From positions 1 to 63,208 of the forward strand of contig JAJZZE010000025.1 in assembly GCA_021797735.1 (NCBI GenBank): a stretch of 63,208 bases of DNA. The letters run 5' to 3'. The notes under the pieces were generated by a model. That model searched no databases. It saw only the letters and a list, made by a program, of their open reading frames with translations, and was not told the DNA's origin. The translations under genes and the position numbers were made by a program. Source of the DNA: Thermoplasmata archaeon. Lineage in GTDB: Archaea; Thermoplasmatota; Thermoplasmata; Thermoplasmatales; Thermoplasmataceae. Below are positions 1 through 63,208 of the stretch, in pieces. Numbering within the stretch: position 1 is the first letter of the stretch; each line of letters begins with the position of its first letter.

Positions 1-75
1 AAATAGGAGGGATTATGAAACTTGATGAAATTGTAAGAAGGTAGTGTACCCACAGCACTGAAACAAAAAAAAGCC

Positions 76-280
76 ATGAAATGCCCACTCTGTAATCAAC
101 AAAAATAAAATTGATGTAAAGTCACGAGTAAGATACCTGAATAAGGAGGATTATAAACAGATGTATAAGGAAAACAGTATTCTTCTTGGGATATTGGCAT
201 TAATATTCGGTGGCATAATACCGGGCATATTATTACTCATAGTCAGGGATAAACTGAATGAAAAAATAGTAAATAATTAA
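76..280 (+). pseudogene. broken small zinc-ribbon/membrane protein gene
   Basis: ATG at 76 opens a frame reading MKCPLCNQQK and then stops; one frame over, translation continues as a basic stretch followed by a strongly hydrophobic helix (about residues ILLGILALIFGGIIPGILLL) and ends at 280. Together they look like one small protein with a CxxC half zinc knuckle plus one membrane segment, broken by a frameshift. The 3' part could still be made alone from ATG 161 (39 aa), which has an AGGAGG Shine-Dalgarno-like run at 145-150. The family is not recognised; a similar CxxC-plus-helix layout occurs in the intact gene at 62594. The frameshift is read directly from the sequence; that the two parts once were one gene is inference. 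Confidence 0.35.
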
Positions 281-380
281 AAACATCCTTAAAATGTTAT
301 ATTTTCAATTTATTTTACTAAATAATTTTTTACACAGCATTTTGATAATTTGTCACCCATCCATATTTTTAATAATAAAC

Positions 381-391
381 GTTATAAATTA
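381..391 (+). promoter_or_regulatory. TATA-like box of the aminotransferase gene
   Basis: GTTATAAATTA lies 18-28 nt ahead of the ATG at 409 with no Shine-Dalgarno sequence between. This is the spacing expected for a leaderless archaeal transcript, and the same arrangement recurs before many genes of this window. Confidence 0.45.
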
Positions 392-408
392 ATAATTAAT
401 CCCCGATA

Positions 409-1548
409 ATGGTATCCTCAAGGGTAAATAAAATTAACGAGTCTGCAACTGTAAGTATGTCAAACAAGGCAGCCGAATTGAAGGCACAGGGCAAAACAAT
501 ATATAATTTCGGTATCGGTGAGCCGGATTTCACAACACCCAAGGAAATTATAGATTATGCATATAAGGAGGCACTTGAGGGCAAAACCCATTATACACCC
601 TCCGCAGGTATAATGGAATTGAGAGAAAAAATAGCCGAGAAAATGAAGAAAAAGAATAACATCGATACAGAAGCAAAAAATGTTCTTGTTACCCCCACAA
701 AATTTTCCCTGAATCTTGCATTGTATTCCATAATAGATGAGGGTGATGAGGTTTTACTGCCTTCACCGTATTATGTATCCTATCCCGATATAGTAAAGAT
801 AAATAGTGGAAAAAATGTAATAGCTGAAACCGATAATAATTATGAATTTGATCTGGATTTAATGAGAAAATACGTTTCACCAAAAACAAAGGTATTTATG
901 TTAAATAATCCTGTAAATCCTACAGGCAAGGTTTACTCAGAAAAATCCCTAAGGGAGCTATCTGATTTTATTATTGAAAATAATTTATATTTAATTTCAG
1001 ATGAAATATATGAGGATTTAATTTATAAAGGAAAAATGTTCTCACCCGGGAGCATCAAGGAAATGGAGGAAAGAACCATAACTATCAGTGGTTTTTCCAA
1101 GAGCTATGCAATGACAGGATGGAGAATCGGATATATGGTGGCACCCGAAGAAATCATAAAGGCATCAAATAAGATCCAGCAGCAGACATTAACATGTACG
1201 CCTTCAATATCACAGTATGCGGCCTTAAAGGCTCTGGACGATGAAAAAAGTGTTATTGAAATGAAAAATAAATTCAGCAAAAGAAGGGATCTGGCAGTAT
1301 CCATGCTTAAGGAAATAGATGGCCTATCATTATATGAGCCAGAGGGGGCATTTTATGTATTTCCGGAATACGATGCTGATATGGAATCCGATGATCTGGC
1401 TATGGATTTGCTGAATAAGGAAAATGTTATTGTGACTCCCGGCGATCCGTTCGGTGCAGAAAAGCATTTCAGAATATCATACGCAGCATCAGAAGAAACA
1501 ATAAAGGCCGGTATATCGGGGATAGCTGATTATTTTAACAAACTTTAA
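409..1548 (+). CDS. PLP-dependent aminotransferase, class I/II (aspartate aminotransferase family)
   Basis: A 379-residue fold-type I aminotransferase of the AspC/ARO8-like archaeal group, predicted to transfer the amino group of aspartate or an aromatic amino acid to 2-oxoglutarate in the cytoplasm. Visible landmarks are the N-terminal FGIGEPDFTTP substrate loop, the NNPVNPTGKVYS motif, the ISDEIYEDL strand with the PLP-pyridine aspartate, the Schiff-base lysine in SGFSKSYAMTGWRIGY (Lys231) and the C-terminal FRISYA arginine that binds the alpha-carboxylate. Length is normal for the family. The ATG at 409 sits about 25 nt after a TATA-like box, so it is probably leaderless. Substrate preference cannot be read from the sequence. 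Confidence 0.9.
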   Translation: MVSSRVNKINESATVSMSNKAAELKAQGKTIYNFGIGEPDFTTPKEIIDYAYKEALEGKTHYTPSAGIMELREKIAEKMKKKNNIDTEAKNVLVTPTKFSLNLALYSIIDEGDEVLLPSPYYVSYPDIVKINSGKNVIAETDNNYEFDLDLMRKYVSPKTKVFMLNNPVNPTGKVYSEKSLRELSDFIIENNLYLISDEIYEDLIYKGKMFSPGSIKEMEERTITISGFSKSYAMTGWRIGYMVAPEEIIKASNKIQQQTLTCTPSISQYAALKALDDEKSVIEMKNKFSKRRDLAVSMLKEIDGLSLYEPEGAFYVFPEYDADMESDDLAMDLLNKENVIVTPGDPFGAEKHFRISYAASEETIKAGISGIADYFNKL

Positions 1549-1688
1549 ATTTTTTAATTTATAGGGTTTGGAACATAATTATTCTATCCTTATTTTCAGT
1601 TAACGGTATGCAAAACCTTTATTTTAGCTTTCCTTACATAAATTTATATAATGTTCTTATATTTTCCCGTATATGACTGCCTATAAAA

Positions 1689-1871
1689 CTTGTTACACAG
1701 AAATATACACCATCACAAACCATTACTGAACTACAGAAACAGTTTACTGCAATGACAGATATATGTATAACCAGAGCTATAGACAATAATATTACATCAG
1801 GGAACAGCCTCTCAGAAGTTGTATACAGGGAGTTAAGTGAGAATTTTAATGGATGTTACTGCATATATTAA
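1689..1871 (+). pseudogene. transposase remnant, TnpB-like N-terminus
   Basis: An open stretch without a start codon reads LVTQKYTPSQTITELQKQF and continues through an amphipathic segment containing ITSGNSLSEVVYRELSENFN before a TAA. This resembles the N-terminal part of IS200/IS605 TnpB (IS1341-type) proteins, where a short helical stretch is followed by an L-x-K-L-V-Y-x-x-[IV]-R-E-x-F motif. The rest of the gene is missing; the following 190 bases to 2063 hold only further short scraps in other frames. Assignment rests on pattern memory only. Confidence 0.35.
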
Positions 1872-2063
1872 TATTGCATTACGGGGCCGGATAAGGCTAA
1901 AACGATCCAGGCTATAGCTAAAAGGCTATTCAGGTGAAGCAATGGTACTGGAATGTTCTGCCCCAGGCGGGTGAACTAATCCAGAAAGTCGATGGATAGG
2001 AGGCTATTGCCCTGCAGCTAATTTATAGAAATATATTTATAAAGCCATTAAATAATATTATCT

Positions 2064-2426
2064 GTGATCAGAATAAAAAGGGTCTATGATAAAAATATCG
2101 ATACAGATTATAAGAAAATTCTGATAGATGGCTTGTGGCCACGTGGCATAAAAAGGGATAATATAGATATCTGGTTAAAGGAAATTGCACCGTCAAAAGA
2201 CCTGAGGGAATGGTACGGCCATAACGCCGATAGGTGGGAAGAATTCAAAAAACGCTATAGCAGTGAACTTGAAAACAGTAAATATATCAATGAAATAATA
2301 AATTTATCCGGGAAATATAATATCGTTCTACTATATGCAACAAAGGATAAAGAACATAGCAATGCGTTGGTTTTATACAATTTTTTAAAAAATAAAAATA
2401 TTGCCAGTTTTGATAAATTGTTATAA
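2064..2426 (+). CDS. DUF488 family protein
   Basis: A 120-residue protein of the DUF488/YeaO family, whose biochemical role is unknown. The family signature is clear: IRIKRVYDKN at the start, LIDGLWPRGIKRD near residues 22-34, IWLKEIAPSKDLREWYGHN near 36-56 and the F-x-x-R-Y-x-x-E-L segment. Start is GTG at 2064, about 20 nt after a TATA-like AAATAATATTA, so translation is probably leaderless. Its 3' end overlaps by 6 nt the convergent SufR-like gene. No functional link with the suf genes is evident. Confidence 0.85.
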   Translation: MIRIKRVYDKNIDTDYKKILIDGLWPRGIKRDNIDIWLKEIAPSKDLREWYGHNADRWEEFKKRYSSELENSKYINEIINLSGKYNIVLLYATKDKEHSNALVLYNFLKNKNIASFDKLL

Positions 2427-3074
2427 TTTAATTTCAACAACACATTTACTGTCCCCGTCAGGGAAATTCTCAAGCAGTGTAAAATTATTATTCAGGGTAT
2501 CATCTATTATTGATTTTTCCAGGGAGCCACATACAAGTTCCTTATTATTTTTTGCAAGCTCATAAAATATGCAGTTATGCCTTATTATTTTTACACAGTT
2601 CCCATCTATTTCCATTTTTGCATAATACCCGAGTTTATTCAGTATGTTTACATAGCTTTTCAATTTTTCAATCTTTTCTTCCCTTGATAATAAATTTAAT
2701 GACATATTGTCTGAATCTATATCATGTACCATCCTATCCGCAATTTTTACAAGTATATTGTTAAGCTTTGCAGTTCCGAATTCACTTTCTATTTCCTTTA
2801 ATAATAATGATGAGAAGTTAATATACTGTTTTGGAAAGATCTGCATCCCCCTCTCTGTTAATTTATAGTATTTCTTCGGTCTTCCAGTTTTTACCCTTAA
2901 AAAATATGATGAAACAAGATTTTTATTTTCAAGATAACTTATATGCTCTCTCACAGCATTTTTATTTATTTCCAGTATAACTGACAGTTCGTCAAGCGTT
3001 TTATCCTCGTATAATAATGAATTTAATATCGAACTTTTATTGGTACCAAGATAATCGTTTACAACTTCTTCCAT
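2421..3074 (-). CDS. sufR: SufR-like Fe-S-sensing winged-helix repressor
   Basis: A 217-residue regulator divergent from sufC. Residues 12-75 form a winged helix-turn-helix (LDELSVILEINKNAVREHIS then a wing rich in basic residues, TGRPKKYYKLT). The C-terminal half carries Cys168, Cys182 and Cys211 in the pattern C-F-Y-E-L-A ... C-G-S-L-E ... G-D-S-K-C, matching the cluster-ligand cysteines of SufR proteins, which bind an Fe-S cluster and repress the suf operon when clusters are plentiful. Cys160 is additional. Family assignment is by motif and by position beside suf genes; the operator candidates at 3104-3151 fit autoregulation. Confidence 0.8.
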   Translation of the reverse strand: MEEVVNDYLGTNKSSILNSLLYEDKTLDELSVILEINKNAVREHISYLENKNLVSSYFLRVKTGRPKKYYKLTERGMQIFPKQYINFSSLLLKEIESEFGTAKLNNILVKIADRMVHDIDSDNMSLNLLSREEKIEKLKSYVNILNKLGYYAKMEIDGNCVKIIRHNCIFYELAKNNKELVCGSLEKSIIDDTLNNNFTLLENFPDGDSKCVVEIKL

Positions 3075-3103
3075 GTTATCACTTATATATTATATTTTAA
3101 TAT

Positions 3104-3120
3104 AAATACTTATAGTATTT
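3104..3120. promoter_or_regulatory. inverted repeat, candidate SufR operator 1
   Basis: AAATACT-TAT-AGTATTT is a perfect inverted repeat with 7-bp arms in the sufR/sufC intergenic region, about 30-46 nt upstream of the sufR start and adjoining its TATA-like stretch. A bound dimer would block sufR transcription. Confidence 0.5.
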
Positions 3121-3127
3121 TAGTTAC

Positions 3128-3151
3128 TTTAAACATAATAAAATGTTTAAA
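3128..3151. promoter_or_regulatory. inverted repeat over the sufC TATA box, candidate SufR operator 2
   Basis: TTTAAACAT-N6-ATGTTTAAA is a perfect inverted repeat with 9-bp arms. Its right arm overlaps the TTTAAATA element at 3147-3154, which is placed correctly for a leaderless sufC mRNA starting at 3175. Occupancy would therefore exclude TBP and shut off sufCBD. Confidence 0.55.
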
Positions 3152-3174
3152 TATGAATTTGTAATGATACATCA

Positions 3175-3918
3175 ATGAGTGAAACAGTACTTGAAATTAA
3201 AAATTTAAAAGCAAACGTTGAAGATAAGGAAATACTGAAGGGTGTAGACCTGACCATAAAGTCTGGAGAAATTCATGCCCTGATGGGCCCAAACGGTGCA
3301 GGTAAAAGCACTCTGGGTGAGGTATTAATTGGCCATCCAAATTATAAAATTACATCAGGAAAAATATTAATCAACAACAGGGATATAACGAACGCTGCCC
3401 CAGAGGACCGGGCAAAACTCGGTTTATTTCTTGCATTTCAGAGCCCTATTTCAATAAGTGGTGTAAAAATCTCATCATTTTTAAGAATGGCATATAATAA
3501 TTTATATCCTGAAGAAAAAATGCCATTGAAGGATTTCTTCAATATGGTAAAAACGGTAATGAAAGATGTTGATATGGACGAATCATTTATATCAAGGTCA
3601 ATAAACGATGGTTTCTCTGGAGGGGAAAGAAAAAGATTTGAAATATTGCAGATGGTTGTGCTGAAACCAAAGATTGTAATACTGGATGAAATCGATTCTG
3701 GTCTGGATGTTGATGCATTAAAACTCGTTTCTGCAGAGATCAAAAAAATGCACGATCAGAATGTTGGATTTTTAATTATAACCCATTATCAGAGGATACT
3801 AAAGGACATAAAACCTGAATTTGTTCACGTATTGAAGGATGGGAAAATAGTGATGAATGGCGATAAGAGTACATCCGACAGGATAGAAAATGAAGGATAT
3901 GACTGGATAACGGAGTGA
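3175..3918 (+). CDS. sufC: Fe-S cluster assembly ATPase SufC
   Basis: A 247-residue ABC-type ATPase that energises the SufBCD scaffold in Fe-S cluster assembly; cytosolic, no membrane partner. Walker A GPNGAGKST begins at residue 38, the ABC signature SGGERKR at residue 148, Walker B ends with the catalytic Glu172 in VILDEIDSGLD, and the H-loop is in LIITHYQRIL. The SGGERKRFEILQM stretch and the LDEIDSGLDVDAL segment are SufC-specific. First gene of sufC-sufB-sufD; its stop overlaps the possible GTG start of sufB. The ATG at 3175 is probably at the 5' end of the transcript. Confidence 0.95.
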   Translation: MSETVLEIKNLKANVEDKEILKGVDLTIKSGEIHALMGPNGAGKSTLGEVLIGHPNYKITSGKILINNRDITNAAPEDRAKLGLFLAFQSPISISGVKISSFLRMAYNNLYPEEKMPLKDFFNMVKTVMKDVDMDESFISRSINDGFSGGERKRFEILQMVVLKPKIVILDEIDSGLDVDALKLVSAEIKKMHDQNVGFLIITHYQRILKDIKPEFVHVLKDGKIVMNGDKSTSDRIENEGYDWITE

Positions 3919-6425
3919 TAGATATGGAAGATTATAGTAAGGATGAGGAAATAGAAAAATTAACTGAAAGTTTAAAGCATAGCAAAAAATCGGATTTTGA
4001 ATTTTATGATAAAATCAATCCGGTTTATTCAACAGGTAAAGGTTTAAGCAGTAAAATAGTTGAGGAAATATCAGAGATTAAAAAAGAGCCTGAATGGATG
4101 AAAAGAATGAGGTTAAAGGCACTGGATATATTTTTCTCAAAGCCAATGCCAACATGGGGCCCGGATTTATCAGAGATAAACTTTGATGAGCTTACATACT
4201 ATACAAAACCTGGAGAGTCAAAGGCAAAAAACTGGGATGATGTGCCAGACCAGATAAAGGACACATTCAGTAAATTAGGTATACCACAGATGGAGCAGAA
4301 ATATTTAGCAGGATCTGTGGCACAATATGATAGTGAGGGTGTTTACGGTAGCCTGAGAAAGGAATGGGAAGATAAGGGTGTTATATTTACAGACCTGGAT
4401 ACCGCAGTACAGAAATATCCTGATTTAGTAAAGGAATATTATTGCAAGGCAATACCGCCGAGTGATAATAAATTTGCAGCCCTGAACGGTGCAGTATGGT
4501 CAGGGGGTTCATTCTTATATGTACCGAAAAACGTTACAATAGATATGCCATTGCAGACATATTTCAGGTTAAACGGTGAACAGAGTGGGCAGTTTGAACA
4601 CACAATAGTAATAGCTGATGAGGGCGCCAAAGTTCACTATATAGAGGGCTGCCTGCCTGAAGATGAACTGGTAAGCCAGGGTGATAAGTTTGCAGAGATA
4701 TATGATTTATACACTAATGATGAGGTTATCTCTAATACTGGGAACAAGAGAAAAATAGCAAGGAAATATGTGCACCCATACAATGGATACATGTATAAAA
4801 TTACACCGTTATCTACAGGAAACGCCTTCAGGGCTACATCCGAACATCCCGTATTGAGTATTAAGAAAGAGGGTGTTGCATCGAGAATTAGAAACGGTAA
4901 ATACGAAATATCCACAGAGGAATTGATGAAAGCAACTCCGGAATACCGCAGGGTTGATGAATTAAGCACTGGCGATTTTATGGTATATGTATCACCAAAA
5001 GAAACAGTTGATGACCCATCTATGGATGGCAATATACTGAAGATTCTGGGTTTATATACTGCCAGAGGGACTGTATCATTTAATAAATCATCGAATATAT
5101 CCCAGTTATCATTCTCGTTCGGTAACTCCGGTAAGGAAATTGCATATGAACTATATGGAATAATAAGGGATCTGGGAGAACAGGTAAATATATCCAGGGT
5201 ATCTGATAAATATTATACAGTATCAACACATTCAAGGAAACTAACTGACATATGCTCGGACAATGCGGGTAAATATGCTGACCAGAAGGTATTTTCGGAT
5301 AAAATTATGAAACTTCCACCTGAAAAGCAGATGCTGTTACTGGAATATTACAGAAAGGGTGATGGCAGCATACACACCAGAAAGGGCAGTTCAGGGATGG
5401 TAAAACTTTCAACATCGAGTAAAATGTTAGCATTCCAGGTACAGGAAATGTTATCAAGGAACAGTATCTTTGCCGGCATCACAATAAGAAAAGCACCAAA
5501 AGGCCACATTAACGGGAATGGAATTAACAGTAAGGAACAGTATATAATAGGATATACTAAAAATATAAAATCCAGCAGGGTAAGGCATAAAGATAACTAT
5601 TATTATGTGCCCATTAAAAAAATAGAGAGAAAAGAATACAATGATATAGTCTATAATTTAGAGGTGGAAACAGACGATTCATATCTCGTGAAAGGTTTCG
5701 CTGTACATAACTGCACTGCCCCGAAATACAATACAAGTTCATTGCATACCGCAATAGTTGAAATATATGCCAGAAAACACTCTGATGTAAAATATACAAG
5801 TGTCCAGAACTGGTCCGACAGTGTATATAATTTACCTGTGAAAAGGGCATGGGTAGATGAAGGTGCACATATGGACTGGGTCACCGGCGAACTCGGATCA
5901 AAGGTAACGATGATATATCCATCATCATATCTCCGTGGGAGAGGAGCATCAACATCTAATCTACAGATAACACTGGCAACAAAGGGCACATTTAAGGATG
6001 CGGGTGGAAAGGCAATACATATGGCACCGGACACAACATCAAGGATTGTATCAAAATCTATAAGCCTGGATGATGGGTTAACGGCATACCGTGGACTGGT
6101 AAGAATGAATGAGGGTGCAAAAAACGCAAAAAGCCATGTACAGTGTGATGCATTATTGATAAACAATGATTCAAAGAACTATACATACCCATACGATGAG
6201 ATATATGAACCCACAGCAACATTCAGCCATGAGGCAACAGTTGGAAAAATTGGAACCGAGGAGCTGACATATCTGAGATCCAGGGGATTAAGTGAGGATG
6301 AGGCATCATCAATGATAGTCCTTGGATTCATGGATGATATTATGAAGGAGATACCTATGGAATTTGCCGTTGAGATGAACAGGCTAGTAAAGCTGGAAAT
6401 GTCAAAAATGGGTGCTGTAGGATAA
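3915..6425 (+). CDS. sufB: Fe-S cluster assembly scaffold SufB with in-frame intein
   Basis: An 836-residue precursor: N-extein residues 1-245, intein 246-599, C-extein 600-836, giving a mature SufB of about 482 residues, the usual size. Extein landmarks are the GVWSGGSFLYVPKNV-like region, YIEGC/TAP at the splice junction and, after the intein, LHTAIVEIYARKHSDVKYTSVQNWS and SFSHEATVGKIGTEEL-like segments, all typical of SufB. It forms the SufBC2D scaffold with its neighbours. Start may be GTG 3915, overlapping sufC, or ATG 3924, which is equally plausible. The intein interrupts the conserved Gly-Cys-Thr-Ala-Pro strand, so no functional SufB exists without splicing. Confidence 0.93.
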   Translation: MIDMEDYSKDEEIEKLTESLKHSKKSDFEFYDKINPVYSTGKGLSSKIVEEISEIKKEPEWMKRMRLKALDIFFSKPMPTWGPDLSEINFDELTYYTKPGESKAKNWDDVPDQIKDTFSKLGIPQMEQKYLAGSVAQYDSEGVYGSLRKEWEDKGVIFTDLDTAVQKYPDLVKEYYCKAIPPSDNKFAALNGAVWSGGSFLYVPKNVTIDMPLQTYFRLNGEQSGQFEHTIVIADEGAKVHYIEGCLPEDELVSQGDKFAEIYDLYTNDEVISNTGNKRKIARKYVHPYNGYMYKITPLSTGNAFRATSEHPVLSIKKEGVASRIRNGKYEISTEELMKATPEYRRVDELSTGDFMVYVSPKETVDDPSMDGNILKILGLYTARGTVSFNKSSNISQLSFSFGNSGKEIAYELYGIIRDLGEQVNISRVSDKYYTVSTHSRKLTDICSDNAGKYADQKVFSDKIMKLPPEKQMLLLEYYRKGDGSIHTRKGSSGMVKLSTSSKMLAFQVQEMLSRNSIFAGITIRKAPKGHINGNGINSKEQYIIGYTKNIKSSRVRHKDNYYYVPIKKIERKEYNDIVYNLEVETDDSYLVKGFAVHNCTAPKYNTSSLHTAIVEIYARKHSDVKYTSVQNWSDSVYNLPVKRAWVDEGAHMDWVTGELGSKVTMIYPSSYLRGRGASTSNLQITLATKGTFKDAGGKAIHMAPDTTSRIVSKSISLDDGLTAYRGLVRMNEGAKNAKSHVQCDALLINNDSKNYTYPYDEIYEPTATFSHEATVGKIGTEELTYLRSRGLSEDEASSMIVLGFMDDIMKEIPMEFAVEMNRLVKLEMSKMGAVG
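4650..5711 (+). other. SufB intein with degenerate LAGLIDADG endonuclease
   Basis: Intein of 354 residues inside SufB (precursor residues 246-599). Block A starts with CLPEDELV (Cys246); block B has TSEHPVL (Thr308-x-x-His311); block F is YNLEVETDDSYLV and block G is FAVHN ending in Asn599, followed by Cys600 of the C-extein. All residues needed for class 1 splicing are present. The centre has two LAGLIDADG-like motifs: LGLYTARGTV (residues 379-387), where the usual acidic residue is Arg384, and LLEYYRKGDGS with Asp483 retained. Loss of one catalytic acid predicts an inactive homing nuclease while splicing must stay active. From memory, a SufB intein is known in Ferroplasma; I could not check whether it is the same one. 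Confidence 0.9.
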
Positions 6426-6451
6426 ATATTTTTTAATTTTTGGTGATATTA

Positions 6452-7666
6452 ATGATTGAAGATTATCTGGACACATTAAATGAGAGATTTAAGCAATTTG
6501 ATATAGAATACAGGAAACAGGCATATATTTATTATCTTAAATACCCGGATCCGCCATATAAGGAAAGCCCTGACCGTAAGGAATATGTACATATAACTGA
6601 AGATGAACTTGAAAGGATGGCATATGGAGAAGTATCCATAAGCGTAAAAAAGGATGAAAAAATAGATAGCGATTTTGATTTAATTGTCACGGATTCGGAA
6701 TTTAAAATAAAAAATAAGAGAAAAGATGTGTATATATCAAATATGGACAATGCATTTACTGAAAAAAGGGAATTATTTGATAAATATGTTGATGGTGAAT
6801 TCGGGGAATATAACAGGGAATATTTAATAAATTTTTCATATGAAAATGGGTATTTCATATATGTACCGGATGATACCACGGCGGAATTAAAAATAGAATC
6901 ATTGCAGGATTCAAATTCATCATTTACATTTAAAAACGTGATAATTATTGGCAGAAATTCAAACGTTGAAATTACAGATATATATGAGAAGAATAATGTT
7001 GGCAAAGGTGTCCATGGAAGGAATATATATTTATTCTGTGAAGAAAATTCAAGGGTTACATATAATTATATACAGAATGAGGGGAAGGACATAACAAATT
7101 TAACATATGTAAGGCCAACACTATACAGAAATTCTGAAATAAAAATAATAGATGTAAACATAGGTTCCAGAAAGGTATTTTATAATCATGAAAGTAAAAT
7201 GTATGATAACACAACAATGAAATCGTACGGCATAAATGTATCAAAGGGCTTACAGGAAATGGATATCTGGGATTCAAGTTTACAGTACGGCAAATATTCT
7301 AACTGTGACATAAATATAAAGGGCGTTGTATTTGACCATAGTTCAACAATGCATCGTGGTAATATTGATATTGAGCCTGAAGGCATAAAGTCCACCGGGT
7401 TTTATGGATCAGCAATTCTTTTAATGTCCGAAAACGGTAAAGGCAATTCAAAACCCGCATTATTAATAAAAAACAACGATACAAAATCGAAGCATTCCTC
7501 ATCAATATCAAGTTTAGATCCGGAACAGGTATTCTATTTACGTTCCAAAGGATTAAACGAAAAAGAATCTGAGAAACTCATAATAGAGGGATTTATTGGA
7601 TATATCAATGATATAACAAACAATACGTTTTTAAAGGACAGTATAAACAAATTATTAAAATTATAA
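6452..7666 (+). CDS. sufD: Fe-S cluster assembly protein SufD
   Basis: About 404 residues, a beta-helical SufB paralogue that pairs with SufB and SufC in the Fe-S scaffold. The first 130 residues are the family's variable helical part; the central region has YENGYFIYVPDDTTAELKI and alternating short strands, and the C-terminus has the diagnostic FDHSSTMHRGNID, STGFYG and LDPEQVFYLRSKGLNEKES motifs with the conserved histidine/aspartate environment. ATG 6452 is preferred: GGTGAT precedes it by 9 nt, while upstream TTG and GTG codons in frame at 6440-6443 lack support. The gap after sufB is 26 nt, so one operon is likely. Confidence 0.88.
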   Translation: MIEDYLDTLNERFKQFDIEYRKQAYIYYLKYPDPPYKESPDRKEYVHITEDELERMAYGEVSISVKKDEKIDSDFDLIVTDSEFKIKNKRKDVYISNMDNAFTEKRELFDKYVDGEFGEYNREYLINFSYENGYFIYVPDDTTAELKIESLQDSNSSFTFKNVIIIGRNSNVEITDIYEKNNVGKGVHGRNIYLFCEENSRVTYNYIQNEGKDITNLTYVRPTLYRNSEIKIIDVNIGSRKVFYNHESKMYDNTTMKSYGINVSKGLQEMDIWDSSLQYGKYSNCDINIKGVVFDHSSTMHRGNIDIEPEGIKSTGFYGSAILLMSENGKGNSKPALLIKNNDTKSKHSSSISSLDPEQVFYLRSKGLNEKESEKLIIEGFIGYINDITNNTFLKDSINKLLKL

Positions 7667-7752
7667 TTTTTATAAACTATGTTCCGTGGCCATGGCAATT
7701 ATCTGCAATTAGAGCTGTTTCATTCATATTACATTTCATATTGATTATAAAA

Positions 7753-8217
7753 TTAATTTTTTATTAGATCGGAAGACCTTTTATAAAATATATCTCTCAG
7801 TAATAACAGAGCCTCAAAATTTTCTGTGCCGAATCTGTTTTTGTAATCTTCCTTTCTTGATAATTTTCTATAATAATACAGTACCTCTATTACCTTTGTG
7901 CAGGCCCTGAATGCAATCTTTGCAGCCCTGTTATCGCTTAATATAATGCTATAATCATCCTTCCAGCCCTTTTCCTGTGGCAATTTTTTTAAAAACTGGA
8001 AATCTTCAGCTTTTTCTCCCATTATTATAAAATTTTCTAATGACTTTATGTAATTAACAATTTTTTTATAATTATCTGAAAATTCTATATCAAGTTTTAT
8101 CAGGTTTGATGTTATGCTTGCCAGTTCATATTCTTTCACAAAATACATCTGTATATCACTGTCAAAATCCTCATCCTTATCAGATACCATGCAATGAAAC
8201 GTTGTAAATTCATTCAT
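7753..8217 (-). CDS. conserved-looking hypothetical protein
   Basis: A 154-residue, mostly helical, charged soluble protein with no recognised domain; two regions of possible coiled coil lie near residues 45-70 and 110-145. ATG at 8217 and the neighbour's coding sequence upstream (DMT transporter, same strand, 31 nt gap) suggest co-transcription with that transporter. Codon use matches the rest of the window, so it looks like a real gene, but no function can be offered. Confidence 0.65.
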   Translation of the reverse strand: MNEFTTFHCMVSDKDEDFDSDIQMYFVKEYELASITSNLIKLDIEFSDNYKKIVNYIKSLENFIIMGEKAEDFQFLKKLPQEKGWKDDYSIILSDNRAAKIAFRACTKVIEVLYYYRKLSRKEDYKNRFGTENFEALLLLRDIFYKRSSDLIKN

Positions 8218-8248
8218 ATTTTTTATATTAATTTATCCAATAAATACT

Positions 8249-9067
8249 TTATTTCTTAATTTTTATGTCTGAAATTATTATACCTGTTATGATTACAAAT
8301 GCACCTATAAATTGAACAGTTGTCAATGTTTCGTTTAATATAAAAAATGCCAGTATAATTGTAAAAACAGGTTCCATTGATGAGATCATCATTGCCAGTG
8401 AGGAATCCATTTTCTTCATGCCCCTGTAAAATAGATAAAACGGAATTATTTCGGCAAATATTGCAATATATAAGCCCCCTGAAATTGAATATATATTATA
8501 ATTAATATTAACAAAAAAGGATACCAGAACTATCAACGGTATTGACCATACAACCCCTGCGGCTATAATGCTATTATTATCAACTCCAGAAAACTGCAAC
8601 TTCTTTGAAAAAGATATTAATAATCCGTATGTTAAACCGGATAATAACCCTAAAATTATAAAATAAAACCTCACCGTTCCTAAATATGTTAGGTATAAAC
8701 CGGAGATTATCAGTAATGCCGATAATAACTTTATTTTTGTAATATTTTCCCTTATAAGGAAAAAGGAAAACAGTATAACAAATATTATGGATGTATACAG
8801 CAGTACAGCCATAAGTGGTGCTCCAGCAACTGTTATTGAACCGGCAAAGATTTCAATAAAAACTGCATTTATGGTGCCAAACAGAAGCAACCTAAAATTT
8901 AATAATTTTTTAAAATCCCTGTAGAACAGCAAAAATATCAGTCCAAATACTGACATAAACAGTACCATGGAAAATGAATTGCCACCCAGCATGTATAATA
9001 AATCTATAACCACCCCCATTGTTCCCCAGAGAAATGCCGCTCCGAGTATATCCATTCGCTCTCCCAT
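8249..9067 (-). CDS. EamA/DMT-superfamily transporter
   Basis: A 272-residue integral membrane protein with ten predicted transmembrane helices in two five-helix repeats, the layout of the drug/metabolite transporter (EamA) superfamily. The first helix has the family's GAAFLWGTMGVV pattern, and a short Pro-containing repeat-two segment (EPVFTIILAFFILNETL) carries the E-P-x-x-x-x-x-x-x-x-x-x-x-E-x-L signature. Substrate unknown; family members export or import amino acids, sugars or other metabolites. Met5 is an alternative start. The gene diverges from the aminotransferase at 9124. Confidence 0.85.
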   Translation of the reverse strand: MGERMDILGAAFLWGTMGVVIDLLYMLGGNSFSMVLFMSVFGLIFLLFYRDFKKLLNFRLLLFGTINAVFIEIFAGSITVAGAPLMAVLLYTSIIFVILFSFFLIRENITKIKLLSALLIISGLYLTYLGTVRFYFIILGLLSGLTYGLLISFSKKLQFSGVDNNSIIAAGVVWSIPLIVLVSFFVNINYNIYSISGGLYIAIFAEIIPFYLFYRGMKKMDSSLAMMISSMEPVFTIILAFFILNETLTTVQFIGAFVIITGIIISDIKIKK

Positions 9068-9123
9068 TATATTGAATTAAACAATGAAATAAATTTATAT
9101 CCCATAATATACTATTATTTAAT

Positions 9124-10278
9124 ATGAACAGAAAATTATTGATGCATGTTGGCCCCACAATAATAGATATGGACGTTCTACTGGCTGGAGTAAGAAATAA
9201 TACAGGATTTGCCTCACCGGAATTTATACCGGCAATGAAAAATTCTCTGGATGGATTAAAATATGTGATGAGTGCTGAGGACTATCAACCGTTTATATTA
9301 CCCGGAAGTGGAACCCTTGGTATGGAAAGCATGACCTCATTGTTAAAAGAGGGTGATAACGTTCTTGTAATAAGCTCAGGGGTTTTTGGAGACCGCTGGA
9401 AAGCAATATTAGATAGATATAAGGTCAACTGTACACTGTTAAGATCAGAACCCGGAAAAATCGTAAATGAAGATAAAATTATGGAGGAATTAGATAAAAA
9501 ACATTATAAAATGGTAACCATGACGCAGGTTGAAACAAGCACCGGTGTTAAATTTCCAGTAAAGGAAATGGCAAAAAAAATCAGGGATAAAACAGATTTA
9601 ATAGTTGTTGATGCTGTTGCAGGTGCAGGGGCTGAAGAATTAAATGTTCATGACTGGAATATTGACGTATGCTTAACTGCAAGCCAGAAGGCTCTGGCAA
9701 CACCTCCAGGTGCATCACTGTTAGTATTATCTGAAAATGCATTATCATATCTGTCAGATGATTCATTATCTGGCTTTTATACAAATTTAAAACAGTGGAA
9801 AAATATAATGAATAACTTTGAAAACAATAAATCAGGTTATTATACAACCTTACCCATACATTTAATTTTCTCCCTGGAAAAGTCATTTGATTTAATAAGG
9901 GATGAAACAATGGAAAAGAGAATAAAAAGGCACAAAACAGTTTCAGGTGCAATCAGATCCGGTTTAAATGCAATGGATATAAATATAATGGCAGATGAAA
10001 AATATTATAGCAATACTGTAACTGCAATGATGCTGAATAATATAGATATGAATAATTTCCTGAATGAGTGTTTAAACAGTGGAATAGAAATGGCCACAGG
10101 AATCATACCCGAATATGCCGGCAAATATATCAGGATAGGGCATATGGGCTGGATTAATGAAAACGATGCAATATCAACAGTAGCAGTTATGGAAAGGGCA
10201 TTAAATAAGTTTGGAAGGAAAATAAAATACGGAACTGGAATAACGGCCACACAGGAATATATTGAAAATTTTAAATAA
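9124..10278 (+). CDS. class V aminotransferase (alanine/serine-glyoxylate aminotransferase family)
   Basis: A 384-residue PLP enzyme of the SPT/AGT group, which converts glyoxylate plus alanine or serine to glycine or transfers amino groups between small acids. Landmarks are the N-terminal HVGPTIID, PGSGTLGMESM (aldehyde-phosphate binding), TQVETSTGVKFPV, the DAVAGAGAEEL aspartate and the PLP lysine in LTASQKALATPPG (Lys189). The C-terminal GIMATG..YIRIGHMG motif holds the carboxylate-binding arginine. Divergent from the DMT transporter, with its ATG close behind a TATA-like ATAATATACTATT. Its last 8 nt overlap the convergent lipB gene. Confidence 0.88.
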   Translation: MNRKLLMHVGPTIIDMDVLLAGVRNNTGFASPEFIPAMKNSLDGLKYVMSAEDYQPFILPGSGTLGMESMTSLLKEGDNVLVISSGVFGDRWKAILDRYKVNCTLLRSEPGKIVNEDKIMEELDKKHYKMVTMTQVETSTGVKFPVKEMAKKIRDKTDLIVVDAVAGAGAEELNVHDWNIDVCLTASQKALATPPGASLLVLSENALSYLSDDSLSGFYTNLKQWKNIMNNFENNKSGYYTTLPIHLIFSLEKSFDLIRDETMEKRIKRHKTVSGAIRSGLNAMDINIMADEKYYSNTVTAMMLNNIDMNNFLNECLNSGIEMATGIIPEYAGKYIRIGHMGWINENDAISTVAVMERALNKFGRKIKYGTGITATQEYIENFK

Positions 10279-10915
10279 TATTATTTTTTATTACATAATC
10301 AGTTATATCAAATTTTTTTAAGGTAATTTCAATAAACCTCTTCTTTACCTCATTTAAATCATATCTCTGGCCTTTAATTTTTTCCATAGACGTCATTATA
10401 TCCGGTGAGAAATTACATGGGTTTATAAAATTAAACTTTTTTAAATCTGTAGAAACATTTAATGCCATTCCATGATATGTTGAAAATCTGTTTACTGCAA
10501 TACCTATAGAAGCTATTTTTTTATCGCCATGCCATACACCGGTTTTTTCATCATATAATGGATAGCCAGTAATATTATAAGTTTCCAGGAGATCAATAAC
10601 AGAACTCTGGATTAATTTGATTAAATCAAGTGCATTCATTTTCCTGTCCTTTAAATTTACTATATAGTATGCTATTAGCTGTCCCCTGCCATGATATGTT
10701 ACATACCCTCCCCTTTCGGTTTTTATTATATTATTTAAATCACCCTTATAATGTATACCGGCAGTGTAAACATCATCATGCTCCGGGAATATAAAGGAAT
10801 CGGATATTTCATCATCATTTCTCAAATTATTCAATCTTTTCTGGAAAACTGTGCATGTATTATAATCAATTGTAGATAAGTTATATATATAGGATTTCAT
10901 TATAAATAATAACAT
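10271..10915 (-). CDS. lipB: lipoyl(octanoyl) transferase LipB
   Basis: Transfers octanoyl groups from octanoyl-ACP to the E2 or GcvH lipoyl domains. The 214-residue protein has the full family signature: RGGYVTYHGRGQL (residues about 75-87), the KIASIGIAV segment with the catalytic lysine (about 137-145), RFSTYHGMALNV and the FINPCNFSPDIMTS stretch that supplies the catalytic cysteine. Length is standard. Translation may start at the first ATG (10915) or at the Met five residues downstream (10900), which removes a short hydrophobic lead and fits better with the family. ACP is not expected in archaea, so the donor is uncertain. Confidence 0.9.
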   Translation of the reverse strand: MLLFIMKSYIYNLSTIDYNTCTVFQKRLNNLRNDDEISDSFIFPEHDDVYTAGIHYKGDLNNIIKTERGGYVTYHGRGQLIAYYIVNLKDRKMNALDLIKLIQSSVIDLLETYNITGYPLYDEKTGVWHGDKKIASIGIAVNRFSTYHGMALNVSTDLKKFNFINPCNFSPDIMTSMEKIKGQRYDLNEVKKRFIEITLKKFDITDYVIKNNII

Positions 10916-11000
10916 TAAGGAATAAAAATTTGATGATAATACTTCTCAATTGTAACATTTTCCTAATAAACTATTCTTTAATAAATATTTAAATATTATA

Positions 11001-11867
11001 ATGCAATCAAACACTATGGAAACAAATACATTGAATACCCACCGGGAGAATGACAGTGATTTCAATCAGTTTAAAGTATCACTGAAGTATCAGTTTCTTG
11101 CATATATAAGAACAAGGCGGTTTATAGGCCTTGCAATATTCTCACTTATAATTTCAATAATTGTGACGGCCTTAATGTTCCATGATGAGTATAGTTCATT
11201 AAAGGCTGCGGATTCTGTTTCATTTTTCTACCAGTATTTATCATTATTTACAGTGCTGTTCACATTATTAATCGCAGCATTCTTTGGCGGTGATTTAATA
11301 TCGGCAGATATGGGAACAGATGCGGCATATTACACACTGGTTCAGCCAGTAAGGAGATCGGTTTTATTTTTAGGTAGGTTTATTGCTGCAATAATAGCCG
11401 CATTTATTGTAATATTTCTCTACTTTCTTGTAGCAATAGGGGCATCACTATATCTCTATGGTACAGTTTCATATTTAATACTGAACAGTATAGCCCTTTT
11501 AGTCTTGTTTATATCTGCAGGCATAGCATTTTCCGCACTATTTTCAGGCATATTTAAGAATCCATCAAATGGAATAGTTGTATCCATATTAATATTCGTT
11601 CTCGGTTTCAGTATAATGGATGCGGTTGTAGGTAGTATAGCCGGCATAGATCCATTATTCAGCATTTATTTTGTTGGAGAAATTGTTTATCTTATCTTTG
11701 ATAATAACTACTCTACAAAACTTGTTACGCATGGTGGTTTTGGTGCACACGGTGCAACAAGTTATGTATTCCTGCCGTCAATCCCGCAGGGAATATATGT
11801 ATTATTAGCATATCTGGTAATATCCGGAGTATTGGCTATATTAATCTATACAAGGAGGCAAAAATAG
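11001..11867 (+). CDS. ABC-2 type transporter permease
   Basis: A 288-residue membrane protein with a hydrophilic N-terminus of about 45 residues and six predicted transmembrane helices, characteristic of ABC-2 exporters. The segment GGDLISADMGTDAAYYTLVQPVRR between the second and third helices is the conserved loop of such permeases (the E/D-x-G-T-x-x-x-x-L-x-x-P-x-R pattern). The cognate ATPase follows 10 nt downstream. Substrate unknown; related systems export drugs, lipids or peptides. Confidence 0.85.
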   Translation: MQSNTMETNTLNTHRENDSDFNQFKVSLKYQFLAYIRTRRFIGLAIFSLIISIIVTALMFHDEYSSLKAADSVSFFYQYLSLFTVLFTLLIAAFFGGDLISADMGTDAAYYTLVQPVRRSVLFLGRFIAAIIAAFIVIFLYFLVAIGASLYLYGTVSYLILNSIALLVLFISAGIAFSALFSGIFKNPSNGIVVSILIFVLGFSIMDAVVGSIAGIDPLFSIYFVGEIVYLIFDNNYSTKLVTHGGFGAHGATSYVFLPSIPQGIYVLLAYLVISGVLAILIYTRRQK

Positions 11868-11877
11868 AGGGATAAAT

Positions 11878-12816
11878 ATGGAAATATCATTTAAAAATGT
11901 ATCAAAAAATTATGGTAAATTTAAGGCGCTGGATGACATATCGTTTGATTTCAATGATCATGGTGCCATAGGTTATTTAGGTCCCAATGGTGCCGGCAAA
12001 ACAACAACATTAAAGGCAATGACAAATTTAATAAGGCCTTCAAAAGGTGTAATTGAATTAAACGGCATAAACGTAACAAAAAATCCAAAAAAAGCCCTAT
12101 ACAGTGTAGGGTCTATGATCGAAACGCCAACACCGTATCCCTATTTAACCGTAAAGGAGTCGTTACGGTTTATAGGTGAATTAAGGGGTATAGATAAAAA
12201 GACAATAAATTCCGAAATAGATGAATTTGCCGAGGCATTGAAGTTGCCACCATTAACATCAAAGATGGGGCAATTATCCAAAGGCCAGAGGCAGAGGGCC
12301 GTTTTTGCATCTGTTTTAATTCCTGATCCATCCATAGTAATTTTAGATGAACCTACAACCGGCCTGGACCCATTCGAAAGAAAAATATTCAGGGATTTCA
12401 TACTGAAACTTAAAAAGGATAAGCTGGTATTCTTTTCATCGCATATATTATCTGAAGTAGCCGAAACCTGTGATGATGTAATATTTATAAACAATGGCAA
12501 AATATTAAAACAGGGCAATATAGGTATAATATCAAAGGAATTCAACACAAATGCTGTATCGGTGGAATTTATTAAAAATGTGGATGATAATATTAAAAAA
12601 TCTGTTGAATCATTAAGCCACGAAATAATAAACATAAAGGGTAAAACTGTAGTTTTAAAATATTCCGGTGATGATAATGAACGTGCAGATATATTAAAGG
12701 AGGTAATCAAAATATGCCCTGTGCTTTCATACAGTACATATGGTTCAGACCTGGAATCCGCATATATTTCAATTCTCGGTGAGAAAAAAGAACCGGTTAA
12801 GGATATCAAAATTTAA
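11878..12816 (+). CDS. ABC transporter ATP-binding protein
   Basis: A 312-residue ATPase that powers the permease encoded immediately upstream. Walker A is LGPNGAGKTT (about residues 36-45), Q-loop follows in MIETPTPYPYLT, ABC signature is QLSKGQRQR (about 136-144), Walker B is IVILDEPTTGLDP and the H-loop histidine is in FFSSHILSE. The last 90 residues form the extra domain usual in CcmA/NatA-type exporter ATPases. GGGATAAAT before the ATG is a weak Shine-Dalgarno, fitting an internal operon gene. Confidence 0.92.
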   Translation: MEISFKNVSKNYGKFKALDDISFDFNDHGAIGYLGPNGAGKTTTLKAMTNLIRPSKGVIELNGINVTKNPKKALYSVGSMIETPTPYPYLTVKESLRFIGELRGIDKKTINSEIDEFAEALKLPPLTSKMGQLSKGQRQRAVFASVLIPDPSIVILDEPTTGLDPFERKIFRDFILKLKKDKLVFFSSHILSEVAETCDDVIFINNGKILKQGNIGIISKEFNTNAVSVEFIKNVDDNIKKSVESLSHEIINIKGKTVVLKYSGDDNERADILKEVIKICPVLSYSTYGSDLESAYISILGEKKEPVKDIKI

Positions 12817-12839
12817 ATAGCCAAAGTAATTAATATACA

Positions 12840-14294
12840 ATGCTAAGAAAATTTAAAAATAATTTTTTATTCGGTACAGCCATAAGTGCATTTCAAACAG
12901 AAATGGGGCATAGCCGGGAATCCATATCTGAAAACAGTGACTGGTATTTATGGACACATGATGAATTTACTAAAAAAATGAATTATGTAAGCGGCGATCT
13001 GCCCGAGGATGGTCCGGATTTCTGGGATAAATATAAGGAATATATAGATAAAATACTGTATATGAATAATAATTCAATAAGGTTAAGTATTGACTGGTCA
13101 AGAATATTTAAAAATTCAACGGAAAATATTAAGGTAAATTATAAAAAAAATGATAGGGATGATATTTACGATGTTGAATTTAATAATAATATTTTTAATG
13201 AATTAAATGAAATAGCAGATAATGAAGCCGTTAGCTATTACAGAGAAATTTTTAATTACATAAAATCTAAAAATATCAAAATATTACTGACATTATATCA
13301 CTGGCCTTTGCCCTTATGGCTGCATGACCCGGTTCAGTGCAACAGGGATATTAATAAAACAGATAAGACTGGCTGGCTCAATAAAAATACAGTTCTGGAG
13401 TTTGCAAAATATACATATTTTGTTTATAAAAAATTCAGTGAATATATAGCTATGTGGCATACATTAAATGAACCAAATATTATAGCTATAAATGGCTATT
13501 TATATGGCAACCTGGAAAATTTTCCTCCAGGGCTATCGAATTATGGCTATACAATCAGGGTTTTAAGGAATCTGGCATATGCACATAATATAGCATATAA
13601 AACAATAAAAAGTATAAATAAAAATGCATATGTTGGCATTAACATAGCATCACCGTATTTCGAACCTGAAAAGAATGAGGAAAATAATATTTTTATAAGC
13701 AATTATGTTAATTATTTATTTAATGAACTATACCTCGATTCAGCCCTGTATGGAAATTTTGACAACTCCCTATCAGGATTATTTGATGAGTCAAGGCCAT
13801 ATGAGTTTTCCGGAACTGATTTTATAGGCATAGACTATTACAGTAGAATAACTGTAAGATATGTAAATAATGATGATGTTGATATCAGATTAAGGTATAC
13901 ATTTTTACCATGTAATAAATGTTCGGATAATTACTGGGATATATATCCTGAAGGCATAAGAAAGGTTTCAAACATTATATTTAACAGGTATAGAAAACCG
14001 GTAATAATAATGGAAAACGGTGTTGCAGATTCGGATGATAAACTCAGATCGGATTTTATTAGAGATCACATCATTGAACTGCACAAGGCAATAAAAAATG
14101 ATAGAATAGATATAATAGGGTATTATCACTGGTCATTAATGGATAATTATGAGTGGGCACATGGATTTAAGTACAGATTCGGTTTATATAAAATCGAAAA
14201 TAATAACATCGTAAAAACAGGGGCAGTTGATTTATATAAGAACATATGTTCGGAGAACGGTATAGAGGATGGAGCCTATAAAGAATATCCATAA
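12840..14294 (+). CDS. beta-glycosidase, GH1 family
   Basis: A 484-residue family 1 glycosidase of the archaeal LacS type: retaining hydrolysis of beta-glucosides and beta-galactosides. The acid/base is Glu211 in TLNEPN and the nucleophile is Glu392 in IIMENG, positions almost the same as in the Sulfolobus enzyme (206 and 387). N-terminal FLFGTAISAFQTE, the YHWPLPLWLHDP barrel strand and the C-terminal YYHWSLMDNYEWAHGF segment are all canonical. No signal peptide, so intracellular. Starts 23 nt after the ABC ATPase gene; ATG 12840 follows a TAATTAATATA stretch, so it may have its own promoter. Confidence 0.93.
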   Translation: MLRKFKNNFLFGTAISAFQTEMGHSRESISENSDWYLWTHDEFTKKMNYVSGDLPEDGPDFWDKYKEYIDKILYMNNNSIRLSIDWSRIFKNSTENIKVNYKKNDRDDIYDVEFNNNIFNELNEIADNEAVSYYREIFNYIKSKNIKILLTLYHWPLPLWLHDPVQCNRDINKTDKTGWLNKNTVLEFAKYTYFVYKKFSEYIAMWHTLNEPNIIAINGYLYGNLENFPPGLSNYGYTIRVLRNLAYAHNIAYKTIKSINKNAYVGINIASPYFEPEKNEENNIFISNYVNYLFNELYLDSALYGNFDNSLSGLFDESRPYEFSGTDFIGIDYYSRITVRYVNNDDVDIRLRYTFLPCNKCSDNYWDIYPEGIRKVSNIIFNRYRKPVIIMENGVADSDDKLRSDFIRDHIIELHKAIKNDRIDIIGYYHWSLMDNYEWAHGFKYRFGLYKIENNNIVKTGAVDLYKNICSENGIEDGAYKEYP

Positions 14295-14326
14295 AAAATA
14301 AATAGTATAAATACATCTTATTAACC

Positions 14327-14953
14327 GTGAATATAACAGATTTTATAAATTCAGATGAAATAAAAGGTATATCGGGTAAAATATTAAATACAGATTTTGT
14401 AAGGGAAATGGCATCCGGAGAACTTATAGACGATCGCTTTGGGTATTATCTGATTCAGGATGATGTGTATTTAAAATATTATAAAATGGCAGGTTCAAGC
14501 ATTAAAAAAATAACAGAAAATGATGAAATAAAGGATTTATATAATTTAATAGGCGATGATGAGCCATTATTCCATATTAACATGTTAAAACAATTCAACC
14601 TAAAAAAAGAAAATATAAATGAAAATATGGTAAATTATACAACATATTCGTATGTAAACCATCTACTGCGCTGGTCGATGGATAATGATATAAATGGCAT
14701 GTATTCAATGTTTGCATGCCAGTGGTCATATGAATTTATAGCCGAAAACATAAAGGATGTAAACAGTAAATATAAATTCTGGTTTGATTTTTATAAAAAT
14801 GATAAATACAGGGATATAACTGGATTATACTTTAAGATATTAAATAAATCTGGCATTAATAATCTACAGAAAAATATATTTAAATATGGTTTACTGTATG
14901 AGTTAAACTACTGGGTCGATTCATATGAAAAATATAGCAATATAAATATTTGA
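14327..14953 (+). CDS. tenA: TenA/thiaminase II family protein
   Basis: A 208-residue all-helical protein of the TENA/THI-4 family, which hydrolyses aminopyrimidine breakdown products for thiamin salvage. Diagnostic elements are GYYLIQDDVYLKYY near residues 44-57, the catalytic cysteine in MFACQWSYEFIAENI, YRDITGLYF and the C-terminal YELNYWVDSYE that supplies the conserved glutamate. GTG at 14327 is the likely start because a TATA-like AAATAGTATAAATA lies 20-30 nt upstream. No other thiamin gene is nearby, so the physiological substrate is inferred from the family only. Confidence 0.82.
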   Translation: MNITDFINSDEIKGISGKILNTDFVREMASGELIDDRFGYYLIQDDVYLKYYKMAGSSIKKITENDEIKDLYNLIGDDEPLFHINMLKQFNLKKENINENMVNYTTYSYVNHLLRWSMDNDINGMYSMFACQWSYEFIAENIKDVNSKYKFWFDFYKNDKYRDITGLYFKILNKSGINNLQKNIFKYGLLYELNYWVDSYEKYSNINI

Positions 14954-14969
14954 TTGGCATTAACTATCA

Positions 14970-16256
14970 ATGATTGAAGAAACTTTAGATTATCTATACG
15001 GTCTGAAAAGGGAGGGCATAAAATTAGACCTTGAAGCCACAAGGGAGTTTGCAAACCATCTGGGCAATCCGGAAAAAAATTTTAAAAATATACACGTAGC
15101 AGGTACAAATGGCAAGGGTTCAATTTCATCATACACATACAATATATTAAGGCAAAAATATGATACGGGATTATATACCTCACCACATTTAATTGATTTC
15201 AATGAGAGGTTTATATTTAATAAGGAAATGATAAGCAATGATTATATAACCAGTTTTATAAATGAGAATAGAAAATATATAGAGGAGATGGGTATTAAAA
15301 AAAGAAATCCCACATTTTTTGAAGCAACAACTGTAATGGCGTTTAAATATTTCTCTGATAAAAAAGCTGATTATGGAGTCATAGAAGTGGGGTTGGGAGG
15401 AAGACTGGATTCAACCAATATATTAAGTCCCGAAGTTAGCATTATAGGCCAGATAGGGTATGAACATTATCAGAGACTGGGTTGCTCATTAACCTCAATA
15501 GCATATGAAAAAGGAGGCATAATAAAGGAAAATAAACCTGTTGTACTGTTAGATAATAAGCCAGAGGTTGTAAGGGAGATAAAAAAACTATCGGATATAA
15601 GAAATTCAAAATTGATTTTAATAGACGATTACTGTAAAATCTCTGATTTGAAATATGATATATCAAATTTATCATTCACGTTAAAAACAGAGTATAATGA
15701 ATATAATATAAATGCGGTTAATTCCGGGTTATTCCAGATAAAAAATATAGAAGCGTCAGTAAGTGCTATAGAACTGTTAAATGAAAATAAAATAGATAAA
15801 AAGGATATTGAAAGGGGCATAAATGAATCGAGATGGCCTGCACGTTTTGAGGTTGTAAACACAGACCCATTAATAATAATGGATTCATCACACAATCCGC
15901 CGGCCGCAAATGCCCTGGTAAAATCATTTAATCAAATAGTAAATAAAAAACCCTTATTAGTAATAGGCATGTTATCTGATAAGGATTTCTTCTCATATCT
16001 ATCAATAATGAGTAAACTATCTGATGATATTGTACTGACAAGGCCGGATGAACCAGAAAGGTCACTGGATCCATATGAAATAAGGAAATATGTAAAAGAT
16101 TTATTTAAAACTATAACAGTTATCAATGACCCTATAGAGGCATATAATTATGCAATAAAAAATAGCTCATGCATCCTTGTCACAGGCTCTATGTACCTGG
16201 TTGGCATGTTAAAAAAATACATCAATTCCCCGGTAATGCCTTTTGCTATTAATTAA
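14970..16256 (+). CDS. folC: folylpolyglutamate/dihydrofolate synthase-type Mur ligase
   Basis: A 428-residue ATP-dependent amide ligase that adds glutamate to folate-type cofactors (or to a tetrahydromethanopterin-like pterin). P-loop VAGTNGKGSISS lies near residues 43-54, followed by the GLYTSPHLIDFNERF omega loop, the EVGLGGRLDSTN motif and the C-terminal DSSHNPPAA motif, all diagnostic of FolC. Length is normal. Starts 16 nt after tenA. Exact pterin is not deducible. Confidence 0.9.
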   Translation: MIEETLDYLYGLKREGIKLDLEATREFANHLGNPEKNFKNIHVAGTNGKGSISSYTYNILRQKYDTGLYTSPHLIDFNERFIFNKEMISNDYITSFINENRKYIEEMGIKKRNPTFFEATTVMAFKYFSDKKADYGVIEVGLGGRLDSTNILSPEVSIIGQIGYEHYQRLGCSLTSIAYEKGGIIKENKPVVLLDNKPEVVREIKKLSDIRNSKLILIDDYCKISDLKYDISNLSFTLKTEYNEYNINAVNSGLFQIKNIEASVSAIELLNENKIDKKDIERGINESRWPARFEVVNTDPLIIMDSSHNPPAANALVKSFNQIVNKKPLLVIGMLSDKDFFSYLSIMSKLSDDIVLTRPDEPERSLDPYEIRKYVKDLFKTITVINDPIEAYNYAIKNSSCILVTGSMYLVGMLKKYINSPVMPFAIN

Positions 16257-16304
16257 TTTATCGGTCAAATAGTAGGTAATAAAGTCAGTTAAAAAATATT
16301 TTTG

Positions 16305-16319
16305 TATAGTTAAACTATA
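16305..16319. promoter_or_regulatory. inverted repeat in the orc1/cdc6 promoter
   Basis: TATAGTT-A-AACTATA is a perfect 15-bp palindrome 21-35 nt upstream of the ATG at 16340, where the TATA box of a leaderless gene should be. It may be both promoter and operator. Archaeal Orc1/Cdc6 proteins often bind next to their own gene, but no long G-rich origin recognition box is visible in the 83-nt gap. Confidence 0.4.
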
Positions 16320-16339
16320 TAGAATACTTACTGATATAT

Positions 16340-17605
16340 ATGGACAACCCTTTTATAAAATACAACAAAACCAAGGATTACGTCATAGGTGATCTAAAAA
16401 AATTAAGCAGTTCATACATACCAGACAGCTTTCCACACAGGGAAATTCAGATAGATGCCATTGTAAAGATTTTAAGTTCAGTAACAAATGGTGGGATATC
16501 ATCAAATATTTTGCTATATGGCAAATCCGGTTCGGGCAAAACCTCATCGGCAATATATGTTACAAATCTATTATCTGAGGCAATTTCAGGCAATTTAAAT
16601 ATTATATATGTAAACTGTGAGATATACGAGTCACAGTATTCCATACTTGTTTATATGGCAAATTCAATAATTTCGGGAGAAGAGCAGCTTCCACCAATGG
16701 GATTGCCACTGGATAAAATCTATTTTGAACTGATTAAAAGATTAAACAAATCAAACAGGTATACCCTTGTTATCATGGATGAAATTGATAAACTTGTCCA
16801 GAAAAATGGCAGTGATGCACTGTACGTAATATTAAAATCAATATCCGATTCAAACAGTTCTATCATAGGCATTACAAACGATGCATCATTTGTAACAAAG
16901 CTGGATGCAAGGGTCCAGAGCAGATTAAACCAGGAAAGTATAATATTCCCGCCATATAATGCGGTTGAACTACGGGATATATTAAATTCAAGGATAAATG
17001 GAATAATTAAAAGGGAATTTATAGAGGATTCTGCGATAAATTTGTGTGCAGCACTGGGTGCACAGGAACATGGCGATGCAAGAAAATCCATAGACTTATT
17101 AAGAATTGCGATAGATTCTGCATTGCGTGAGGAAAAGGATGCAGTGCTTGCAGAGGATGTTTACAGGGCCAGAGATAGATTTGAAATGAACGTTTTAAAG
17201 GAATCAATTAAAACATTGCCCATTCATTCAAAGATGGTATTACTGAGTGCAACATTAACACAGGAAACGGACATGGATTTATCCGTTACAGGGGAGATAT
17301 ATGATAATTATAGAAATATATGCAACGAACTTGGATTTCAACCACTGACAATGAGAAGAATTTCTGATCTACTATCGGATCTGGAGGATATAGGGTTATT
17401 AACAACAAATACAAGGTCGCTGGGAAGATATGGGAGAACCAAATTTATACGGGTCATGGGTTCAATTACAACCATTAAAAATTATATAATGGAGGATCCA
17501 ATGTTTTCAAACTTTCAGGGATCAAAGATTGTCAAGCAGTCAAAACTCAGAACAAATTTTGATGAATATGTGAATAACTATAAGGATTCCGAAGACCACT
17601 TTTAA
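16340..17605 (+). CDS. orc1/cdc6: Orc1/Cdc6 replication initiator
   Basis: A 421-residue AAA+ initiator that recognises replication origins and loads MCM. Walker A LYGKSGSGKTS is at about residues 59-69, Walker B VIMDEIDKL at about 143-151, sensor 1 in IIGITNDASF and sensor 2 in EHGDARKSIDLLR; the C-terminal 130 residues form the winged-helix DNA-binding domain (MRRISDLLSDLEDIGLL). Length and domain order match the archaeal family. Its presence suggests an origin nearby, but none is evident inside the window. Confidence 0.94.
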   Translation: MDNPFIKYNKTKDYVIGDLKKLSSSYIPDSFPHREIQIDAIVKILSSVTNGGISSNILLYGKSGSGKTSSAIYVTNLLSEAISGNLNIIYVNCEIYESQYSILVYMANSIISGEEQLPPMGLPLDKIYFELIKRLNKSNRYTLVIMDEIDKLVQKNGSDALYVILKSISDSNSSIIGITNDASFVTKLDARVQSRLNQESIIFPPYNAVELRDILNSRINGIIKREFIEDSAINLCAALGAQEHGDARKSIDLLRIAIDSALREEKDAVLAEDVYRARDRFEMNVLKESIKTLPIHSKMVLLSATLTQETDMDLSVTGEIYDNYRNICNELGFQPLTMRRISDLLSDLEDIGLLTTNTRSLGRYGRTKFIRVMGSITTIKNYIMEDPMFSNFQGSKIVKQSKLRTNFDEYVNNYKDSEDHF

Positions 17606-17639
17606 AAATATTTAATAAATAAATAACAATATACATTTA

Positions 17640-17930
17640 ATGTTTAAGGTATATGAATTGAGCAAGGAAAACAGGAATATAATTGATAAACTACTGGCAG
17701 ATGACATAATAGGCAGACAGAGCATAACATATAAGGACGGATCAAACTATGGTTACAATTCAAAATTTATAGTAATAATTGAAGGCTCACCTGATATATT
17801 TGCAAGGATACGTGATTTAAAGGAAAAAGAATTAAAAGAATTGTCTGGGAAAAAAGCGGACGAAGTCTATAACAAGGTGAAAAACGAAGAAAATAATTCC
17901 CAGGATGGTATGGGATTTCTTTTCGGATAA
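17640..17930 (+). CDS. small conserved-looking protein upstream of UPF0200 kinase
   Basis: A 96-residue soluble alpha/beta protein beginning MFKVYELSKENRNIIDKLL, with a middle strand pair (SKFIVIIEGSPDIF) and a helix rich in Lys and Glu near the C-terminus. The layout (helix, two strands, helix, about 80-90 residues) recalls small Pcc1-like or COG1325-type archaeal proteins, but I cannot assign it. It ends 2 nt before the kinase gene, so the two are translated from one mRNA. ATG is about 25 nt after a TTTAATAAATAAA box. Confidence 0.7.
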   Translation: MFKVYELSKENRNIIDKLLADDIIGRQSITYKDGSNYGYNSKFIVIIEGSPDIFARIRDLKEKELKELSGKKADEVYNKVKNEENNSQDGMGFLFG

Positions 17931-17932
17931 TT

Positions 17933-18493
17933 ATGTTAATAATTACAGGTATGCCCGGATCAGGCAAGGATGAATTTGTCAAGGTAGCTAAAGAATTTGG
18001 CTTTTTAGATGTGCATATGGGAAACACTGTAAAGAAATATGCAAATGAAAATAATATTGAATTAACTGACAGGACAATAGGTGCATTTGCAACAAAGGAA
18101 AGAAATAATTACGGTATGGACATATGGGCAAAAAGAACATCAGCATATATAAAAGACCCGGATATAACAATAGTTGATGGGTTAAGGAATTATGAAGAAT
18201 TATTATATTTTAAAGATTATTATAAAAATGTATTTGTTATTGCTGTTTTCGCGAATGCTGATGACAGGCTTGACAGAATAATAAAAAGAAACAGGGAGGA
18301 TGATCTTCATGACCATACTGGTTTTGAGGACAGGGATTCCAGAGAACTATCATGGGGAATAGGCAAGGTAATTTCACTGGCGGATTATATGATTGTAAAC
18401 GATTCAACCCTGGATGAATATAAGAAAAATGTTGAACTGCTTCTTAATGAGGTTATAAAAAGGCATAACATAAAATTAAAACCAAAAAACTAA
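17933..18493 (+). CDS. UPF0200-type P-loop nucleotide kinase-like protein
   Basis: A 186-residue P-loop protein of the archaeal UPF0200 family (related to dephospho-CoA and nucleoside monophosphate kinases; true substrate unknown). Walker A GMPGSGKDEF is at residues 5-14, followed by the VHMGNTVKKYA strand, a lid region with basic residues (RIIKRNREDD) and the VNDSTLDEYKKNV C-terminal motif common to the group. Length is normal. Two nt after the small gene upstream. Confidence 0.82.
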   Translation: MLIITGMPGSGKDEFVKVAKEFGFLDVHMGNTVKKYANENNIELTDRTIGAFATKERNNYGMDIWAKRTSAYIKDPDITIVDGLRNYEELLYFKDYYKNVFVIAVFANADDRLDRIIKRNREDDLHDHTGFEDRDSRELSWGIGKVISLADYMIVNDSTLDEYKKNVELLLNEVIKRHNIKLKPKN

Positions 18494-18841
18494 ATTTATA
18501 GCATCCAGTTATTACTTCCTCTGTATAAACTATTTATACCCATATATCATCATTTTACTGCTATTATTCCTGTATGCCATTGCATATGTATTAGAATTAT
18601 CGCCATGATAATAAATCATGTATGCTTCTACTGTAACCGTATCATTACCACTTTATGAATGACTAATATCCCAACCCCCTTATGGCATTATCTAATTTCT
18701 CATAATTACCACTTCCCTGCGGATAATTTATTCCCATTTCTGGCTGCTGTTCTTTCTGCCTGAAAAGAACTGTTTGACATGGTTTTTAGGAATTTCCCGG
18801 ATTTATTATATAATTTAATTAATTTTGCCTTAAATTTTGCA
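18494..18841 (-). pseudogene. 348-nt gap with scraps of a decayed minus-strand gene
   Basis: On the minus strand two coding-like stretches appear in different frames: one ends in INYPQGSGNYEKLDNAIRG (stop near 18670), the next reads DTVTVEAYMIYYHGDNSN and runs to a TAG at 18530. Neither has a start codon and stops fall between them, so this looks like the remains of one gene, possibly a surface or secreted protein. No transposase or RNA gene is evident. Confidence 0.3.
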
Positions 18842-19975
18842 TTATTGAAAATTATCTTTAATGACCTTAATAGCATTTTCAATCTCATTATAGGTATTGT
18901 AAAAATGCGGAGCTATCCTCAATGAATTCCCGCGGGCTGATGTGATAATTTTATATTTGCTTTTAAGCATTTTCTCGACCCCAGCAGGATTTTTAATGTC
19001 AATGGATATAATATTAGCCCCATGCTGTGGTGTTATGGTTTTCATGTTATAACGCTCCAGCAATTCCATGGTGTAATCAAATAGTTTTTTATCTTCCTCC
19101 TCTATATATTTTTTATATTTTATTATTGTTTTCATGCCCTCTATGGCCGCATATACAGATGGTATGGACCATGTTCCATTTTCAAATCTCCTGGCACCGT
19201 CTGCGTAATCCAGTTTTTCTGATCCAAATTCAAATGGATTCTTCTGTGAGAACCAGCCGATGTTGGTTGGTTTAAGTTCATTTGCTATACTTTTATTAAC
19301 ATATAAAAAGGCTATGCCCGAGGTTCCAAGAAGCCATTTAAGGTTACCGGAGGCAAGAAAATCAATTCCGTATGATCTGACATCCATATTCAATGCTCCC
19401 AGTGATTGGTAATCATCAACGTATATATATGCTGAATTTTCGTGTGCTATTTTTGCTATTTCGCCAACATCCTGCTTAAATCCATTTAGGGATGAAACAT
19501 GTGTTGCGGTCATCATTAATGTATTATTATCGATATAATTGGAATATTCTCCGGTGTTAATTGTACCATTAGTATTCTTTATGGTTTTTACGGTTAGACC
19601 ATATTTTCTATACGCATTTAATATAAAATTTGTTGTTGGATATTCTAAGTCCGAAGTAATTATATTATTTTTATTGCCAAAATTAAATGAACTCATAAGT
19701 GCATTCAGGCAGGATGAGACAGAATATAATACGGCAATTTCATCGTCATTAGCATTTATTAATCTGGCAAAAAGATGCCTGGTTTCTTCAACCTTTGATG
19801 ACCATAAATCCCATGGGTTTCCAAGATTTTTAACATCATTCAAATATTCCTGTATGGCATGGTCAACGTTTTTCAGCAGCGGTGATTTAGAACATGCCGC
19901 TAAATGGTTAATATTATTAAGGTTATAAAATAAATTGCGTATATCATCCTTATTCATATATGTCCCCCTCAACAT
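18842..19975 (-). CDS. class V aminotransferase (cysteine desulfurase/isopenicillin N epimerase-like)
   Basis: A 377-residue PLP enzyme of the class V group. Landmarks are AVLYSVSSCLNALMSS, the DLEYPTTNFI segment, ATHVSSLNGFKQDV, the YVDDYQSLGALNMDV cofactor aspartate and the PLP lysine in SGNLKWLLGTSGIAFLYV. It is closer to the CsdA/isopenicillin-N-epimerase-like branch than to IscS; a SufS-type catalytic cysteine loop (R-x-G-x-H-C) is not present, the equivalent stretch reading ARGNSLRIAPH. A role in sulfur delivery to SufBCD is therefore doubtful. Start may be TATA-proximal ATG 19957 (MNKDDIRN) rather than 19975. Confidence 0.8.
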   Translation of the reverse strand: MLRGTYMNKDDIRNLFYNLNNINHLAACSKSPLLKNVDHAIQEYLNDVKNLGNPWDLWSSKVEETRHLFARLINANDDEIAVLYSVSSCLNALMSSFNFGNKNNIITSDLEYPTTNFILNAYRKYGLTVKTIKNTNGTINTGEYSNYIDNNTLMMTATHVSSLNGFKQDVGEIAKIAHENSAYIYVDDYQSLGALNMDVRSYGIDFLASGNLKWLLGTSGIAFLYVNKSIANELKPTNIGWFSQKNPFEFGSEKLDYADGARRFENGTWSIPSVYAAIEGMKTIIKYKKYIEEEDKKLFDYTMELLERYNMKTITPQHGANIISIDIKNPAGVEKMLKSKYKIITSARGNSLRIAPHFYNTYNEIENAIKVIKDNFQ

Positions 19976-20216
19976 TTATAGATATTATATTGTTATATTC
20001 CATATTTCATTATCTCCGGTTATTAGAGAGGTATTCCATTCTGTTATTTAATAGGTAATTCTACTGGTAACAAAGAGGTTTATATTTACACAAAATTATA
20101 CACAACCTTACAATATGTTTATTAAACCATACTATTGATAATAATTATCGTGGCAATATCATTAAAGTTAATATTACCTTTAGTGACTTATAAATATTAT
20201 ACCTATTTGATATAAA

Positions 20217-20534
20217 ATGCCAGTAGAAGATTTTTTAATGCCAGGTGAAGCGATAAAGTATCATGGCGCATCAGACCTTGATTATGGTGGTAAGGAGTAT
20301 GAACCTATTGTGACAGATAAAAGAGTTCTTTTATATAATAGAAGAGGTAAACTTTTTAAAAAAGATGAATTAATAAGCTTAAAAATTGATGAAGTACAGG
20401 GCATAACATTCCATGAAACAGGCATGATAAAAAAAACAGGAATTTTAGAGATATCCGCTAAAACAAAATTTAATCTATCAGGCCCATCAAAATCTATTAA
20501 AGCGGTATATCAACAAATATTGCAATTTTTCTGA
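20217..20534 (+). CDS. PH-like domain protein (bacterial PH/GRAM type)
   Basis: A 105-residue single-domain protein. PIVTDKRVLLYNRRGKLFKKDELISL followed by a strand-turn-strand and a C-terminal helix is the typical pattern of short bacterial PH domains, which bind lipids or proteins. The same T-[DN]-K-R-[VL] motif recurs in the zinc-ribbon protein at 60499. ATG 20217 is 20-30 nt behind TTATAAATATT, so leaderless. Neighbouring intergenic regions (19976-20216 and 20535-20721) hold no further gene that I can support. Confidence 0.72.
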   Translation: MPVEDFLMPGEAIKYHGASDLDYGGKEYEPIVTDKRVLLYNRRGKLFKKDELISLKIDEVQGITFHETGMIKKTGILEISAKTKFNLSGPSKSIKAVYQQILQFF

Positions 20535-20721
20535 TCCCTATGTTTCAAAATGATAAATATAGGCATACAATTGTAGAAAAAATAGAGAGAAAAACAGGAA
20601 GTAAACAAATAAAAATATAATAATCTCAAACAACACATCAATTATGTGCAGCATAATAATTTAATATTTTAAGAATAACCCATGTGGGGAAAGCCGGTAT
20701 AAAACATCAAAATATGGTAAT

Positions 20722-22101
20722 TTAGGATTTGTTTAATCTTTTTATTATTTTTTCTATATCGTCAAAATCTATATTGATGCATTCATCACTTTTTGTTTTA
20801 AATGACTTTGCTATAACCATGAAAAATTCCCCATTCCTTTTTATCTTAACATTCATAGATTTATATTTTAAGTCCCTGAATATTTTTATACCATCAACAT
20901 CTGATGAAAACTTTATTTCAATAAATACAACATCATTTTCATCGTTTATTGCGACTCCATCAATTTCAACATCCTTATGCCAGAATTTGTTTATATGAAA
21001 GTTTTTAATGGGCACTGGTATAATATGTTTTGAAATCATGTTTAATACAAGTCTCTCAAATGTATGCCCATAAAACGTATTTAAATTCCCATCAATTCTA
21101 TTATAAACAGCATCTATATTTCCGATCTCCAAATCTGATATATTCGGGTATACAAATTTATAATAAAAATTTAAAAAATAGTCATTAACTTCATAAATAC
21201 CGCGTCTTTTCTGATTTAAGGGGATAATATATCTAATAAACCTGCTTGATATAAGTGTTTCTAAATATTTCGATATATTTCCAGAGTCGATATGCAATGA
21301 ATTCTGTAAGTCACCGTATGTATTATGTCCTTCAGAAATTTTTTTTAATATTAATTCATAAACTCTTGGCTCACGGAATTCCTCCTTTAAAAGTATCCTG
21401 GGCTCCTCGTATAGAATTTCACCCTTTGTGAATATCTTATTTTTTATATTCCATTCAATACTTTTATTTTTATCGATCAGTGATAGATAAAATGGTATAT
21501 TTCCAAATATTGAGTTTATCTTTACAATATCTTCAAAATTATTATTATAAAAATATGATATTAGATTTATATCAAAACCAGTTATTTCAATACTTCCGGT
21601 TCTTCTACCATAAAGTGGTGATTTAAAATTTAAAATTTCATTTTCCATCATACTGATACTTGACCCAGAAAAAATGATAAATAAATTGGAATTTGTTATT
21701 AATTCATCATATATTTTCTGGAATACAGATAAAACTCCCCTGCTTATTGATATTAAATATGGTATTTCATCGAATACTATTATGATTTTTTCATTTTTTA
21801 TTTCATCTATAAAATATTTGAACAACGTAAATAAATCCACATCCAGGTTTAAAAAATATGATTTACCGGTAATGTTATAAAATTCTAATTTTAGGTAATT
21901 GACATTTTCCAGTAGACTATCTTCAGTACATAGGTGGTATAATGCCTTCTTCTTATTTATAAATTCCTTTATAAGTTCAGTTTTGCCGGCCCTTCTCCTC
22001 CCATAAATTATTATTAATTGAGGTTTATTTTCTGTATATTTATTATTTAGGAAGTTCAATTCATATTTCCTGTTAATAAATTGTTGTAACATAATTATCA
22101 T
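20722..22101 (-). CDS. archaeal ATPase with C-terminal DUF234 nuclease-like domain
   Basis: A 459-residue protein of the archaeal P-loop ATPase/DUF234 family (STAND-like). Walker A is YGRRRAGKTELI (about residues 35-46), Walker B IIVFDEIPYL (about 108-117) and sensor FSGSSIS. A winged helix follows (LQNSLHIDSGNISKYLETL). The C-terminal domain reads HKDVEIDGVAINDENDVVFIE then IKFS, a D-x(n)-E-x-K pattern of a PD-(D/E)xK nuclease. Such genes are common in archaea, often multi-copy, and of unknown function; some are linked to mobile elements or defence. Start may be Met4 (22092). Divergent from another ATPase. Confidence 0.85.
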   Translation of the reverse strand: MIIMLQQFINRKYELNFLNNKYTENKPQLIIIYGRRRAGKTELIKEFINKKKALYHLCTEDSLLENVNYLKLEFYNITGKSYFLNLDVDLFTLFKYFIDEIKNEKIIIVFDEIPYLISISRGVLSVFQKIYDELITNSNLFIIFSGSSISMMENEILNFKSPLYGRRTGSIEITGFDINLISYFYNNNFEDIVKINSIFGNIPFYLSLIDKNKSIEWNIKNKIFTKGEILYEEPRILLKEEFREPRVYELILKKISEGHNTYGDLQNSLHIDSGNISKYLETLISSRFIRYIIPLNQKRRGIYEVNDYFLNFYYKFVYPNISDLEIGNIDAVYNRIDGNLNTFYGHTFERLVLNMISKHIIPVPIKNFHINKFWHKDVEIDGVAINDENDVVFIEIKFSSDVDGIKIFRDLKYKSMNVKIKRNGEFFMVIAKSFKTKSDECINIDFDDIEKIIKRLNKS

Positions 22102-22270
22102 AATTTGATTACAGTATAATATAAAAATTTATTTGTGCATAAAATGGGGATAAAACAGTACACATAATATTTAGCCCCCCTTTTGTTTAACTGGTTTACA
22201 TAAAAATTTTTATTTATTTTTATGATGTGCAGTAATAAAAGATAATGTACAGATTGAGGGATCATCCGTT

Positions 22271-22338
22271 AATTATTTAAATAATTATAATATTTACTTT
22301 GGGGGGCAAAGTACTTTGGGGGGCAAAGTAATATTTAC
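22271..22338 (+). promoter_or_regulatory. palindromic promoter plus tandem 17-bp palindromes over the TTG start
   Basis: AATTATTT-AAATAATT at 22271-22286 is a perfect 16-bp palindrome that contains the TTTAAATA TATA box. It is followed by two head-to-tail copies of ACTTTG-GGGGG-CAAAGT (22296-22312 and 22313-22329), each itself an inverted repeat, and both are bracketed by TAATATTTAC (22288-22297, 22329-22338). The second copy contains the gene's TTG start; the first opens a 10-codon ORF that ends at TAA 22329-22331. Confidence 0.6.
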
Positions 22339-23341
22339 AGAAAAACCAAGAAATGATATAGATAATATATTCGATCGGGACGATGAGATTAATACAATAA
22401 AAAAGGTAATAGATACAGGTGACTGGCTTGCCATACTTGGTCCTAGAATGATCGGTAAAACCAGCATTGCAAAGGCCATTTTAAATGAATATAAAAAAGA
22501 ATATAATCCAATTTATATAGACTTTACTGGAATAAAGAGTTACAATGACGCCATCAATAAAATATTTCATGCAATACCCAGAAGCTTAATAGATAAACTT
22601 AAAGACAATTTCGCGGGTGTAGGGATCAATATCATGGGCAATTCAATAACATTCAATAGGAGATTCAAAGACACAGATATAATAAAAGCATTGCTCACAT
22701 TATTGAAAAAATCTATAATAGTCCTGGATGAATTCCAGGAACTATCCTTTGGAGTAAACCATTTTATAAACATGCTGCATAATATCATGATGGAAAATAA
22801 TAATACAGTATTTATTTTCACGGGTTCTTCCATCGGGGTGATGAAAACCCTGCTGGAACAGAAGGGAAAAAGTCCACTGGCAGGTCGTAATCCAGTGAAT
22901 ATTGTCCTCAATCCCTGGAATAGAACGACCGCAATGACCTATTTAAGGACAGGATTAGCCAGTTGCAATGTATCTGTTAACGATCGGGAATTAGGTGAAG
23001 TAATAGATGAAACAGGTACAATAACAGGTTGGTTGAATTTCTATGGAAAACGCCGGTGTATAGAAAATCACGAGGATGCGCTGAGAGATAGCCTTGATGA
23101 AGCTATCAACGTTGCAAAATATGAAATAGGCAATATAGTAGGACAATCAAAATGGAGAAAAACTGTTTTAAAGATGATGGCTTTCGGATCTAATTATAAC
23201 ACTATGTTACAGGAATCACACGTTTCCACATCTACATTATCAAATTTTCTGCACAGACTTGAAAAATTATATGTAATCCGGCACGACGGTAAGGCATACT
23301 ATGTCGTAGATAATATTTACAGAAAAGCCATACTAGTGTAA
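22316..23341 (+). CDS. archaeal AAA/STAND-like ATPase
   Basis: A 341-residue P-loop ATPase. Walker A is ILGPRMIGKTSIAKA (about residues 40-54), Walker B SIIVLDEFQEL (about 133-143), sensor IFTGSSIGVM, and the C-terminal 80 residues form a winged helix (MLQESHVSTSTLSNFLHRLEKL). It belongs to the same broad family as the gene at 20722 but lacks the nuclease domain. No ATG is available near the N-terminus; TTG 22316 in the second palindrome (M-G-G-K-V-I-F) is the only start that keeps the FDRDDEINTI segment found in such ATPases. Codon use resembles neighbours, GC slightly higher. Confidence 0.78.
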   Translation: MGGKVIFTEKPRNDIDNIFDRDDEINTIKKVIDTGDWLAILGPRMIGKTSIAKAILNEYKKEYNPIYIDFTGIKSYNDAINKIFHAIPRSLIDKLKDNFAGVGINIMGNSITFNRRFKDTDIIKALLTLLKKSIIVLDEFQELSFGVNHFINMLHNIMMENNNTVFIFTGSSIGVMKTLLEQKGKSPLAGRNPVNIVLNPWNRTTAMTYLRTGLASCNVSVNDRELGEVIDETGTITGWLNFYGKRRCIENHEDALRDSLDEAINVAKYEIGNIVGQSKWRKTVLKMMAFGSNYNTMLQESHVSTSTLSNFLHRLEKLYVIRHDGKAYYVVDNIYRKAILV

Positions 23342-23502
23342 TTTCCTGGATTTATTAATGACTGCATTCCGGTAAAGTAGATAGCCCTGCAGTGAAAATA
23401 AAGAATTCCAATTCACGGGAAATCCACTACAGTCCATAAAAAAACCATCCAATCCACACTGTAATATTTTCTGATTTTGGAATGATTTTTTGCATTATTA
23501 TA

Positions 23503-24288
23503 TCAGAAAACCAGATCTTTTGTATAACTGTATAGCGATTTAAAGAAGTATTCACCAGTACCATTTTCATGGTAAATGTTATCATTCATCAACTGGTAAT
23601 TATAATAAACGCGCTCCGGATGTGGCATTAGTCCTATTACATTTCCGTATTTATTTGACAGTGATGCAATATCCATAATAGAGCCATTAGGGTTCCACGG
23701 GTATTCAGAATTATTACCACTTATATCCGTATATTTGAAAAGTATCTGGTCATTATTTAATACTTCATCCAGTGTATTTTCATTATTGAATGTTACTTTC
23801 CCCTCAAGATGTGCTACAGGCACCTGAAAAATTTTATTATCAAAATATTTTTTAAAAACTTTACTTTTTGAACTATATTTTATATATGTGTATCTGCATT
23901 CAAATCTATTGGAATCATTTATTGCAAGTGCCATTGTTCTATTTTTTTCCTTATCCGTATCAGGCAGCAATCCCAGTTCACTTAAAACCTGAAAACCGTT
24001 GCATACACCGATTAAAAGTTTGCCAGAATCTATAAACCTGTTTATATCTTTCATAAATGGCCTTAATCTTGCGGCAAATAGAGCACCTGCTCTTATATAA
24101 TCTCCCACAGAAAAACCACCGGGGATAAAAATTAAATCATAATCATTTATGTTTTTTTTAGTACCCAGCTCACTTATGTGCACATAATCAGGATTAAACC
24201 CTGACCTTTTTAATGATAAAAAAGCCTCCTCCTCGTTATTCGTTCCTTCCACGCGGAGAACTCCAGCTTTTAAACCATCATTTTGCAC
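23503..24288 (-). CDS. purQ: phosphoribosylformylglycinamidine synthase, glutaminase subunit PurQ
   Basis: A 261-residue class I glutamine amidotransferase that supplies ammonia for the FGAR to FGAM step of purine synthesis, working with PurL and PurS (not in the window). The nucleophile elbow is [16 protein letters not shown] with catalytic Cys near residue 95; [19 protein letters not shown] gives the oxyanion part and MPHPERV supplies the catalytic His and Glu. GTG 24288 is used; the 5' end overlaps the last 11 nt of the L40e gene. Confidence 0.92.
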
Positions 24289-24427
24289 TCTTTCTCTCCT
24301 TTGATTTAACTCTTAATCCAGTATAACCACATTTCCTGCATTTTGTTGCATATATCGAATTTCTTGCATAGCATCTCATGCATATTTTTCTATTTAATCT
24401 TCTCTCTATTGCTTCTGCGAAAGGCAT
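24278..24427 (-). CDS. rpl40e: ribosomal protein L40e
   Basis: A 49-residue zinc-ribbon ribosomal protein. The translation begins [20 protein letters not shown] and continues with two CxxC pairs (Cys16-x-x-Cys19, Cys30-x-x-Cys33) and the basic [16 protein letters not shown] tail, a clear match to archaeal L40e, including the arrangement of Arg/Lys around the second CxxC. It overlaps purQ by 11 nt on the same strand, so purQ may be translationally coupled to it. No other ribosomal protein gene is nearby. Confidence 0.88.
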
Positions 24428-24529
24428 AAAATCACTTTTTCCTTATCTTTAAAGCATATTTTAACTTTGTTATTTAACATTTAATTGGAACCACAGTTAA
24501 AAATCCAGATAATATAATAAACAGAATTT

Positions 24530-24558
24530 TTATGGCATTCTCATATTAAATGCCATAA
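24530..24558. other. inverted repeat between fbp and rpl40e
   Basis: TTATGGCAT-N11-ATGCCATAA is a perfect 9-bp-arm inverted repeat in the 262-nt gap between the fbp stop and the rpl40e start, both on the minus strand. It could end the fbp transcript or bind a regulator of rpl40e-purQ, whose start lies about 100 nt further on. The remaining gap sequence is AT-rich and holds no gene I can support. Confidence 0.4.
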
Positions 24559-24689
24559 TACCAGAGCGGGAAAACCAGTAAATGAACCACAAAATTAAAT
24601 GAGTTGAATTCATTTTAAAATATTTCAATATTAAAATAACAAAAGTAAAAAATTTTTATTATGCCAGACAAAATTAAAAATTATAATTT

Positions 24690-25835
24690 TTATCTTTCTA
24701 TCTTCATTTCGGATTTTGCACCTTTTTCATTTATTTTTTCGAATTTGGGTGCCAGTTTTTCCAGTATTCTGGGCAGTGCTGTATATTCCATATCCTCATC
24801 GGGCAATCTATGTGGCTCGAACACACCCATTTTTCTTATATAATTTGCCATCTGCAGTGCTTCATTCCTTGCAAAGTCAAATGCCACATCATCGAACAGG
24901 TCTACAGGACCATTTAATTTTCCATCTTTCATCACAAAACCAAGAGCCCTGACTTTCGGTGGGCCATCGAATCTTACCATTTTGGAATCTTTTTCACCCA
25001 CAGGCATCATGGGTCCATTGAATGAACCTCTCATCCATCCCGATACCAGATATGAATTTGCAAATGGTTCCAGGGCCTCACCGTTTGCAGGCAATCCTGA
25101 CTGTATTCTTACTATTCCTGCAGGGTCGTCCTTGCCTACATATTCCCCGGCTATGAATGATAGTTTGTCTGTTGTTATAACCGCAACATTTTCATCTGGC
25201 AGTTTTGTATGCTCTTTCTTTGTGAATACCCTTTTTATAACGTATTTTCCCTTTGATCCTATCAATGCCAGCAAATCATATGTATCCTCTGGCAATGATA
25301 AATATACCTTTTTACCATTGTAGATATCCCAGACCTCAAATTTAAATCCCATATGCATATTCTGGTCTATTACAAGTCCTGGTGTATTGAATGGGTCTCC
25401 AAACATTTTATATATTGGATAATTAAATGCTCCGGGTTCTGTCTTGTCCATCATGTATACTATAAACGGTTCTGCCTTCCTTGGTGTTATTTCTAATTCA
25501 GCAACCCCTGGTCCCATACCCTTTATATTACCAGAAAATGCATCCTTTAATAAATCCTGTCCTGCTCCATACAAACCTACTTTTTTTGCTACCTCTGTAC
25601 CGGCCTTAAAAGCATTCCATGCAAGTTCATGTACTTCCGGGTTATCGGCACCTTTTGTATGCACCATTGTTATCTGTATATCATCACCGATATGTGATAT
25701 TCTATAATCCGAAATCAAACCGTTTGAATTGCTTCTTACATAGTTGTCAACAGCGTCCACTACGGGCTGATATACTGTTGTATGACCTGGCAAACTACCA
25801 ATATCTGCTTTTATATGCGAAATTGTTGTTTTCAT
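24690..25835 (-). CDS. fbp: fructose-1,6-bisphosphate aldolase/phosphatase (archaeal type V FBPase)
   Basis: A 381-residue bifunctional archaeal gluconeogenic enzyme that condenses triose phosphates and then dephosphorylates fructose 1,6-bisphosphate. The diagnostic N-terminus MKTTISHIKADIGSLPGHT (metal-binding Asp), HIGDDIQITMVHTKG, GPGVAELEITPRKAEPF and the Schiff-base lysine region in TKKEHTKLPDE-like loop followed by a conserved Tyr (EYVGKDDPAG) are all present. Length is exactly that of the family. Members are strictly gluconeogenic. Only one promoter-proximal ATG fits. Confidence 0.95.
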   Translation of the reverse strand: MKTTISHIKADIGSLPGHTTVYQPVVDAVDNYVRSNSNGLISDYRISHIGDDIQITMVHTKGADNPEVHELAWNAFKAGTEVAKKVGLYGAGQDLLKDAFSGNIKGMGPGVAELEITPRKAEPFIVYMMDKTEPGAFNYPIYKMFGDPFNTPGLVIDQNMHMGFKFEVWDIYNGKKVYLSLPEDTYDLLALIGSKGKYVIKRVFTKKEHTKLPDENVAVITTDKLSFIAGEYVGKDDPAGIVRIQSGLPANGEALEPFANSYLVSGWMRGSFNGPMMPVGEKDSKMVRFDGPPKVRALGFVMKDGKLNGPVDLFDDVAFDFARNEALQMANYIRKMGVFEPHRLPDEDMEYTALPRILEKLAPKFEKINEKGAKSEMKIER

Positions 25836-25958
25836 ACGTTATATATTGCTTTTATTCTTATTAAATATTTTGTTAAATTTCTTTTTAATGGATTATATAT
25901 TTTTTTAAGTGGAAATAAATTATAAAATCCCGTTTTGCAATACTTCAAAGTTTAACAT

Positions 25959-25989
25959 GGTTAAAAAATTATATATATGACTTTTTAAT
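25959..25989. repeat. 31-bp direct repeat, copy 1
   Basis: Begins GGTTAAAAAATTATATATAT and ends GACTTTTTAAT; an exact copy lies at 26025, 66 nt away, leaving a 35-nt spacer. Each copy is itself roughly palindromic (TTAAAAA ... TTTTTAA). It sits 124 nt upstream of the fbp start, in the gap between two minus-strand genes. Confidence 0.75.
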
Positions 25990-26024
25990 TAATGAATTAT
26001 TAGATGAAATCATAAGCATAGATG

Positions 26025-26055
26025 GGTTAAAAAATTATATATATGACTTTTTAAT
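26025..26055. repeat. 31-bp direct repeat, copy 2
   Basis: Identical in all 31 positions to 25959-25989. Bases outside the repeat differ at once on both sides. Two copies, AT-rich, no cas genes in the window. Confidence 0.75.
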
Positions 26056-26081
26056 GCACTTTAAATCCCCGGTTACACATA

Positions 26082-27074
26082 TTATACTGACCGTGCATAG
26101 TTTACACTCAAAGCTATTGCAGCCTTTTTCAGAAATTTTGCAGTACCGCCATTTATAAATGAATTATTTAAAGTTCCAAAATAATTATTTCCTATTTCTA
26201 TCACATTTATCCAGTTGTCGTTCCTGAATTCTCTCATATAACCAAGGGCATTATGCATTGCAGTTATTCCTGCTGACCTTGCTATTATAGCTGACATTGG
26301 TATATTTCCCTTATTTTCAATAAACATCGAATCGCCACAGGCATAGACATCTTCATAATCCACCGATTTTAAATACTTATCAACAACTATTTTCAGATTT
26401 TTGTTTGTTATATCAAAATTACCTATAATTTTATTGCCTGTCAGTCCACCTGCAAATAATGTTAGGTCGGAGTTATATTCATTATCTGAAGTAATTACAC
26501 TATCCTTACCTACAGATTTTACGGTTGAACCATATATTATTTTTACATGTTTCTCTCTTAAAATCTTTTCAGCATGTGTGGACAAATTTTCAGGTAAGCC
26601 CGTTAACAGTTTTTCAGCCCGTTCTATTACTGTTATATTTTTATTTTTAATTGCCCCTGCTATTTCAACACCCAGATATCCGCCACCTATTATAATTACA
26701 TCCTTCGAGGTTTTTAATCTTTCACGTATTTTTATGGCGCCTTCAAGGGATGATAACCCATATACATATTCACTGCCATTTATAAACGAATAATTCTGTG
26801 ATGGGCCAAGGGCTATAATTAATTTTTCATATTCTACTGTGTTATTATCCAGTATTATGCTTTTATTTTTAAAATCAACATTTTTTATATTATCAATTAT
26901 ATCCACATTCCTATTTATCATTGCATGTTCCTCAGGATAGCCGGATACGACATCTATCAGGCATGGTGCCATTATCATATATCTGCTTTTATCTATGAGT
27001 ACAGCATTTCTATTGACCAGTTTTGCAGATATGCCCGCAATGCCTCCTCCAAGTATCACAACTTTACCCTTCAT
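26082..27074 (-). CDS. NAD(P)/FAD-dependent oxidoreductase (NDH-2/SQR superfamily)
   Basis: About 330 residues of a two-dinucleotide-fold flavoprotein that probably passes electrons from NAD(P)H to quinone or another acceptor. FAD site: VVILGGGIAGISAKL at the N-terminus; NAD(P) site: DVIIIGGGYLGVEIAGAIK mid-protein; second FAD contact: DVYACGDSMF. Only one cysteine (APCLIDV) corresponds to an SQR catalytic position, so sulfide:quinone reductase activity is unlikely. The family is broad; membrane attachment is not visible. ATG 27074 (MKGKVV) is preferred over an upstream ATG (27131) that would add 19 unusual hydrophobic residues. Confidence 0.82.
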   Translation of the reverse strand: MKGKVVILGGGIAGISAKLVNRNAVLIDKSRYMIMAPCLIDVVSGYPEEHAMINRNVDIIDNIKNVDFKNKSIILDNNTVEYEKLIIALGPSQNYSFINGSEYVYGLSSLEGAIKIRERLKTSKDVIIIGGGYLGVEIAGAIKNKNITVIERAEKLLTGLPENLSTHAEKILREKHVKIIYGSTVKSVGKDSVITSDNEYNSDLTLFAGGLTGNKIIGNFDITNKNLKIVVDKYLKSVDYEDVYACGDSMFIENKGNIPMSAIIARSAGITAMHNALGYMREFRNDNWINVIEIGNNYFGTLNNSFINGGTAKFLKKAAIALSVNYARSV

Positions 27075-27249
27075 TATAAATCGAAGCCATATTTTACAGG
27101 CAATTATAAATTTTATCTTACAAAATCTCATTCATACAGAAATATTTGCTTTATTGCATAAAAACTCGCTCTAAAATTTTTACAAATTTTTCATTTCCTA
27201 TATGAATTCATAGTTATAATGATTAAATAGAATGAAATAATAAGTAATT

Positions 27250-28311
27250 ATGGATGAACATGATTTAAATTTATTAAACAGTATTTTTACATATCTTGTT
27301 GATTCCGTTTCATATATAAATGATATAAAATCTAAAAAGATTCAGATAAACGGTTTAAATGAAAAATTAGGAGAGGAAAAATCAGATATAGAACTGTTAA
27401 AATCCAGAATAGCTGAATTAACGGATAATTATAGTAAGGAATACAGGGATTTCTTACCATACAGGGAACAGATAGATAATTATACGGCAACATCTATTGA
27501 TCAATTTTTCTCCTTAATGTCAAACGAAACAGTATCATCAATAACAGATATTACAAAAAAAATAGAGAATGATATAAAATATGCTATTGGGAACATGAGA
27601 TCATTTTTAATTAATAACCCATTAAAGATACTGAATAAATCAATAAAAATAAGTAATGACAGCAACTCACTTTTATCGATAGCCTCATACAGATGTGTAT
27701 TAAATGTTGAATATGAGTTTTTACTGGAGAATAAGGATTTAACATTTGCACAGAATCCATATTTTCTAACACTGACACCGGGAATTAAAATTCCAACTAA
27801 ATTTTCCGATAATGGTGAAATACTGTATGAAAAGTTAGATATGTATTCATTATATAGGGCAGAATTATCGGACGGCAACATGATAGCAGAATTCAGGGAT
27901 GATAATAAATCATTTAAATTTGAATATTCAGCGGATGATTCTATAAAATCAGTATATTATTCGGATATCAGTGGTGTTTTAGACCTAATGTCCGATAAAA
28001 ATTTAATAGGTAATATAGATAAAAATTTAATATCAAACGTTATGAAAAAATTATACGGTATATTTATAGATCTGGAAAATAGCAAAATTCAACTATTATC
28101 ACTCAGGTTGGACGGTAATGATTTAATAGAAAATACATTATTTGATAAACTGTTCTGCAAACTGATGGAATCAGATTATATAAAAAACCTTGTGAAGGAA
28201 TTGCCAGAGTCAAGCGAAGAAACAAACACTATAACAAGGGAACTTATAAAAAATAGGGTAAACACAATAGGAAATAACTGTGAAAGATTAAATAATATAT
28301 TATTTGGGTGA
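27250..28311 (+). CDS. hypothetical coiled-coil protein
   Basis: A 353-residue protein of unknown function. Residues about 25-60 (SKKIQINGLNEKLGEEKSDI and following heptads) predict a coiled coil; the centre is beta-rich and acidic; no catalytic motif or membrane segment is evident. ATG 27250 follows AATAGAATGAAATAATAAG and its codon use is ordinary for the window, so it is probably a real lineage-specific gene. The 3' end overlaps the convergent cbiF by 12 nt, which suggests compact arrangement but not function. Confidence 0.72.
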   Translation: MDEHDLNLLNSIFTYLVDSVSYINDIKSKKIQINGLNEKLGEEKSDIELLKSRIAELTDNYSKEYRDFLPYREQIDNYTATSIDQFFSLMSNETVSSITDITKKIENDIKYAIGNMRSFLINNPLKILNKSIKISNDSNSLLSIASYRCVLNVEYEFLLENKDLTFAQNPYFLTLTPGIKIPTKFSDNGEILYEKLDMYSLYRAELSDGNMIAEFRDDNKSFKFEYSADDSIKSVYYSDISGVLDLMSDKNLIGNIDKNLISNVMKKLYGIFIDLENSKIQLLSLRLDGNDLIENTLFDKLFCKLMESDYIKNLVKELPESSEETNTITRELIKNRVNTIGNNCERLNNILFG

Positions 28312-29052
28312 CTTTCTGAATAAATGTGTAAATTCAGGGTTATATAAAAAGGATTTTTTATCAGACGAATATGAGATATTGCCACCTATTAATAATAATG
28401 CCTGTCTATTTATTCTGTTAACAAATATTGAATTCTCAAGGTTCTCAATATCTGTAAATATTATTTTCTCATCCGGCCATGAAACCCTGTATGCAATTAT
28501 TATTTTATCATCTTTTGAATACCCTGCACTTAATAGTTTCTTCTTTACCTCTGAGGCATTTGATGCACTTAAAAATATTGCCAGGGATGTTTTGTGTTTT
28601 GCTATTACTGATAGGTCTTCATTCTCGAATTTTTCTGTTCTTCTGGGTACTCTTGTTAATATAACGGTCTGTGTTGTTCCAGGGGAGGTTAATTCAATTT
28701 TTAATTTTGCCGCAGCTGCAAAAACGGAGCTTATTCCAGGTATTATTTCATAATCCATATTATTCTCTTCAAAAAATAAAATTTCATCATTTATTGCACC
28801 ATATATTGATGGGTCCCCACTGTGCAATCTTGATATGTCATAATTTTTATTATAGTATTCCCTTATTATTGATGTTATCTCATTTATATTCAGATTTGAG
28901 GTTTTAATAATTTTTTTTGCCCTTGAATTTTTTAAAATATCATCATTTACCAGGGAATCCGCATACAGTATTATATCTGTATTTTCAATTATTTTATAAC
29001 CTTTCAGTGTTATTAATTCCGGATCACCCGGACCTGCACCTATTATATGTAT
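28300..29052 (-). CDS. cbiF: precorrin-4 C11-methyltransferase (CbiF/CobM), no canonical start codon
   Basis: SAM-dependent tetrapyrrole methylase. Homology clearly starts at HIIGAGPGDPELITLKGYK (29049 downward), continues through ADSLVNDDIL, the RLHSGDPSIYGA SAM site and PGISSVFAAAA, and ends RKSPK at 28300, about 250 residues, normal for CbiF. In this frame the stop TGA at 29091-29089 is followed by TAT AAA GGA TTA CAT GAC TGT and other codons to GGT with no ATG, GTG or TTG. I give the first ATA (29052) as the notional start. The first internal ATG (28827) would remove the N-terminal third. It overlaps cobI by 10 nt; a -1 shift from cobI would join the two. Confidence 0.75.
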   Translation of the reverse strand: MHIIGAGPGDPELITLKGYKIIENTDIILYADSLVNDDILKNSRAKKIIKTSNLNINEITSIIREYYNKNYDISRLHSGDPSIYGAINDEILFFEENNMDYEIIPGISSVFAAAAKLKIELTSPGTTQTVILTRVPRRTEKFENEDLSVIAKHKTSLAIFLSASNASEVKKKLLSAGYSKDDKIIIAYRVSWPDEKIIFTDIENLENSIFVNRINRQALLLIGGNISYSSDKKSFLYNPEFTHLFRKSPK

Positions 29053-29702
29053 CGTTTTATCACCATTACAGTCATGTAATCCTTTATATCATCAATGTTA
29101 TAATAAATTTTCTGGTTGTCCATTGATACATAACTCATTATATAGTAATTTTTGATGTTTAACTCGTTTATTATTCTTTTTACGGTTTCCCTTGACCTTG
29201 TTATCTTTAATAGGACTATATTATCCGCGGATAATATTTTTTCTTTCATATAATCATAATTATCAATAGCGGGTATTATTAACAGCGTTTCATTCTTTGT
29301 TGATAAAATCAGTTTCAACTGTGCGGATAAACCGTTTATTGAACTTATTCCCGGGATAACATTAAAATTAAAGTCGATATATTTCATTATATCTATAAAT
29401 GTACTGTATAGTAAAGGTTCTCCTTCAACTGCATAGACAACATTCTTTCCACCATCTAAATATTTTTTAATTAACAGGGCATAATCCTTCCCTATTTTAT
29501 CAATGTTTTTTGACCCCATTGGAAAATTTAATGGGTAAAATTTATTTTTATCTATATTGTAATGCGTTAGTATATTCTCCGCAATTTTTAATGAGGTTTC
29601 AGGGTAAAATATTATATCAGCATTCATTAATTTTTTATAACCTTTCAGTGTTATTAATTCCGGATCACCCGGACCGAGACCTATAACTGTAAAATCACTC
29701 AT
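29043..29702 (-). CDS. cobI: precorrin-2 C20-methyltransferase (CobI/CbiL)
   Basis: A 219-residue tetrapyrrole methylase that adds a methyl group at C20 of the corrin precursor. FTVIGLGPGDPELITLKGYK at the N-terminus, VVYAVEGEPLLYSTF in the middle and NVIPGISSINGLSAQLKLIL are the usual SAM and tetrapyrrole sites; GEPLLYST identifies the CobI/CbiL branch. Its start overlaps cbiET by 8 nt and its end overlaps the cbiF reading frame, so translation is coupled. A 43-bp stretch (29633-29675) is identical to one in cbiF. Confidence 0.88.
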   Translation of the reverse strand: MSDFTVIGLGPGDPELITLKGYKKLMNADIIFYPETSLKIAENILTHYNIDKNKFYPLNFPMGSKNIDKIGKDYALLIKKYLDGGKNVVYAVEGEPLLYSTFIDIMKYIDFNFNVIPGISSINGLSAQLKLILSTKNETLLIIPAIDNYDYMKEKILSADNIVLLKITRSRETVKRIINELNIKNYYIMSYVSMDNQKIYYNIDDIKDYMTVMVIKRYI

Positions 29703-30888
29703 TTTTAACGCCCTTTAATATGTATATCTGATCCAGTGGTACAAATCTTGTTAGGTTATTTATATCCCTGCTTCTGGATATATTCACCTGTTTTATATCC
29801 ACATTCATATTGATTTCCCTCATTTTATTATATGATTTAATCATATTTTCCACTGTCGTGGTGTTTACTACCATAATACCACGGGTCTTTAACCTCCTGT
29901 ATGAGTATTCTATTATGTCCTCAATTTTTGATGAGGATCCTCCTATGAAAACTACATCCGGGTCATCACCTATATCCTGCAATACATCTGGGGCTTCCCC
30001 ATTTATAACATTTAAATCTACTGAAAACCTTTTCATATTTTCTATTATGTTATTGTATGATGCAATATCCTTTTCAATTGAATATATTCTTCCATTTCCG
30101 TCAATAAATGATGTTTCTATTGATATAGACCCCGTGCCTGATCCAATATCCCACACAGTATCTCCATTTTTAATATTCATCTCCGAAATATCTATGCCTC
30201 TTACCTCCTTTTTTGTAATGTTATTATTTTTTTTAGTAAAATTTTCATCATCAAGATTTATTATATTATCCCTGTATTTTTTTAATAAAATTACATTTAA
30301 ATCACTGAACTCCATATTTATTAAATCATTTAAATTATATTTTCCCACTCTTTCATTTTCATAGCCCAGATTTTCAAACACATAGGCAATAAAATTATTT
30401 AAATTGAAATCAATTAAATATTTTGCAATGTATGATGGAGTATTTATTTTATCCGTGAATAAAAATATTTTGTTACGGCACCTTATCCTCTGTGCCAGGC
30501 CTTTTATGGACCGCCCATGCAGGCTTATTACATCTATATTATTATAATCCTCTTTTATCTTGGCCATTGCTATCTGCAGTGTACCCACACCGGGGATTAT
30601 ATATATAAATTTCCTGTCAAAGCTGTCTAATATTAATCTACCTATACTGTAAAATAATGGATCACCGGAAACTATTACTGTTATTATTTTATTATCATTA
30701 AAATATTTCCACAGCCCATCTAAAAAATTATCCATATTTTTTATTTCTATTTTATTTTTATTTATGTTATTTAATAAATTAATATTTCTTCTACCCGAGA
30801 ATATTATATCACTATTATTAATGCAATATAATTCATCATCATTGAATTTTTTGCCCGGATTTATCCCAATAATATTAATTTTATTCAA
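29695..30888 (-). CDS. cbiET: fused precorrin-6Y methyltransferase/decarboxylase CbiE-CbiT (CobL)
   Basis: A 397-residue fusion. Residues 1 to about 205 are CbiE (NIIGINPGKKF at the start, TVIVSGDPLFYSIGR, IIPGVGTLQIAMAK), the C5/C15 methyl transfer half. Residues about 215-397 are CbiT, a Rossmann methyltransferase with VWDIGSGTGSISIE SAM site and DVVFIGGSS. Together they perform the C5 and C15 methylations and C12 decarboxylation as in CobL. It overlaps cobA by 4 nt and cobI by 8 nt. Confidence 0.9.
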   Translation of the reverse strand: MNKINIIGINPGKKFNDDELYCINNSDIIFSGRRNINLLNNINKNKIEIKNMDNFLDGLWKYFNDNKIITVIVSGDPLFYSIGRLILDSFDRKFIYIIPGVGTLQIAMAKIKEDYNNIDVISLHGRSIKGLAQRIRCRNKIFLFTDKINTPSYIAKYLIDFNLNNFIAYVFENLGYENERVGKYNLNDLINMEFSDLNVILLKKYRDNIINLDDENFTKKNNNITKKEVRGIDISEMNIKNGDTVWDIGSGTGSISIETSFIDGNGRIYSIEKDIASYNNIIENMKRFSVDLNVINGEAPDVLQDIGDDPDVVFIGGSSSKIEDIIEYSYRRLKTRGIMVVNTTTVENMIKSYNKMREINMNVDIKQVNISRSRDINNLTRFVPLDQIYILKGVKNE

Positions 30889-32156
30889 TTATTTCCCTCC
30901 ATATGGTTAAAAATTTTTTTTATATCTTCATTTATAAGAATTTTCTTATCATCCATAACATTATCCACATCATCCATTATTCTGTACGAATCATCCATGA
31001 ACAGAATATAATCAGACCTCTCTAGGTAATCCTTTATATAACTGTTAATCTCTATATTTTTTTTATTTATTAATTTCAAATTTTCGCTGTTAAAACCTAT
31101 TATAATATCATCACCACCAGCATTATATCCATTTATATTGCTGGCATTAAATATCAGATACCTTTTTAAATAATCTATGCCATAATTATCTGTTATGATG
31201 TTCTTTACATTCCTTATATCAAATTTGTTTATTTTAAACAATTCCATAAGATATTTTATGTAAAATCCATTTATAACAATGTTTCTGTTTTTTAATATTT
31301 CTGGATCAATTTTATTAATGCTTATATCAGCTATTCTTATTTTAAACACCGTTAAACCATTATTTTCAAATTCCTCTGTATCTACCTCTGTTGTTTCATA
31401 AAAAACTGTCAGAATTTTTCCAGAATATTTCCTTTTCTCAAAATAGTCAAAATATTCATGGTATTTAACCACATTTCCTACAACTATCAGTGATGGTGAA
31501 TTATCATAGTCATAATTAAAATTTTCCAGTGTCCCTACCATAGTTTTCTGGTAATTGTATGTGCCATTCCTGATTAAGGCTATTTTTGTGCTTTTATTAT
31601 ATCCGGATAATAATAATTTTTTTATTATCTCACTTATATTGTGCGACCCCATAAAAATTATCAGCGTATAGGAATCACAGTTAAAATATTTGCAATCGGG
31701 GATGTTCATATTTTCAACGTTATTGCCTGTTGTTACTATAATGCCATGATTTATGCCCCTGTGCGTTAGTGGTATGCCGGAATATGCAGGAACAGCAAGC
31801 AGAGATGAGACACCCGGCACCACATCATAATTTATATTATTTTTTATTAATTCCTCTATCTCCTCGCCACCCCTTCCAAATAAAAATGGGTCTCCACCCT
31901 TTAGCCGTACAACAGTATTATATTCCAATGAGCATTTTACCAGTAATTTATTTATTTCTTCCTGGTCTACCCTTTTTTTATATGGTATTTTACCGACATA
32001 TATTCTTATACATGTATTTTTTAAAAGATTCAGCATATATGGATTAATTAAGTGGTCATATATAATAACATCCGCCTTCTTTATTAAATTATATGCCTTT
32101 AACGTTAACAATTCCGGGTCACCCGGACCAGATCCTATAATATATACTGTGGACAT
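30885..32156 (-). CDS. cobA: uroporphyrinogen-III C-methyltransferase fused to divergent HemD-like domain
   Basis: A 423-residue protein. Residues 1-235 are a full SUMT: YIIGSGPGDPELLTLKA, VVRLKGGDPFLFGRGGEE, PGVSSLLAVPAYSGIPLTHRG and a C-terminal SPSLIVVGNVV; this makes precorrin-2 from uroporphyrinogen III. Residues about 245-423 have the spacing and strand pattern of uroporphyrinogen-III synthase (LTVFYETTEVDTEEFENNG, NIVINGFYIKYLMEL) but lack easily recognised conserved residues, so HemD activity is uncertain. First gene of the overlapping cobalamin set; ATG 32156 has a TATA-like region about 25 nt upstream. Confidence 0.85.
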   Translation of the reverse strand: MSTVYIIGSGPGDPELLTLKAYNLIKKADVIIYDHLINPYMLNLLKNTCIRIYVGKIPYKKRVDQEEINKLLVKCSLEYNTVVRLKGGDPFLFGRGGEEIEELIKNNINYDVVPGVSSLLAVPAYSGIPLTHRGINHGIIVTTGNNVENMNIPDCKYFNCDSYTLIIFMGSHNISEIIKKLLLSGYNKSTKIALIRNGTYNYQKTMVGTLENFNYDYDNSPSLIVVGNVVKYHEYFDYFEKRKYSGKILTVFYETTEVDTEEFENNGLTVFKIRIADISINKIDPEILKNRNIVINGFYIKYLMELFKINKFDIRNVKNIITDNYGIDYLKRYLIFNASNINGYNAGGDDIIIGFNSENLKLINKKNIEINSYIKDYLERSDYILFMDDSYRIMDDVDNVMDDKKILINEDIKKIFNHMEGNN

Positions 32157-32307
32157 TGGAACTGTATTTATAATTCATATTTGTTTTTATTTATAAATTT
32201 TTATTATCCATAAAACCTCCCGGCACGATGAATTTAAATTAATGCAGGTACCCGGAAGTTGCAGCTGGATTAAATACATTTATAGGTACATTAAGTGTAT
32301 CAAAAAA

Positions 32308-33591
32308 TTAAAATGATTTTGCTATATTTAATAATCTCAATGCACCATCATCATTTAATTTTGCATTTAAATATTTATTGCTTATTTTTTTAAGCCCCTC
32401 ATTATATCCATTTATCATTACGCTTATTATGTTTATATCAAGTTTTGACAGGCGTTTTAGAATACTGTCCATGTTTATCTTATCCTCCCCATCGGTAATA
32501 ACTATTACTGTGTTTGTTCTGGAAGATAATTTTGTATTTTTTAAATCGCTTATTGACGTTTCAAGAGCCCCCTCAATATATGTACCCTTATTTGCCTCTA
32601 CTGTTAATATTGCATTTACTATTTCATAGGGCTTATCCATTAATTCGTGTGGCTTATTATCAAAAAATCTCAGGAAGTATTTCCTGTTTTTCATTGTGGC
32701 AATTTTGAATAATGCCAGTGCAACTGATCTTGACCATACTGTTTTATCACCCTCATACATGCTTCCGCTTTTATCCAGCAATACATAATACGCCCCCTCG
32801 CTTAAAAGCATTTTTTCTTTGCCGGTAAATCCATTTATTATTTTTGAGTAAAATATTTCATCTGGCATTGCCAGTTCCCTGGATAGAACATTTGATATAT
32901 GCAGTGTTTTATAATAACCACCAAGCTCACCTGTGTTGGACCGGGTTTTCATTTTTTTTGTAAATTTTGGCATTATATCAAATAATTTGTTCGCCGTTGA
33001 TATAATGTTTTCTGCATTTTCAACTGTTAATACTTTATCTGTAAGGTCAATCAATTTATCCAGTGATATATCATCTCTGCTTGCCGATCCACCTCCAGGT
33101 CTGTTTGTTTTCATTAATTTTTCTATTTTATCGGCAGCTTCCATTTTTTTTGATGCACTGGCCATGGCATTGTTTACTATTTCATTCATTTTTTCATTGC
33201 CGGAATTCTGGTTTTTTTCCCTATTTTTTTTGACGTTTTCATTTAACTGTTTTATAAAATTTATACTGTAGAGCATTGATAGTTTGTCATTTAAGCCTGA
33301 AGATATCTTTTCCTTTTTGAACTCATCGGTTTTTACAAGTTTTATCATATTATTCCTGACATTTTCAAGGAATTCATTATTATTCTTTTTATCCTTTATG
33401 TATGAAAGTGATGAATAATATAAAAAATAAAGATCGGCGGCCGCAGTTTTCATATTTTCCTTAATGCTATTATCAACATTTATATGTTTTACTATTCTCT
33501 CCCTGGTTGTTTTGTATATTTTGCCCAGAGAATCTATACCTTCTATATTACTCTTATTTTCATTATAATATTCATTTAACAGATCAGACAT
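32308..33591 (-). CDS. von Willebrand A-domain protein (ViaA/CobT-like)
   Basis: A 427-residue protein with a long helical N-terminal part and a C-terminal VWA domain. The MIDAS motif is YVLLDKSGSMYEGDK (about residues 267-281), followed by VIVITDGEDK that supplies the second metal ligand. It directly follows the MoxR ATPase (1-nt gap), the classic ATPase/VWA pairing of RavA-ViaA or of magnesium/cobalt chelatase subunits (BchD, CobT). It is 151 nt upstream of the cobalamin genes on the same strand, so a chelatase-linked role is possible; a generic chaperone role is equally open. Confidence 0.85.
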   Translation of the reverse strand: MSDLLNEYYNENKSNIEGIDSLGKIYKTTRERIVKHINVDNSIKENMKTAAADLYFLYYSSLSYIKDKKNNNEFLENVRNNMIKLVKTDEFKKEKISSGLNDKLSMLYSINFIKQLNENVKKNREKNQNSGNEKMNEIVNNAMASASKKMEAADKIEKLMKTNRPGGGSASRDDISLDKLIDLTDKVLTVENAENIISTANKLFDIMPKFTKKMKTRSNTGELGGYYKTLHISNVLSRELAMPDEIFYSKIINGFTGKEKMLLSEGAYYVLLDKSGSMYEGDKTVWSRSVALALFKIATMKNRKYFLRFFDNKPHELMDKPYEIVNAILTVEANKGTYIEGALETSISDLKNTKLSSRTNTVIVITDGEDKINMDSILKRLSKLDINIISVMINGYNEGLKKISNKYLNAKLNDDGALRLLNIAKSF

Positions 33592-33592
33592 T

Positions 33593-34759
33593 TTATTTCG
33601 CCTTTAATTTTTCATATCTGGATCCAGCATAATCCAGGGAATGATTTATTTTACCCACTATATCTCTATGATATGGGTTATCATCACTGCTCAAATCTAT
33701 TTTCATTTTTTCCAGTTTTTTTATATAAACCTGTAATAATGTTAATTTATCAAGAACCTGGTTATATGGCAAATTTTTATTTATTGAGTCCTCAGTGTTT
33801 TCTATACATGATTTTGTTTCCTCTATAAGTGTTAATGCATCATTTATCATCTGTGCATTGTTTTCAAGTTTTGAATCTATTATTGCAGCCTCTATTTTAG
33901 GTAAATCATCCTCATAATCCGCACTGTATCTTAATGCCATTGCAATATCGTTTCCAGTTATTTTGTTTGAATCCATCAGTATACTGAAAGCGGAAGCTAT
34001 TTTTAATAATTTTATTTTTCTTCTATCACTTAATAATACATTGTTTTCTTCAAGCTGGAATAATGCATCAATATATCTACTTAAAGTTTCATTATCATTA
34101 TTTTTCATAGATTTTAATCTTCTTACGGATTCTTCCTGCAAGTATGCTATTTCGTTTACATCAATTAAAGGTTTTTCAATATTATTATTATCCATTAAAC
34201 TTATGCCATGGTCCAGCAGATCGTTTATGAGGGTTTTTTCTATATATTTATGAAATACCTTTATTGGATATCTGTCATACAATGCCCTATCGTCTTCATC
34301 ATTTGATATTTCATTACTCGCTGAATATATACCGAGAATATCTAAAGATAGCATTTTATCTCCATTTGGCAGCCTCTTATTGAGCATTATATCTAACAAT
34401 GTATTTCTTATTGCAGAGCTTGCCTTGAATATTTCATCAAGGAATATTATATTCGCATCAGGCAGTTTACCCCTGGTTATATTCTTATATTCACCATTTT
34501 TTAATGCATTGATATCTATTGGACCCAGCAGTTCTTCAGGCTCTGTAAATTTTGTTAATAAATAATAGAAATACTTTGCATTTATTAATTTGCTCATTGT
34601 ATCTATTATTGAGGTTTTTGCTGTTCCCGGAGGGCCTATCAACAGTGCGGGTTCACCTGATATTAAACCAGCCATAACACCATTTATCACATCGTCCCTA
34701 CCCACAAAATTATTTGATAAATAATTTTTTATTTCAACAATCTTATTTATATTACTCAT
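33593..34759 (-). CDS. MoxR-family AAA+ ATPase, RavA-like
   Basis: A 388-residue AAA+ protein. Walker A LLIGPPGTAKTSIID (about residues 36-50), the RavA-type signature LLTKFTEPEELLGPIDINALK, Walker B NIIFLDEIFKASSAIRNTLL and sensor 1 YSASNEISNDED are plainly visible; the C-terminal helical domain has a coiled stretch (LEKMKIDLSSDDNP). MoxR ATPases act with a VWA partner, here the next gene, to remodel protein complexes or insert metals. Probably one operon with it. Confidence 0.9.
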   Translation of the reverse strand: MSNINKIVEIKNYLSNNFVGRDDVINGVMAGLISGEPALLIGPPGTAKTSIIDTMSKLINAKYFYYLLTKFTEPEELLGPIDINALKNGEYKNITRGKLPDANIIFLDEIFKASSAIRNTLLDIMLNKRLPNGDKMLSLDILGIYSASNEISNDEDDRALYDRYPIKVFHKYIEKTLINDLLDHGISLMDNNNIEKPLIDVNEIAYLQEESVRRLKSMKNNDNETLSRYIDALFQLEENNVLLSDRRKIKLLKIASAFSILMDSNKITGNDIAMALRYSADYEDDLPKIEAAIIDSKLENNAQMINDALTLIEETKSCIENTEDSINKNLPYNQVLDKLTLLQVYIKKLEKMKIDLSSDDNPYHRDIVGKINHSLDYAGSRYEKLKAK

Positions 34760-34880
34760 TATTATTAATAATTAAAACCATACAATATAAAGTTTTCTAA
34801 CCATAATAAGATATTATGGCAATAAAATTAAATATTATACAAAAAATATAAAAATTCTAACAAATTTCCGGCAAATACAC

Positions 34881-36035
34881 TCATTGTTTTTTTACATCAC
34901 TATTTTTTATATGGTTATATGTACTTTCGAACAGTAAATTTATCCTGTTTATATTATCCATGACCTCATCCTGTTTCCCATATTCAAAGTTTGCCGAGAA
35001 TATATTTGTACCACCAGTTTTTGATAGAAGGTAAACCTTAAGTTTATTATCAACTTTATTTATATTTTCTATAATTTTATCTGCGGGTACATCTGAGTTC
35101 AGAGTAACAGCCAGGGGATAAATCCTGCCAGTCTGGTTGTATTCATATAATGCATTATTTCCAACCAGCAGCATCTCTGTTCTGGTATCCCAGTATGCCC
35201 TGTCCACGAGTTCATTTACCTTTGATATTTTTTTATTTATTTCAAGTACATCATCAAATTTAACCATAATAAGTAAAACATTTGTAACTCCAGATTTTGA
35301 GGATAAATATATATCTATATCCCTATTTTGATTTTTTGTATATTCAATAATTTTACTAACAGGTACATCTGCAGATACCGTAATATTTACCGGGTATAAA
35401 TATTTTGAATCCTTCTGTTTGAATTCTACTATTACACCACTACCCAGAAGTGCAGAGTTAGGTATGCTTATAATGTTATTATCCTTTGTTAACATTTTTG
35501 AAAATAATGTTTTTATATCTACTATCTTACCGGTTGTTTCAACACTCCATACCCATGAATTTATACTTATAACATCACCATATTTCAGTGTCTTTGTTGA
35601 TGTTACAAATATACCGGATAACAGGTTTGATGCAACTGTTTGAACTGCTAAACCTAAAACCACACCGCCTATTGCACTACCTGCCAGTAAACCTGTTACA
35701 CTTACATGAAATACTGATAATACCAGTGCCAGTATTAATATGTACATTACTATTCTTATTATAAGAGATACGCCATATAATTCCTTCCTTGTTGTTGAGA
35801 GTTTAAACTCTATATACCTTATTATAGACCTTGTTACCATAAAACCTATTATAAGTATTACTGCGGCATGAACCCCCTCATTTATGTAAACTTCATATGC
35901 TTTATAAGCCGGTAAAAATGCTGTGATAAATGCATTAAGAAATATACCTATTAATATTGATAATATCACGCCTATTACTATCTCGATAGCTATTTTTACC
36001 AGTTCAGCTGTCCTTTTTTTTATGTTCCTCTGCAT
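34881..36035 (-). CDS. mscS: MscS-family mechanosensitive channel
   Basis: A 384-residue membrane protein with four predicted helices (about residues 10-130). The pore-lining helix reads VTGLLAGSAIGGVVLGLAVQTVASNLLSG, the glycine/alanine-rich TM3 of MscS, and the following beta domain starts TLKYGDVISINSWVWSVETTGKI. The C-terminal half (residues 190-384) contains two related segments (SKYLYPVNITVSADVPVSKI and RIYPLAVTLNSDVPADKI), i.e. an internal repeat of the cytoplasmic vestibule. Releases solute on hypo-osmotic shock. It starts one base after the serS stop. Confidence 0.9.
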   Translation of the reverse strand: MQRNIKKRTAELVKIAIEIVIGVILSILIGIFLNAFITAFLPAYKAYEVYINEGVHAAVILIIGFMVTRSIIRYIEFKLSTTRKELYGVSLIIRIVMYILILALVLSVFHVSVTGLLAGSAIGGVVLGLAVQTVASNLLSGIFVTSTKTLKYGDVISINSWVWSVETTGKIVDIKTLFSKMLTKDNNIISIPNSALLGSGVIVEFKQKDSKYLYPVNITVSADVPVSKIIEYTKNQNRDIDIYLSSKSGVTNVLLIMVKFDDVLEINKKISKVNELVDRAYWDTRTEMLLVGNNALYEYNQTGRIYPLAVTLNSDVPADKIIENINKVDNKLKVYLLSKTGGTNIFSANFEYGKQDEVMDNINRINLLFESTYNHIKNSDVKKQ

Positions 36036-37364
36036 TTAATCCTCCCTCTCTATCTTATCAAAACCCGTGTAGGGTACCAGTACCTTTGGTATTTCTATAT
36101 AATTTTCCCTCTGATAATTTTCGAGTATTGCCACCAGGATTCTTTCAGTGGCAACTGCTGTACTGTTTAAGGTATTTACAAATTTATTTCCATCCTTTGT
36201 TCTGTATTTTATGTTCAGTGATCTTGCCTGATAATCTGTATCATTTGATGCGGAAACAATTTCCCTGAATTTGCCCTGTGATGGGTACCAGGCTTCTATA
36301 TCATATTTTCTTGCTGCCAGGCTTCCCAGGTCCTCCGAGCATATGTTTACGATCCTGTATGGTATTTCTAAACTTTTATAAATGTCCTCTGCATTTTTCA
36401 CCAGTTCATCAAAATAATCCCATGAATCTTCGGGTTTACAGAATACAAACTGCTCTATTTTATTGAACTGATGTACCCTGAATATACCCTTTGTATCCTT
36501 TCCATGTGCACCTGCCTCCCTTCTAAAGCATGGTGAAACGCCGGAAACCCTTATGGGCAGTTCATCCATATTTAAAATTTCATTTGACAGCATTGATACC
36601 AGCGGGTGCTCTGCCGTCGCTATTAAATACAGGTCATCCCCCTCTATTTTATACAGTGATTCTTTAAAGGTTTCAATATCGGTAGCCCCAGACATTGATG
36701 AATAATTTATCATAAACGGTGGCTCCATTACCGTGAAATTCCTCTGGGATAAAAAATCAACGGCATAGTTTATCAGTGCAAGTTCTAATTTAAATAACCT
36801 GTTCTTTAAAAAATAGAATCTTGATCCAGCTATTTTACCTGCTCTTTCAATATCGGCCAAATTATATTCGTTCAGTAGCTCCAGATGCCCCCCGGGCTTT
36901 TCATCCAATATCTCGTAATCGCTGGAATTTCCGCTATTTTTTTTAAAATATTCCAAATCATCCTTATAAACCCTGGCCATACCACAATACCTTATGAACT
37001 GGCTGTTTTCATCCCCGGAGCATACAGGTGCATTTTTATCCAGCAGATTCGGTATTAATCTAATAATTTTATCACGCTCATCCTCTATAGTTTTTTGTTC
37101 GTCTGATAGCTTATTTATATTATTGTTAATTGATGCAACCTTACCCCTTAAATCAGCTATATCCCCATTATTTTTCACTTTTTTTGCTATTTCAGCAGTT
37201 ATATTATTTTTATCATGTTTTAAATTATTTAATGCCTTCAGATTTTCCCTCCATTTTTCATCAAGTTCAAAAAATTTATCCAGTATTTTTATATCAAAAC
37301 CTCTGGCTATGCAGGAATCATAAAATATTTTTTTATCAGATCTTAATAATTTTATATCTATCAT
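36036..37364 (-). CDS. serS: seryl-tRNA synthetase
   Basis: A 442-residue class II synthetase of the standard (not methanogen-type) SerRS. Residues 1-105 form the long antiparallel tRNA-binding coiled coil (KKVKNNGDIADLRGKVASIN part). Motif 2 is RVSGVSPCFRREAGAHGKDT, followed by GIFRVHQFNKIEQF, and motif 3 contains FREIVSASNDTDYQARSL and the C-terminal NSTAVATERILVAILENYQ. Length normal. Its stop is directly followed by the mscS start, so the two are probably co-transcribed. Confidence 0.95.
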   Translation of the reverse strand: MIDIKLLRSDKKIFYDSCIARGFDIKILDKFFELDEKWRENLKALNNLKHDKNNITAEIAKKVKNNGDIADLRGKVASINNNINKLSDEQKTIEDERDKIIRLIPNLLDKNAPVCSGDENSQFIRYCGMARVYKDDLEYFKKNSGNSSDYEILDEKPGGHLELLNEYNLADIERAGKIAGSRFYFLKNRLFKLELALINYAVDFLSQRNFTVMEPPFMINYSSMSGATDIETFKESLYKIEGDDLYLIATAEHPLVSMLSNEILNMDELPIRVSGVSPCFRREAGAHGKDTKGIFRVHQFNKIEQFVFCKPEDSWDYFDELVKNAEDIYKSLEIPYRIVNICSEDLGSLAARKYDIEAWYPSQGKFREIVSASNDTDYQARSLNIKYRTKDGNKFVNTLNSTAVATERILVAILENYQRENYIEIPKVLVPYTGFDKIERED

Positions 37365-37407
37365 ATTCTATCATAAATATAAGAATTGTATTTTATTTTT
37401 ATGTTTA

Positions 37408-38172
37408 TTATAATATTATTTTACAGAATGAATTTACAAATTCCTTTTCCTTGTCGTTTAATTCTGATGGTAAAATTATTGATGCTGGAGAACCACTTAT
37501 TTTATTTTTTACTGCAGTTTTAATATCTGTATATATTATCTGTTCATCAGCGGTGGCTATTTTAATTCCTATAATTATTTTAGTATCATCATTTATTAGA
37601 TTTTTATTTTTTTTATTTTCCATATCCCTCAATATTTGAATGCCATAATATGGATCCATTGTTTTATTGCCATTTAAATCCAGCAATAATAATGTATGCA
37701 TTTTATTCTCATAATTAATGTAAATTTTATCATAAACGCTTAAGGGGAAAAAGTTTTCATGTGTATATGGTATGGATACTATCTGTCCAAATTTATAGTT
37801 AAACAATCCTGTTTTAGATACAAATGCGGTTATTATTGAAGCATTTTCATAAATTCTTACATCTACATTATTTTTTATTGCCTCCTCTCTTATTTCATTG
37901 TGTGTTGTTGCTGATAATGCATCTCCCGTTACTATCAGTGAAATATTTTTTTTATGTGCATTTTTAATTATTTCATTACTGTTTTCTATTAAATTTCTAT
38001 CTGCACTGATTATATCCTTATTTATAATTTTATTTAGATGGGTTACTGTATTTTTAGGGGAAATTGATGTATAAACTTCAAAGTATATTATATCAGAATT
38101 TTTTAATATATCGAATTGCTCCAGTGTTAAACTCTTTATTCCACGTAATCCAAGGCCTATAATATTCAACAT
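37408..38172 (-). CDS. dphB: diphthine synthase
   Basis: A 254-residue SAM-dependent methyltransferase of the diphthamide pathway, which modifies the histidine of elongation factor 2. The tetrapyrrole-methylase fold starts [20 protein letters not shown]; diphthine-synthase motifs include YFEVYTS, LIVTGDALSATTHNEIREEA and SIPYTHENFFPLSVYDKI. Its ATG overlaps the enolase stop (TAATG), so translation is coupled. Confidence 0.92.
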   Translation of the reverse strand: MLNIIGLGLRGIKSLTLEQFDILKNSDIIYFEVYTSISPKNTVTHLNKIINKDIISADRNLIENSNEIIKNAHKKNISLIVTGDALSATTHNEIREEAIKNNVDVRIYENASIITAFVSKTGLFNYKFGQIVSIPYTHENFFPLSVYDKIYINYENKMHTLLLLDLNGNKTMDPYYGIQILRDMENKKNKNLINDDTKIIIGIKIATADEQIIYTDIKTAVKNKISGSPASIILPSELNDKEKEFVNSFCKIIL

Positions 38173-39380
38173 TACTGAACCAGATCCTCCTCTATTCTTA
38201 TAACCTCATTTAATTTAGCCAGCCTTTCACCGCCTATTGTACCGGTTTTTATTAACCTTGAATTAAATGCAGTTGCCAGGTGTGCTATGAAATCATCTGT
38301 TGTTTCCCCACTTCTGTGCGATACAACTGTCTCCATTTTATTTTTTGTTGCAAGTTTAACGGAATTTACCGTATCAGACAATGTACCGATCTGATTTACC
38401 TTAATTAAAACTGCATTGGTAGATTTTAACTCTATACCCTTTTTAATCCTTTCAGGATTTGTTGTGTATAAATCATCGCCCACAATTAATGCTTTATTTC
38501 CTATTTTTTTTGTAATTTCTGCAAAGCCTTCAAAATCCCGGTCATATAATGGATCCTCTATAAAATAAAAACCATATTCCCTGTTCATTGAAATCGCAAA
38601 ATCTATCTGCTCATCCCTTGAGTTATCTCCTTTTTTATACACATATTTACCATTTTCATAGAAGGAATCCGATGCAAAATCAACACCAAGTAGTATTTTT
38701 ATATTATTCTCTCTGGATATTTCGGACGCAGCGTCCTTTAATATATTTATTGCCTCTTCATCAGAAACATCTGCACTCCATGCCTTTTCATCGCCAAGTC
38801 CTACACTCTGCCCCTTCAATTTTTCGGATAGTTTTTCTCCAACCCTTCTATGTACCATAATATTACTGTATACAGATTCAAAAAATGTTTTGCCCTGTGA
38901 TGAAACTAAAAACTCCTGAATTGTTGTACCATTTTTTGCATGTTTTCCACCACCTATTATATTTCCTATAGGTCTCGGTATTTCAGGGTTTAATCCGCCA
39001 ACATACCTGTATAATGGCATGTTTAAATATTTTGAAACTGCCTTTGCATTTGCTATGGACAGTGCTGTTGCCAAATTGCCTCCCATTGCAGAGAAGTTGT
39101 CAGTACCATCTATTTCATGCAATAATGTATCAAAGTTTTTCTGTGCCATTGCATTAAAACCTATTATTGCATTTCTAACATTTTTATTATAAAATTCTAC
39201 ACTTTTATTTATATTGTGATCAGGATATGCAATTACCTCAGTTTCGCCAGTACTTGCCCCGGCAGGTGCAGAGCATGTGCCCTCAATACTGCCAATATAT
39301 ACTGTTGCCTCTATTGCTTCATTGCCTCTGGAATCAAAAATTTTTCTTACCTTAGAGCTGGTTATTTCTATATTATTCAT
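38172..39380 (-). CDS. eno: enolase
   Basis: A 402-residue phosphopyruvate hydratase (2-phosphoglycerate to phosphoenolpyruvate). [16 protein letters not shown] and [12 protein letters not shown] are the N-terminal loops; [20 protein letters not shown] is the catalytic-loop part; metal ligands are in [21 protein letters not shown] and [12 protein letters not shown], the catalytic lysine in [15 protein letters not shown], and [18 protein letters not shown] is the C-terminal signature. All residues expected are present. Confidence 0.96.
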
Positions 39381-39466
39381 ATAACATTAATTCATATAGG
39401 AATAAAAATTTATTTACATAAACATGTTAGGATGGTCAATAAAAAATTATAAAGTTTAAGGATCGA

Positions 39467-40033
39467 TTACTTTTTTATACCGTATACCTTTACAAAACCA
39501 CTTGCTATTTCATAATTGTTAGTTTTTACATCATAAATTTCTAAAACCCCTCTAAGGCCCTCGGCAGTACATTTTGATGCTTCAATACTGTATCCACTGC
39601 CGGATATTGTTACCTCTACATTTTTATTGGTTATTTTAAGTTCTATCATATTTAGTGGCAAAAAAGGTCTAAAATGTTTTATTGTTTCCCACAGATCCTC
39701 AAGCGTTGTTGCATATCCTTTAAGTATGTCGGCAGCAATTTTCCCCCTTTCATACCAGGCGTTTGATACCGTATCACTGGATTTAGAAAATGAGATTTTG
39801 GTTATTTCATCTAACAAAAAGGCAGGTACAGGAACAACTCCTATAGATATGAACATACTAACATATTTTAGCATAAACTCCATATCTTCCTTCTGGAGTC
39901 CTGCGTTTTTTATATTGCTATAACTTTTTACAGCCTCAGCAATATAAGATGATATAGTTTTTCCTTCATCCTCTGCTTTTTTTTCTATATCTTTTACCAT
40001 TTCATTGTTCATGGAAATATTTAACCTTGCCAT
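39467..40033 (-). CDS. ribbon-helix-helix regulator with C-terminal sensor-like domain
   Basis: A 188-residue protein. Residues 1-45 fit a ribbon-helix-helix DNA-binding domain (MARLNISMNNEMVKDIEKKA then TISSYIAEAVKSY). The rest is a helical region ending in VKVYGIKK with a strand-rich part (ELKITNKNVEVTISGSGYSI) that may bind a ligand; it resembles no family I can name. A perfect inverted repeat at 40067-40096 lies just upstream of its TATA-like box, which fits autoregulation. It stands alone as a transcription unit. Confidence 0.75.
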   Translation of the reverse strand: MARLNISMNNEMVKDIEKKAEDEGKTISSYIAEAVKSYSNIKNAGLQKEDMEFMLKYVSMFISIGVVPVPAFLLDEITKISFSKSSDTVSNAWYERGKIAADILKGYATTLEDLWETIKHFRPFLPLNMIELKITNKNVEVTISGSGYSIEASKCTAEGLRGVLEIYDVKTNNYEIASGFVKVYGIKK

Positions 40034-40066
40034 TTAGTATAAATTCTACTGTTTTATTTAATTGTT

Positions 40067-40096
40067 GTTATCTGCTAAAATCTAAGTGCAGATAAC
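40067..40096. promoter_or_regulatory. inverted repeat upstream of the RHH regulator gene
   Basis: GTTATCTGC-N12-GCAGATAAC is a perfect 9-bp-arm inverted repeat 34-63 nt upstream of the ATG at 40033 and immediately upstream of an AT-rich TATA-like stretch (40052-40063). A partial third copy, GTGGATAAC, follows at 40097-40105. Confidence 0.5.
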
Positions 40097-40155
40097 GTGG
40101 ATAACGGGCATTTCCTGTATGTCAGCTCTGAATTACATTAAACGTTCAGCTGGCA

Positions 40156-40296
40156 ATGCACAAATACAGGGTAATTGTAGAAAACGCAACAGCAATATAT
40201 CACAACGAAGAGTGGAAGCAATCGATGGACATTGAAAAACGAAGCAATAAAAATTTCTTGCAGATACCATTTAATATACTTAGATATGAAGAGTAA
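40156..40296 (+). CDS. short open reading frame, doubtful
   Basis: ATG 40156 opens a 46-codon frame (starts MHKYRVIVENATAIYHNEEW, ends ILRYEE). The amino acid mix looks coding and the frame is open for another eight codons upstream, which is compatible with the 3' end of a lost gene. No family recognised; it could equally be chance. Confidence 0.25.
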   Translation: MHKYRVIVENATAIYHNEEWKQSMDIEKRSNKNFLQIPFNILRYEE

Positions 40297-40331
40297 GATA
40301 TTACAATTACAGTACCCTCTGATACCATATG

Positions 40332-40366
40332 GTGTACATGTGTGTATATATGTGCACATATGTATA
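40332..40366. other. 35-nt alternating purine-pyrimidine tract
   Basis: Strict purine-pyrimidine alternation (GTGTACATGTGTGTATATAT onward) runs for 35 nt, with a central perfect palindrome ATATGTG-CACATAT. Such tracts can adopt left-handed or cruciform DNA under supercoiling. It lies 58 nt upstream of the membrane protein gene. Confidence 0.6.
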
Positions 40367-40423
40367 AAACCGTGTCAGATACTTTATATAAAATTTTGCA
40401 ATAATAATTTGAGGTGTATTGAG

Positions 40424-40891
40424 ATGAAAAACATTGAAGTGGGGAAAGGAAAGATACATGAAAGCGTAATGTATCAGAATCTGCCAAAGAACTACGATAA
40501 AATCCATTTTGTAAGATTTTTTGTAGCAATTTTCGCTCTTTTTGATGCAGCAGCACATATGTTTGCAGTTCCAGGTGCAAGTCCAGGAGTTACTTTTTAT
40601 CTGGATACTGAAACAGCAATTTATATACTGATAGGTGTATTGTTTATTATGGGATTGAAATCGTATTATTTAATTGCGTGGGTATATAATATATGGAATC
40701 TATGCTTGTACTTCATATCAGGATTAATAGTTATACCAGGTTTATATTCAACAGTTCTCGTTGGGCACATTGCCTTCTCACAGTATTCATACGGTAGGAC
40801 ATTATCCCTGGCAGGCTGGCTGGTTATATTAATATTTGGTTTCATTCTAATGAAATATGATAAGGGTTCAAGAATAAACGAATTACTGTGA
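40424..40891 (+). CDS. membrane protein of unknown function
   Basis: A 155-residue protein with about four transmembrane helices (KIHFVRFFVAIFALFDAAAH, an ILIGVLFIMGL helix, a WNLCLYFISGLIVIPG helix and a GWLVILIFGFILMKY helix). The start is ATG 40424, preceded by GAGGTG at 40411-40416, so this gene is likely not leaderless; the frame is open upstream but earlier ATGs lack support. No family recognised. Confidence 0.7.
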   Translation: MKNIEVGKGKIHESVMYQNLPKNYDKIHFVRFFVAIFALFDAAAHMFAVPGASPGVTFYLDTETAIYILIGVLFIMGLKSYYLIAWVYNIWNLCLYFISGLIVIPGLYSTVLVGHIAFSQYSYGRTLSLAGWLVILIFGFILMKYDKGSRINELL

Positions 40892-41155
40892 AATATAAAT
40901 TTTTTTTATATTTTTAACTTTTATTATTTAATACTAATAATTATCTGTACGCAATCGGAAACAATTAACCATATAAATTTTAATTTATTAAACTCATTGA
41001 AATCTTTTTATCCATAAAACAGGGCGTTATGGCTGTTGAATTAGCAAAATAAAGCCCACCAGTGCCTCACAGTTTCATTAGTAAATAAAATACACATTGC
41101 CAGGGCGTGTTATATTTAAATAGTTCACATTGATACTATAAAGATAAATAATCAC
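40892..41155. other. gene-free gap before the restriction-modification pair
   Basis: AT-rich sequence with no supported gene or RNA. A TATATTTAAATAG element at 41110-41122 is the likely promoter of the restriction gene. Confidence 0.4.
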
Positions 41156-41776
41156 TTGCTGGACTTGTTTAATGATACACAGGTGGTAACAAAAATTAGG
41201 TACAGGCTACCATATCTATTTCAGCTTGCCGAATTAGAGAGCTCAAGGGCAGGCAAGATTGGAATGGAGGTAGGATCCGTCAGGGAAAAGGTGATCACAG
41301 CTCTTTTAATATACAGGTACGGAGAAGAAAATGTCGAATCAAATCTGCCAATTACCGAACCTGAAGTTGATGTCAAATTGTACAATCAACCTATTTCAAT
41401 AAAAACCATATCTGGTAGGGAACCATCTGGTGTAAAGTTAATCTGGACTGTTGACGCAGAAAAGGCAAAATACTTCCTGGATACCTGGCACCCGACATAT
41501 GATTTGATTTTTGTGCATGTCAATTGGTCTGGAAAGGGTGGCATATACTACATACCTTACGAGGTTCAAAACACCATATTTAATAAGATGGGCAGAGAAG
41601 AATACATCAAATTGCCAAAACAAGGAACCAATCCCAGGGGTGTTGAGATTTCTGACCATGCTTTGAGAGCAGCCATTAGCAATGATAGAACGAAGTCGAT
41701 AGAAATAAATTGGATCAAGGAATCAATAGACTATAACCCATTTAAGAGATGGGTTGATTTGTGGAGTGAGAATTGA
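41156..41776 (+). CDS. ThaI-family type II restriction endonuclease
   Basis: A 206-residue enzyme that, by resemblance to Thermoplasma ThaI, would cut CGCG. The stretch NLPITEPEVDVKLYNQPISI-KT gives the metal-binding D-x(n)-S-I-K of a PD-(D/E)xK-type centre, and the C-terminal half (LPKQGTNPRGVEISDHALRA) matches what I remember of that family. Start is TTG at 41156. Its stop overlaps the methyltransferase ATG by one base. GC is slightly above the neighbours, and the pair sits among gene scraps, consistent with horizontal acquisition. Family call is from memory and needs a profile search. Confidence 0.65.
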   Translation: MLDLFNDTQVVTKIRYRLPYLFQLAELESSRAGKIGMEVGSVREKVITALLIYRYGEENVESNLPITEPEVDVKLYNQPISIKTISGREPSGVKLIWTVDAEKAKYFLDTWHPTYDLIFVHVNWSGKGGIYYIPYEVQNTIFNKMGREEYIKLPKQGTNPRGVEISDHALRAAISNDRTKSIEINWIKESIDYNPFKRWVDLWSEN

Positions 41777-42711
41777 TGAGTTATAATAACCGGAGAAATA
41801 GATCACAAACAAGTTCATTTGGCAGCCCTAGCAGGGCAAACCACGATTCTTCGAAATTTTACAGCAGTAGGCTTTATGAGGGTTTTTCCAGAGGAAATGA
41901 TAATGTAGACTTTAGTGAGAATCCTGTTCCCTATAATTCCCTGGACAAAATATTTTGCAAATCGGCAGAGAGAATGTTGGAGTTACCGGATAAAAGTATT
42001 CATTTGATGGTTACTTCACCTCCGTATAATGTGGGAAAACTGTACGATAAGGACATGTCACTCGGTGAGTATAGATCATTCCTTCTATCTATATGGAAAG
42101 AAGTTTACAGAGTGCTTGTGCCAGGTGGTAGAATTTGCATAAACATTGCGAACCTGGGTAGAAAGCCATACATTCCGTTACACGCCTTTGTAATAGAGGA
42201 TTTACTCAGTCTTGGATTTCTTATGAGAGGAGAAGTTATCTGGGATAAGGGAGCTACCGCTAGCTCCTCAGTTGCAGGGGGAACATACATGTCTGCCAAG
42301 AACCCGGTTCTAAGGGATTCCCATGAATATATACTCATCTTTTCAAAGGATACATTTACACGTGGCATCAAGGAGAAAATGAAATCTACTTTGTCGAAAG
42401 ATGAATTTGCAAAGTTTACAAAGAGCGTATGGTCATTCAATGCAGAATCTGCAACTAAGGTTGGGCATCCAGCTCCTTTTCCTATTGAACTTCCGGCAAG
42501 ATGCATAAAGCTCTATACTTTTGAAGAAGAGGTGGTACTCGATCCCTTCATGGGTAGCGGTACTACTGCAGTAGCGGCACTTGAATTGAACCGCCATTAT
42601 GTTGGTTACGATGTTGATCCTGAATATATTAAAATGGCTGAGAAACGGGTAAGAGGAATCATAGAAAGAAAAAAACAGCAAACATTGCCAGAGGAAGAAA
42701 CCGGGCATTAA
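41776..42711 (+). CDS. DNA amino-methyltransferase, beta class, partner of the restriction enzyme
   Basis: A 311-residue type II methyltransferase. The catalytic motif IV is TSPPYN (about residue 75-80), which precedes the SAM-binding motif I DPFMGSGTT (about 256-264): this order is the beta class. SPPY favours N4-cytosine methylation, and a CGCG-specific partner also requires cytosine modification. The N-terminal 45 residues are Ser/Arg/Asn-rich and probably disordered. ATG 41776 overlaps the restriction gene stop (TGATG). Confidence 0.85.
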   Translation: MSYNNRRNRSQTSSFGSPSRANHDSSKFYSSRLYEGFSRGNDNVDFSENPVPYNSLDKIFCKSAERMLELPDKSIHLMVTSPPYNVGKLYDKDMSLGEYRSFLLSIWKEVYRVLVPGGRICINIANLGRKPYIPLHAFVIEDLLSLGFLMRGEVIWDKGATASSSVAGGTYMSAKNPVLRDSHEYILIFSKDTFTRGIKEKMKSTLSKDEFAKFTKSVWSFNAESATKVGHPAPFPIELPARCIKLYTFEEEVVLDPFMGSGTTAVAALELNRHYVGYDVDPEYIKMAEKRVRGIIERKKQQTLPEEETGH

Positions 42712-43082
42712 TTATCTAAATATAGTTGGAATATGGAACAGCTCCAGTTATATAATTCACTTTTACAGGATATTCTGCAGGTTATGGAGACGTGGTAATA
42801 GTATTAAAAGCAATACATTATCTTATTTCAGTAATGACAGAACATTATAAGAAGACCTTTGCAAATATTTTGAAGAGAGTAGGACAGGTGCCAAAGAGCA
42901 ATAAAAATGGATAAATGCAAGAGTATTGTTATGATTTGATATAAAGGTATTCTACAGTGATTCCGGTGTGGGAAAGGCAATTGAGCCTACAATTCAACAG
43001 GTATTGAAGCCATTTGGAAGTTACAGTAATGTTCACCATCAAATGTGTGAAAAGTAATATATTGTTTAGCTATTAGTATGCC
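42712..43082 (+). pseudogene. 371-nt gap with transposase-like scraps
   Basis: Short open stretches in different frames, without starts: one reads SVMTEHYKKTFANILKRVGQ and a second VGKAIEPTIQQVLKPFGSYS, separated by stop codons. They have the feel of a decayed transposase of the DDE type, but I cannot name the family. No intact gene, RNA gene or terminal inverted repeat is visible. Confidence 0.25.
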
Positions 43083-43877
43083 ATGAAGGTATCAATAATA
43101 GGTGCAGGAACAGTAGGTAAATCAATAGCGGACGCAATAAAGGATGACTTTGAAATATCTTTGAGTTCCAGTTCATTTGAAAAATTAAAGGCGTGGAATA
43201 ATAATAGATTTAAGATTTTTAATAATAACGTTGATAATTCTAATTATGGTGATATAATAATATTAACGGTAAAACCAGATATTATAGATAAGGTTTTAGA
43301 TGAAATAAAAAGCAATTTAAAAAATAAGATAGTAATATCATTTATTGCAGGAATAAAAATAGATTACATTAAAAAATATTTAGATAGTTCAATTATTGTA
43401 AGGGCAATGCCAAATATACCAATGCTAATAAAAAAATCTGTAACCGCTTATTGTTATGAAAATATCGATAATGATTCGATTATAACCGTTAAAAAAATAT
43501 TATCTGATATGGGAACACATGTGGAAATAAATGAAAGTTATATGGATGCAGTAACAGGCCTAAGTGGCAGTGGTCCAGCATTTATTGCTATTATGATTGA
43601 TTCCATGATAAATGCAGGTATATATGCAGGTATACACAGGGACAAGGCAAGAAAATTAGTAATGGATACGTTTTACAGCACATTACAATTATTGAATGAG
43701 AAGAATATATCACCATCCGATTTAAGGGATGAGGTTATGACTCCAGGTGGAACAACAGTATCCGGTATTTATGAACTTGAAAAGGGAAATATAAGGACAG
43801 CAATTACCAATGCTGTTATGGCTTCATATAAAAAAGCAAAGGAAATAAGTGAATATTATACAGATAAAAAATTATAA
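43083..43877 (+). CDS. proC: pyrroline-5-carboxylate reductase
   Basis: A 264-residue NAD(P)H-dependent enzyme of proline synthesis. VSIIGAGTVGKSIADAI is the dinucleotide fold start, IIILTVKPDI and VISFIAGIKIDYI follow, RAMPNIPMLI is a strong family motif, and the C-terminal signature is DAVTGLSGSGPAFI plus LRDEVMTPGGTTVSGIYELE. Length is normal. ATG 43083 lies directly after an ATTAGT stretch; the nearby promoter is not obvious. Confidence 0.93.
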   Translation: MKVSIIGAGTVGKSIADAIKDDFEISLSSSSFEKLKAWNNNRFKIFNNNVDNSNYGDIIILTVKPDIIDKVLDEIKSNLKNKIVISFIAGIKIDYIKKYLDSSIIVRAMPNIPMLIKKSVTAYCYENIDNDSIITVKKILSDMGTHVEINESYMDAVTGLSGSGPAFIAIMIDSMINAGIYAGIHRDKARKLVMDTFYSTLQLLNEKNISPSDLRDEVMTPGGTTVSGIYELEKGNIRTAITNAVMASYKKAKEISEYYTDKKL

Positions 43878-43894
43878 TAAATTTATTTAAAAAT

Positions 43895-44107
43895 TTATAA
43901 GTCTTCCTGGCCAAATCCCATTATCAATAATATAAATCCAACAAACGAAAAAAAGAAAGGTATCCAGCTTCCAAGTTGATGTGGCCCTATGTTTGCATTA
44001 TATCTCGGGAACATGTTATAATCAAGGAATGTAGGTATTGATATTATTAAAAATATTATACCGGTTATTATTGAATATTTTGAGCTTTTTTTCATTCTAT
44101 CCATCAT
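43895..44107 (-). CDS. small membrane protein, last gene of the cytochrome b/Rieske operon
   Basis: 70 residues with two transmembrane helices (YSIITGIIFLIISIPTF and FFFSFVGFILLIMGF) and a polar loop between. It overlaps the upstream 112-residue gene by 4 nt, so it belongs to the same operon. Probably a small subunit of the cytochrome complex; that is inference from position. Confidence 0.7.
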   Translation of the reverse strand: MMDRMKKSSKYSIITGIIFLIISIPTFLDYNMFPRYNANIGPHQLGSWIPFFFSFVGFILLIMGFGQEDL

Positions 44108-44442
44108 ATCAATGTCACCCCCAGTGCTATAAATGTAAAGGCATATAATATCAGCGGTGTTATAACTGTTCTATTTGATATTTGCCCATTTTTGCCTCTA
44201 TTATATAACAGCGACACTAAATATAGCGTTATTGATACTGCTATAAATGCCAGTGCTATGACAAGCAAACCTTCCATATATACCCCCATATTTCCAAATA
44301 CGGGTGATATCATTGTATATGGTTTTTCATGGTATAATCCATTTATTGGTTTCATGAGTATGGCATATAAAATAAATGGAATACTCCCAAACAGGTAAAC
44401 TATCATTGAATAATAATATAAGTATACTGCCCTTTTATTCAT
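44104..44442 (-). CDS. small membrane protein of the cytochrome b/Rieske operon
   Basis: 112 residues with three predicted helices (YYSMIVYLFGSIPFILYAIL, a LLVIALAFIAVSITLYLVSL helix and a C-terminal TPLILYAFTFIALGVTLI). No recognised domain. One base separates it from the upstream small gene; it overlaps the next one by 4 nt. Likely accessory subunit. Confidence 0.7.
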   Translation of the reverse strand: MNKRAVYLYYYSMIVYLFGSIPFILYAILMKPINGLYHEKPYTMISPVFGNMGVYMEGLLVIALAFIAVSITLYLVSLLYNRGKNGQISNRTVITPLILYAFTFIALGVTLI

Positions 44443-44443
44443 T

Positions 44444-44638
44444 TTAAACCCTCTCCTTCATTGTTTTTTGCATGATTAAAAATATTATTGCAGCAAACAG
44501 GAATAGATTTATAACCAGTGTTATTGTCCATATTCTTTCATACCTGAATGGATGGGTCTGTGTGAAATACCACATTGCCGGGTCAACAATAACAAGCTGT
44601 ATTACCCCTATTGCATATATTATATTTTTAGTTTCCAT
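44444..44638 (-). CDS. small membrane protein next to cytochrome b
   Basis: 64 residues from ATG 44638 (METKNIIYAIGV), with two helices (YAIGVIQLVIVDPAMWYF and IWTITLVINLFLFAAIIFLI). Its start overlaps the cytochrome b stop by 11 nt, so it is translationally coupled. Upstream ATGs in the frame lie deeper inside cytochrome b and are less likely. Confidence 0.68.
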   Translation of the reverse strand: METKNIIYAIGVIQLVIVDPAMWYFTQTHPFRYERIWTITLVINLFLFAAIIFLIMQKTMKERV

Positions 44639-45968
44639 TAAATTCACCATCCCTTTTTGCAAATCTCATTGCATACACAGGCAGGAAAGAAATAAGTGTC
44701 ATCGACCACCACATATATTCCGTTAATAATCTTGTCTGTGTTAGCCCTGGCTCTGAATATCCCCATATTGTCATAACCGCAATGCCTATCAACAGATATA
44801 TTCCAAATGCAGTTATCCACGGTCTCTCAAGCACACCACTTTTATGGTATTTATCTATGAACGGTAGCATAAATATGAATATTACTACGCCCATAACAAG
44901 TGGAACACCACCCGTTGTTAAACCATATCCTGCAACATCCATTAATTTGTATACCGGTGTTATATACCAGTCTGGAACTGGAAAACTACCATATTTCAAT
45001 GATCCGTATGCCAGTGTTAATACCTGTGGAAATGCCGCAGAGAATATTAAAACTATACCTATCAGTATTATGGCAGAAAACATTGCATATAATATATTTG
45101 TTGGGAACCATGGTATCATTTTACCCTTTTCTACCTTTTCACTTTTCAGGCCAGATCTTTCAAACAGCATAAAATGTACAGCAAATATTGCAAGCATTAA
45201 TGTTGAGAGAACTGCCACATGTATGGCAAGCAAATGCGAAAAAGTAACAGTGGTGGTATAATTTCCAACTATGATAGATTCTATCCAGTTTATCACAGAT
45301 CCCGGAAGTACCAGTCCTATAACGCTTCTCTGTATTAATATAAGACTTATATGTAGGGCTGCCATTGCTATTGCAGTATTTGCTAACATATATCCAAGAA
45401 TAGCAGTTGTTATAGTCAATAAAAATAGGACCACACCAAGAATCCACTGTAGCCATCTCCATTTACCCCTGTATGATCCCACAAACCACTGTCTCATCAT
45501 ATGGACATAAACAAGGCCAATCATGGCATATGCCATATACAGATGGGATGTCAATATTATATGGCCAAACGGAACATCATTTATTATATACTGAGTTGAT
45601 CCATAAGGGTTCACCTGGCTGTAGTAAAAGAATAATATTATGCCAGTTGCTATCTGATATATTAATGCCGTGGCAACCCATGCACCGGTCCATTCATCAA
45701 TATTGTATCCATGCCTTGTAACCGGTTTAAAGCCCATTTTATACGTTCCTTCAGGTAAATCTTTCTCTTCCTTCATTAAATCGGTTAAATTATAATTGTT
45801 TTTCTCCTCCTCATTTTTTTCCTCAGGTTTTTCTTCATATACATTATAATTGCTTTTGTTTTCCCCATCTACATTACTCTCCTTAGATACATAATAATTA
45901 CTCTTGTTCTCCTCATTATTTTCCTTAGAGGCATTATAATTGCTTTTGTTTTTCTCAGATTTTTTCAT
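44628..45968 (-). CDS. cytochrome b (b6-like) of a bc-type complex
   Basis: A 446-residue membrane protein. The haem ligands are His142 and His156 (SH-LYMAYAMIGLVYV-H) and His250 and His265 in the next helix pair; the 15-residue spacing of the latter pair resembles cytochrome b6. The Qo-site motif PDWY is at 332-335 in VPDWYITPVYKL. About eight helices are present. Residues 7-60 form an unusual Asn/Glu/Lys-rich tail of imperfect repeats (ENKSNY...). It follows the Rieske gene by 9 nt; together they would oxidise quinol on an acidophile membrane. Confidence 0.9.
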   Translation of the reverse strand: MKKSEKNKSNYNASKENNEENKSNYYVSKESNVDGENKSNYNVYEEKPEEKNEEEKNNYNLTDLMKEEKDLPEGTYKMGFKPVTRHGYNIDEWTGAWVATALIYQIATGIILFFYYSQVNPYGSTQYIINDVPFGHIILTSHLYMAYAMIGLVYVHMMRQWFVGSYRGKWRWLQWILGVVLFLLTITTAILGYMLANTAIAMAALHISLILIQRSVIGLVLPGSVINWIESIIVGNYTTTVTFSHLLAIHVAVLSTLMLAIFAVHFMLFERSGLKSEKVEKGKMIPWFPTNILYAMFSAIILIGIVLIFSAAFPQVLTLAYGSLKYGSFPVPDWYITPVYKLMDVAGYGLTTGGVPLVMGVVIFIFMLPFIDKYHKSGVLERPWITAFGIYLLIGIAVMTIWGYSEPGLTQTRLLTEYMWWSMTLISFLPVYAMRFAKRDGEFNGN

Positions 45969-45977
45969 TTATGTCAC

Positions 45978-46979
45978 CTAAAAAGTACCTTTCCAGTTTA
46001 ATCCATTCTTGTTTTCATTGCTTACAACCGTGGTTTTATACAGTATTATAGCCCCACTGCTCTGGTTTGTGCCAAGTGATGATGGAGCAACACTTTCTAA
46101 TGTTGTGTTCTTATATAAACTGAGGTTTGCAGGCAGGCTTCTTGTAGATTGCCTTATTGCTGTACCACCCGTTAAGTCCTCACTTTTTACCCCAGAACCG
46201 TAGGTTTCTCCTCCAGGAAAATTTAAATGCGTTCTTATAACTGCATTTGAAGAATTTATCCCATATGCGTATATATAACCATTAGAATCTGTGGCAAGCA
46301 TTATTTGCGGCAATGAATGCTTTGCAGGACTTGCTGCTGGACCGTTGTTGTATAAATTTCTGCCACCCCATACAGGATTGTACTGGCTACCATGGCATTT
46401 ACAGTATATTAATCCATAATCCGGCCATTTTTTTACACCGGCACCGTTTAATTTATAGCCTATTAATTCCGATTCAAACGGCACACTCTGACCGGGATGG
46501 TAATCCAGAAACGGGGGCACACATCCCAAATGCTGGCATATACCACTTACTGCAAGAATAGAAGTATTCGTTGTACTATCATATATTATTCCATCCATGG
46601 GTGCATCGGTACCCGAAGGAACTGGTGCAAACCCACTTGATGGGGGCGTATTCGGCGTTGTAATTTTTACACCCTTTAGCGCAATTAAAAATGTTGGTTC
46701 ATCCTGTAGAGGATAATTAAAAACAAGTATTGGCGATGATGTTGTTGTGGTTTTTGCCCCGGCAAATTCTATTACCTCAGAAGTTGTTACTGGCTGCCCC
46801 GACGGGTCTTCCAGAATAGCTAATGGAAAGTTATCCATCACAGGCACACTTCTATCCTTTGGAACGGCGTATCGCTCTATTGATAAGCCGCCAACAAGAA
46901 GTGCCGCAATAGATAGACCAGCACCCTTTAAAAAAGCCCTTTTTTCCGGCTCTTTTATATTATTGTTACTCTCATCCAT
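45978..46979 (-). CDS. Rieske iron-sulfur protein
   Basis: A 333-residue membrane-anchored Rieske [2Fe-2S] protein. The ligand motifs are CQHLGC (Cys148, His150, Cys153) and CKCHGS (Cys193, Cys195, His196); expected ligands are Cys148, His150, Cys193 and His196, with a disulfide between 153 and 195. The N-terminus EKRAFLKGAGLSIAALLVGG is a Tat-like signal/anchor with Lys-Arg in place of Arg-Arg. It is divergent from tatA, 107 nt away, and first in the operon with cytochrome b. Confidence 0.92.
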   Translation of the reverse strand: MDESNNNIKEPEKRAFLKGAGLSIAALLVGGLSIERYAVPKDRSVPVMDNFPLAILEDPSGQPVTTSEVIEFAGAKTTTTSSPILVFNYPLQDEPTFLIALKGVKITTPNTPPSSGFAPVPSGTDAPMDGIIYDSTTNTSILAVSGICQHLGCVPPFLDYHPGQSVPFESELIGYKLNGAGVKKWPDYGLIYCKCHGSQYNPVWGGRNLYNNGPAASPAKHSLPQIMLATDSNGYIYAYGINSSNAVIRTHLNFPGGETYGSGVKSEDLTGGTAIRQSTRSLPANLSLYKNTTLESVAPSSLGTNQSSGAIILYKTTVVSNENKNGLNWKGTF

Positions 46980-47085
46980 GGACGATTGATATAACTAATA
47001 TGTAAATGTTTTTTTAAAAATGTGAATATATTCACTAAAAAATTAATGTATTTTTATCATGATGATAATAATGTAAGGATGTTAT

Positions 47086-47415
47086 ATGTTGGAGTCATAT
47101 GCAGATTGGGCAATAATAATTGTCGTTGCGGTTATAATTTTCGGTGGAACTAAAAAGATTCCAGAAATGGCAAGAAACCTTGGCAAAGCTTCTGGAGAAT
47201 TTAAGAGAGGGCAGATAGAAATAGAGAACGAATTGAAAAATGGAAGTAATGCAACAAAAGCCAACAAAGATCAGATAGATTACATGAAAATTGCAGAGGA
47301 TTTAAATATTGATATAAAGGATAAAACAATAGACCAGATAATAAATGAGATAAACCAGAAGCTTAACAAAAACACTGGAATACCGGCAAATACAGTGGAA
47401 TCAAAGCAAAATTAA
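47086..47415 (+). CDS. tatA: Sec-independent protein translocase TatA
   Basis: A 109-residue protein with an N-terminal helix (DWAIIIVVAVIIFGGTKKIP) containing the FGGTKKIPE hinge characteristic of TatA/E, followed by an amphipathic helix (EMARNLGKASGEFKRG) and a polar tail. It forms the translocation pore with TatC, the next gene (1-nt gap). Confidence 0.92.
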   Translation: MLESYADWAIIIVVAVIIFGGTKKIPEMARNLGKASGEFKRGQIEIENELKNGSNATKANKDQIDYMKIAEDLNIDIKDKTIDQIINEINQKLNKNTGIPANTVESKQN

Positions 47416-47416
47416 A

Positions 47417-48235
47417 ATGGAAAATGAAATATTTAATTATCTAGCAAAATATTCCGATGAGATAAGGTCCCGGTTAATAAGGGTATTAATGGTTCTCGGT
47501 TCATTTTTCTTAATATTCGTGGTTTTTAGAATAGAATATATAACCGTATTTGGGAAAAGATTTTTGTTTATCTACCCTGACCCATATGCTAATATTGGAT
47601 CACAGGTATTATACCTTTTAAAGGTACATATACTGCCACCCGGCACATCGCTTCTAATAATAAAGCCTGTTGATGGTGTAATGGCAGATTTCTATACATG
47701 TCTTGCTTTAGCAGTAATACTGTCAATGCCCGTTATAGTCTATGAACTTTCAAAATTTATAGATCCGGCATTGAAGGCCAATGAAAAGGAGTTATTAAGG
47801 TCAATAATAATTCCCGCCTCGGTGCTATTTTTTATGGGCGCCTTTGTTGGCATATATTTTATTGCACCCATACTGTTTAGAATATTTTCGGCATTTGATG
47901 TGGGTGTCGGTGCATCGGTAACTGTGAGCATCTCAAGTTTTGTCTCCTTTATATTTTTATATATAATAGCATTCGGTTTATCCTTTGAACTGCCTGTGTT
48001 CATGGTAGGATTAAGCAAATTTGGAATAGTGAGCTCTGGAACATGGGTTAAAAACTGGAGATATGCAGTCGTTGGCTCATTAATTTATGGAATGATTTTT
48101 TCTCCAGGGGTTACGGGATTTACCATGGTTATTATAGCGTTGCCCATGATAGTACTATATTTCTTAGGCATTCACTTTGCAAAAAAGGCAGAAAAAACAG
48201 ATCAATCAGATAAATTAGACAGTGCCAACCAGTGA
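47417..48235 (+). CDS. tatC: Sec-independent protein translocase TatC
   Basis: A 272-residue six-helix membrane protein, the Tat receptor for twin-arginine signals. Conserved elements include the early LAKYSDEIRSRLIR segment (E-R-R-like loop) and the cytoplasmic loop LSMPVIVYELSKFIDPALK-type region, and the FELPVFMVGLSKFGIVS helix pair. Overlaps the convergent small gene at its 3' end by 21 nt. Operon tatA-tatC faces the Rieske operon. Confidence 0.92.
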   Translation: MENEIFNYLAKYSDEIRSRLIRVLMVLGSFFLIFVVFRIEYITVFGKRFLFIYPDPYANIGSQVLYLLKVHILPPGTSLLIIKPVDGVMADFYTCLALAVILSMPVIVYELSKFIDPALKANEKELLRSIIIPASVLFFMGAFVGIYFIAPILFRIFSAFDVGVGASVTVSISSFVSFIFLYIIAFGLSFELPVFMVGLSKFGIVSSGTWVKNWRYAVVGSLIYGMIFSPGVTGFTMVIIALPMIVLYFLGIHFAKKAEKTDQSDKLDSANQ

Positions 48236-48535
48236 AATACCCTTTATTTCTATGCCCTTAAAACCTTTTTTAATTTTTATTTTTTCCCTCCCCTTATCTA
48301 TAGATTCATAAACTTCCCTATACATCTCTATTTTTACAGGTTCATAGATTTTATGTGTATCATCTAATGTATAATTATCATTTACTTCATATGAGACCTT
48401 TCTAATCAAAGGGCATAAATTATCTGTGCACGCCCCCTTTTCAGTTGTTATTTTTATTAATAATACTTTATTATTTAATATATCCTTTATTTTCTTATCG
48501 ATATCTACAGATCCCTTGCCTATTTTTACTAGCAT
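48215..48535 (-). CDS. hypothetical protein
   Basis: About 106 residues from ATG 48535 (MLVKIGKGSVDIDKK); an upstream ATG would add 14 residues at 48577. Alpha/beta, with two cysteines in GACTDNLCPLI near residue 50 and a C-terminal strand GFKGIEIKGISLVG. No recognised family. It converges on tatC and overlaps it by 21 nt. It could be a metal- or cluster-related protein, but this is a guess. Confidence 0.6.
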   Translation of the reverse strand: MLVKIGKGSVDIDKKIKDILNNKVLLIKITTEKGACTDNLCPLIRKVSYEVNDNYTLDDTHKIYEPVKIEMYREVYESIDKGREKIKIKKGFKGIEIKGISLVGTV

Positions 48536-48578
48536 TAAAATAGAATAATATTGTGATATAAAAATTTTGTTTATCAAA

Positions 48579-48631
48579 TTGCATAATAATTATAATATTT
48601 ATATGCAAATAGATTATATATTGATATAATC
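48579..48631 (+). promoter_or_regulatory. inverted repeats in the copper-operon promoter
   Basis: TTGCATA at 48579-48585 is mirrored by TATGCAA at 48602-48608 around a TTTATATG TATA-like box, and GATTATAT-N4-ATATAATC at 48612-48631 is a perfect 20-bp palindrome between that box and the regulator's ATG at 48642. They are good candidates for the binding sites of the regulator. Confidence 0.5.
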
Positions 48632-48641
48632 ATATGGTATT

Positions 48642-49154
48642 ATGCATACAAAAAATCTGAGTTATAACGAATCAAGTGTACTGAGGCTATTAATGGAAAA
48701 TTCAAGGCTAACTATATCTGAAATCTCTGATAGAGTAAAGTTAAACAGAAATACTGTATCAAAAATTATCAGTTATTTAAATAAAGAATACATAGAAAAG
48801 TATACAGTTGAAACAAAAGGAAATAATGATAATATATATTTTATTGTAACTGTTAATAATATTGAGGATATAAATAATGAAAATATAGTAGAATACTACG
48901 AATTAATGAATGGTAAATATATGGTGATAATGAATAAAAACTCACTGAGCAATCAAATAAAATATAATAAACTTGACATAGCCAAAAAAAGATTTGCCTT
49001 TTTTAACAATGAAATTATTGATTTATACTGTGATTACTGTAATAATAAAATAAGCGGCCTGCCAGGAACATATGAGCATAATAAAAATAAATATTATTTC
49101 TGCTGTGATACGTGTAAAAATTCATTTATCAAAGAAATGCCAGAAATATCATAG
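48642..49154 (+). CDS. copT: HTH regulator with C-terminal TRASH metal-sensing domain (CopT-like)
   Basis: A 170-residue regulator. The N-terminal 50 residues form a Lrp/MarR-type helix-turn-helix (RLTISEISDRVKLNRNTVSKII). The C-terminal 40 residues form a TRASH domain: LYCDYCNNKISG then a strand-turn ending YYFCCDTCKNSF, with paired cysteines that bind copper-like ions. The same order (TRASH regulator, TRASH chaperone, P-type ATPase) is known as copTMA in Sulfolobus. It probably represses the operon until metal binds. Confidence 0.85.
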   Translation: MHTKNLSYNESSVLRLLMENSRLTISEISDRVKLNRNTVSKIISYLNKEYIEKYTVETKGNNDNIYFIVTVNNIEDINNENIVEYYELMNGKYMVIMNKNSLSNQIKYNKLDIAKKRFAFFNNEIIDLYCDYCNNKISGLPGTYEHNKNKYYFCCDTCKNSFIKEMPEIS

Positions 49155-49209
49155 GAATATATGCAAAATGCATTACAAAGACATTTATAATAAATAAAAA
49201 TACATAATT

Positions 49210-49344
49210 ATGGCAACAGATCCTGTATGTGGAATGAAAGGTAAAAAAGAAATAGAAAGCGAATACAATGGAAAGAAATATTATTTCTGCGGTGACCATT
49301 GCAGAGAGGAATTTGAAAAGAATCCGGTAAAATATACAAGGTGA
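49210..49344 (+). CDS. copM: small TRASH/YHS-domain metallochaperone (CopM-like)
   Basis: A 44-residue gene from ATG 49210 to TGA 49342-49344: MATDPVCGMKGKKEIESEYN then GKKYYFCGDHCREEFEKNP. It is a bare YHS/TRASH module with cysteines C7, C27 and C31. The N-terminus of the ATPase carries a related module. It probably hands copper to the ATPase. Its stop overlaps the alternative GTG start of that gene. Confidence 0.8.
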   Translation: MATDPVCGMKGKKEIESEYNGKKYYFCGDHCREEFEKNPVKYTR

Positions 49345-51371
49345 TTGCAATGGCTGTAGACCCTGTGTGCGGAATGTACGTTTCCGAAAATTCAAATATC
49401 TATTCCGATAAGGACGGTGTAAGATATTACTTCTGCTCCGAGGGTTGCAGGGAAAAATTTAATTCACCGGACATGGAAGAGAAATTATTAAAATATAAAT
49501 TAATAATAGCATGGGTATTTTCAATGCCCATTTTAATAATAGATTATCTATTTACATTTTCATTTAAAAATTATTTATTATTTATTTTAGTTTTACCGGT
49601 TCAGTTATATTCTGGATTTAATTTCTATCGGGGTGCATATCAGGCAATAAAAAATAAAATGGGAAATATGGATTTATTAATTACATTAGGTACGGTAACT
49701 GCATTTATATTTTCAATAGCAATTACATTTGATTCCGGAATATTTCCGGTAAAATACACCTATTTTGATGCATCTGCATTTATAATTACATTAATATTAA
49801 CAGGAAGTTACATAGAAAGCTTAACAAAGAAGAAAGCAAATTCATCTGCAAATAAATTATTATCGTTACTGCCATCCGATGTCCATTTATATGATGGGGA
49901 TAATATTATCGATACAGAAATTGATAAAATAAAAATAAATGATAGAATATTGATAAGGCCAGGTGAAAATATACCGGTTGATGGGAAAATATTTAGAGGC
50001 ACATCAGAAGTGGATGAATCCATGATAACAGGAGAGGGAATGCCCATACTGAAAAATGTAAACGATGATGTTATATCCGGAACAAAAAATATTAACGGAG
50101 AATTATCCGTTACAGTTAAAAATTATGGTGTAAATTCAACAGTCAATAAAATTTATTCCATGATACAGATGGCATCAATGGGAAGGGCAAAAATACAGAA
50201 AATTGCAGATATATTCTCATCGTATTTTGTTCCGGTAGTTTTAGCTGTAGCATTATCATCATCAATATTCTGGTATTTTTACTTAAGGTCAGTAAGTAAT
50301 CCATTATACGCTGTAATAGCAATACTTGTTTTTGTTTCGGTGGTTGTTATAGCATGTCCATGTGCCATAGGCCTGGCGGCTCCAATAACATTGTTAATAT
50401 CCTCAAATCAGTCGTCAGAAAACGGGATATTAATAAAAAATTCCAGTTCAATGGATAGATTATCAAAAATAGATACAGTTATATTTGATAAAACCGGGAC
50501 ATTAACTGATAATGATCCGGAAATAAAGAATTTAAATTTATATGGTGATAATAGGTATATTTATTCATTACTGTACTCAATGGAAATTAAATCAAACCAT
50601 CCCGTTGCAAAGGCAATTACAGGCTATTTAAAAAATTATAAATATGATATATTGGGTATAAGGGATTTCAAAGAAATACCTGGTTATGGCGTTACCGGTT
50701 ATTATGGTAATGATTTTATAGAAATAAAAAAAAGCAGTAATAAAATATCTTTGATGATAAATTCAGAGGAACATGCTTCAATGGAAACATCGTACAGTGT
50801 AAGGAAAAATGTTGAAAACGCAATAAAAAGATTAAAAAATAATAATATAAATATTATAATTGTAACAGGGGATTCAGAGGAAAACACGGAGAAAGTGGCG
50901 GATTATCTGGGTATAAGTAAATATTATTATGATATTAAACCTGAGGGGAAGGCTGAAATTGTAAAAAATGAACAAGAAAATGGAAAATATGTAATGTTTG
51001 TTGGTGATGGCATCAACGATACAATAGCAATGGAAACTGCGGATGTTGGGGTTGCAATGTCCTCGGGATCCGATATTGCAAAGGAAAGTGGCGATATAAT
51101 ACTGTTAAATAACGATTTAAATAATATATACAGTATGTTAATAATAGGAAAGTATACAATAGGGAAGGTAAGGCAGAATATCGGCTGGGCAATAGGATAT
51201 AATTCGGCATTAATACCGGTAGCAGCGGGTGTACTGGTTCCATTGCTCGGTTTAAGCATATATTATATATTACCAATATTTGCAGCACTGGCAATGGGCT
51301 TAAGTTCAACCACAGTTGTTTTAAATTCATTGAGAATTAAAGGGCACATAAAAAATGCTATTGCAGCATAA
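49341..51371 (+). CDS. copA: copper/heavy-metal P1B-type ATPase
   Basis: A 676-residue efflux ATPase. An N-terminal TRASH/YHS domain (AVDPVCGMYVSEN ... YYFCSEGCREKF) precedes eight transmembrane helices. Metal site CPC is in VIACPCAIGLAAP (about residue 339), the phosphorylated Asp383 is in DKTGTLT, the SNHPVAKAI motif and the hinge GDGINDTIAME follow. It expels Cu(I) or a related metal. Start is GTG 49341 (overlapping the chaperone stop) or ATG 49350; three residues differ. Confidence 0.92.
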   Translation: MIAMAVDPVCGMYVSENSNIYSDKDGVRYYFCSEGCREKFNSPDMEEKLLKYKLIIAWVFSMPILIIDYLFTFSFKNYLLFILVLPVQLYSGFNFYRGAYQAIKNKMGNMDLLITLGTVTAFIFSIAITFDSGIFPVKYTYFDASAFIITLILTGSYIESLTKKKANSSANKLLSLLPSDVHLYDGDNIIDTEIDKIKINDRILIRPGENIPVDGKIFRGTSEVDESMITGEGMPILKNVNDDVISGTKNINGELSVTVKNYGVNSTVNKIYSMIQMASMGRAKIQKIADIFSSYFVPVVLAVALSSSIFWYFYLRSVSNPLYAVIAILVFVSVVVIACPCAIGLAAPITLLISSNQSSENGILIKNSSSMDRLSKIDTVIFDKTGTLTDNDPEIKNLNLYGDNRYIYSLLYSMEIKSNHPVAKAITGYLKNYKYDILGIRDFKEIPGYGVTGYYGNDFIEIKKSSNKISLMINSEEHASMETSYSVRKNVENAIKRLKNNNINIIIVTGDSEENTEKVADYLGISKYYYDIKPEGKAEIVKNEQENGKYVMFVGDGINDTIAMETADVGVAMSSGSDIAKESGDIILLNNDLNNIYSMLIIGKYTIGKVRQNIGWAIGYNSALIPVAAGVLVPLLGLSIYYILPIFAALAMGLSSTTVVLNSLRIKGHIKNAIAA

Positions 51372-51469
51372 CTATTATTATATTAATATTATTATATTAA
51401 TATTTTTATAATAAATAAAAATTTTATTTTTTCCAATAAGTTTATAAAAATTAAGTGATTACTTATCAT

Positions 51470-51925
51470 ATGGAAATGACGGCAACAGAATTTAAAAATG
51501 GAGAAACGATACCGGTAAAGTACGCATGCGATGGTGATAATGTATCGCCCGAAATTGAAATAACTGATTCCGATAATAAGGGCTATTATATACTTGTTAT
51601 GGATGACCCGGATGCACCCGGAGCACTGTTCACGCACTGGATAATATATAATATACCCGCAACCGTAAAAAAAATAAAGGGAAACATAGATAAAAATGAG
51701 GTAACAGAAGATGGTTTTTATCAGGGGGTAAACGACTTCAATAAGATAGGTTATGATGGGCCATGTCCTCCAGGTAACTCCACACACAGATATTATTTCA
51801 TATTATACAAAACAGATAATTTTATAGACAAAAAACGGGTAACTTCAAGCGAAATATTTCCTATGGTTGAACCACTAAAAAATAAAATAGAATTCTACAG
51901 TACCTACAGTAGAACAAAAAAATAA
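51470..51925 (+). CDS. phosphatidylethanolamine-binding-protein (PEBP/YbhB) family
   Basis: About 151 residues. IPVKYACDGDNVSPEIEI, LVMDDPDAPGALFTHWIIYN (the family's D-P-D-A-P and H-W motif) and GPCPPGNSTHRYYFILY are all characteristic of the PEBP/YbhB fold. Role is uncertain; proteins of this family bind anionic groups. ATG 51470 lies 20-28 nt after TTTATAAAAATT, so this is preferred over a GTG at 51455. Confidence 0.88.
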   Translation: MEMTATEFKNGETIPVKYACDGDNVSPEIEITDSDNKGYYILVMDDPDAPGALFTHWIIYNIPATVKKIKGNIDKNEVTEDGFYQGVNDFNKIGYDGPCPPGNSTHRYYFILYKTDNFIDKKRVTSSEIFPMVEPLKNKIEFYSTYSRTKK

Positions 51926-51961
51926 TTTTTTTATAACATCTTATATTAATTATAAAAATAT

Positions 51962-52900
51962 TCAATTTTTTATATTCTTTAAAGCGTTTATTAATCTGCT
52001 GTATGACTCCTCAAAATTTAATCTTGTTGTGCATATTCTTAAATACGTTCCATTTAACCCAAAGAATCGCGAAGGTGCAGCTATAATTCCCCTCCTGGAA
52101 AGTTCTTCACTTAAATTGTCTGAATCCATATCTGTATAATTTGAGTAATCCATAAATGAAACAGGAACGTTCAGTGGTTCTATATTTTTATAAAACTTTA
52201 ATTTATCCTTTTTTTTCATCAAAATTCCATTATTTTTCCTGATGATATCCCTGACATAATTTACTATATTATCATTATTCTTTAATATTTTATAACCTAC
52301 TGAAATATTTATTCTTGAAATTCCCTCTGTTAATAGACCCTTATAACCATCCAGTCTTTCAGCATCTTCCCTATTAGGGGTTATAATATAGCCCAGTCTT
52401 AAATCATCACCCGCATATAATTTTGTAAATGTATTAACAATAAAGCCATTGTTATAACTTATCCTATCCAGATCCTGGTAAAATTCCATGAATGTTTCGT
52501 CTATTACATTTATTTTATTCTCATTATCTATAGATATTAAATTGCCAGATGGATTATTTGGGTTACTTCCAGCAAAAATATCATTGCCACTATTATAACC
52601 CAGTAGTTCGGGAGTTTTGTATATTAATTCATATTCAGGATAGTTTACATTATAACTATTATACCTGTTTTTTAAATAAAACATTACCATAGAAAATGCC
52701 TCTGTTGCACCATGTGTCAGAACAATATTATCCTTCTCTGTATTATGTAATGATGCTATTTCGCCCTTTAAATCATCCTCCTCTTTCAATTCATAGTTAT
52801 TAAAGTATTTATCTAAATTTAAAACGCCATACATACCGCTACTACTTAATCCGTACTCACCCCTATGGTTCATCAGCCAGTTGCCTATTTCAAACTCCAT
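51962..52900 (-). CDS. class I/II aminotransferase, HisC/CobD-like
   Basis: A 312-residue PLP enzyme, shorter than usual, of the histidinol-phosphate aminotransferase/threonine-phosphate decarboxylase group. Landmarks: VLTHGATEAFSMV, NPNNPSGNLIS, VIDETFMEFY and the PLP lysine in NTFTKLYAGDDLRLGY; the C-terminus has FGLNGTYLRICTTR. It could be HisC or the cobalamin side-chain enzyme CobD; the sequence alone does not separate them, and it is 20 kb from the cobalamin genes. Confidence 0.8.
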   Translation of the reverse strand: MEFEIGNWLMNHRGEYGLSSSGMYGVLNLDKYFNNYELKEEDDLKGEIASLHNTEKDNIVLTHGATEAFSMVMFYLKNRYNSYNVNYPEYELIYKTPELLGYNSGNDIFAGSNPNNPSGNLISIDNENKINVIDETFMEFYQDLDRISYNNGFIVNTFTKLYAGDDLRLGYIITPNREDAERLDGYKGLLTEGISRINISVGYKILKNNDNIVNYVRDIIRKNNGILMKKKDKLKFYKNIEPLNVPVSFMDYSNYTDMDSDNLSEELSRRGIIAAPSRFFGLNGTYLRICTTRLNFEESYSRLINALKNIKN

Positions 52901-53013
52901 GCTTCCTCATTATTATAATGCATTTTAATTTTTGTTATCCAAATTATATTATAATTTATATAAATAAATTTATTATAAATAGTATTTTAAATATTTTACA
53001 GTAATATATTATC

Positions 53014-53481
53014 ATGAGAAGATATTTAATTTATGGATCATTATCAGGTTTCATTTCAGCAATTTTTGAGGCAATAATGTTTTATTTATTCGATTTTCTT
53101 GATTCAAAACCTTCGGGTTACCAGTTCACAGCAATAGGCATAAGATTACTGCACATATCTGGAATTTATGGAGAAACATATGGGTTATTACTGCATTTTC
53201 TGGTTGGCACAGTTGTTGCATTTTTTGCATCAATAATAGCATATTATATAGGAATATTTAACATTCACAATACAAAAAAGGGTTTATTAACTGGATTATT
53301 AGCCGGTTTTCTTATATTGCTGGTTTTTAGTTTGCCGGTGAATATACTCCTGTTACACCTGTATATATATGAAAAATATTATTTACCATCTACATTCTTT
53401 TACTATTTAATGCATATATTTTACGGCTCTGTCTGGGGCATATTTTTTGGTTTATTTATTTCAAAATTAAAAATAAAATAA
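53014..53481 (+). CDS. membrane protein of unknown function
   Basis: A 155-residue protein with four predicted helices (SLSGFISAIFEAIMFYLF, a LLHFLVGTVVAFFASIIAYY helix, a LLTGLLAGFLILLVFSLPV helix and a YLMHIFYGSVWGIFFGLF helix). The repeated G-x-x-x-G and the terminal YGSVWGIFFGLF recall DUF1440/YagU-type proteins, but that is weak. ATG 53014 is near a TATA-like TTTTAAATATTTT. Confidence 0.68.
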   Translation: MRRYLIYGSLSGFISAIFEAIMFYLFDFLDSKPSGYQFTAIGIRLLHISGIYGETYGLLLHFLVGTVVAFFASIIAYYIGIFNIHNTKKGLLTGLLAGFLILLVFSLPVNILLLHLYIYEKYYLPSTFFYYLMHIFYGSVWGIFFGLFISKLKIK

Positions 53482-53558
53482 CAATCACTTTTATGTGAAG
53501 TTAACATTAATTATAATCGAATAGAAATATTTTTATTTAATATGTATATTAACTAAAA

Positions 53559-54233
53559 ATGGACATAGAAGAAAAAATTGCGGGAGAAATTACAGTATCG
53601 GATAACCCTGGCACAACTATTAAAAAATGGCGTGAAGAATTTTCAATATCGCAGATGGAATTATCAAAATATATGGAAGTATCGCCATCCGTTATAAGTG
53701 ATTATGAATCTGGAAGAAGAAAATCCCCGGGAGCAACGTCAATAAAAAAAATAGTTAATGCACTTATAAAAATAGATGAAAAACGTGGAGGCCATTTATT
53801 GAGAAGATATAACAGCGGTATACCATCCGATGCTTTACTGGATATAAAAGATTATGACCACGATATAGGTCTGGAATACATATTGCCAAAAATAAAAGGA
53901 AGATCATGTTCAGGTGCAGATTTAAAAAGGAATATTAGAGGATATACAATGATTGATGGAATCAATGCAATATTGAAATTTTCATATGCAGAATATACAA
54001 AGCTCTATGGGTGGTCAAGCCAGAGAATTATATTTATTACCGATGTTTCATATGGCAGGAGCCCCATGATAGCCATAAGGGCACATCCATTGAAACCTGC
54101 AGCAGTTGTTTACATACAGCCAGGAAACGTTGATGAGCTGGCCATAAAATTATCTGAAATTGAAAACATACCATTAATAAGAACAGATATGGACCATAAA
54201 TCAATATCCAGTGTCATGAATTTATTAAGATGA
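53559..54233 (+). CDS. XRE-family transcriptional regulator (COG1709 type)
   Basis: A 224-residue archaeal regulator. The HTH_3 domain is in residues 20-65 (ISQMELSKYMEVSPSVISDYESGRRKSPG), followed by a C-terminal region (VYIQPGNVDELAIKLSEIEN) conserved in archaeal homologues. It probably binds DNA as a dimer; targets unknown. Its 3' end overlaps the convergent ftsY by 9 nt. Confidence 0.85.
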   Translation: MDIEEKIAGEITVSDNPGTTIKKWREEFSISQMELSKYMEVSPSVISDYESGRRKSPGATSIKKIVNALIKIDEKRGGHLLRRYNSGIPSDALLDIKDYDHDIGLEYILPKIKGRSCSGADLKRNIRGYTMIDGINAILKFSYAEYTKLYGWSSQRIIFITDVSYGRSPMIAIRAHPLKPAAVVYIQPGNVDELAIKLSEIENIPLIRTDMDHKSISSVMNLLR

Positions 54234-55217
54234 AAATATTTTATTTAAATACCAGCTTACATCGAATTTCATTAAATCCTCCATATTCTGGCCGGTACCA
54301 ATAAACAATATTGGTTTTTTTATTTCGGTTGATATGCTGATTATTGCACCACCTTTTGCATCTGTATCCAGTTTAGTTAATATTACTCCATCGTAATTTA
54401 TCTCTTTTGAAAACGTGTTCGCCTGCTCAATAACATCCTGTCCTATCATTGCATCTAAAACAAGCAATGTTAAATCTGGTTTCGCGACCCTTTTAATTTT
54501 TTTCATTTCATCTAACAAATTTTTATTTGTATTCATTCTTCCTGCAGAATCTATTAAAACGTAATCCATATGCCTTGCCTTTGCATGGTCTATTGAATCA
54601 TATGCAACCGACGCGGGGTCACTTTTAAAATCATGTTTTATTACCTCTACACCTATATTATCACCCAAAATCGATAACTGTTCTATTGCACCGGCCCTGA
54701 ATGTATCGGAGGCTGAAATAACGACCTTTTTACTGTTATTTTTTAACAGATATGCCATTTTTGCTATTGTTGTTGTTTTGCCTGTGCCATTTATCCCCAG
54801 AAATAATATAATATACGGTTTCTTATCAACATTTAATATATCTATTGAATTATCGTTATTTTTATTTATTAGATTCTTTATAACCATTTTTAACTGTTCC
54901 TCTATGATATCATAATCCATTTTTCTCTTTATCTTTCCGAGATTATTTTTTAATGATGTTACTATCGTTTCAGTAGCATCAAAGGTAACATCTGATTCTA
55001 ATAAAATCTGTTCTATACTGTCCTCAATTTCGTCTCTTTTTATTACCCTTATGTTCCTTTCATTTCCTTCTCTAATTTTAGGAGCTCCTTTATTTTCATG
55101 ATAAATATTTTCACTATTTTTTATGCCCTCATTTTCAGTGCTGTTTTCATCAATTTTCTCATTGCCCTCATCGTTAGAAAACATTTCAGAAAATTTCTTT
55201 TTAATTTTATCAAACAT
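54225..55217 (-). CDS. ftsY: signal recognition particle receptor FtsY
   Basis: A 330-residue SRP-GTPase that docks ribosome-SRP complexes at the membrane. After an acidic N-terminal tail (residues 12-50) comes the NG domain: P-loop LGINGTGKTTTIAKMA, DTFRAGAIEQL, DSAGRMNTNKNLL, and TKLDTDAKGGAIIS. Four nt after the prefoldin gene, as in many archaea. Confidence 0.95.
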   Translation of the reverse strand: MFDKIKKKFSEMFSNDEGNEKIDENSTENEGIKNSENIYHENKGAPKIREGNERNIRVIKRDEIEDSIEQILLESDVTFDATETIVTSLKNNLGKIKRKMDYDIIEEQLKMVIKNLINKNNDNSIDILNVDKKPYIILFLGINGTGKTTTIAKMAYLLKNNSKKVVISASDTFRAGAIEQLSILGDNIGVEVIKHDFKSDPASVAYDSIDHAKARHMDYVLIDSAGRMNTNKNLLDEMKKIKRVAKPDLTLLVLDAMIGQDVIEQANTFSKEINYDGVILTKLDTDAKGGAIISISTEIKKPILFIGTGQNMEDLMKFDVSWYLNKIFSS

Positions 55218-55220
55218 TAC

Positions 55221-55616
55221 TTACTTCCCCTGTGATCTCTGAATACTGTATACAAGTGCATCATAATTATTCTGTGCCATATCCTTCTGCTTAATTAAAC
55301 TATTATATGTGTCATTTAAACCTTTTATATTATCCTGCAGCCTTTTTATTGTTTTTTCCTTTTCCTCTTCTATAAATACGCTTGATCCTATAGGTACTAT
55401 AATATTCCCAGGATTCAGTGTTGCCTTTGAAAAAAGACCTGAACCTATAGAGATTTTTACATCATTTGAATTCTGGTATTCATTATCATTCAAAAACGAT
55501 AGGGTTTCATTTGATTCCTCTAATGTTTTTAATAATAAATTTAGCCTCTGGTCTATATTATCTATCAAATTCTTTAAATAATCAAGCTGTTCCATTATAT
55601 TATTTTCATCTGCCAT
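55221..55616 (-). CDS. pfdA: prefoldin alpha subunit
   Basis: A 131-residue subunit of the prefoldin chaperone, which passes unfolded protein to the thermosome. The coiled-coil arms flank a central beta hairpin ISIGSGLFSKATLNPGNIIVPIG-like region with G-S-G-L-F-[SV]-K, the family signature, and IVPIGSSVFIEEEKEK continues it. Standard length. Operon with pgk and ftsY. Confidence 0.9.
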   Translation of the reverse strand: MADENNIMEQLDYLKNLIDNIDQRLNLLLKTLEESNETLSFLNDNEYQNSNDVKISIGSGLFSKATLNPGNIIVPIGSSVFIEEEKEKTIKRLQDNIKGLNDTYNSLIKQKDMAQNNYDALVYSIQRSQGK

Positions 55617-56855
55617 TTAACTACCTCCAAATATTTTTTTATTTTCTATTAACGAATCTATTACTGGAATTGAATCACCGGATAAATAATTTATTAAAGC
55701 TCCACCACCTGTTGAGATATAGTCAATATTGTCCGATAAACCAAGGCTGTTTATAGCATTTATTGTATGGCCACCACCGGTTATTTTCATAGCATTACTA
55801 TAGGCAACATTGGTGAAAACTTCCCTTGTACCAATAGAATACTCATTTATTTCATACATACCCATTGGTCCATTTAGAAAAATACTCTTTGCCTCGTCTA
55901 TGTATTTCTTAAACTTCATTATGCTTTTCATGCCTATATCTGCTATAAGCTCATTATCAGGTATTTTTGACTTTAAATTTACTGATTTTTCCGATGGGTT
56001 TAATATAAAATCTTCAGGCAAAATAATCCTATTATAATATTTTTCTATCAAATACCTGCAAATTTTTATTAGCTCCTCATAATTTTTATTGTTTTTAGTT
56101 ATAAAATCAATATTTCTTTTACCTATATCATAACCGAGAGTCCATAAAAATATATTTGCCGCAACACCACCGAATATAATATTATCAACAATATTCTTAT
56201 CAAAGAAGTTTTTTGACACCCTGATTGCATCGTTTATCTTTGAACCTGCCAGTACTGCCAATTTTGGCCTGCTTTCCGAAAATTTGAATTTATTTAACAT
56301 TGCTATCTCTCTTTCCATTAGTTTTCCTGCAATGTTCGGCTTAATTTTTTTAAATCCCGTTAATGTTGTCTGTGGCCTGTGGATTGTTGCAAACGAATCT
56401 ATTATATAATAATCAAATAACGGTGATAATGACTTTACTATATGTGTATTTTCAACGATTTCATCATCAAAATTTATCGCAACCTCCTCACTGTAAAATC
56501 TTGAGTTTTCAAGCATGATTATATCTCCGTTTTTCATTTCCCTTATGGATTTTTTAGCTTCCTCACCGAATAAAGAATCTACAAATTTTATATCCCTTTT
56601 AATTATTTTAGATAAATGCAATGCGTGGTATCTTAAGGATATAAAATCGGAATCACCCGGCCTGCCCTGATGTGCAACTATCACAGTTTTTGAATTTCTC
56701 AATTCGTTTATTGTATATATATAGGATTTAAACCTTGAATCATCAAGTATCTCATCAGTTATAGGATTTATTGGAGAATTTATATCTATTCTTAAATAAA
56801 CCATTTTATCTGTAAAATCAAAATTATCCATTGTAAAAAATGGGAATTTAGTCAT
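55617..56855 (-). CDS. pgk: phosphoglycerate kinase
   Basis: A 412-residue glycolytic kinase (1,3-bisphosphoglycerate plus ADP to 3-phosphoglycerate plus ATP). N-terminal substrate site [49 protein letters not shown] and the C-terminal [10 protein letters not shown] and [17 protein letters not shown] are canonical. The usual K-x-x-D-x-N-V-P reads RIDINSP, an archaeal-style variant. Its stop is directly followed by the pfdA start. Confidence 0.95.
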
Positions 56856-56941
56856 GTATAGTAATTCATATGATATATAATATTATTTTTGAATAAACTA
56901 ATTTTATAAAATTTTAATAATAATTTATTTATTATGTTATT

Positions 56942-57295
56942 ATGATAATAATTCCAGTTGATGAAAACAATAAAACTGAAATAGCATCCAGGGCCAGATT
57001 TTTGTTAATTCTGAACGATAATTATAATATTGTTGAGAAAAGGGATAACCCCGCACTGGCATCAAAAGAGAAGAGGCCATCTGTTGCCAGGGAAGCCGTA
57101 AAAATGAATGCCACATATATTGCACCCCACGGATCACTGTGTATGCCATCAAACTCCATTATTAAAAGGAATAAAATACCCGTCAAAGTTTCCGGCGTGC
57201 ATGAGGATTTTAATCATTTAAATCTGAAGGATCCTGATTTTTATGAAGTATTCTATTCATCCATGCTTGCAATTTCTGAGCATTTAAAAAAATAA
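56942..57295 (+). CDS. NifX/NifB-type dinitrogenase-cofactor-fold protein (tentative)
   Basis: A 117-residue protein that starts MIIIPVDENNKTEIASRARF, close to the start of NifX/NifY/NafY-type and similar Fe-S or cofactor-carrier domains (I-A-I-P-V-D-E). The rest has no recognisable cofactor residue apart from GSLCMPSNS. Leaderless-like ATG at 56942. Function unknown; assignment by N-terminal pattern only. Confidence 0.5.
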   Translation: MIIIPVDENNKTEIASRARFLLILNDNYNIVEKRDNPALASKEKRPSVAREAVKMNATYIAPHGSLCMPSNSIIKRNKIPVKVSGVHEDFNHLNLKDPDFYEVFYSSMLAISEHLKK

Positions 57296-57333
57296 ATTGA
57301 TAATATTTTTATAAACAATTGCGATAATATACA

Positions 57334-57945
57334 ATGTATATACCGGATGAGTTTAATGTAAAGGATTTAAAAAAGATTATAAGTTTTATAAATGATAATA
57401 ATTTTGGATTGCTTTTGAGTATTCATGATGGTGAAATATACAATACACAGATACCGTTACTACTAGCATATGAAAATGATAAAATTATATTAAAAGGACA
57501 TATGGCAAGGAAAAATAAACAGTGGATATATGCCAAAAATAACAGGGTTACTGTTCTGTTTCAGGGGCCACATCATTACATATCACCACTGTATTATAAT
57601 GATAAGGAATCTGTGCCTACATGGGACTATGTTACTGCAAGGGTAGATGGTGTAATGGAAATGTTAGATAAAGAAGAAACAGAATTATTTCTTATGGATT
57701 TATCAAAATATTTTGATACGGAATGGTTTAAGGAAGAGAATTACAGAAAGGATTATTACAAAAAAATGGTGAATGAAATAGTGGCTTTTAAAATAAATGC
57801 TACCAGTGTAAAAGCAAAATACAAACTCAACCAGAATAAGGGGATAGATGATATGAGAAGTGTATCTATGAATCTATCAAAATTAAATAACGAAAATTCA
57901 AAACTGATATCCGCCTATATAAACGACATCCTCTCTTCCGAATAA
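57334..57945 (+). CDS. PaiB-like FMN-binding split-barrel protein
   Basis: A 203-residue protein of the FMN-binding negative regulator (PaiB) family. MYIPDEFNVKDL, KGHMARKNKQW, LFQGPHHYISPLYYNDKESV and PTWDYVTARVDG follow the family pattern exactly (G-H-x-A-R, G-P-x-x-Y-I-S-P, P-T-W-x-Y), and the C-terminal KAKYKLNQNKGIDD motif is also present. Role in archaea is unclear. ATG 57334 is behind a TTTTTATAAACAA box. Confidence 0.88.
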   Translation: MYIPDEFNVKDLKKIISFINDNNFGLLLSIHDGEIYNTQIPLLLAYENDKIILKGHMARKNKQWIYAKNNRVTVLFQGPHHYISPLYYNDKESVPTWDYVTARVDGVMEMLDKEETELFLMDLSKYFDTEWFKEENYRKDYYKKMVNEIVAFKINATSVKAKYKLNQNKGIDDMRSVSMNLSKLNNENSKLISAYINDILSSE

Positions 57946-57976
57946 CTTTTATATTCATAAATAATTAGCGTATCAT

Positions 57977-58049
57977 GGGTTTGTGGGGTAGCCTGGTATC
58001 CTTCCAGCTTCGGGAGTTGGAAACTCCGGTCCAAATCCGGACAGACCCA
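57977..58049 (+). tRNA. tRNA-Pro (anticodon CGG)
   Basis: A 73-nt cloverleaf: acceptor GGGTTTG pairs CAGACCC (one G-T pair), D-arm GGGTAGCCTGGTATCCT, anticodon stem CCAGC/GTTGG with loop TTCGGGA (CGG anticodon, G37), variable AAAC, T-stem TCCGG/CCGGA and loop TCCAAAT, then A73. The TGGGGTAG D-arm start and G37 are typical of archaeal tRNA-Pro. Odd: T-loop position 55 is C instead of U (normally pseudouridine). A TTTATATTC box A-like element lies upstream. Confidence 0.9.
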
Positions 58050-58210
58050 TTTATAATAGAGTATGAGTTATTTTTTTTGTCTCTTTTTTTAGAAGTTTTC
58101 TTTATATACTCAAAAATTACACACTAATATATAAATTCTCATATCCATAAAAATGCAGATAAAATTAACAACTAATACCTAATGATGCGGGAATTTAGGA
58201 AAATAGTTTA

Positions 58211-58444
58211 TCACTCATATAGATCTTCTCTTTTAAAGCTCCACTTTTTCATTTTTATTCCCCCGTTCAATAACCTCTTATTCTCATTAAGAAGTGCCTG
58301 GTCGTCATTCTTCAGCCATTTATCAAGTGCTTCGTTGAAGGCCATCGCAAGAGCTCCTTTCTTATTTCCATACTTCAACGTGGCCTTTTCCCTGAATCTT
58401 TTTTCAAGTGTTTCGTCTAGATTCACAGTTACTGTTTTACTCAT
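58211..58444 (-). CDS. ribbon-helix-helix DNA-binding protein
   Basis: A 77-residue protein (MSKTVTVNLDETLEKRFREK onward) of the ribbon-helix-helix type seen in CopG and VapB antitoxins: a short strand, then two helices (KGALAMAFNEALDKWL). It is alone, with no toxin gene next to it within the window. An inverted repeat at 58475-58499 fits autoregulation. ATG 58444 is preferred to a Met three codons upstream. Confidence 0.7.
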   Translation of the reverse strand: MSKTVTVNLDETLEKRFREKATLKYGNKKGALAMAFNEALDKWLKNDDQALLNENKRLLNGGIKMKKWSFKREDLYE

Positions 58445-58474
58445 GAAATACAAATAACTTGAAAAATATTAAAT

Positions 58475-58499
58475 ATTTACATTTTTCATTAATGTAAAT
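58475..58499. promoter_or_regulatory. inverted repeat upstream of the RHH gene
   Basis: ATTTACATT-N7-AATGTAAAT, perfect 9-bp arms, 31-55 nt upstream of the RHH start, partly over its AT-rich TATA-like stretch. RHH proteins bind such repeats. Confidence 0.5.
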
Positions 58500-58587
58500 T
58501 CTTGTGATATTTAAATGTCGATTGGAGGCATATTCAGGTTAGAGCTAAAGGACTAACCATTGCTCTCTCTTTCAAAAATAACCATGC

Positions 58588-58695
58588 CTTTTTACATCGC
58601 AAGAAAAGGCCATGGAGGTAGCTCCACAGATTATTCACAACTTCAAATCTCCTAAATATGAATCAGTTAATCAAACTTCAACTGGAAAATAGGAT
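58588..58695. repeat. 108-bp direct repeat, copy 1
   Basis: Begins CTTTTTACATCG and contains GGCCATGGAGG and CACAGATTATTCACAAC, ends AATAGGAT. A second copy at 59829-59936 differs at six positions. Nothing in it looks coding; the pair brackets 1.1 kb that holds two small genes. Confidence 0.75.
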
Positions 58696-59284
58696 ATCAG
58701 GATGTTATTTTTGGTCTACTATGTGAAGGGGATGGTCAGGTATAACTAGGGGTGAACTGTCAGCCGTCCACTCTACGGAGGGATGTCTTGTGGATTTGGA
58801 TCCACTTTTCACAATTCATTCCTGATCACAATGGCTAATAAGCAATTTTTTCCAAGTAGTGGATCCAATAGGTATATGCTCAGTGATCGTTTACCTCCTG
58901 AATGAATGTGAGTGCACAAGAAAGTTCGTAAAGGAAAATGAGGGAAAGATAGTGGTAGCTATATAAAAATATATAAAACTCATAGGGAAATAAAGAGAGA
59001 AAGTAGATATAATCTAGAAAATAATGCAATTCTTAACAGTAAACTTAAGGTCGATAGGAGAGCAAATAAAAAATAGGTTGAGTGGAGATACCCCTGGATA
59101 GGAAATTTTTTAATTCTACAATTAATTTAATATAAGTAGACCCGTAACACAAGAGTATATACAATAGATGGCGGTAGGGTGAGATAATAGGTGGGATACC
59201 TGCATTAGTTGAGAAGCTTGATAAGACGCTTGGAATGAATTCATTCATTAAATGATTGTGATGGTAAGGGTTAAGATTTCTAAT
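58696..59284. other. 589-nt gap, no supported gene
   Basis: Only short open scraps, e.g. RGELSAVHSTEGCLVDLDP near 58745-58800 and VYLLNECECTRKFVKENEGK near 58885-58945, each cut off by stops. These could be remains of a transposase or of a lost element gene. No RNA structure recognised. Confidence 0.3.
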
Positions 59285-59302
59285 AGTTACCTATAGGTAA
59301 CT
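59285..59302. promoter_or_regulatory. perfect 18-bp palindrome before the small-gene pair
   Basis: AGTTACCTATAGGTAACT is an uninterrupted palindrome, adjoining the CTTTATAATATATT TATA-like box (59301-59314) of the gene starting at 59330. It should act as an operator. Confidence 0.6.
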
Positions 59303-59329
59303 TTATAATATATTAGTGTATTTCCATTT

Positions 59330-59545
59330 ATGGTAGATAACAAAGAGAGTGCTGTCATAAAAATTCGAAAGAGTACCCTAAAGGAAATAGAGAATGCCAG
59401 ATCCAAGGCAATTGAGCTTGCGAGGAAATCCGGAAACAGGGAACTAGAACAAGCATTAAATTCAATGGGAACCGGTGCTTTTGCTTCGTATCTTTTATTC
59501 AAGGGAATTGAAAGACTAGAGGAACTGAACAATCTTGCCAACTGA
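59330..59545 (+). CDS. small protein of a paralogous tandem pair, first copy
   Basis: 71 residues, two predicted helices: IRKSTLKEIENARSKAIELA, then GNRELEQALNSMGTGAFASY and a short tail. The family is not recognised. Residues about 25-55 align with the next gene (G-N-x-E-L-x-x-A-L-x-x-M-x-x-x-x-x-A-x-Y-L). ATG 59330 follows a TATA-like box and the palindrome. The N-terminus IKIRKSTLKEI has some likeness to ribbon-helix-helix proteins. Function unknown. Confidence 0.6.
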   Translation: MVDNKESAVIKIRKSTLKEIENARSKAIELARKSGNRELEQALNSMGTGAFASYLLFKGIERLEELNNLAN

Positions 59546-59735
59546 TGATTTTGAGACTATATACGCCAGTTCGGGAACAAGAAAACTTTTGGGTGATCTG
59601 AAGAATAAAGAACAGGCCAATGCGATAAGTGAGGGAAATATAGAATTAGCTATTGCACTGGAATGCATGGATGTGGATAACTATGCTGAATACCTCATTA
59701 AGATTCAACTTCGAAAGGGGAGCTTTCTACCATAA
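59535..59735 (+). CDS. small protein of a paralogous tandem pair, second copy
   Basis: 66 residues from a TTG at 59535 that overlaps the end of the first gene by 11 nt. TRKLLGDLKNKEQANAISEG then NIELAIALECMDVDNYAEYL match the first protein helix for helix. The overlap suggests translational coupling. It lacks the basic N-terminus of the first copy. No recognised family. Confidence 0.5.
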   Translation: MPTDDFETIYASSGTRKLLGDLKNKEQANAISEGNIELAIALECMDVDNYAEYLIKIQLRKGSFLP

Positions 59736-60332
59736 CTCTTGAATAGAGTTTTATGGACATTACGAATTCAAAAAAATAGTACCCCTCTTATTACAATAGT
59801 TTTGCAAAACCAGATAAAAAATATTTCACTTTTTACATCGTAAGAAAAGGCCATGGAGGGAGCTCCACAGATTATTCACAACTTCAAATCTCCTAAATAT
59901 GAATCAATTAATCAAATTTCAGCTGTAAAATAGGATCCCATGAAGTAACTATTTTCCGAATGTTGTTACTGCATCTGATGAACGATTAAATAGCATTTTC
60001 ATAAATATGGACACAGTGCCTGCTGATACATTGTATATTAGTGAATTGCTGGGTTTGCGGTTATTTGTACTGGAATCACATTGAAAATTATTGAGAATGA
60101 ATGAAATTAATACATCTCTCTAATCATCTCTAATACTGGTTTTCATGAGTATATCAATGAAGCTATACAGATACTATGACAATTATATCCAGTTGGATGA
60201 ATACATGTTTTTTGTATGATTTTCCCTGAAAAATACCTGGTACATGAAGATTTATACTGTGTGTGGTAACTACTACCTATATGACTGTTATACCGCACAA
60301 TCCTTTATGAGTATATATTACATGTTATACTT
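59736..60332. other. 597-nt gap with the second 108-bp repeat, otherwise no gene
   Basis: Apart from the repeat at 59829-59936 I see only short, stop-ridden reading frames (e.g. around 59940-60150). No transposase, RNA gene or inverted repeat can be supported. Confidence 0.3.
59829..59936. repeat. 108-bp direct repeat, copy 2
   Basis: Same sequence as 58588-58695 except six substitutions (about 94 percent identity), same orientation. The repeat-to-repeat distance is 1241 nt. Confidence 0.75.
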
Positions 60333-60470
60333 ATGGTTAGATTGAATAAAAATACCAATAATGATACGCTTGTCGTGAGGAAAATAGACATGGAAACTTA
60401 TAAACAGTTCAGGCAGAAAACAATAGAGAATAATATCCCCGACACTGTATTTCTCATCAATCATGTTTAG
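60333..60470 (+). CDS. short ribbon-helix-helix-like protein, possibly truncated
   Basis: 45 residues: MVRLNKNTNNDTLVVRKIDM then ETYKQFRQKTIENNIPDTV. The VVRKIDMETYKQFRQK stretch resembles small archaeal DNA-binding proteins of the RHH type, normally somewhat longer, so the gene may be shortened by the stop after FLINHV. Start ATG 60333. Confidence 0.4.
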   Translation: MVRLNKNTNNDTLVVRKIDMETYKQFRQKTIENNIPDTVFLINHV

Positions 60471-60498
60471 GATCTGGAAGTGCAGGTACAATACAATT

Positions 60499-61041
60499 CT
60501 ATTGTGCGATACGTGCACCGCATTCTGGACAGAATTTGGTATTTTCATCTATCAGGGCTTTGCATGATGTACATCTTATCTTTATAACTTCCTTAACACT
60601 CTGGCTCTGTTCTGGCTTTGACTGAGTCTCTACAGTCGGTTGGGGATTAATGACAATATTGTGCGTTGTGCCCCCTGTCACATTTCCTTGGGTTTGAGTG
60701 ACGTTACCTGACTTTGCGGCCGCTATTTGAGTTATCCAAACCTGAGGCTCATTAACAGTAAATTTCATTATGCTCCCATCTGCATTTATAGTAAATTCAT
60801 GTTTTTTAAATATGAACTCTTTCTTCTTATCCGCTATAAGAATGGATGTAAGTGGAATGTTTAATAATACTATATCCTTTTTTTGTTTCCCAAAGAGACC
60901 AGACTTTACCAATTTTGTGGTCTCCAGTGCTAGTCTCTTGTTGGTAAGTATAAGATTACCTACTTCCCCTCTATTTCCTGTAGTAGCTCCATGTTCTGTT
61001 AATAAAACAAATTCACCTGCATCAAATAACATAAAACGCAA
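60499..61041 (-). CDS. PH-like domain plus C-terminal zinc ribbon
   Basis: 180 residues in three parts: an N-terminal PH/GRAM-like domain (residues 8-105, with NLILTNKRLALETTKLVKSG), a Gln/Thr/Asn-rich linker (110-145) and a C-terminal zinc ribbon (RCTSCKALIDENTKFCPECG, two CxxC). No membrane segment. Similar PH + zinc-ribbon proteins occur in archaea and bacteria without known function; the PH signature is shared with the gene at 20217. Confidence 0.7.
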   Translation of the reverse strand: MRFMLFDAGEFVLLTEHGATTGNRGEVGNLILTNKRLALETTKLVKSGLFGKQKKDIVLLNIPLTSILIADKKKEFIFKKHEFTINADGSIMKFTVNEPQVWITQIAAAKSGNVTQTQGNVTGGTTHNIVINPQPTVETQSKPEQSQSVKEVIKIRCTSCKALIDENTKFCPECGARIAQ

Positions 61042-61379
61042 TTTTCTGCATTAATATAAACTTTTCCATTCAGAAATATTGTCACACCGGTTCAGAGTCC
61101 ATAGCAGTTGAGACAAAACAAGATAGAATTTCCGTTCTGAAATAATAACGTTAATATATTTCTAAATTCTTTCCCTAGGTATATAAGAAAATGACCGAAA
61201 CTGGCAAAATATGATTTGAATACAGCCCTGAAAATCATTAATTAGATAAATTCTTATAAAATTATTAAATTAATAAAATATAAAATTCTAACTAAAAGCT
61301 TAATTTATTATAAAAATTATATATAAAAATGCATATTATTAAATCAAAAATCTATATATAAATTTAAAATATTGCTCTA
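61042..61379. other. 338-nt gap, no gene seen
   Basis: Very AT-rich, especially 61240-61370, with TTTATTATAAAAATT-type stretches and no coding-like frame. It should hold the promoters of the neighbouring genes (60499 minus, 61380 plus). Confidence 0.35.
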
Positions 61380-61592
61380 TTGTTGCTCTATATTAAAGTT
61401 CATAAAGGCGATAACAGAATAATTGCTAATGGCAATAAAATTGATATATACACATCAAAACCATCTGTTAATAACAAGGCAAATTTAGATATAATAAACC
61501 AGTTGTCACATTATTATATAAACTATAGCAATATAAAAATACTTCACGGATTAAAAAGCTATAGTAAAGTTATAGATATTACAAGGGACTGA
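61380..61592 (+). CDS. DUF167 (UPF0235/YggU) family protein
   Basis: 70 residues from a TTG start (61380 or 61383), LLYIKVHKGDNRIIANGNKI, then KPSVNNKANLDIINQLSHYY and IKILHGLKSYSKVIDI. The order V-K-V-x-x-x-A-x-x-x-x-I, x-P-x-x-x-x-K-A-N, G-x-x-S-x-x-K is the DUF167 signature; function of the family is unknown. No ATG is available upstream. Confidence 0.72.
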   Translation: MLLYIKVHKGDNRIIANGNKIDIYTSKPSVNNKANLDIINQLSHYYINYSNIKILHGLKSYSKVIDITRD

Positions 61593-61871
61593 TGCTATTT
61601 AACAAAATATTTATAAAAAATTAAAATTTATAGATTTACTACCAAATACTCCTTTTCTAAATTGTCCTTAGAATAATGAAGTCCATCACCAATATTTACC
61701 TTTGACATTAGTGGCACAAACTCCATTTTTCCTCATTTTCATAATTAAAACTAAAACACTGTTGAGGAGGAATTAGAAATCTCCACCCGTTCCTAAATTA
61801 TTAATTTCTCTTTCACTACGTTTCTGATATATATTTACCAACTTTTCCATCTATTGTGCCTTTCCTCCTTT

Positions 61872-62195
61872 TCAATAGTTCATATCCGAAAGGTGTTTAT
61901 ACTCCACTGGATATGTATTATATTGTTTTATAATCAATTTATTGCTACCCTTAATTTCAATCAATATATCAATTCTCTTCATATATTTTCGTGCTATAGA
62001 TAAAATACCACTTTTTACTAAATTTCTAAGCATTCCGGGCGGATATGAACCTGATGCCTCCTGCATTATTTTCTCATTATATTTGCTAGCCGCTTTTATA
62101 CCTTCGTTTATTGAATCATACGAAAATCTTGCCCCAACTAATTTTTGGAGGAATTTATTTTGTCGACATACTTTCTGGTTCAGTGGATTAGAAAT
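61872..62195 (-). pseudogene. 5'-truncated open reading frame
   Basis: 107 codons open on the minus strand without any ATG, GTG or TTG in the first 43 (starts NPLNQKVCRQNKFLQKLVGA, ends YKHLSDMNY). The basic, helical N-terminus and the SYPPGMLRNLVKSGILSIAR segment look genuine, so this is probably the end of a larger gene. A separate open stretch in another frame continues upstream to about 62376 (contains GQAYLEVDVQQYQPALVYF), which supports a frameshifted pseudogene. Confidence 0.35.
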
Positions 62196-62291
62196 TCAAT
62201 AATACAAATTCCCACTTTATTGATATGATTAACCTCTCAAGCTTTATTAAAACATTAATGTAACTATAGACGTCAATAAAATAAACCAGTG

Positions 62292-62340
62292 CCGGTTGGT
62301 ACTGTTGTACGTCCACCTCAAGGTAGGCTTGACCAACCGG
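62292..62340. other. GC-rich inverted repeat
   Basis: CCGGTTGGT (62292-62300) and ACCAACCGG (62332-62340) are perfect complements, separated by 31 nt, in the only GC-rich patch of this end of the window. Could be a structured RNA, an IS end or a protein-binding site. A minus-strand reading frame runs through it. Confidence 0.45.
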
Positions 62341-62593
62341 TCTTACCCGTGTATAGCTATTAACATATTGATTATAAGCCTATCGATGTATACTATGGAG
62401 ATTTTTCCTTTTTGGGTCAAAATTACCTATAGAAGAAATTTTTGAAGGGGTTGCATTACTGTACATGAAAATTATGCCGTAAAAATATAAATTATGTTTT
62501 CCACATTACACAAAAAAATTAGCTCTCCAGCACCGGATAATTGCCATAGTTTGATATAGAAAAATTTATATACGTTTTACCGTTACTTTCTTT

Positions 62594-62827
62594 ATGGTTG
62601 TTAAATATTGTCCAAGCTGTAAGAGAAACGTAAATGCTGAACACGGGTATAATACAGTTGCATTAGTGTTGTTACTCATTTTCTTCTTTATTCCTGGTGT
62701 TATTTACTGGGCAGTGACAAGAAAACCAAGATGCCCAATATGCCACACACCAGATTCAATGTTAACGGAACCTAAGCCTGATGATAATTCGGAAGCCCCA
62801 GATCAAAGTCCTCCTGTGAGTCAATGA
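62594..62827 (+). CDS. zinc-ribbon membrane protein
   Basis: 77 residues. CPSCKRNVNAEHGYN (CxxC), a hydrophobic helix VALVLLLIFFFIPGVIYWAV, then CPICHTP (second CxxC) and a Pro/Asp/Ser-rich tail. The two CxxC could pair across the hairpin to make a membrane-anchored zinc ribbon. Function unknown. ATG 62594 is 24 nt from a TTTATATACG box, leaderless. Confidence 0.65.
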   Translation: MVVKYCPSCKRNVNAEHGYNTVALVLLLIFFFIPGVIYWAVTRKPRCPICHTPDSMLTEPKPDDNSEAPDQSPPVSQ

Positions 62828-63134
62828 TGGTTACTGGCAGGCACCCGTTAGAATTTTAATTTTTTATCTATAAATCCTTAAATTTATAGCATTTTTGAAT
62901 AAAAATTGTGTATTATATAAGACTCACTATATGAATTATCCTGGGTTGGTATAGAAATTAGTGGCCTCTATCAATTTTCTCATAAAAAGATAATAGCATA
63001 TGGTCTCATAGTGCCGGAATTAAATTACAGTATTCTGGCATTTACACTGTGTAATACTATCCTGTCATTTATATTTTACAGCTTGACTTCGCCATTTTGA
63101 AAGAAAATATATAGATTAAAAGCCTTAATACACT
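62828..63134. other. 307-nt gap, no gene seen
   Basis: AT-rich, no coding-like frame. A TATATAGATTAAAAG stretch at 63107-63121 is a plausible promoter of the next gene. Confidence 0.3.
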
Positions 63135-63208
63135 ATGCCAAAGGAAAGTGTAACATATTCGTTGGGTGGGCTGGCACTTGTCGATCTTGTTGAGAGGGAT
63201 TACAGTCT
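63135..63208 (+). CDS. start of a gene cut by the window edge
   Basis: ATG 63135 opens MPKESVTYSLGGLALVDLVE and runs off the end. Too short to identify. The spacing to a TATA-like box at 63107-63115 fits leaderless start. Confidence 0.4.
   Translation, partial: MPKESVTYSLGGLALVDLVERDYS

Follow-up and report, generated by a model that had tools for sequence, protein, structure and literature searches.

Type II toxin–antitoxin modules and other autorepressors carry short repeated dyads over their own promoters, and these dyads are bound by the product of the same locus. The locus described here, which lies in a 63,208-nucleotide stretch of DNA from a Thermoplasmata archaeon (the window), resembles the tandem operators of type II toxin–antitoxin modules in having dyads repeated over its own promoter. 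It differs in encoding a single AAA+/STAND-like ATPase, and in that each subfamily of this ATPase has dyads of its own, set at a near-fixed pitch.

Among proteins of known structure, SSO1545 (PDB 2FNA) and the Pyrococcus protein 2QEN are like the window family, with sequence homology over the full length (family profile, E 1e-90 and 6e-88, respectively). SSO1545 has been placed among the Cdc6/Orc1-like structural homologues (PMC4599002), and no description of an operator or a DNA target of SSO1545 or 2QEN was found in the literature search. The ATPase domain of IniR, a mycobacterial transcription regulator, was compared with SSO1545 by its authors, who described IniR as a promoter-binding activator (PMC5760070). 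IniR activates other genes and has a separate SdiA-like C-terminal DNA-binding domain, and the likeness implies no membership in the same family. The divergent neighbour of the window gene strongly matches PADLOC PDC-S27 (Table 1), whereas the window gene itself matches PDC-S01 only weakly (1.5e-9) and over 42 residues; the defence role of both PADLOC families is a candidate one, and operators are not part of their definition. Archaea commonly encode PF01637 proteins, for which the literature search found no established role. The same search, which was thin on subscription papers, found no description of operators of the present kind, and their novelty is thus unproven.

The window gene encodes a member of the PF01637 ATPase_2 family, as indicated by its Pfam match (59.9 bits, with the cut-off at 33.2; E 4.2e-16), by conserved Walker A (GPRMIGKTS) and Walker B (VLDEFQ) motifs and by its full-length relation to the solved archaeal members. 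The encoded proteins look like winged-helix-turn-helix ATPases: the C-terminus of a paralogue (L017) matches the MCM_C winged HTH above cut-off (E 8.6e-10), that of an orthologue (L009) matches HTH_45 below cut-off (4e-4), and the window protein itself gives weak HTH matches (E 0.09). An AlphaFold2 model built from two sequences was too poor for use (pLDDT 49.6). The gene family is patchily distributed and in places plasmid-borne, and a scan of viral contigs (query A1) returned no relatives. Several PF01637 matches within the genus are interrupted by stop codons (L082, G005:C1:340587-341096; G008:C46:41401-41913; G005:C1:985076-985537), which suggests frequent loss.

Table 1. Features of the ATPase gene start and its surroundings in the window.
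Feature	Position	Strand	Remarks
Divergent neighbour gene, ATPase_2 + DUF234 protein	20722-22101	-	Strong PADLOC PDC-S27 match, E 6.5e-52
AT palindrome TAATTATTTAAATAATTA	22270-22287	.	18 bp; holds TATA-like TTTAAATA at 22276-22283
Flanking repeat TAATATTTAC, left copy	22288-22297	+	Brackets the dyad pair
Putative operator dyad 1	22296-22312	.	ACTTTG-GGGGG-CAAAGT; kept in both orthologues as ACTTTG-TAGGG-CAAAGT
Leader ORF, 10 codons	22299-22331	+	Orthologues without it; probably incidental
G6 core of dyad 1	22301-22306	+	9 nt ahead of start codon; possible Shine-Dalgarno tract
Putative operator dyad 2	22313-22329	.	ACTTTG-GGGGG-CAAAGT; includes start codon; orthologues AGTATG-(G/T)GGGG-CAAAGT, ATG at same codon
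PF01637 ATPase_2 gene, 341 aa	22316-23341	+	TTG start; full-length relative of PDB 2FNA (SSO1545) and 2QEN
Flanking repeat TAATATTTAC, right copy	22329-22338	+	Brackets the dyad pair; within coding region
C-terminal region of winged-helix-turn-helix character	23156-23338	+	Proposed DNA-binding part; matches in relatives

The start region of the ATPase gene holds two exact copies of ACTTTGGGGGGCAAAGT, each a perfect 17-bp palindrome, at a pitch of 17 bp (Table 1). This arrangement, the position of the TTG start codon within the second copy and the bracketing repeat TAATATTTAC are all as given in the preliminary description; the AT palindrome upstream, reported there as 16 bp, is present and measures 18 bp. 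From typical archaeal spacing, transcription is predicted to start near 22303-22308, about 26 bp past the TATA-like element and inside dyad 1. The occurrence of such symmetric sites over the promoter and gene start is far beyond chance: with up to three mismatches allowed, 0.18 matches would be expected in the window, against the two exact tandem copies found, and the site has the maximum tandem-dyad score of 24 (shuffles: mean 15.8, maximum 18). Throughout the 1.97-Mb genome, only these two copies match when the arms are allowed zero or one mismatch, and a regulon of the window operator was rejected on that ground. Facing the divergent gene, ATAATATTTAGCCCCCC at 22164-22180 is an inverted partial copy (82%) of dyad 2 and its flank, and is perhaps a degenerate third site. 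In other genera, matches to the window motif were rejected as unrelated, one lying apparently inside a coding sequence and two in tRNA-like regions; the latter two (CTTTGGGGGGTAAAG; L004 and L006 of genome G047) apparently belong to intron-like inserts.

Two genomes of the same genus, one of them also public as a Thermoplasmata MAG, have orthologues of the window ATPase that are 69% identical to it. Their start regions read ACTTTGTAGGGCAAAGT-AGTATGGGGGGCAAAGT and ACTTTGTAGGGCAAAGT-AGTATGTGGGGCAAAGT, with ATG exactly at the position of the window's TTG, indicating that the start codon of the window gene is correctly assigned; a related TTATTTAA element lies at the position of the window's TATA-like region in both. 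All three orthologues have two dyad copies at a 17-bp pitch, and their cores (GGGGG, TAGGG and TGGGG) differ by substitution at constant length. Dyad 2 is a perfect palindrome in the window because the start codon there is TTG, whereas the ATG of the orthologues costs two arm pairs. For the window's own orthologue pairs, operator identity is 0.85-0.88 and flank identity 0.62-0.74; the operator is thus conserved above the flanking DNA.

Tandem dyads recur across the family. The region -90..+20 was scored in 73 PF01637 clusters made at 50% identity, in 1825 shuffles and in 186 control genes (other genes from the window and from the same loci). As the clusters were collected at the same time as the pattern came into view, the following statistics are descriptive and do not represent a blind test: a score of at least 20 was found in 42 of the 73 clusters, 62 shuffles (3.4%) and 18 control genes, and a score of at least 22 in 20 clusters, three shuffles (0.16%) and one control gene (Fisher p for clusters versus control genes, 4e-15 and 2e-11, respectively). 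In the remaining 31 clusters no dyad pair was detectable, although start codons were assigned by rule and some of these misses may reflect wrong starts; they include the divergent neighbour's own cluster, which has no clear tandem dyad (score 18 versus a null of 17.3). The pitch is mostly 15-20 bp, and most commonly 15 bp. It is exactly 15 bp in 24 of the 42 dyad-bearing clusters; among the high scorers of the other two sets, this pitch occurs in 8 of 54 shuffles (p 2e-5) and in 5 of 18 control genes (p 0.05).

The geometry is common to the family and the arm sequences are private to each subfamily. In the same genomes, one paralogue has, between TTTAAATA and the ATG, two copies of AGTAATA-GGGGG-TATTACT at 20 bp, and another has ATCGGTACCGAT twice at 17 bp, ending at the ATG. 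Distant relatives have, among others, GTAATG-gggg-CATTAC, ACTTACC-agg-GGTAAGT and CTTATG-ccc/ggg-CATAAG. Three tandem dyads, instead of two, occur in some relatives, such as L127 (G331:C96) and L130 (G284:C131); the triplets are TTACC-attc-GGTAA in three copies and three dyads of the TAACC-aaaaa-GTTA type. Unexpectedly, the top-scoring "other" genes in the fetched loci mostly belong to a second PF01637 branch, ATPase_2 + DUF234, exemplified by TACTTTAAAGTA twice at 15 bp. Plasmid-borne homologues beyond the phylum, which share about 30% identity with the divergent neighbour gene, also carry tandem dyads. A plasmid homologue of M. jannaschii has ATAATTtcAATTAT/ATAATTatAATTAT at 15 bp, a Natrinema homologue has ATTATCgcGATAAT and, after it, a second dyad with the ATG inside it at its end, and a Haladaptatus homologue has TACTTCAAAGTA/TACTTCAGAGTA. 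Tandem dyads are further found in bacterial homologues of Cetobacterium, Fusobacteria bacterium ZRK30 and Vescimonas (a clostridium), whereas a Bacteroides homologue gave no tandem-dyad score.

Operator sequences follow the proteins encoded downstream. At protein identities of 20-30, 50-60, 60-70 and 70-80%, operator identity is 0.52 (background), 0.70, 0.80 and 0.92, whereas the identity of flanks of equal length stays at 0.50-0.54 up to 80% protein identity; the comparison suggests that operator and gene evolve and move together. When 24-residue protein windows of the DUF234 branch were ranked by how well they predict operator identity, the putative recognition-helix segment came first (rho 0.36). 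This signal is modest and only suggestive: the next, unrelated protein window reaches rho 0.32, and with 50-residue windows the recognition-helix peak is not unique. The recognition-helix signal is absent from the short branch, which includes the window gene, and operator specificity was not localised in the protein there.

These features are probably best explained if the dyads form an autoregulatory DNA operator that is bound by the encoded ATPase and that extends over the predicted transcription start and the start codon. Autoregulation by the ATPase is favoured because the operator tracks the protein, because the genome has no other near-match to the window operator, because relatives match winged HTH models at the C-terminus and because the protein aligns with 2FNA and 2QEN. 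Binding of the dyads by a separate host regulator is unlikely. Such a regulator would fit the weakness of the HTH evidence in the window protein, and the AT-rich dyads of some subfamilies do resemble common regulator sites; yet the window operator is found at one gene only, operators differ among paralogues of a single genome, and across phyla they track ATPase identity while flanks do not, which would require co-inheritance of the regulator each time. In addition, most of the sampled plasmid loci are without an adjacent annotated regulator gene, one Natrialba locus having an HTH gene upstream. A role as a recombination, integration or replication/partition site of a mobile ATPase gene, rather than in expression control, would be in keeping with a patchy and in places plasmid-borne family whose operator travels with the gene. 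This role is highly improbable, however, given that the dyads occur only at the 5' end, fixed to the promoter and start codon, and that none are present at the 3' end of the window gene.

Of the modes of control raised in the preliminary description, a protein that blocks initiation is the one favoured by the present comparisons, and those acting through RNA structure or repeat instability fare poorly. It is very unlikely that the palindromes serve as mRNA hairpins with a GGGGG loop that gate ribosome access, possibly in a protein-bound form. In favour of a hairpin are the covariation of the arms from subfamily to subfamily, the G core, which in the window's branch is found mostly on the coding strand, and the position of the start codon within the second dyad; nevertheless, the fold of the predicted mRNA 5' end is no more stable than that of shuffles (z = -0.62), many relatives carry dyads with gaps of 0 to 2 that are unable to form good hairpins (e.g., the loopless ATCGGTACCGAT and TACTTTAAAGTA), the dyads of many relatives lie upstream of the likely transcription start, and one locus (G218C2) combines a CCC distal core with a GGG proximal core. 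A phase-variable switch, in which a change in copy number or G-run length would toggle the gene or a leader ORF, is scarcely credible: direct repeats and a G6 run are slippage-prone in principle, but copy number, pitch and core length are the same in the three orthologues, and the leader ORF is destroyed in both of the others. The 10-codon frame itself exists as previously described (L(M)GGKVLWGAK-stop). As the first copy reads TTG-TAG in both orthologues, this ORF is probably incidental, and a regulatory leader was rejected.

Genes of the window's branch often have a G-tract as the start-proximal dyad core, 6-9 nt ahead of the start codon, and this G-rich spacer may double as a Shine-Dalgarno-like, ribosome-binding tract. 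With the genome's own 16S rRNA tail (GGATCACCTCC), the calculated pairing energy is -9.0 kcal/mol for the G6 core in the window; five related clusters give -8.4 to -11.3, against a median of -2.2 for window genes. The two close orthologues (-2.9) give no support to this role, which is therefore not secure for the window gene. A ribosome-binding tract in the spacer near the start would account for the freedom of distal cores to read CCC or GTAC.

In the autoregulatory reading, the core promoter and translation start of this solitary gene would be merged with a two-dyad DNA operator, and the gene product would be an AAA+/STAND-like ATPase carrying a winged helix at its C-terminus. Binding to its own operator would be by a dimer or higher oligomer of the ATPase, perhaps dependent on its nucleotide state. 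At dyad 1 the bound ATPase would cover the transcription start, and at dyad 2 the start-codon region, and it would thereby repress its own transcription; repression is the expected sign of control because the dyads sit over the start codon and the predicted start of transcription. Each subfamily would have a private operator evolving and moving with its gene. As over half of the related gene groups show the same layout in a version of their own, the dyads are most likely a switch by which the ATPase family down-regulates itself.

More tentatively, the widespread solitary AAA+/STAND-like ATPases of PF01637 in archaea and bacteria, some of which are candidate defence proteins, might in general be self-targeting DNA-binding switches, with co-evolving tandem-dyad operators that belong to each subfamily, keep a near-fixed pitch and move with the gene; one branch would pack operator, ribosome-binding tract and start codon into 34 bp. 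If so, each of dozens of PF01637 members would gain a ready DNA ligand in its gene-private operator, making DNA binding, nucleotide dependence and autoregulation directly testable, and these operators would offer a natural set of co-evolved protein–DNA pairs. A candidate defence family spanning archaea and bacteria would then be under a common kind of self-control.
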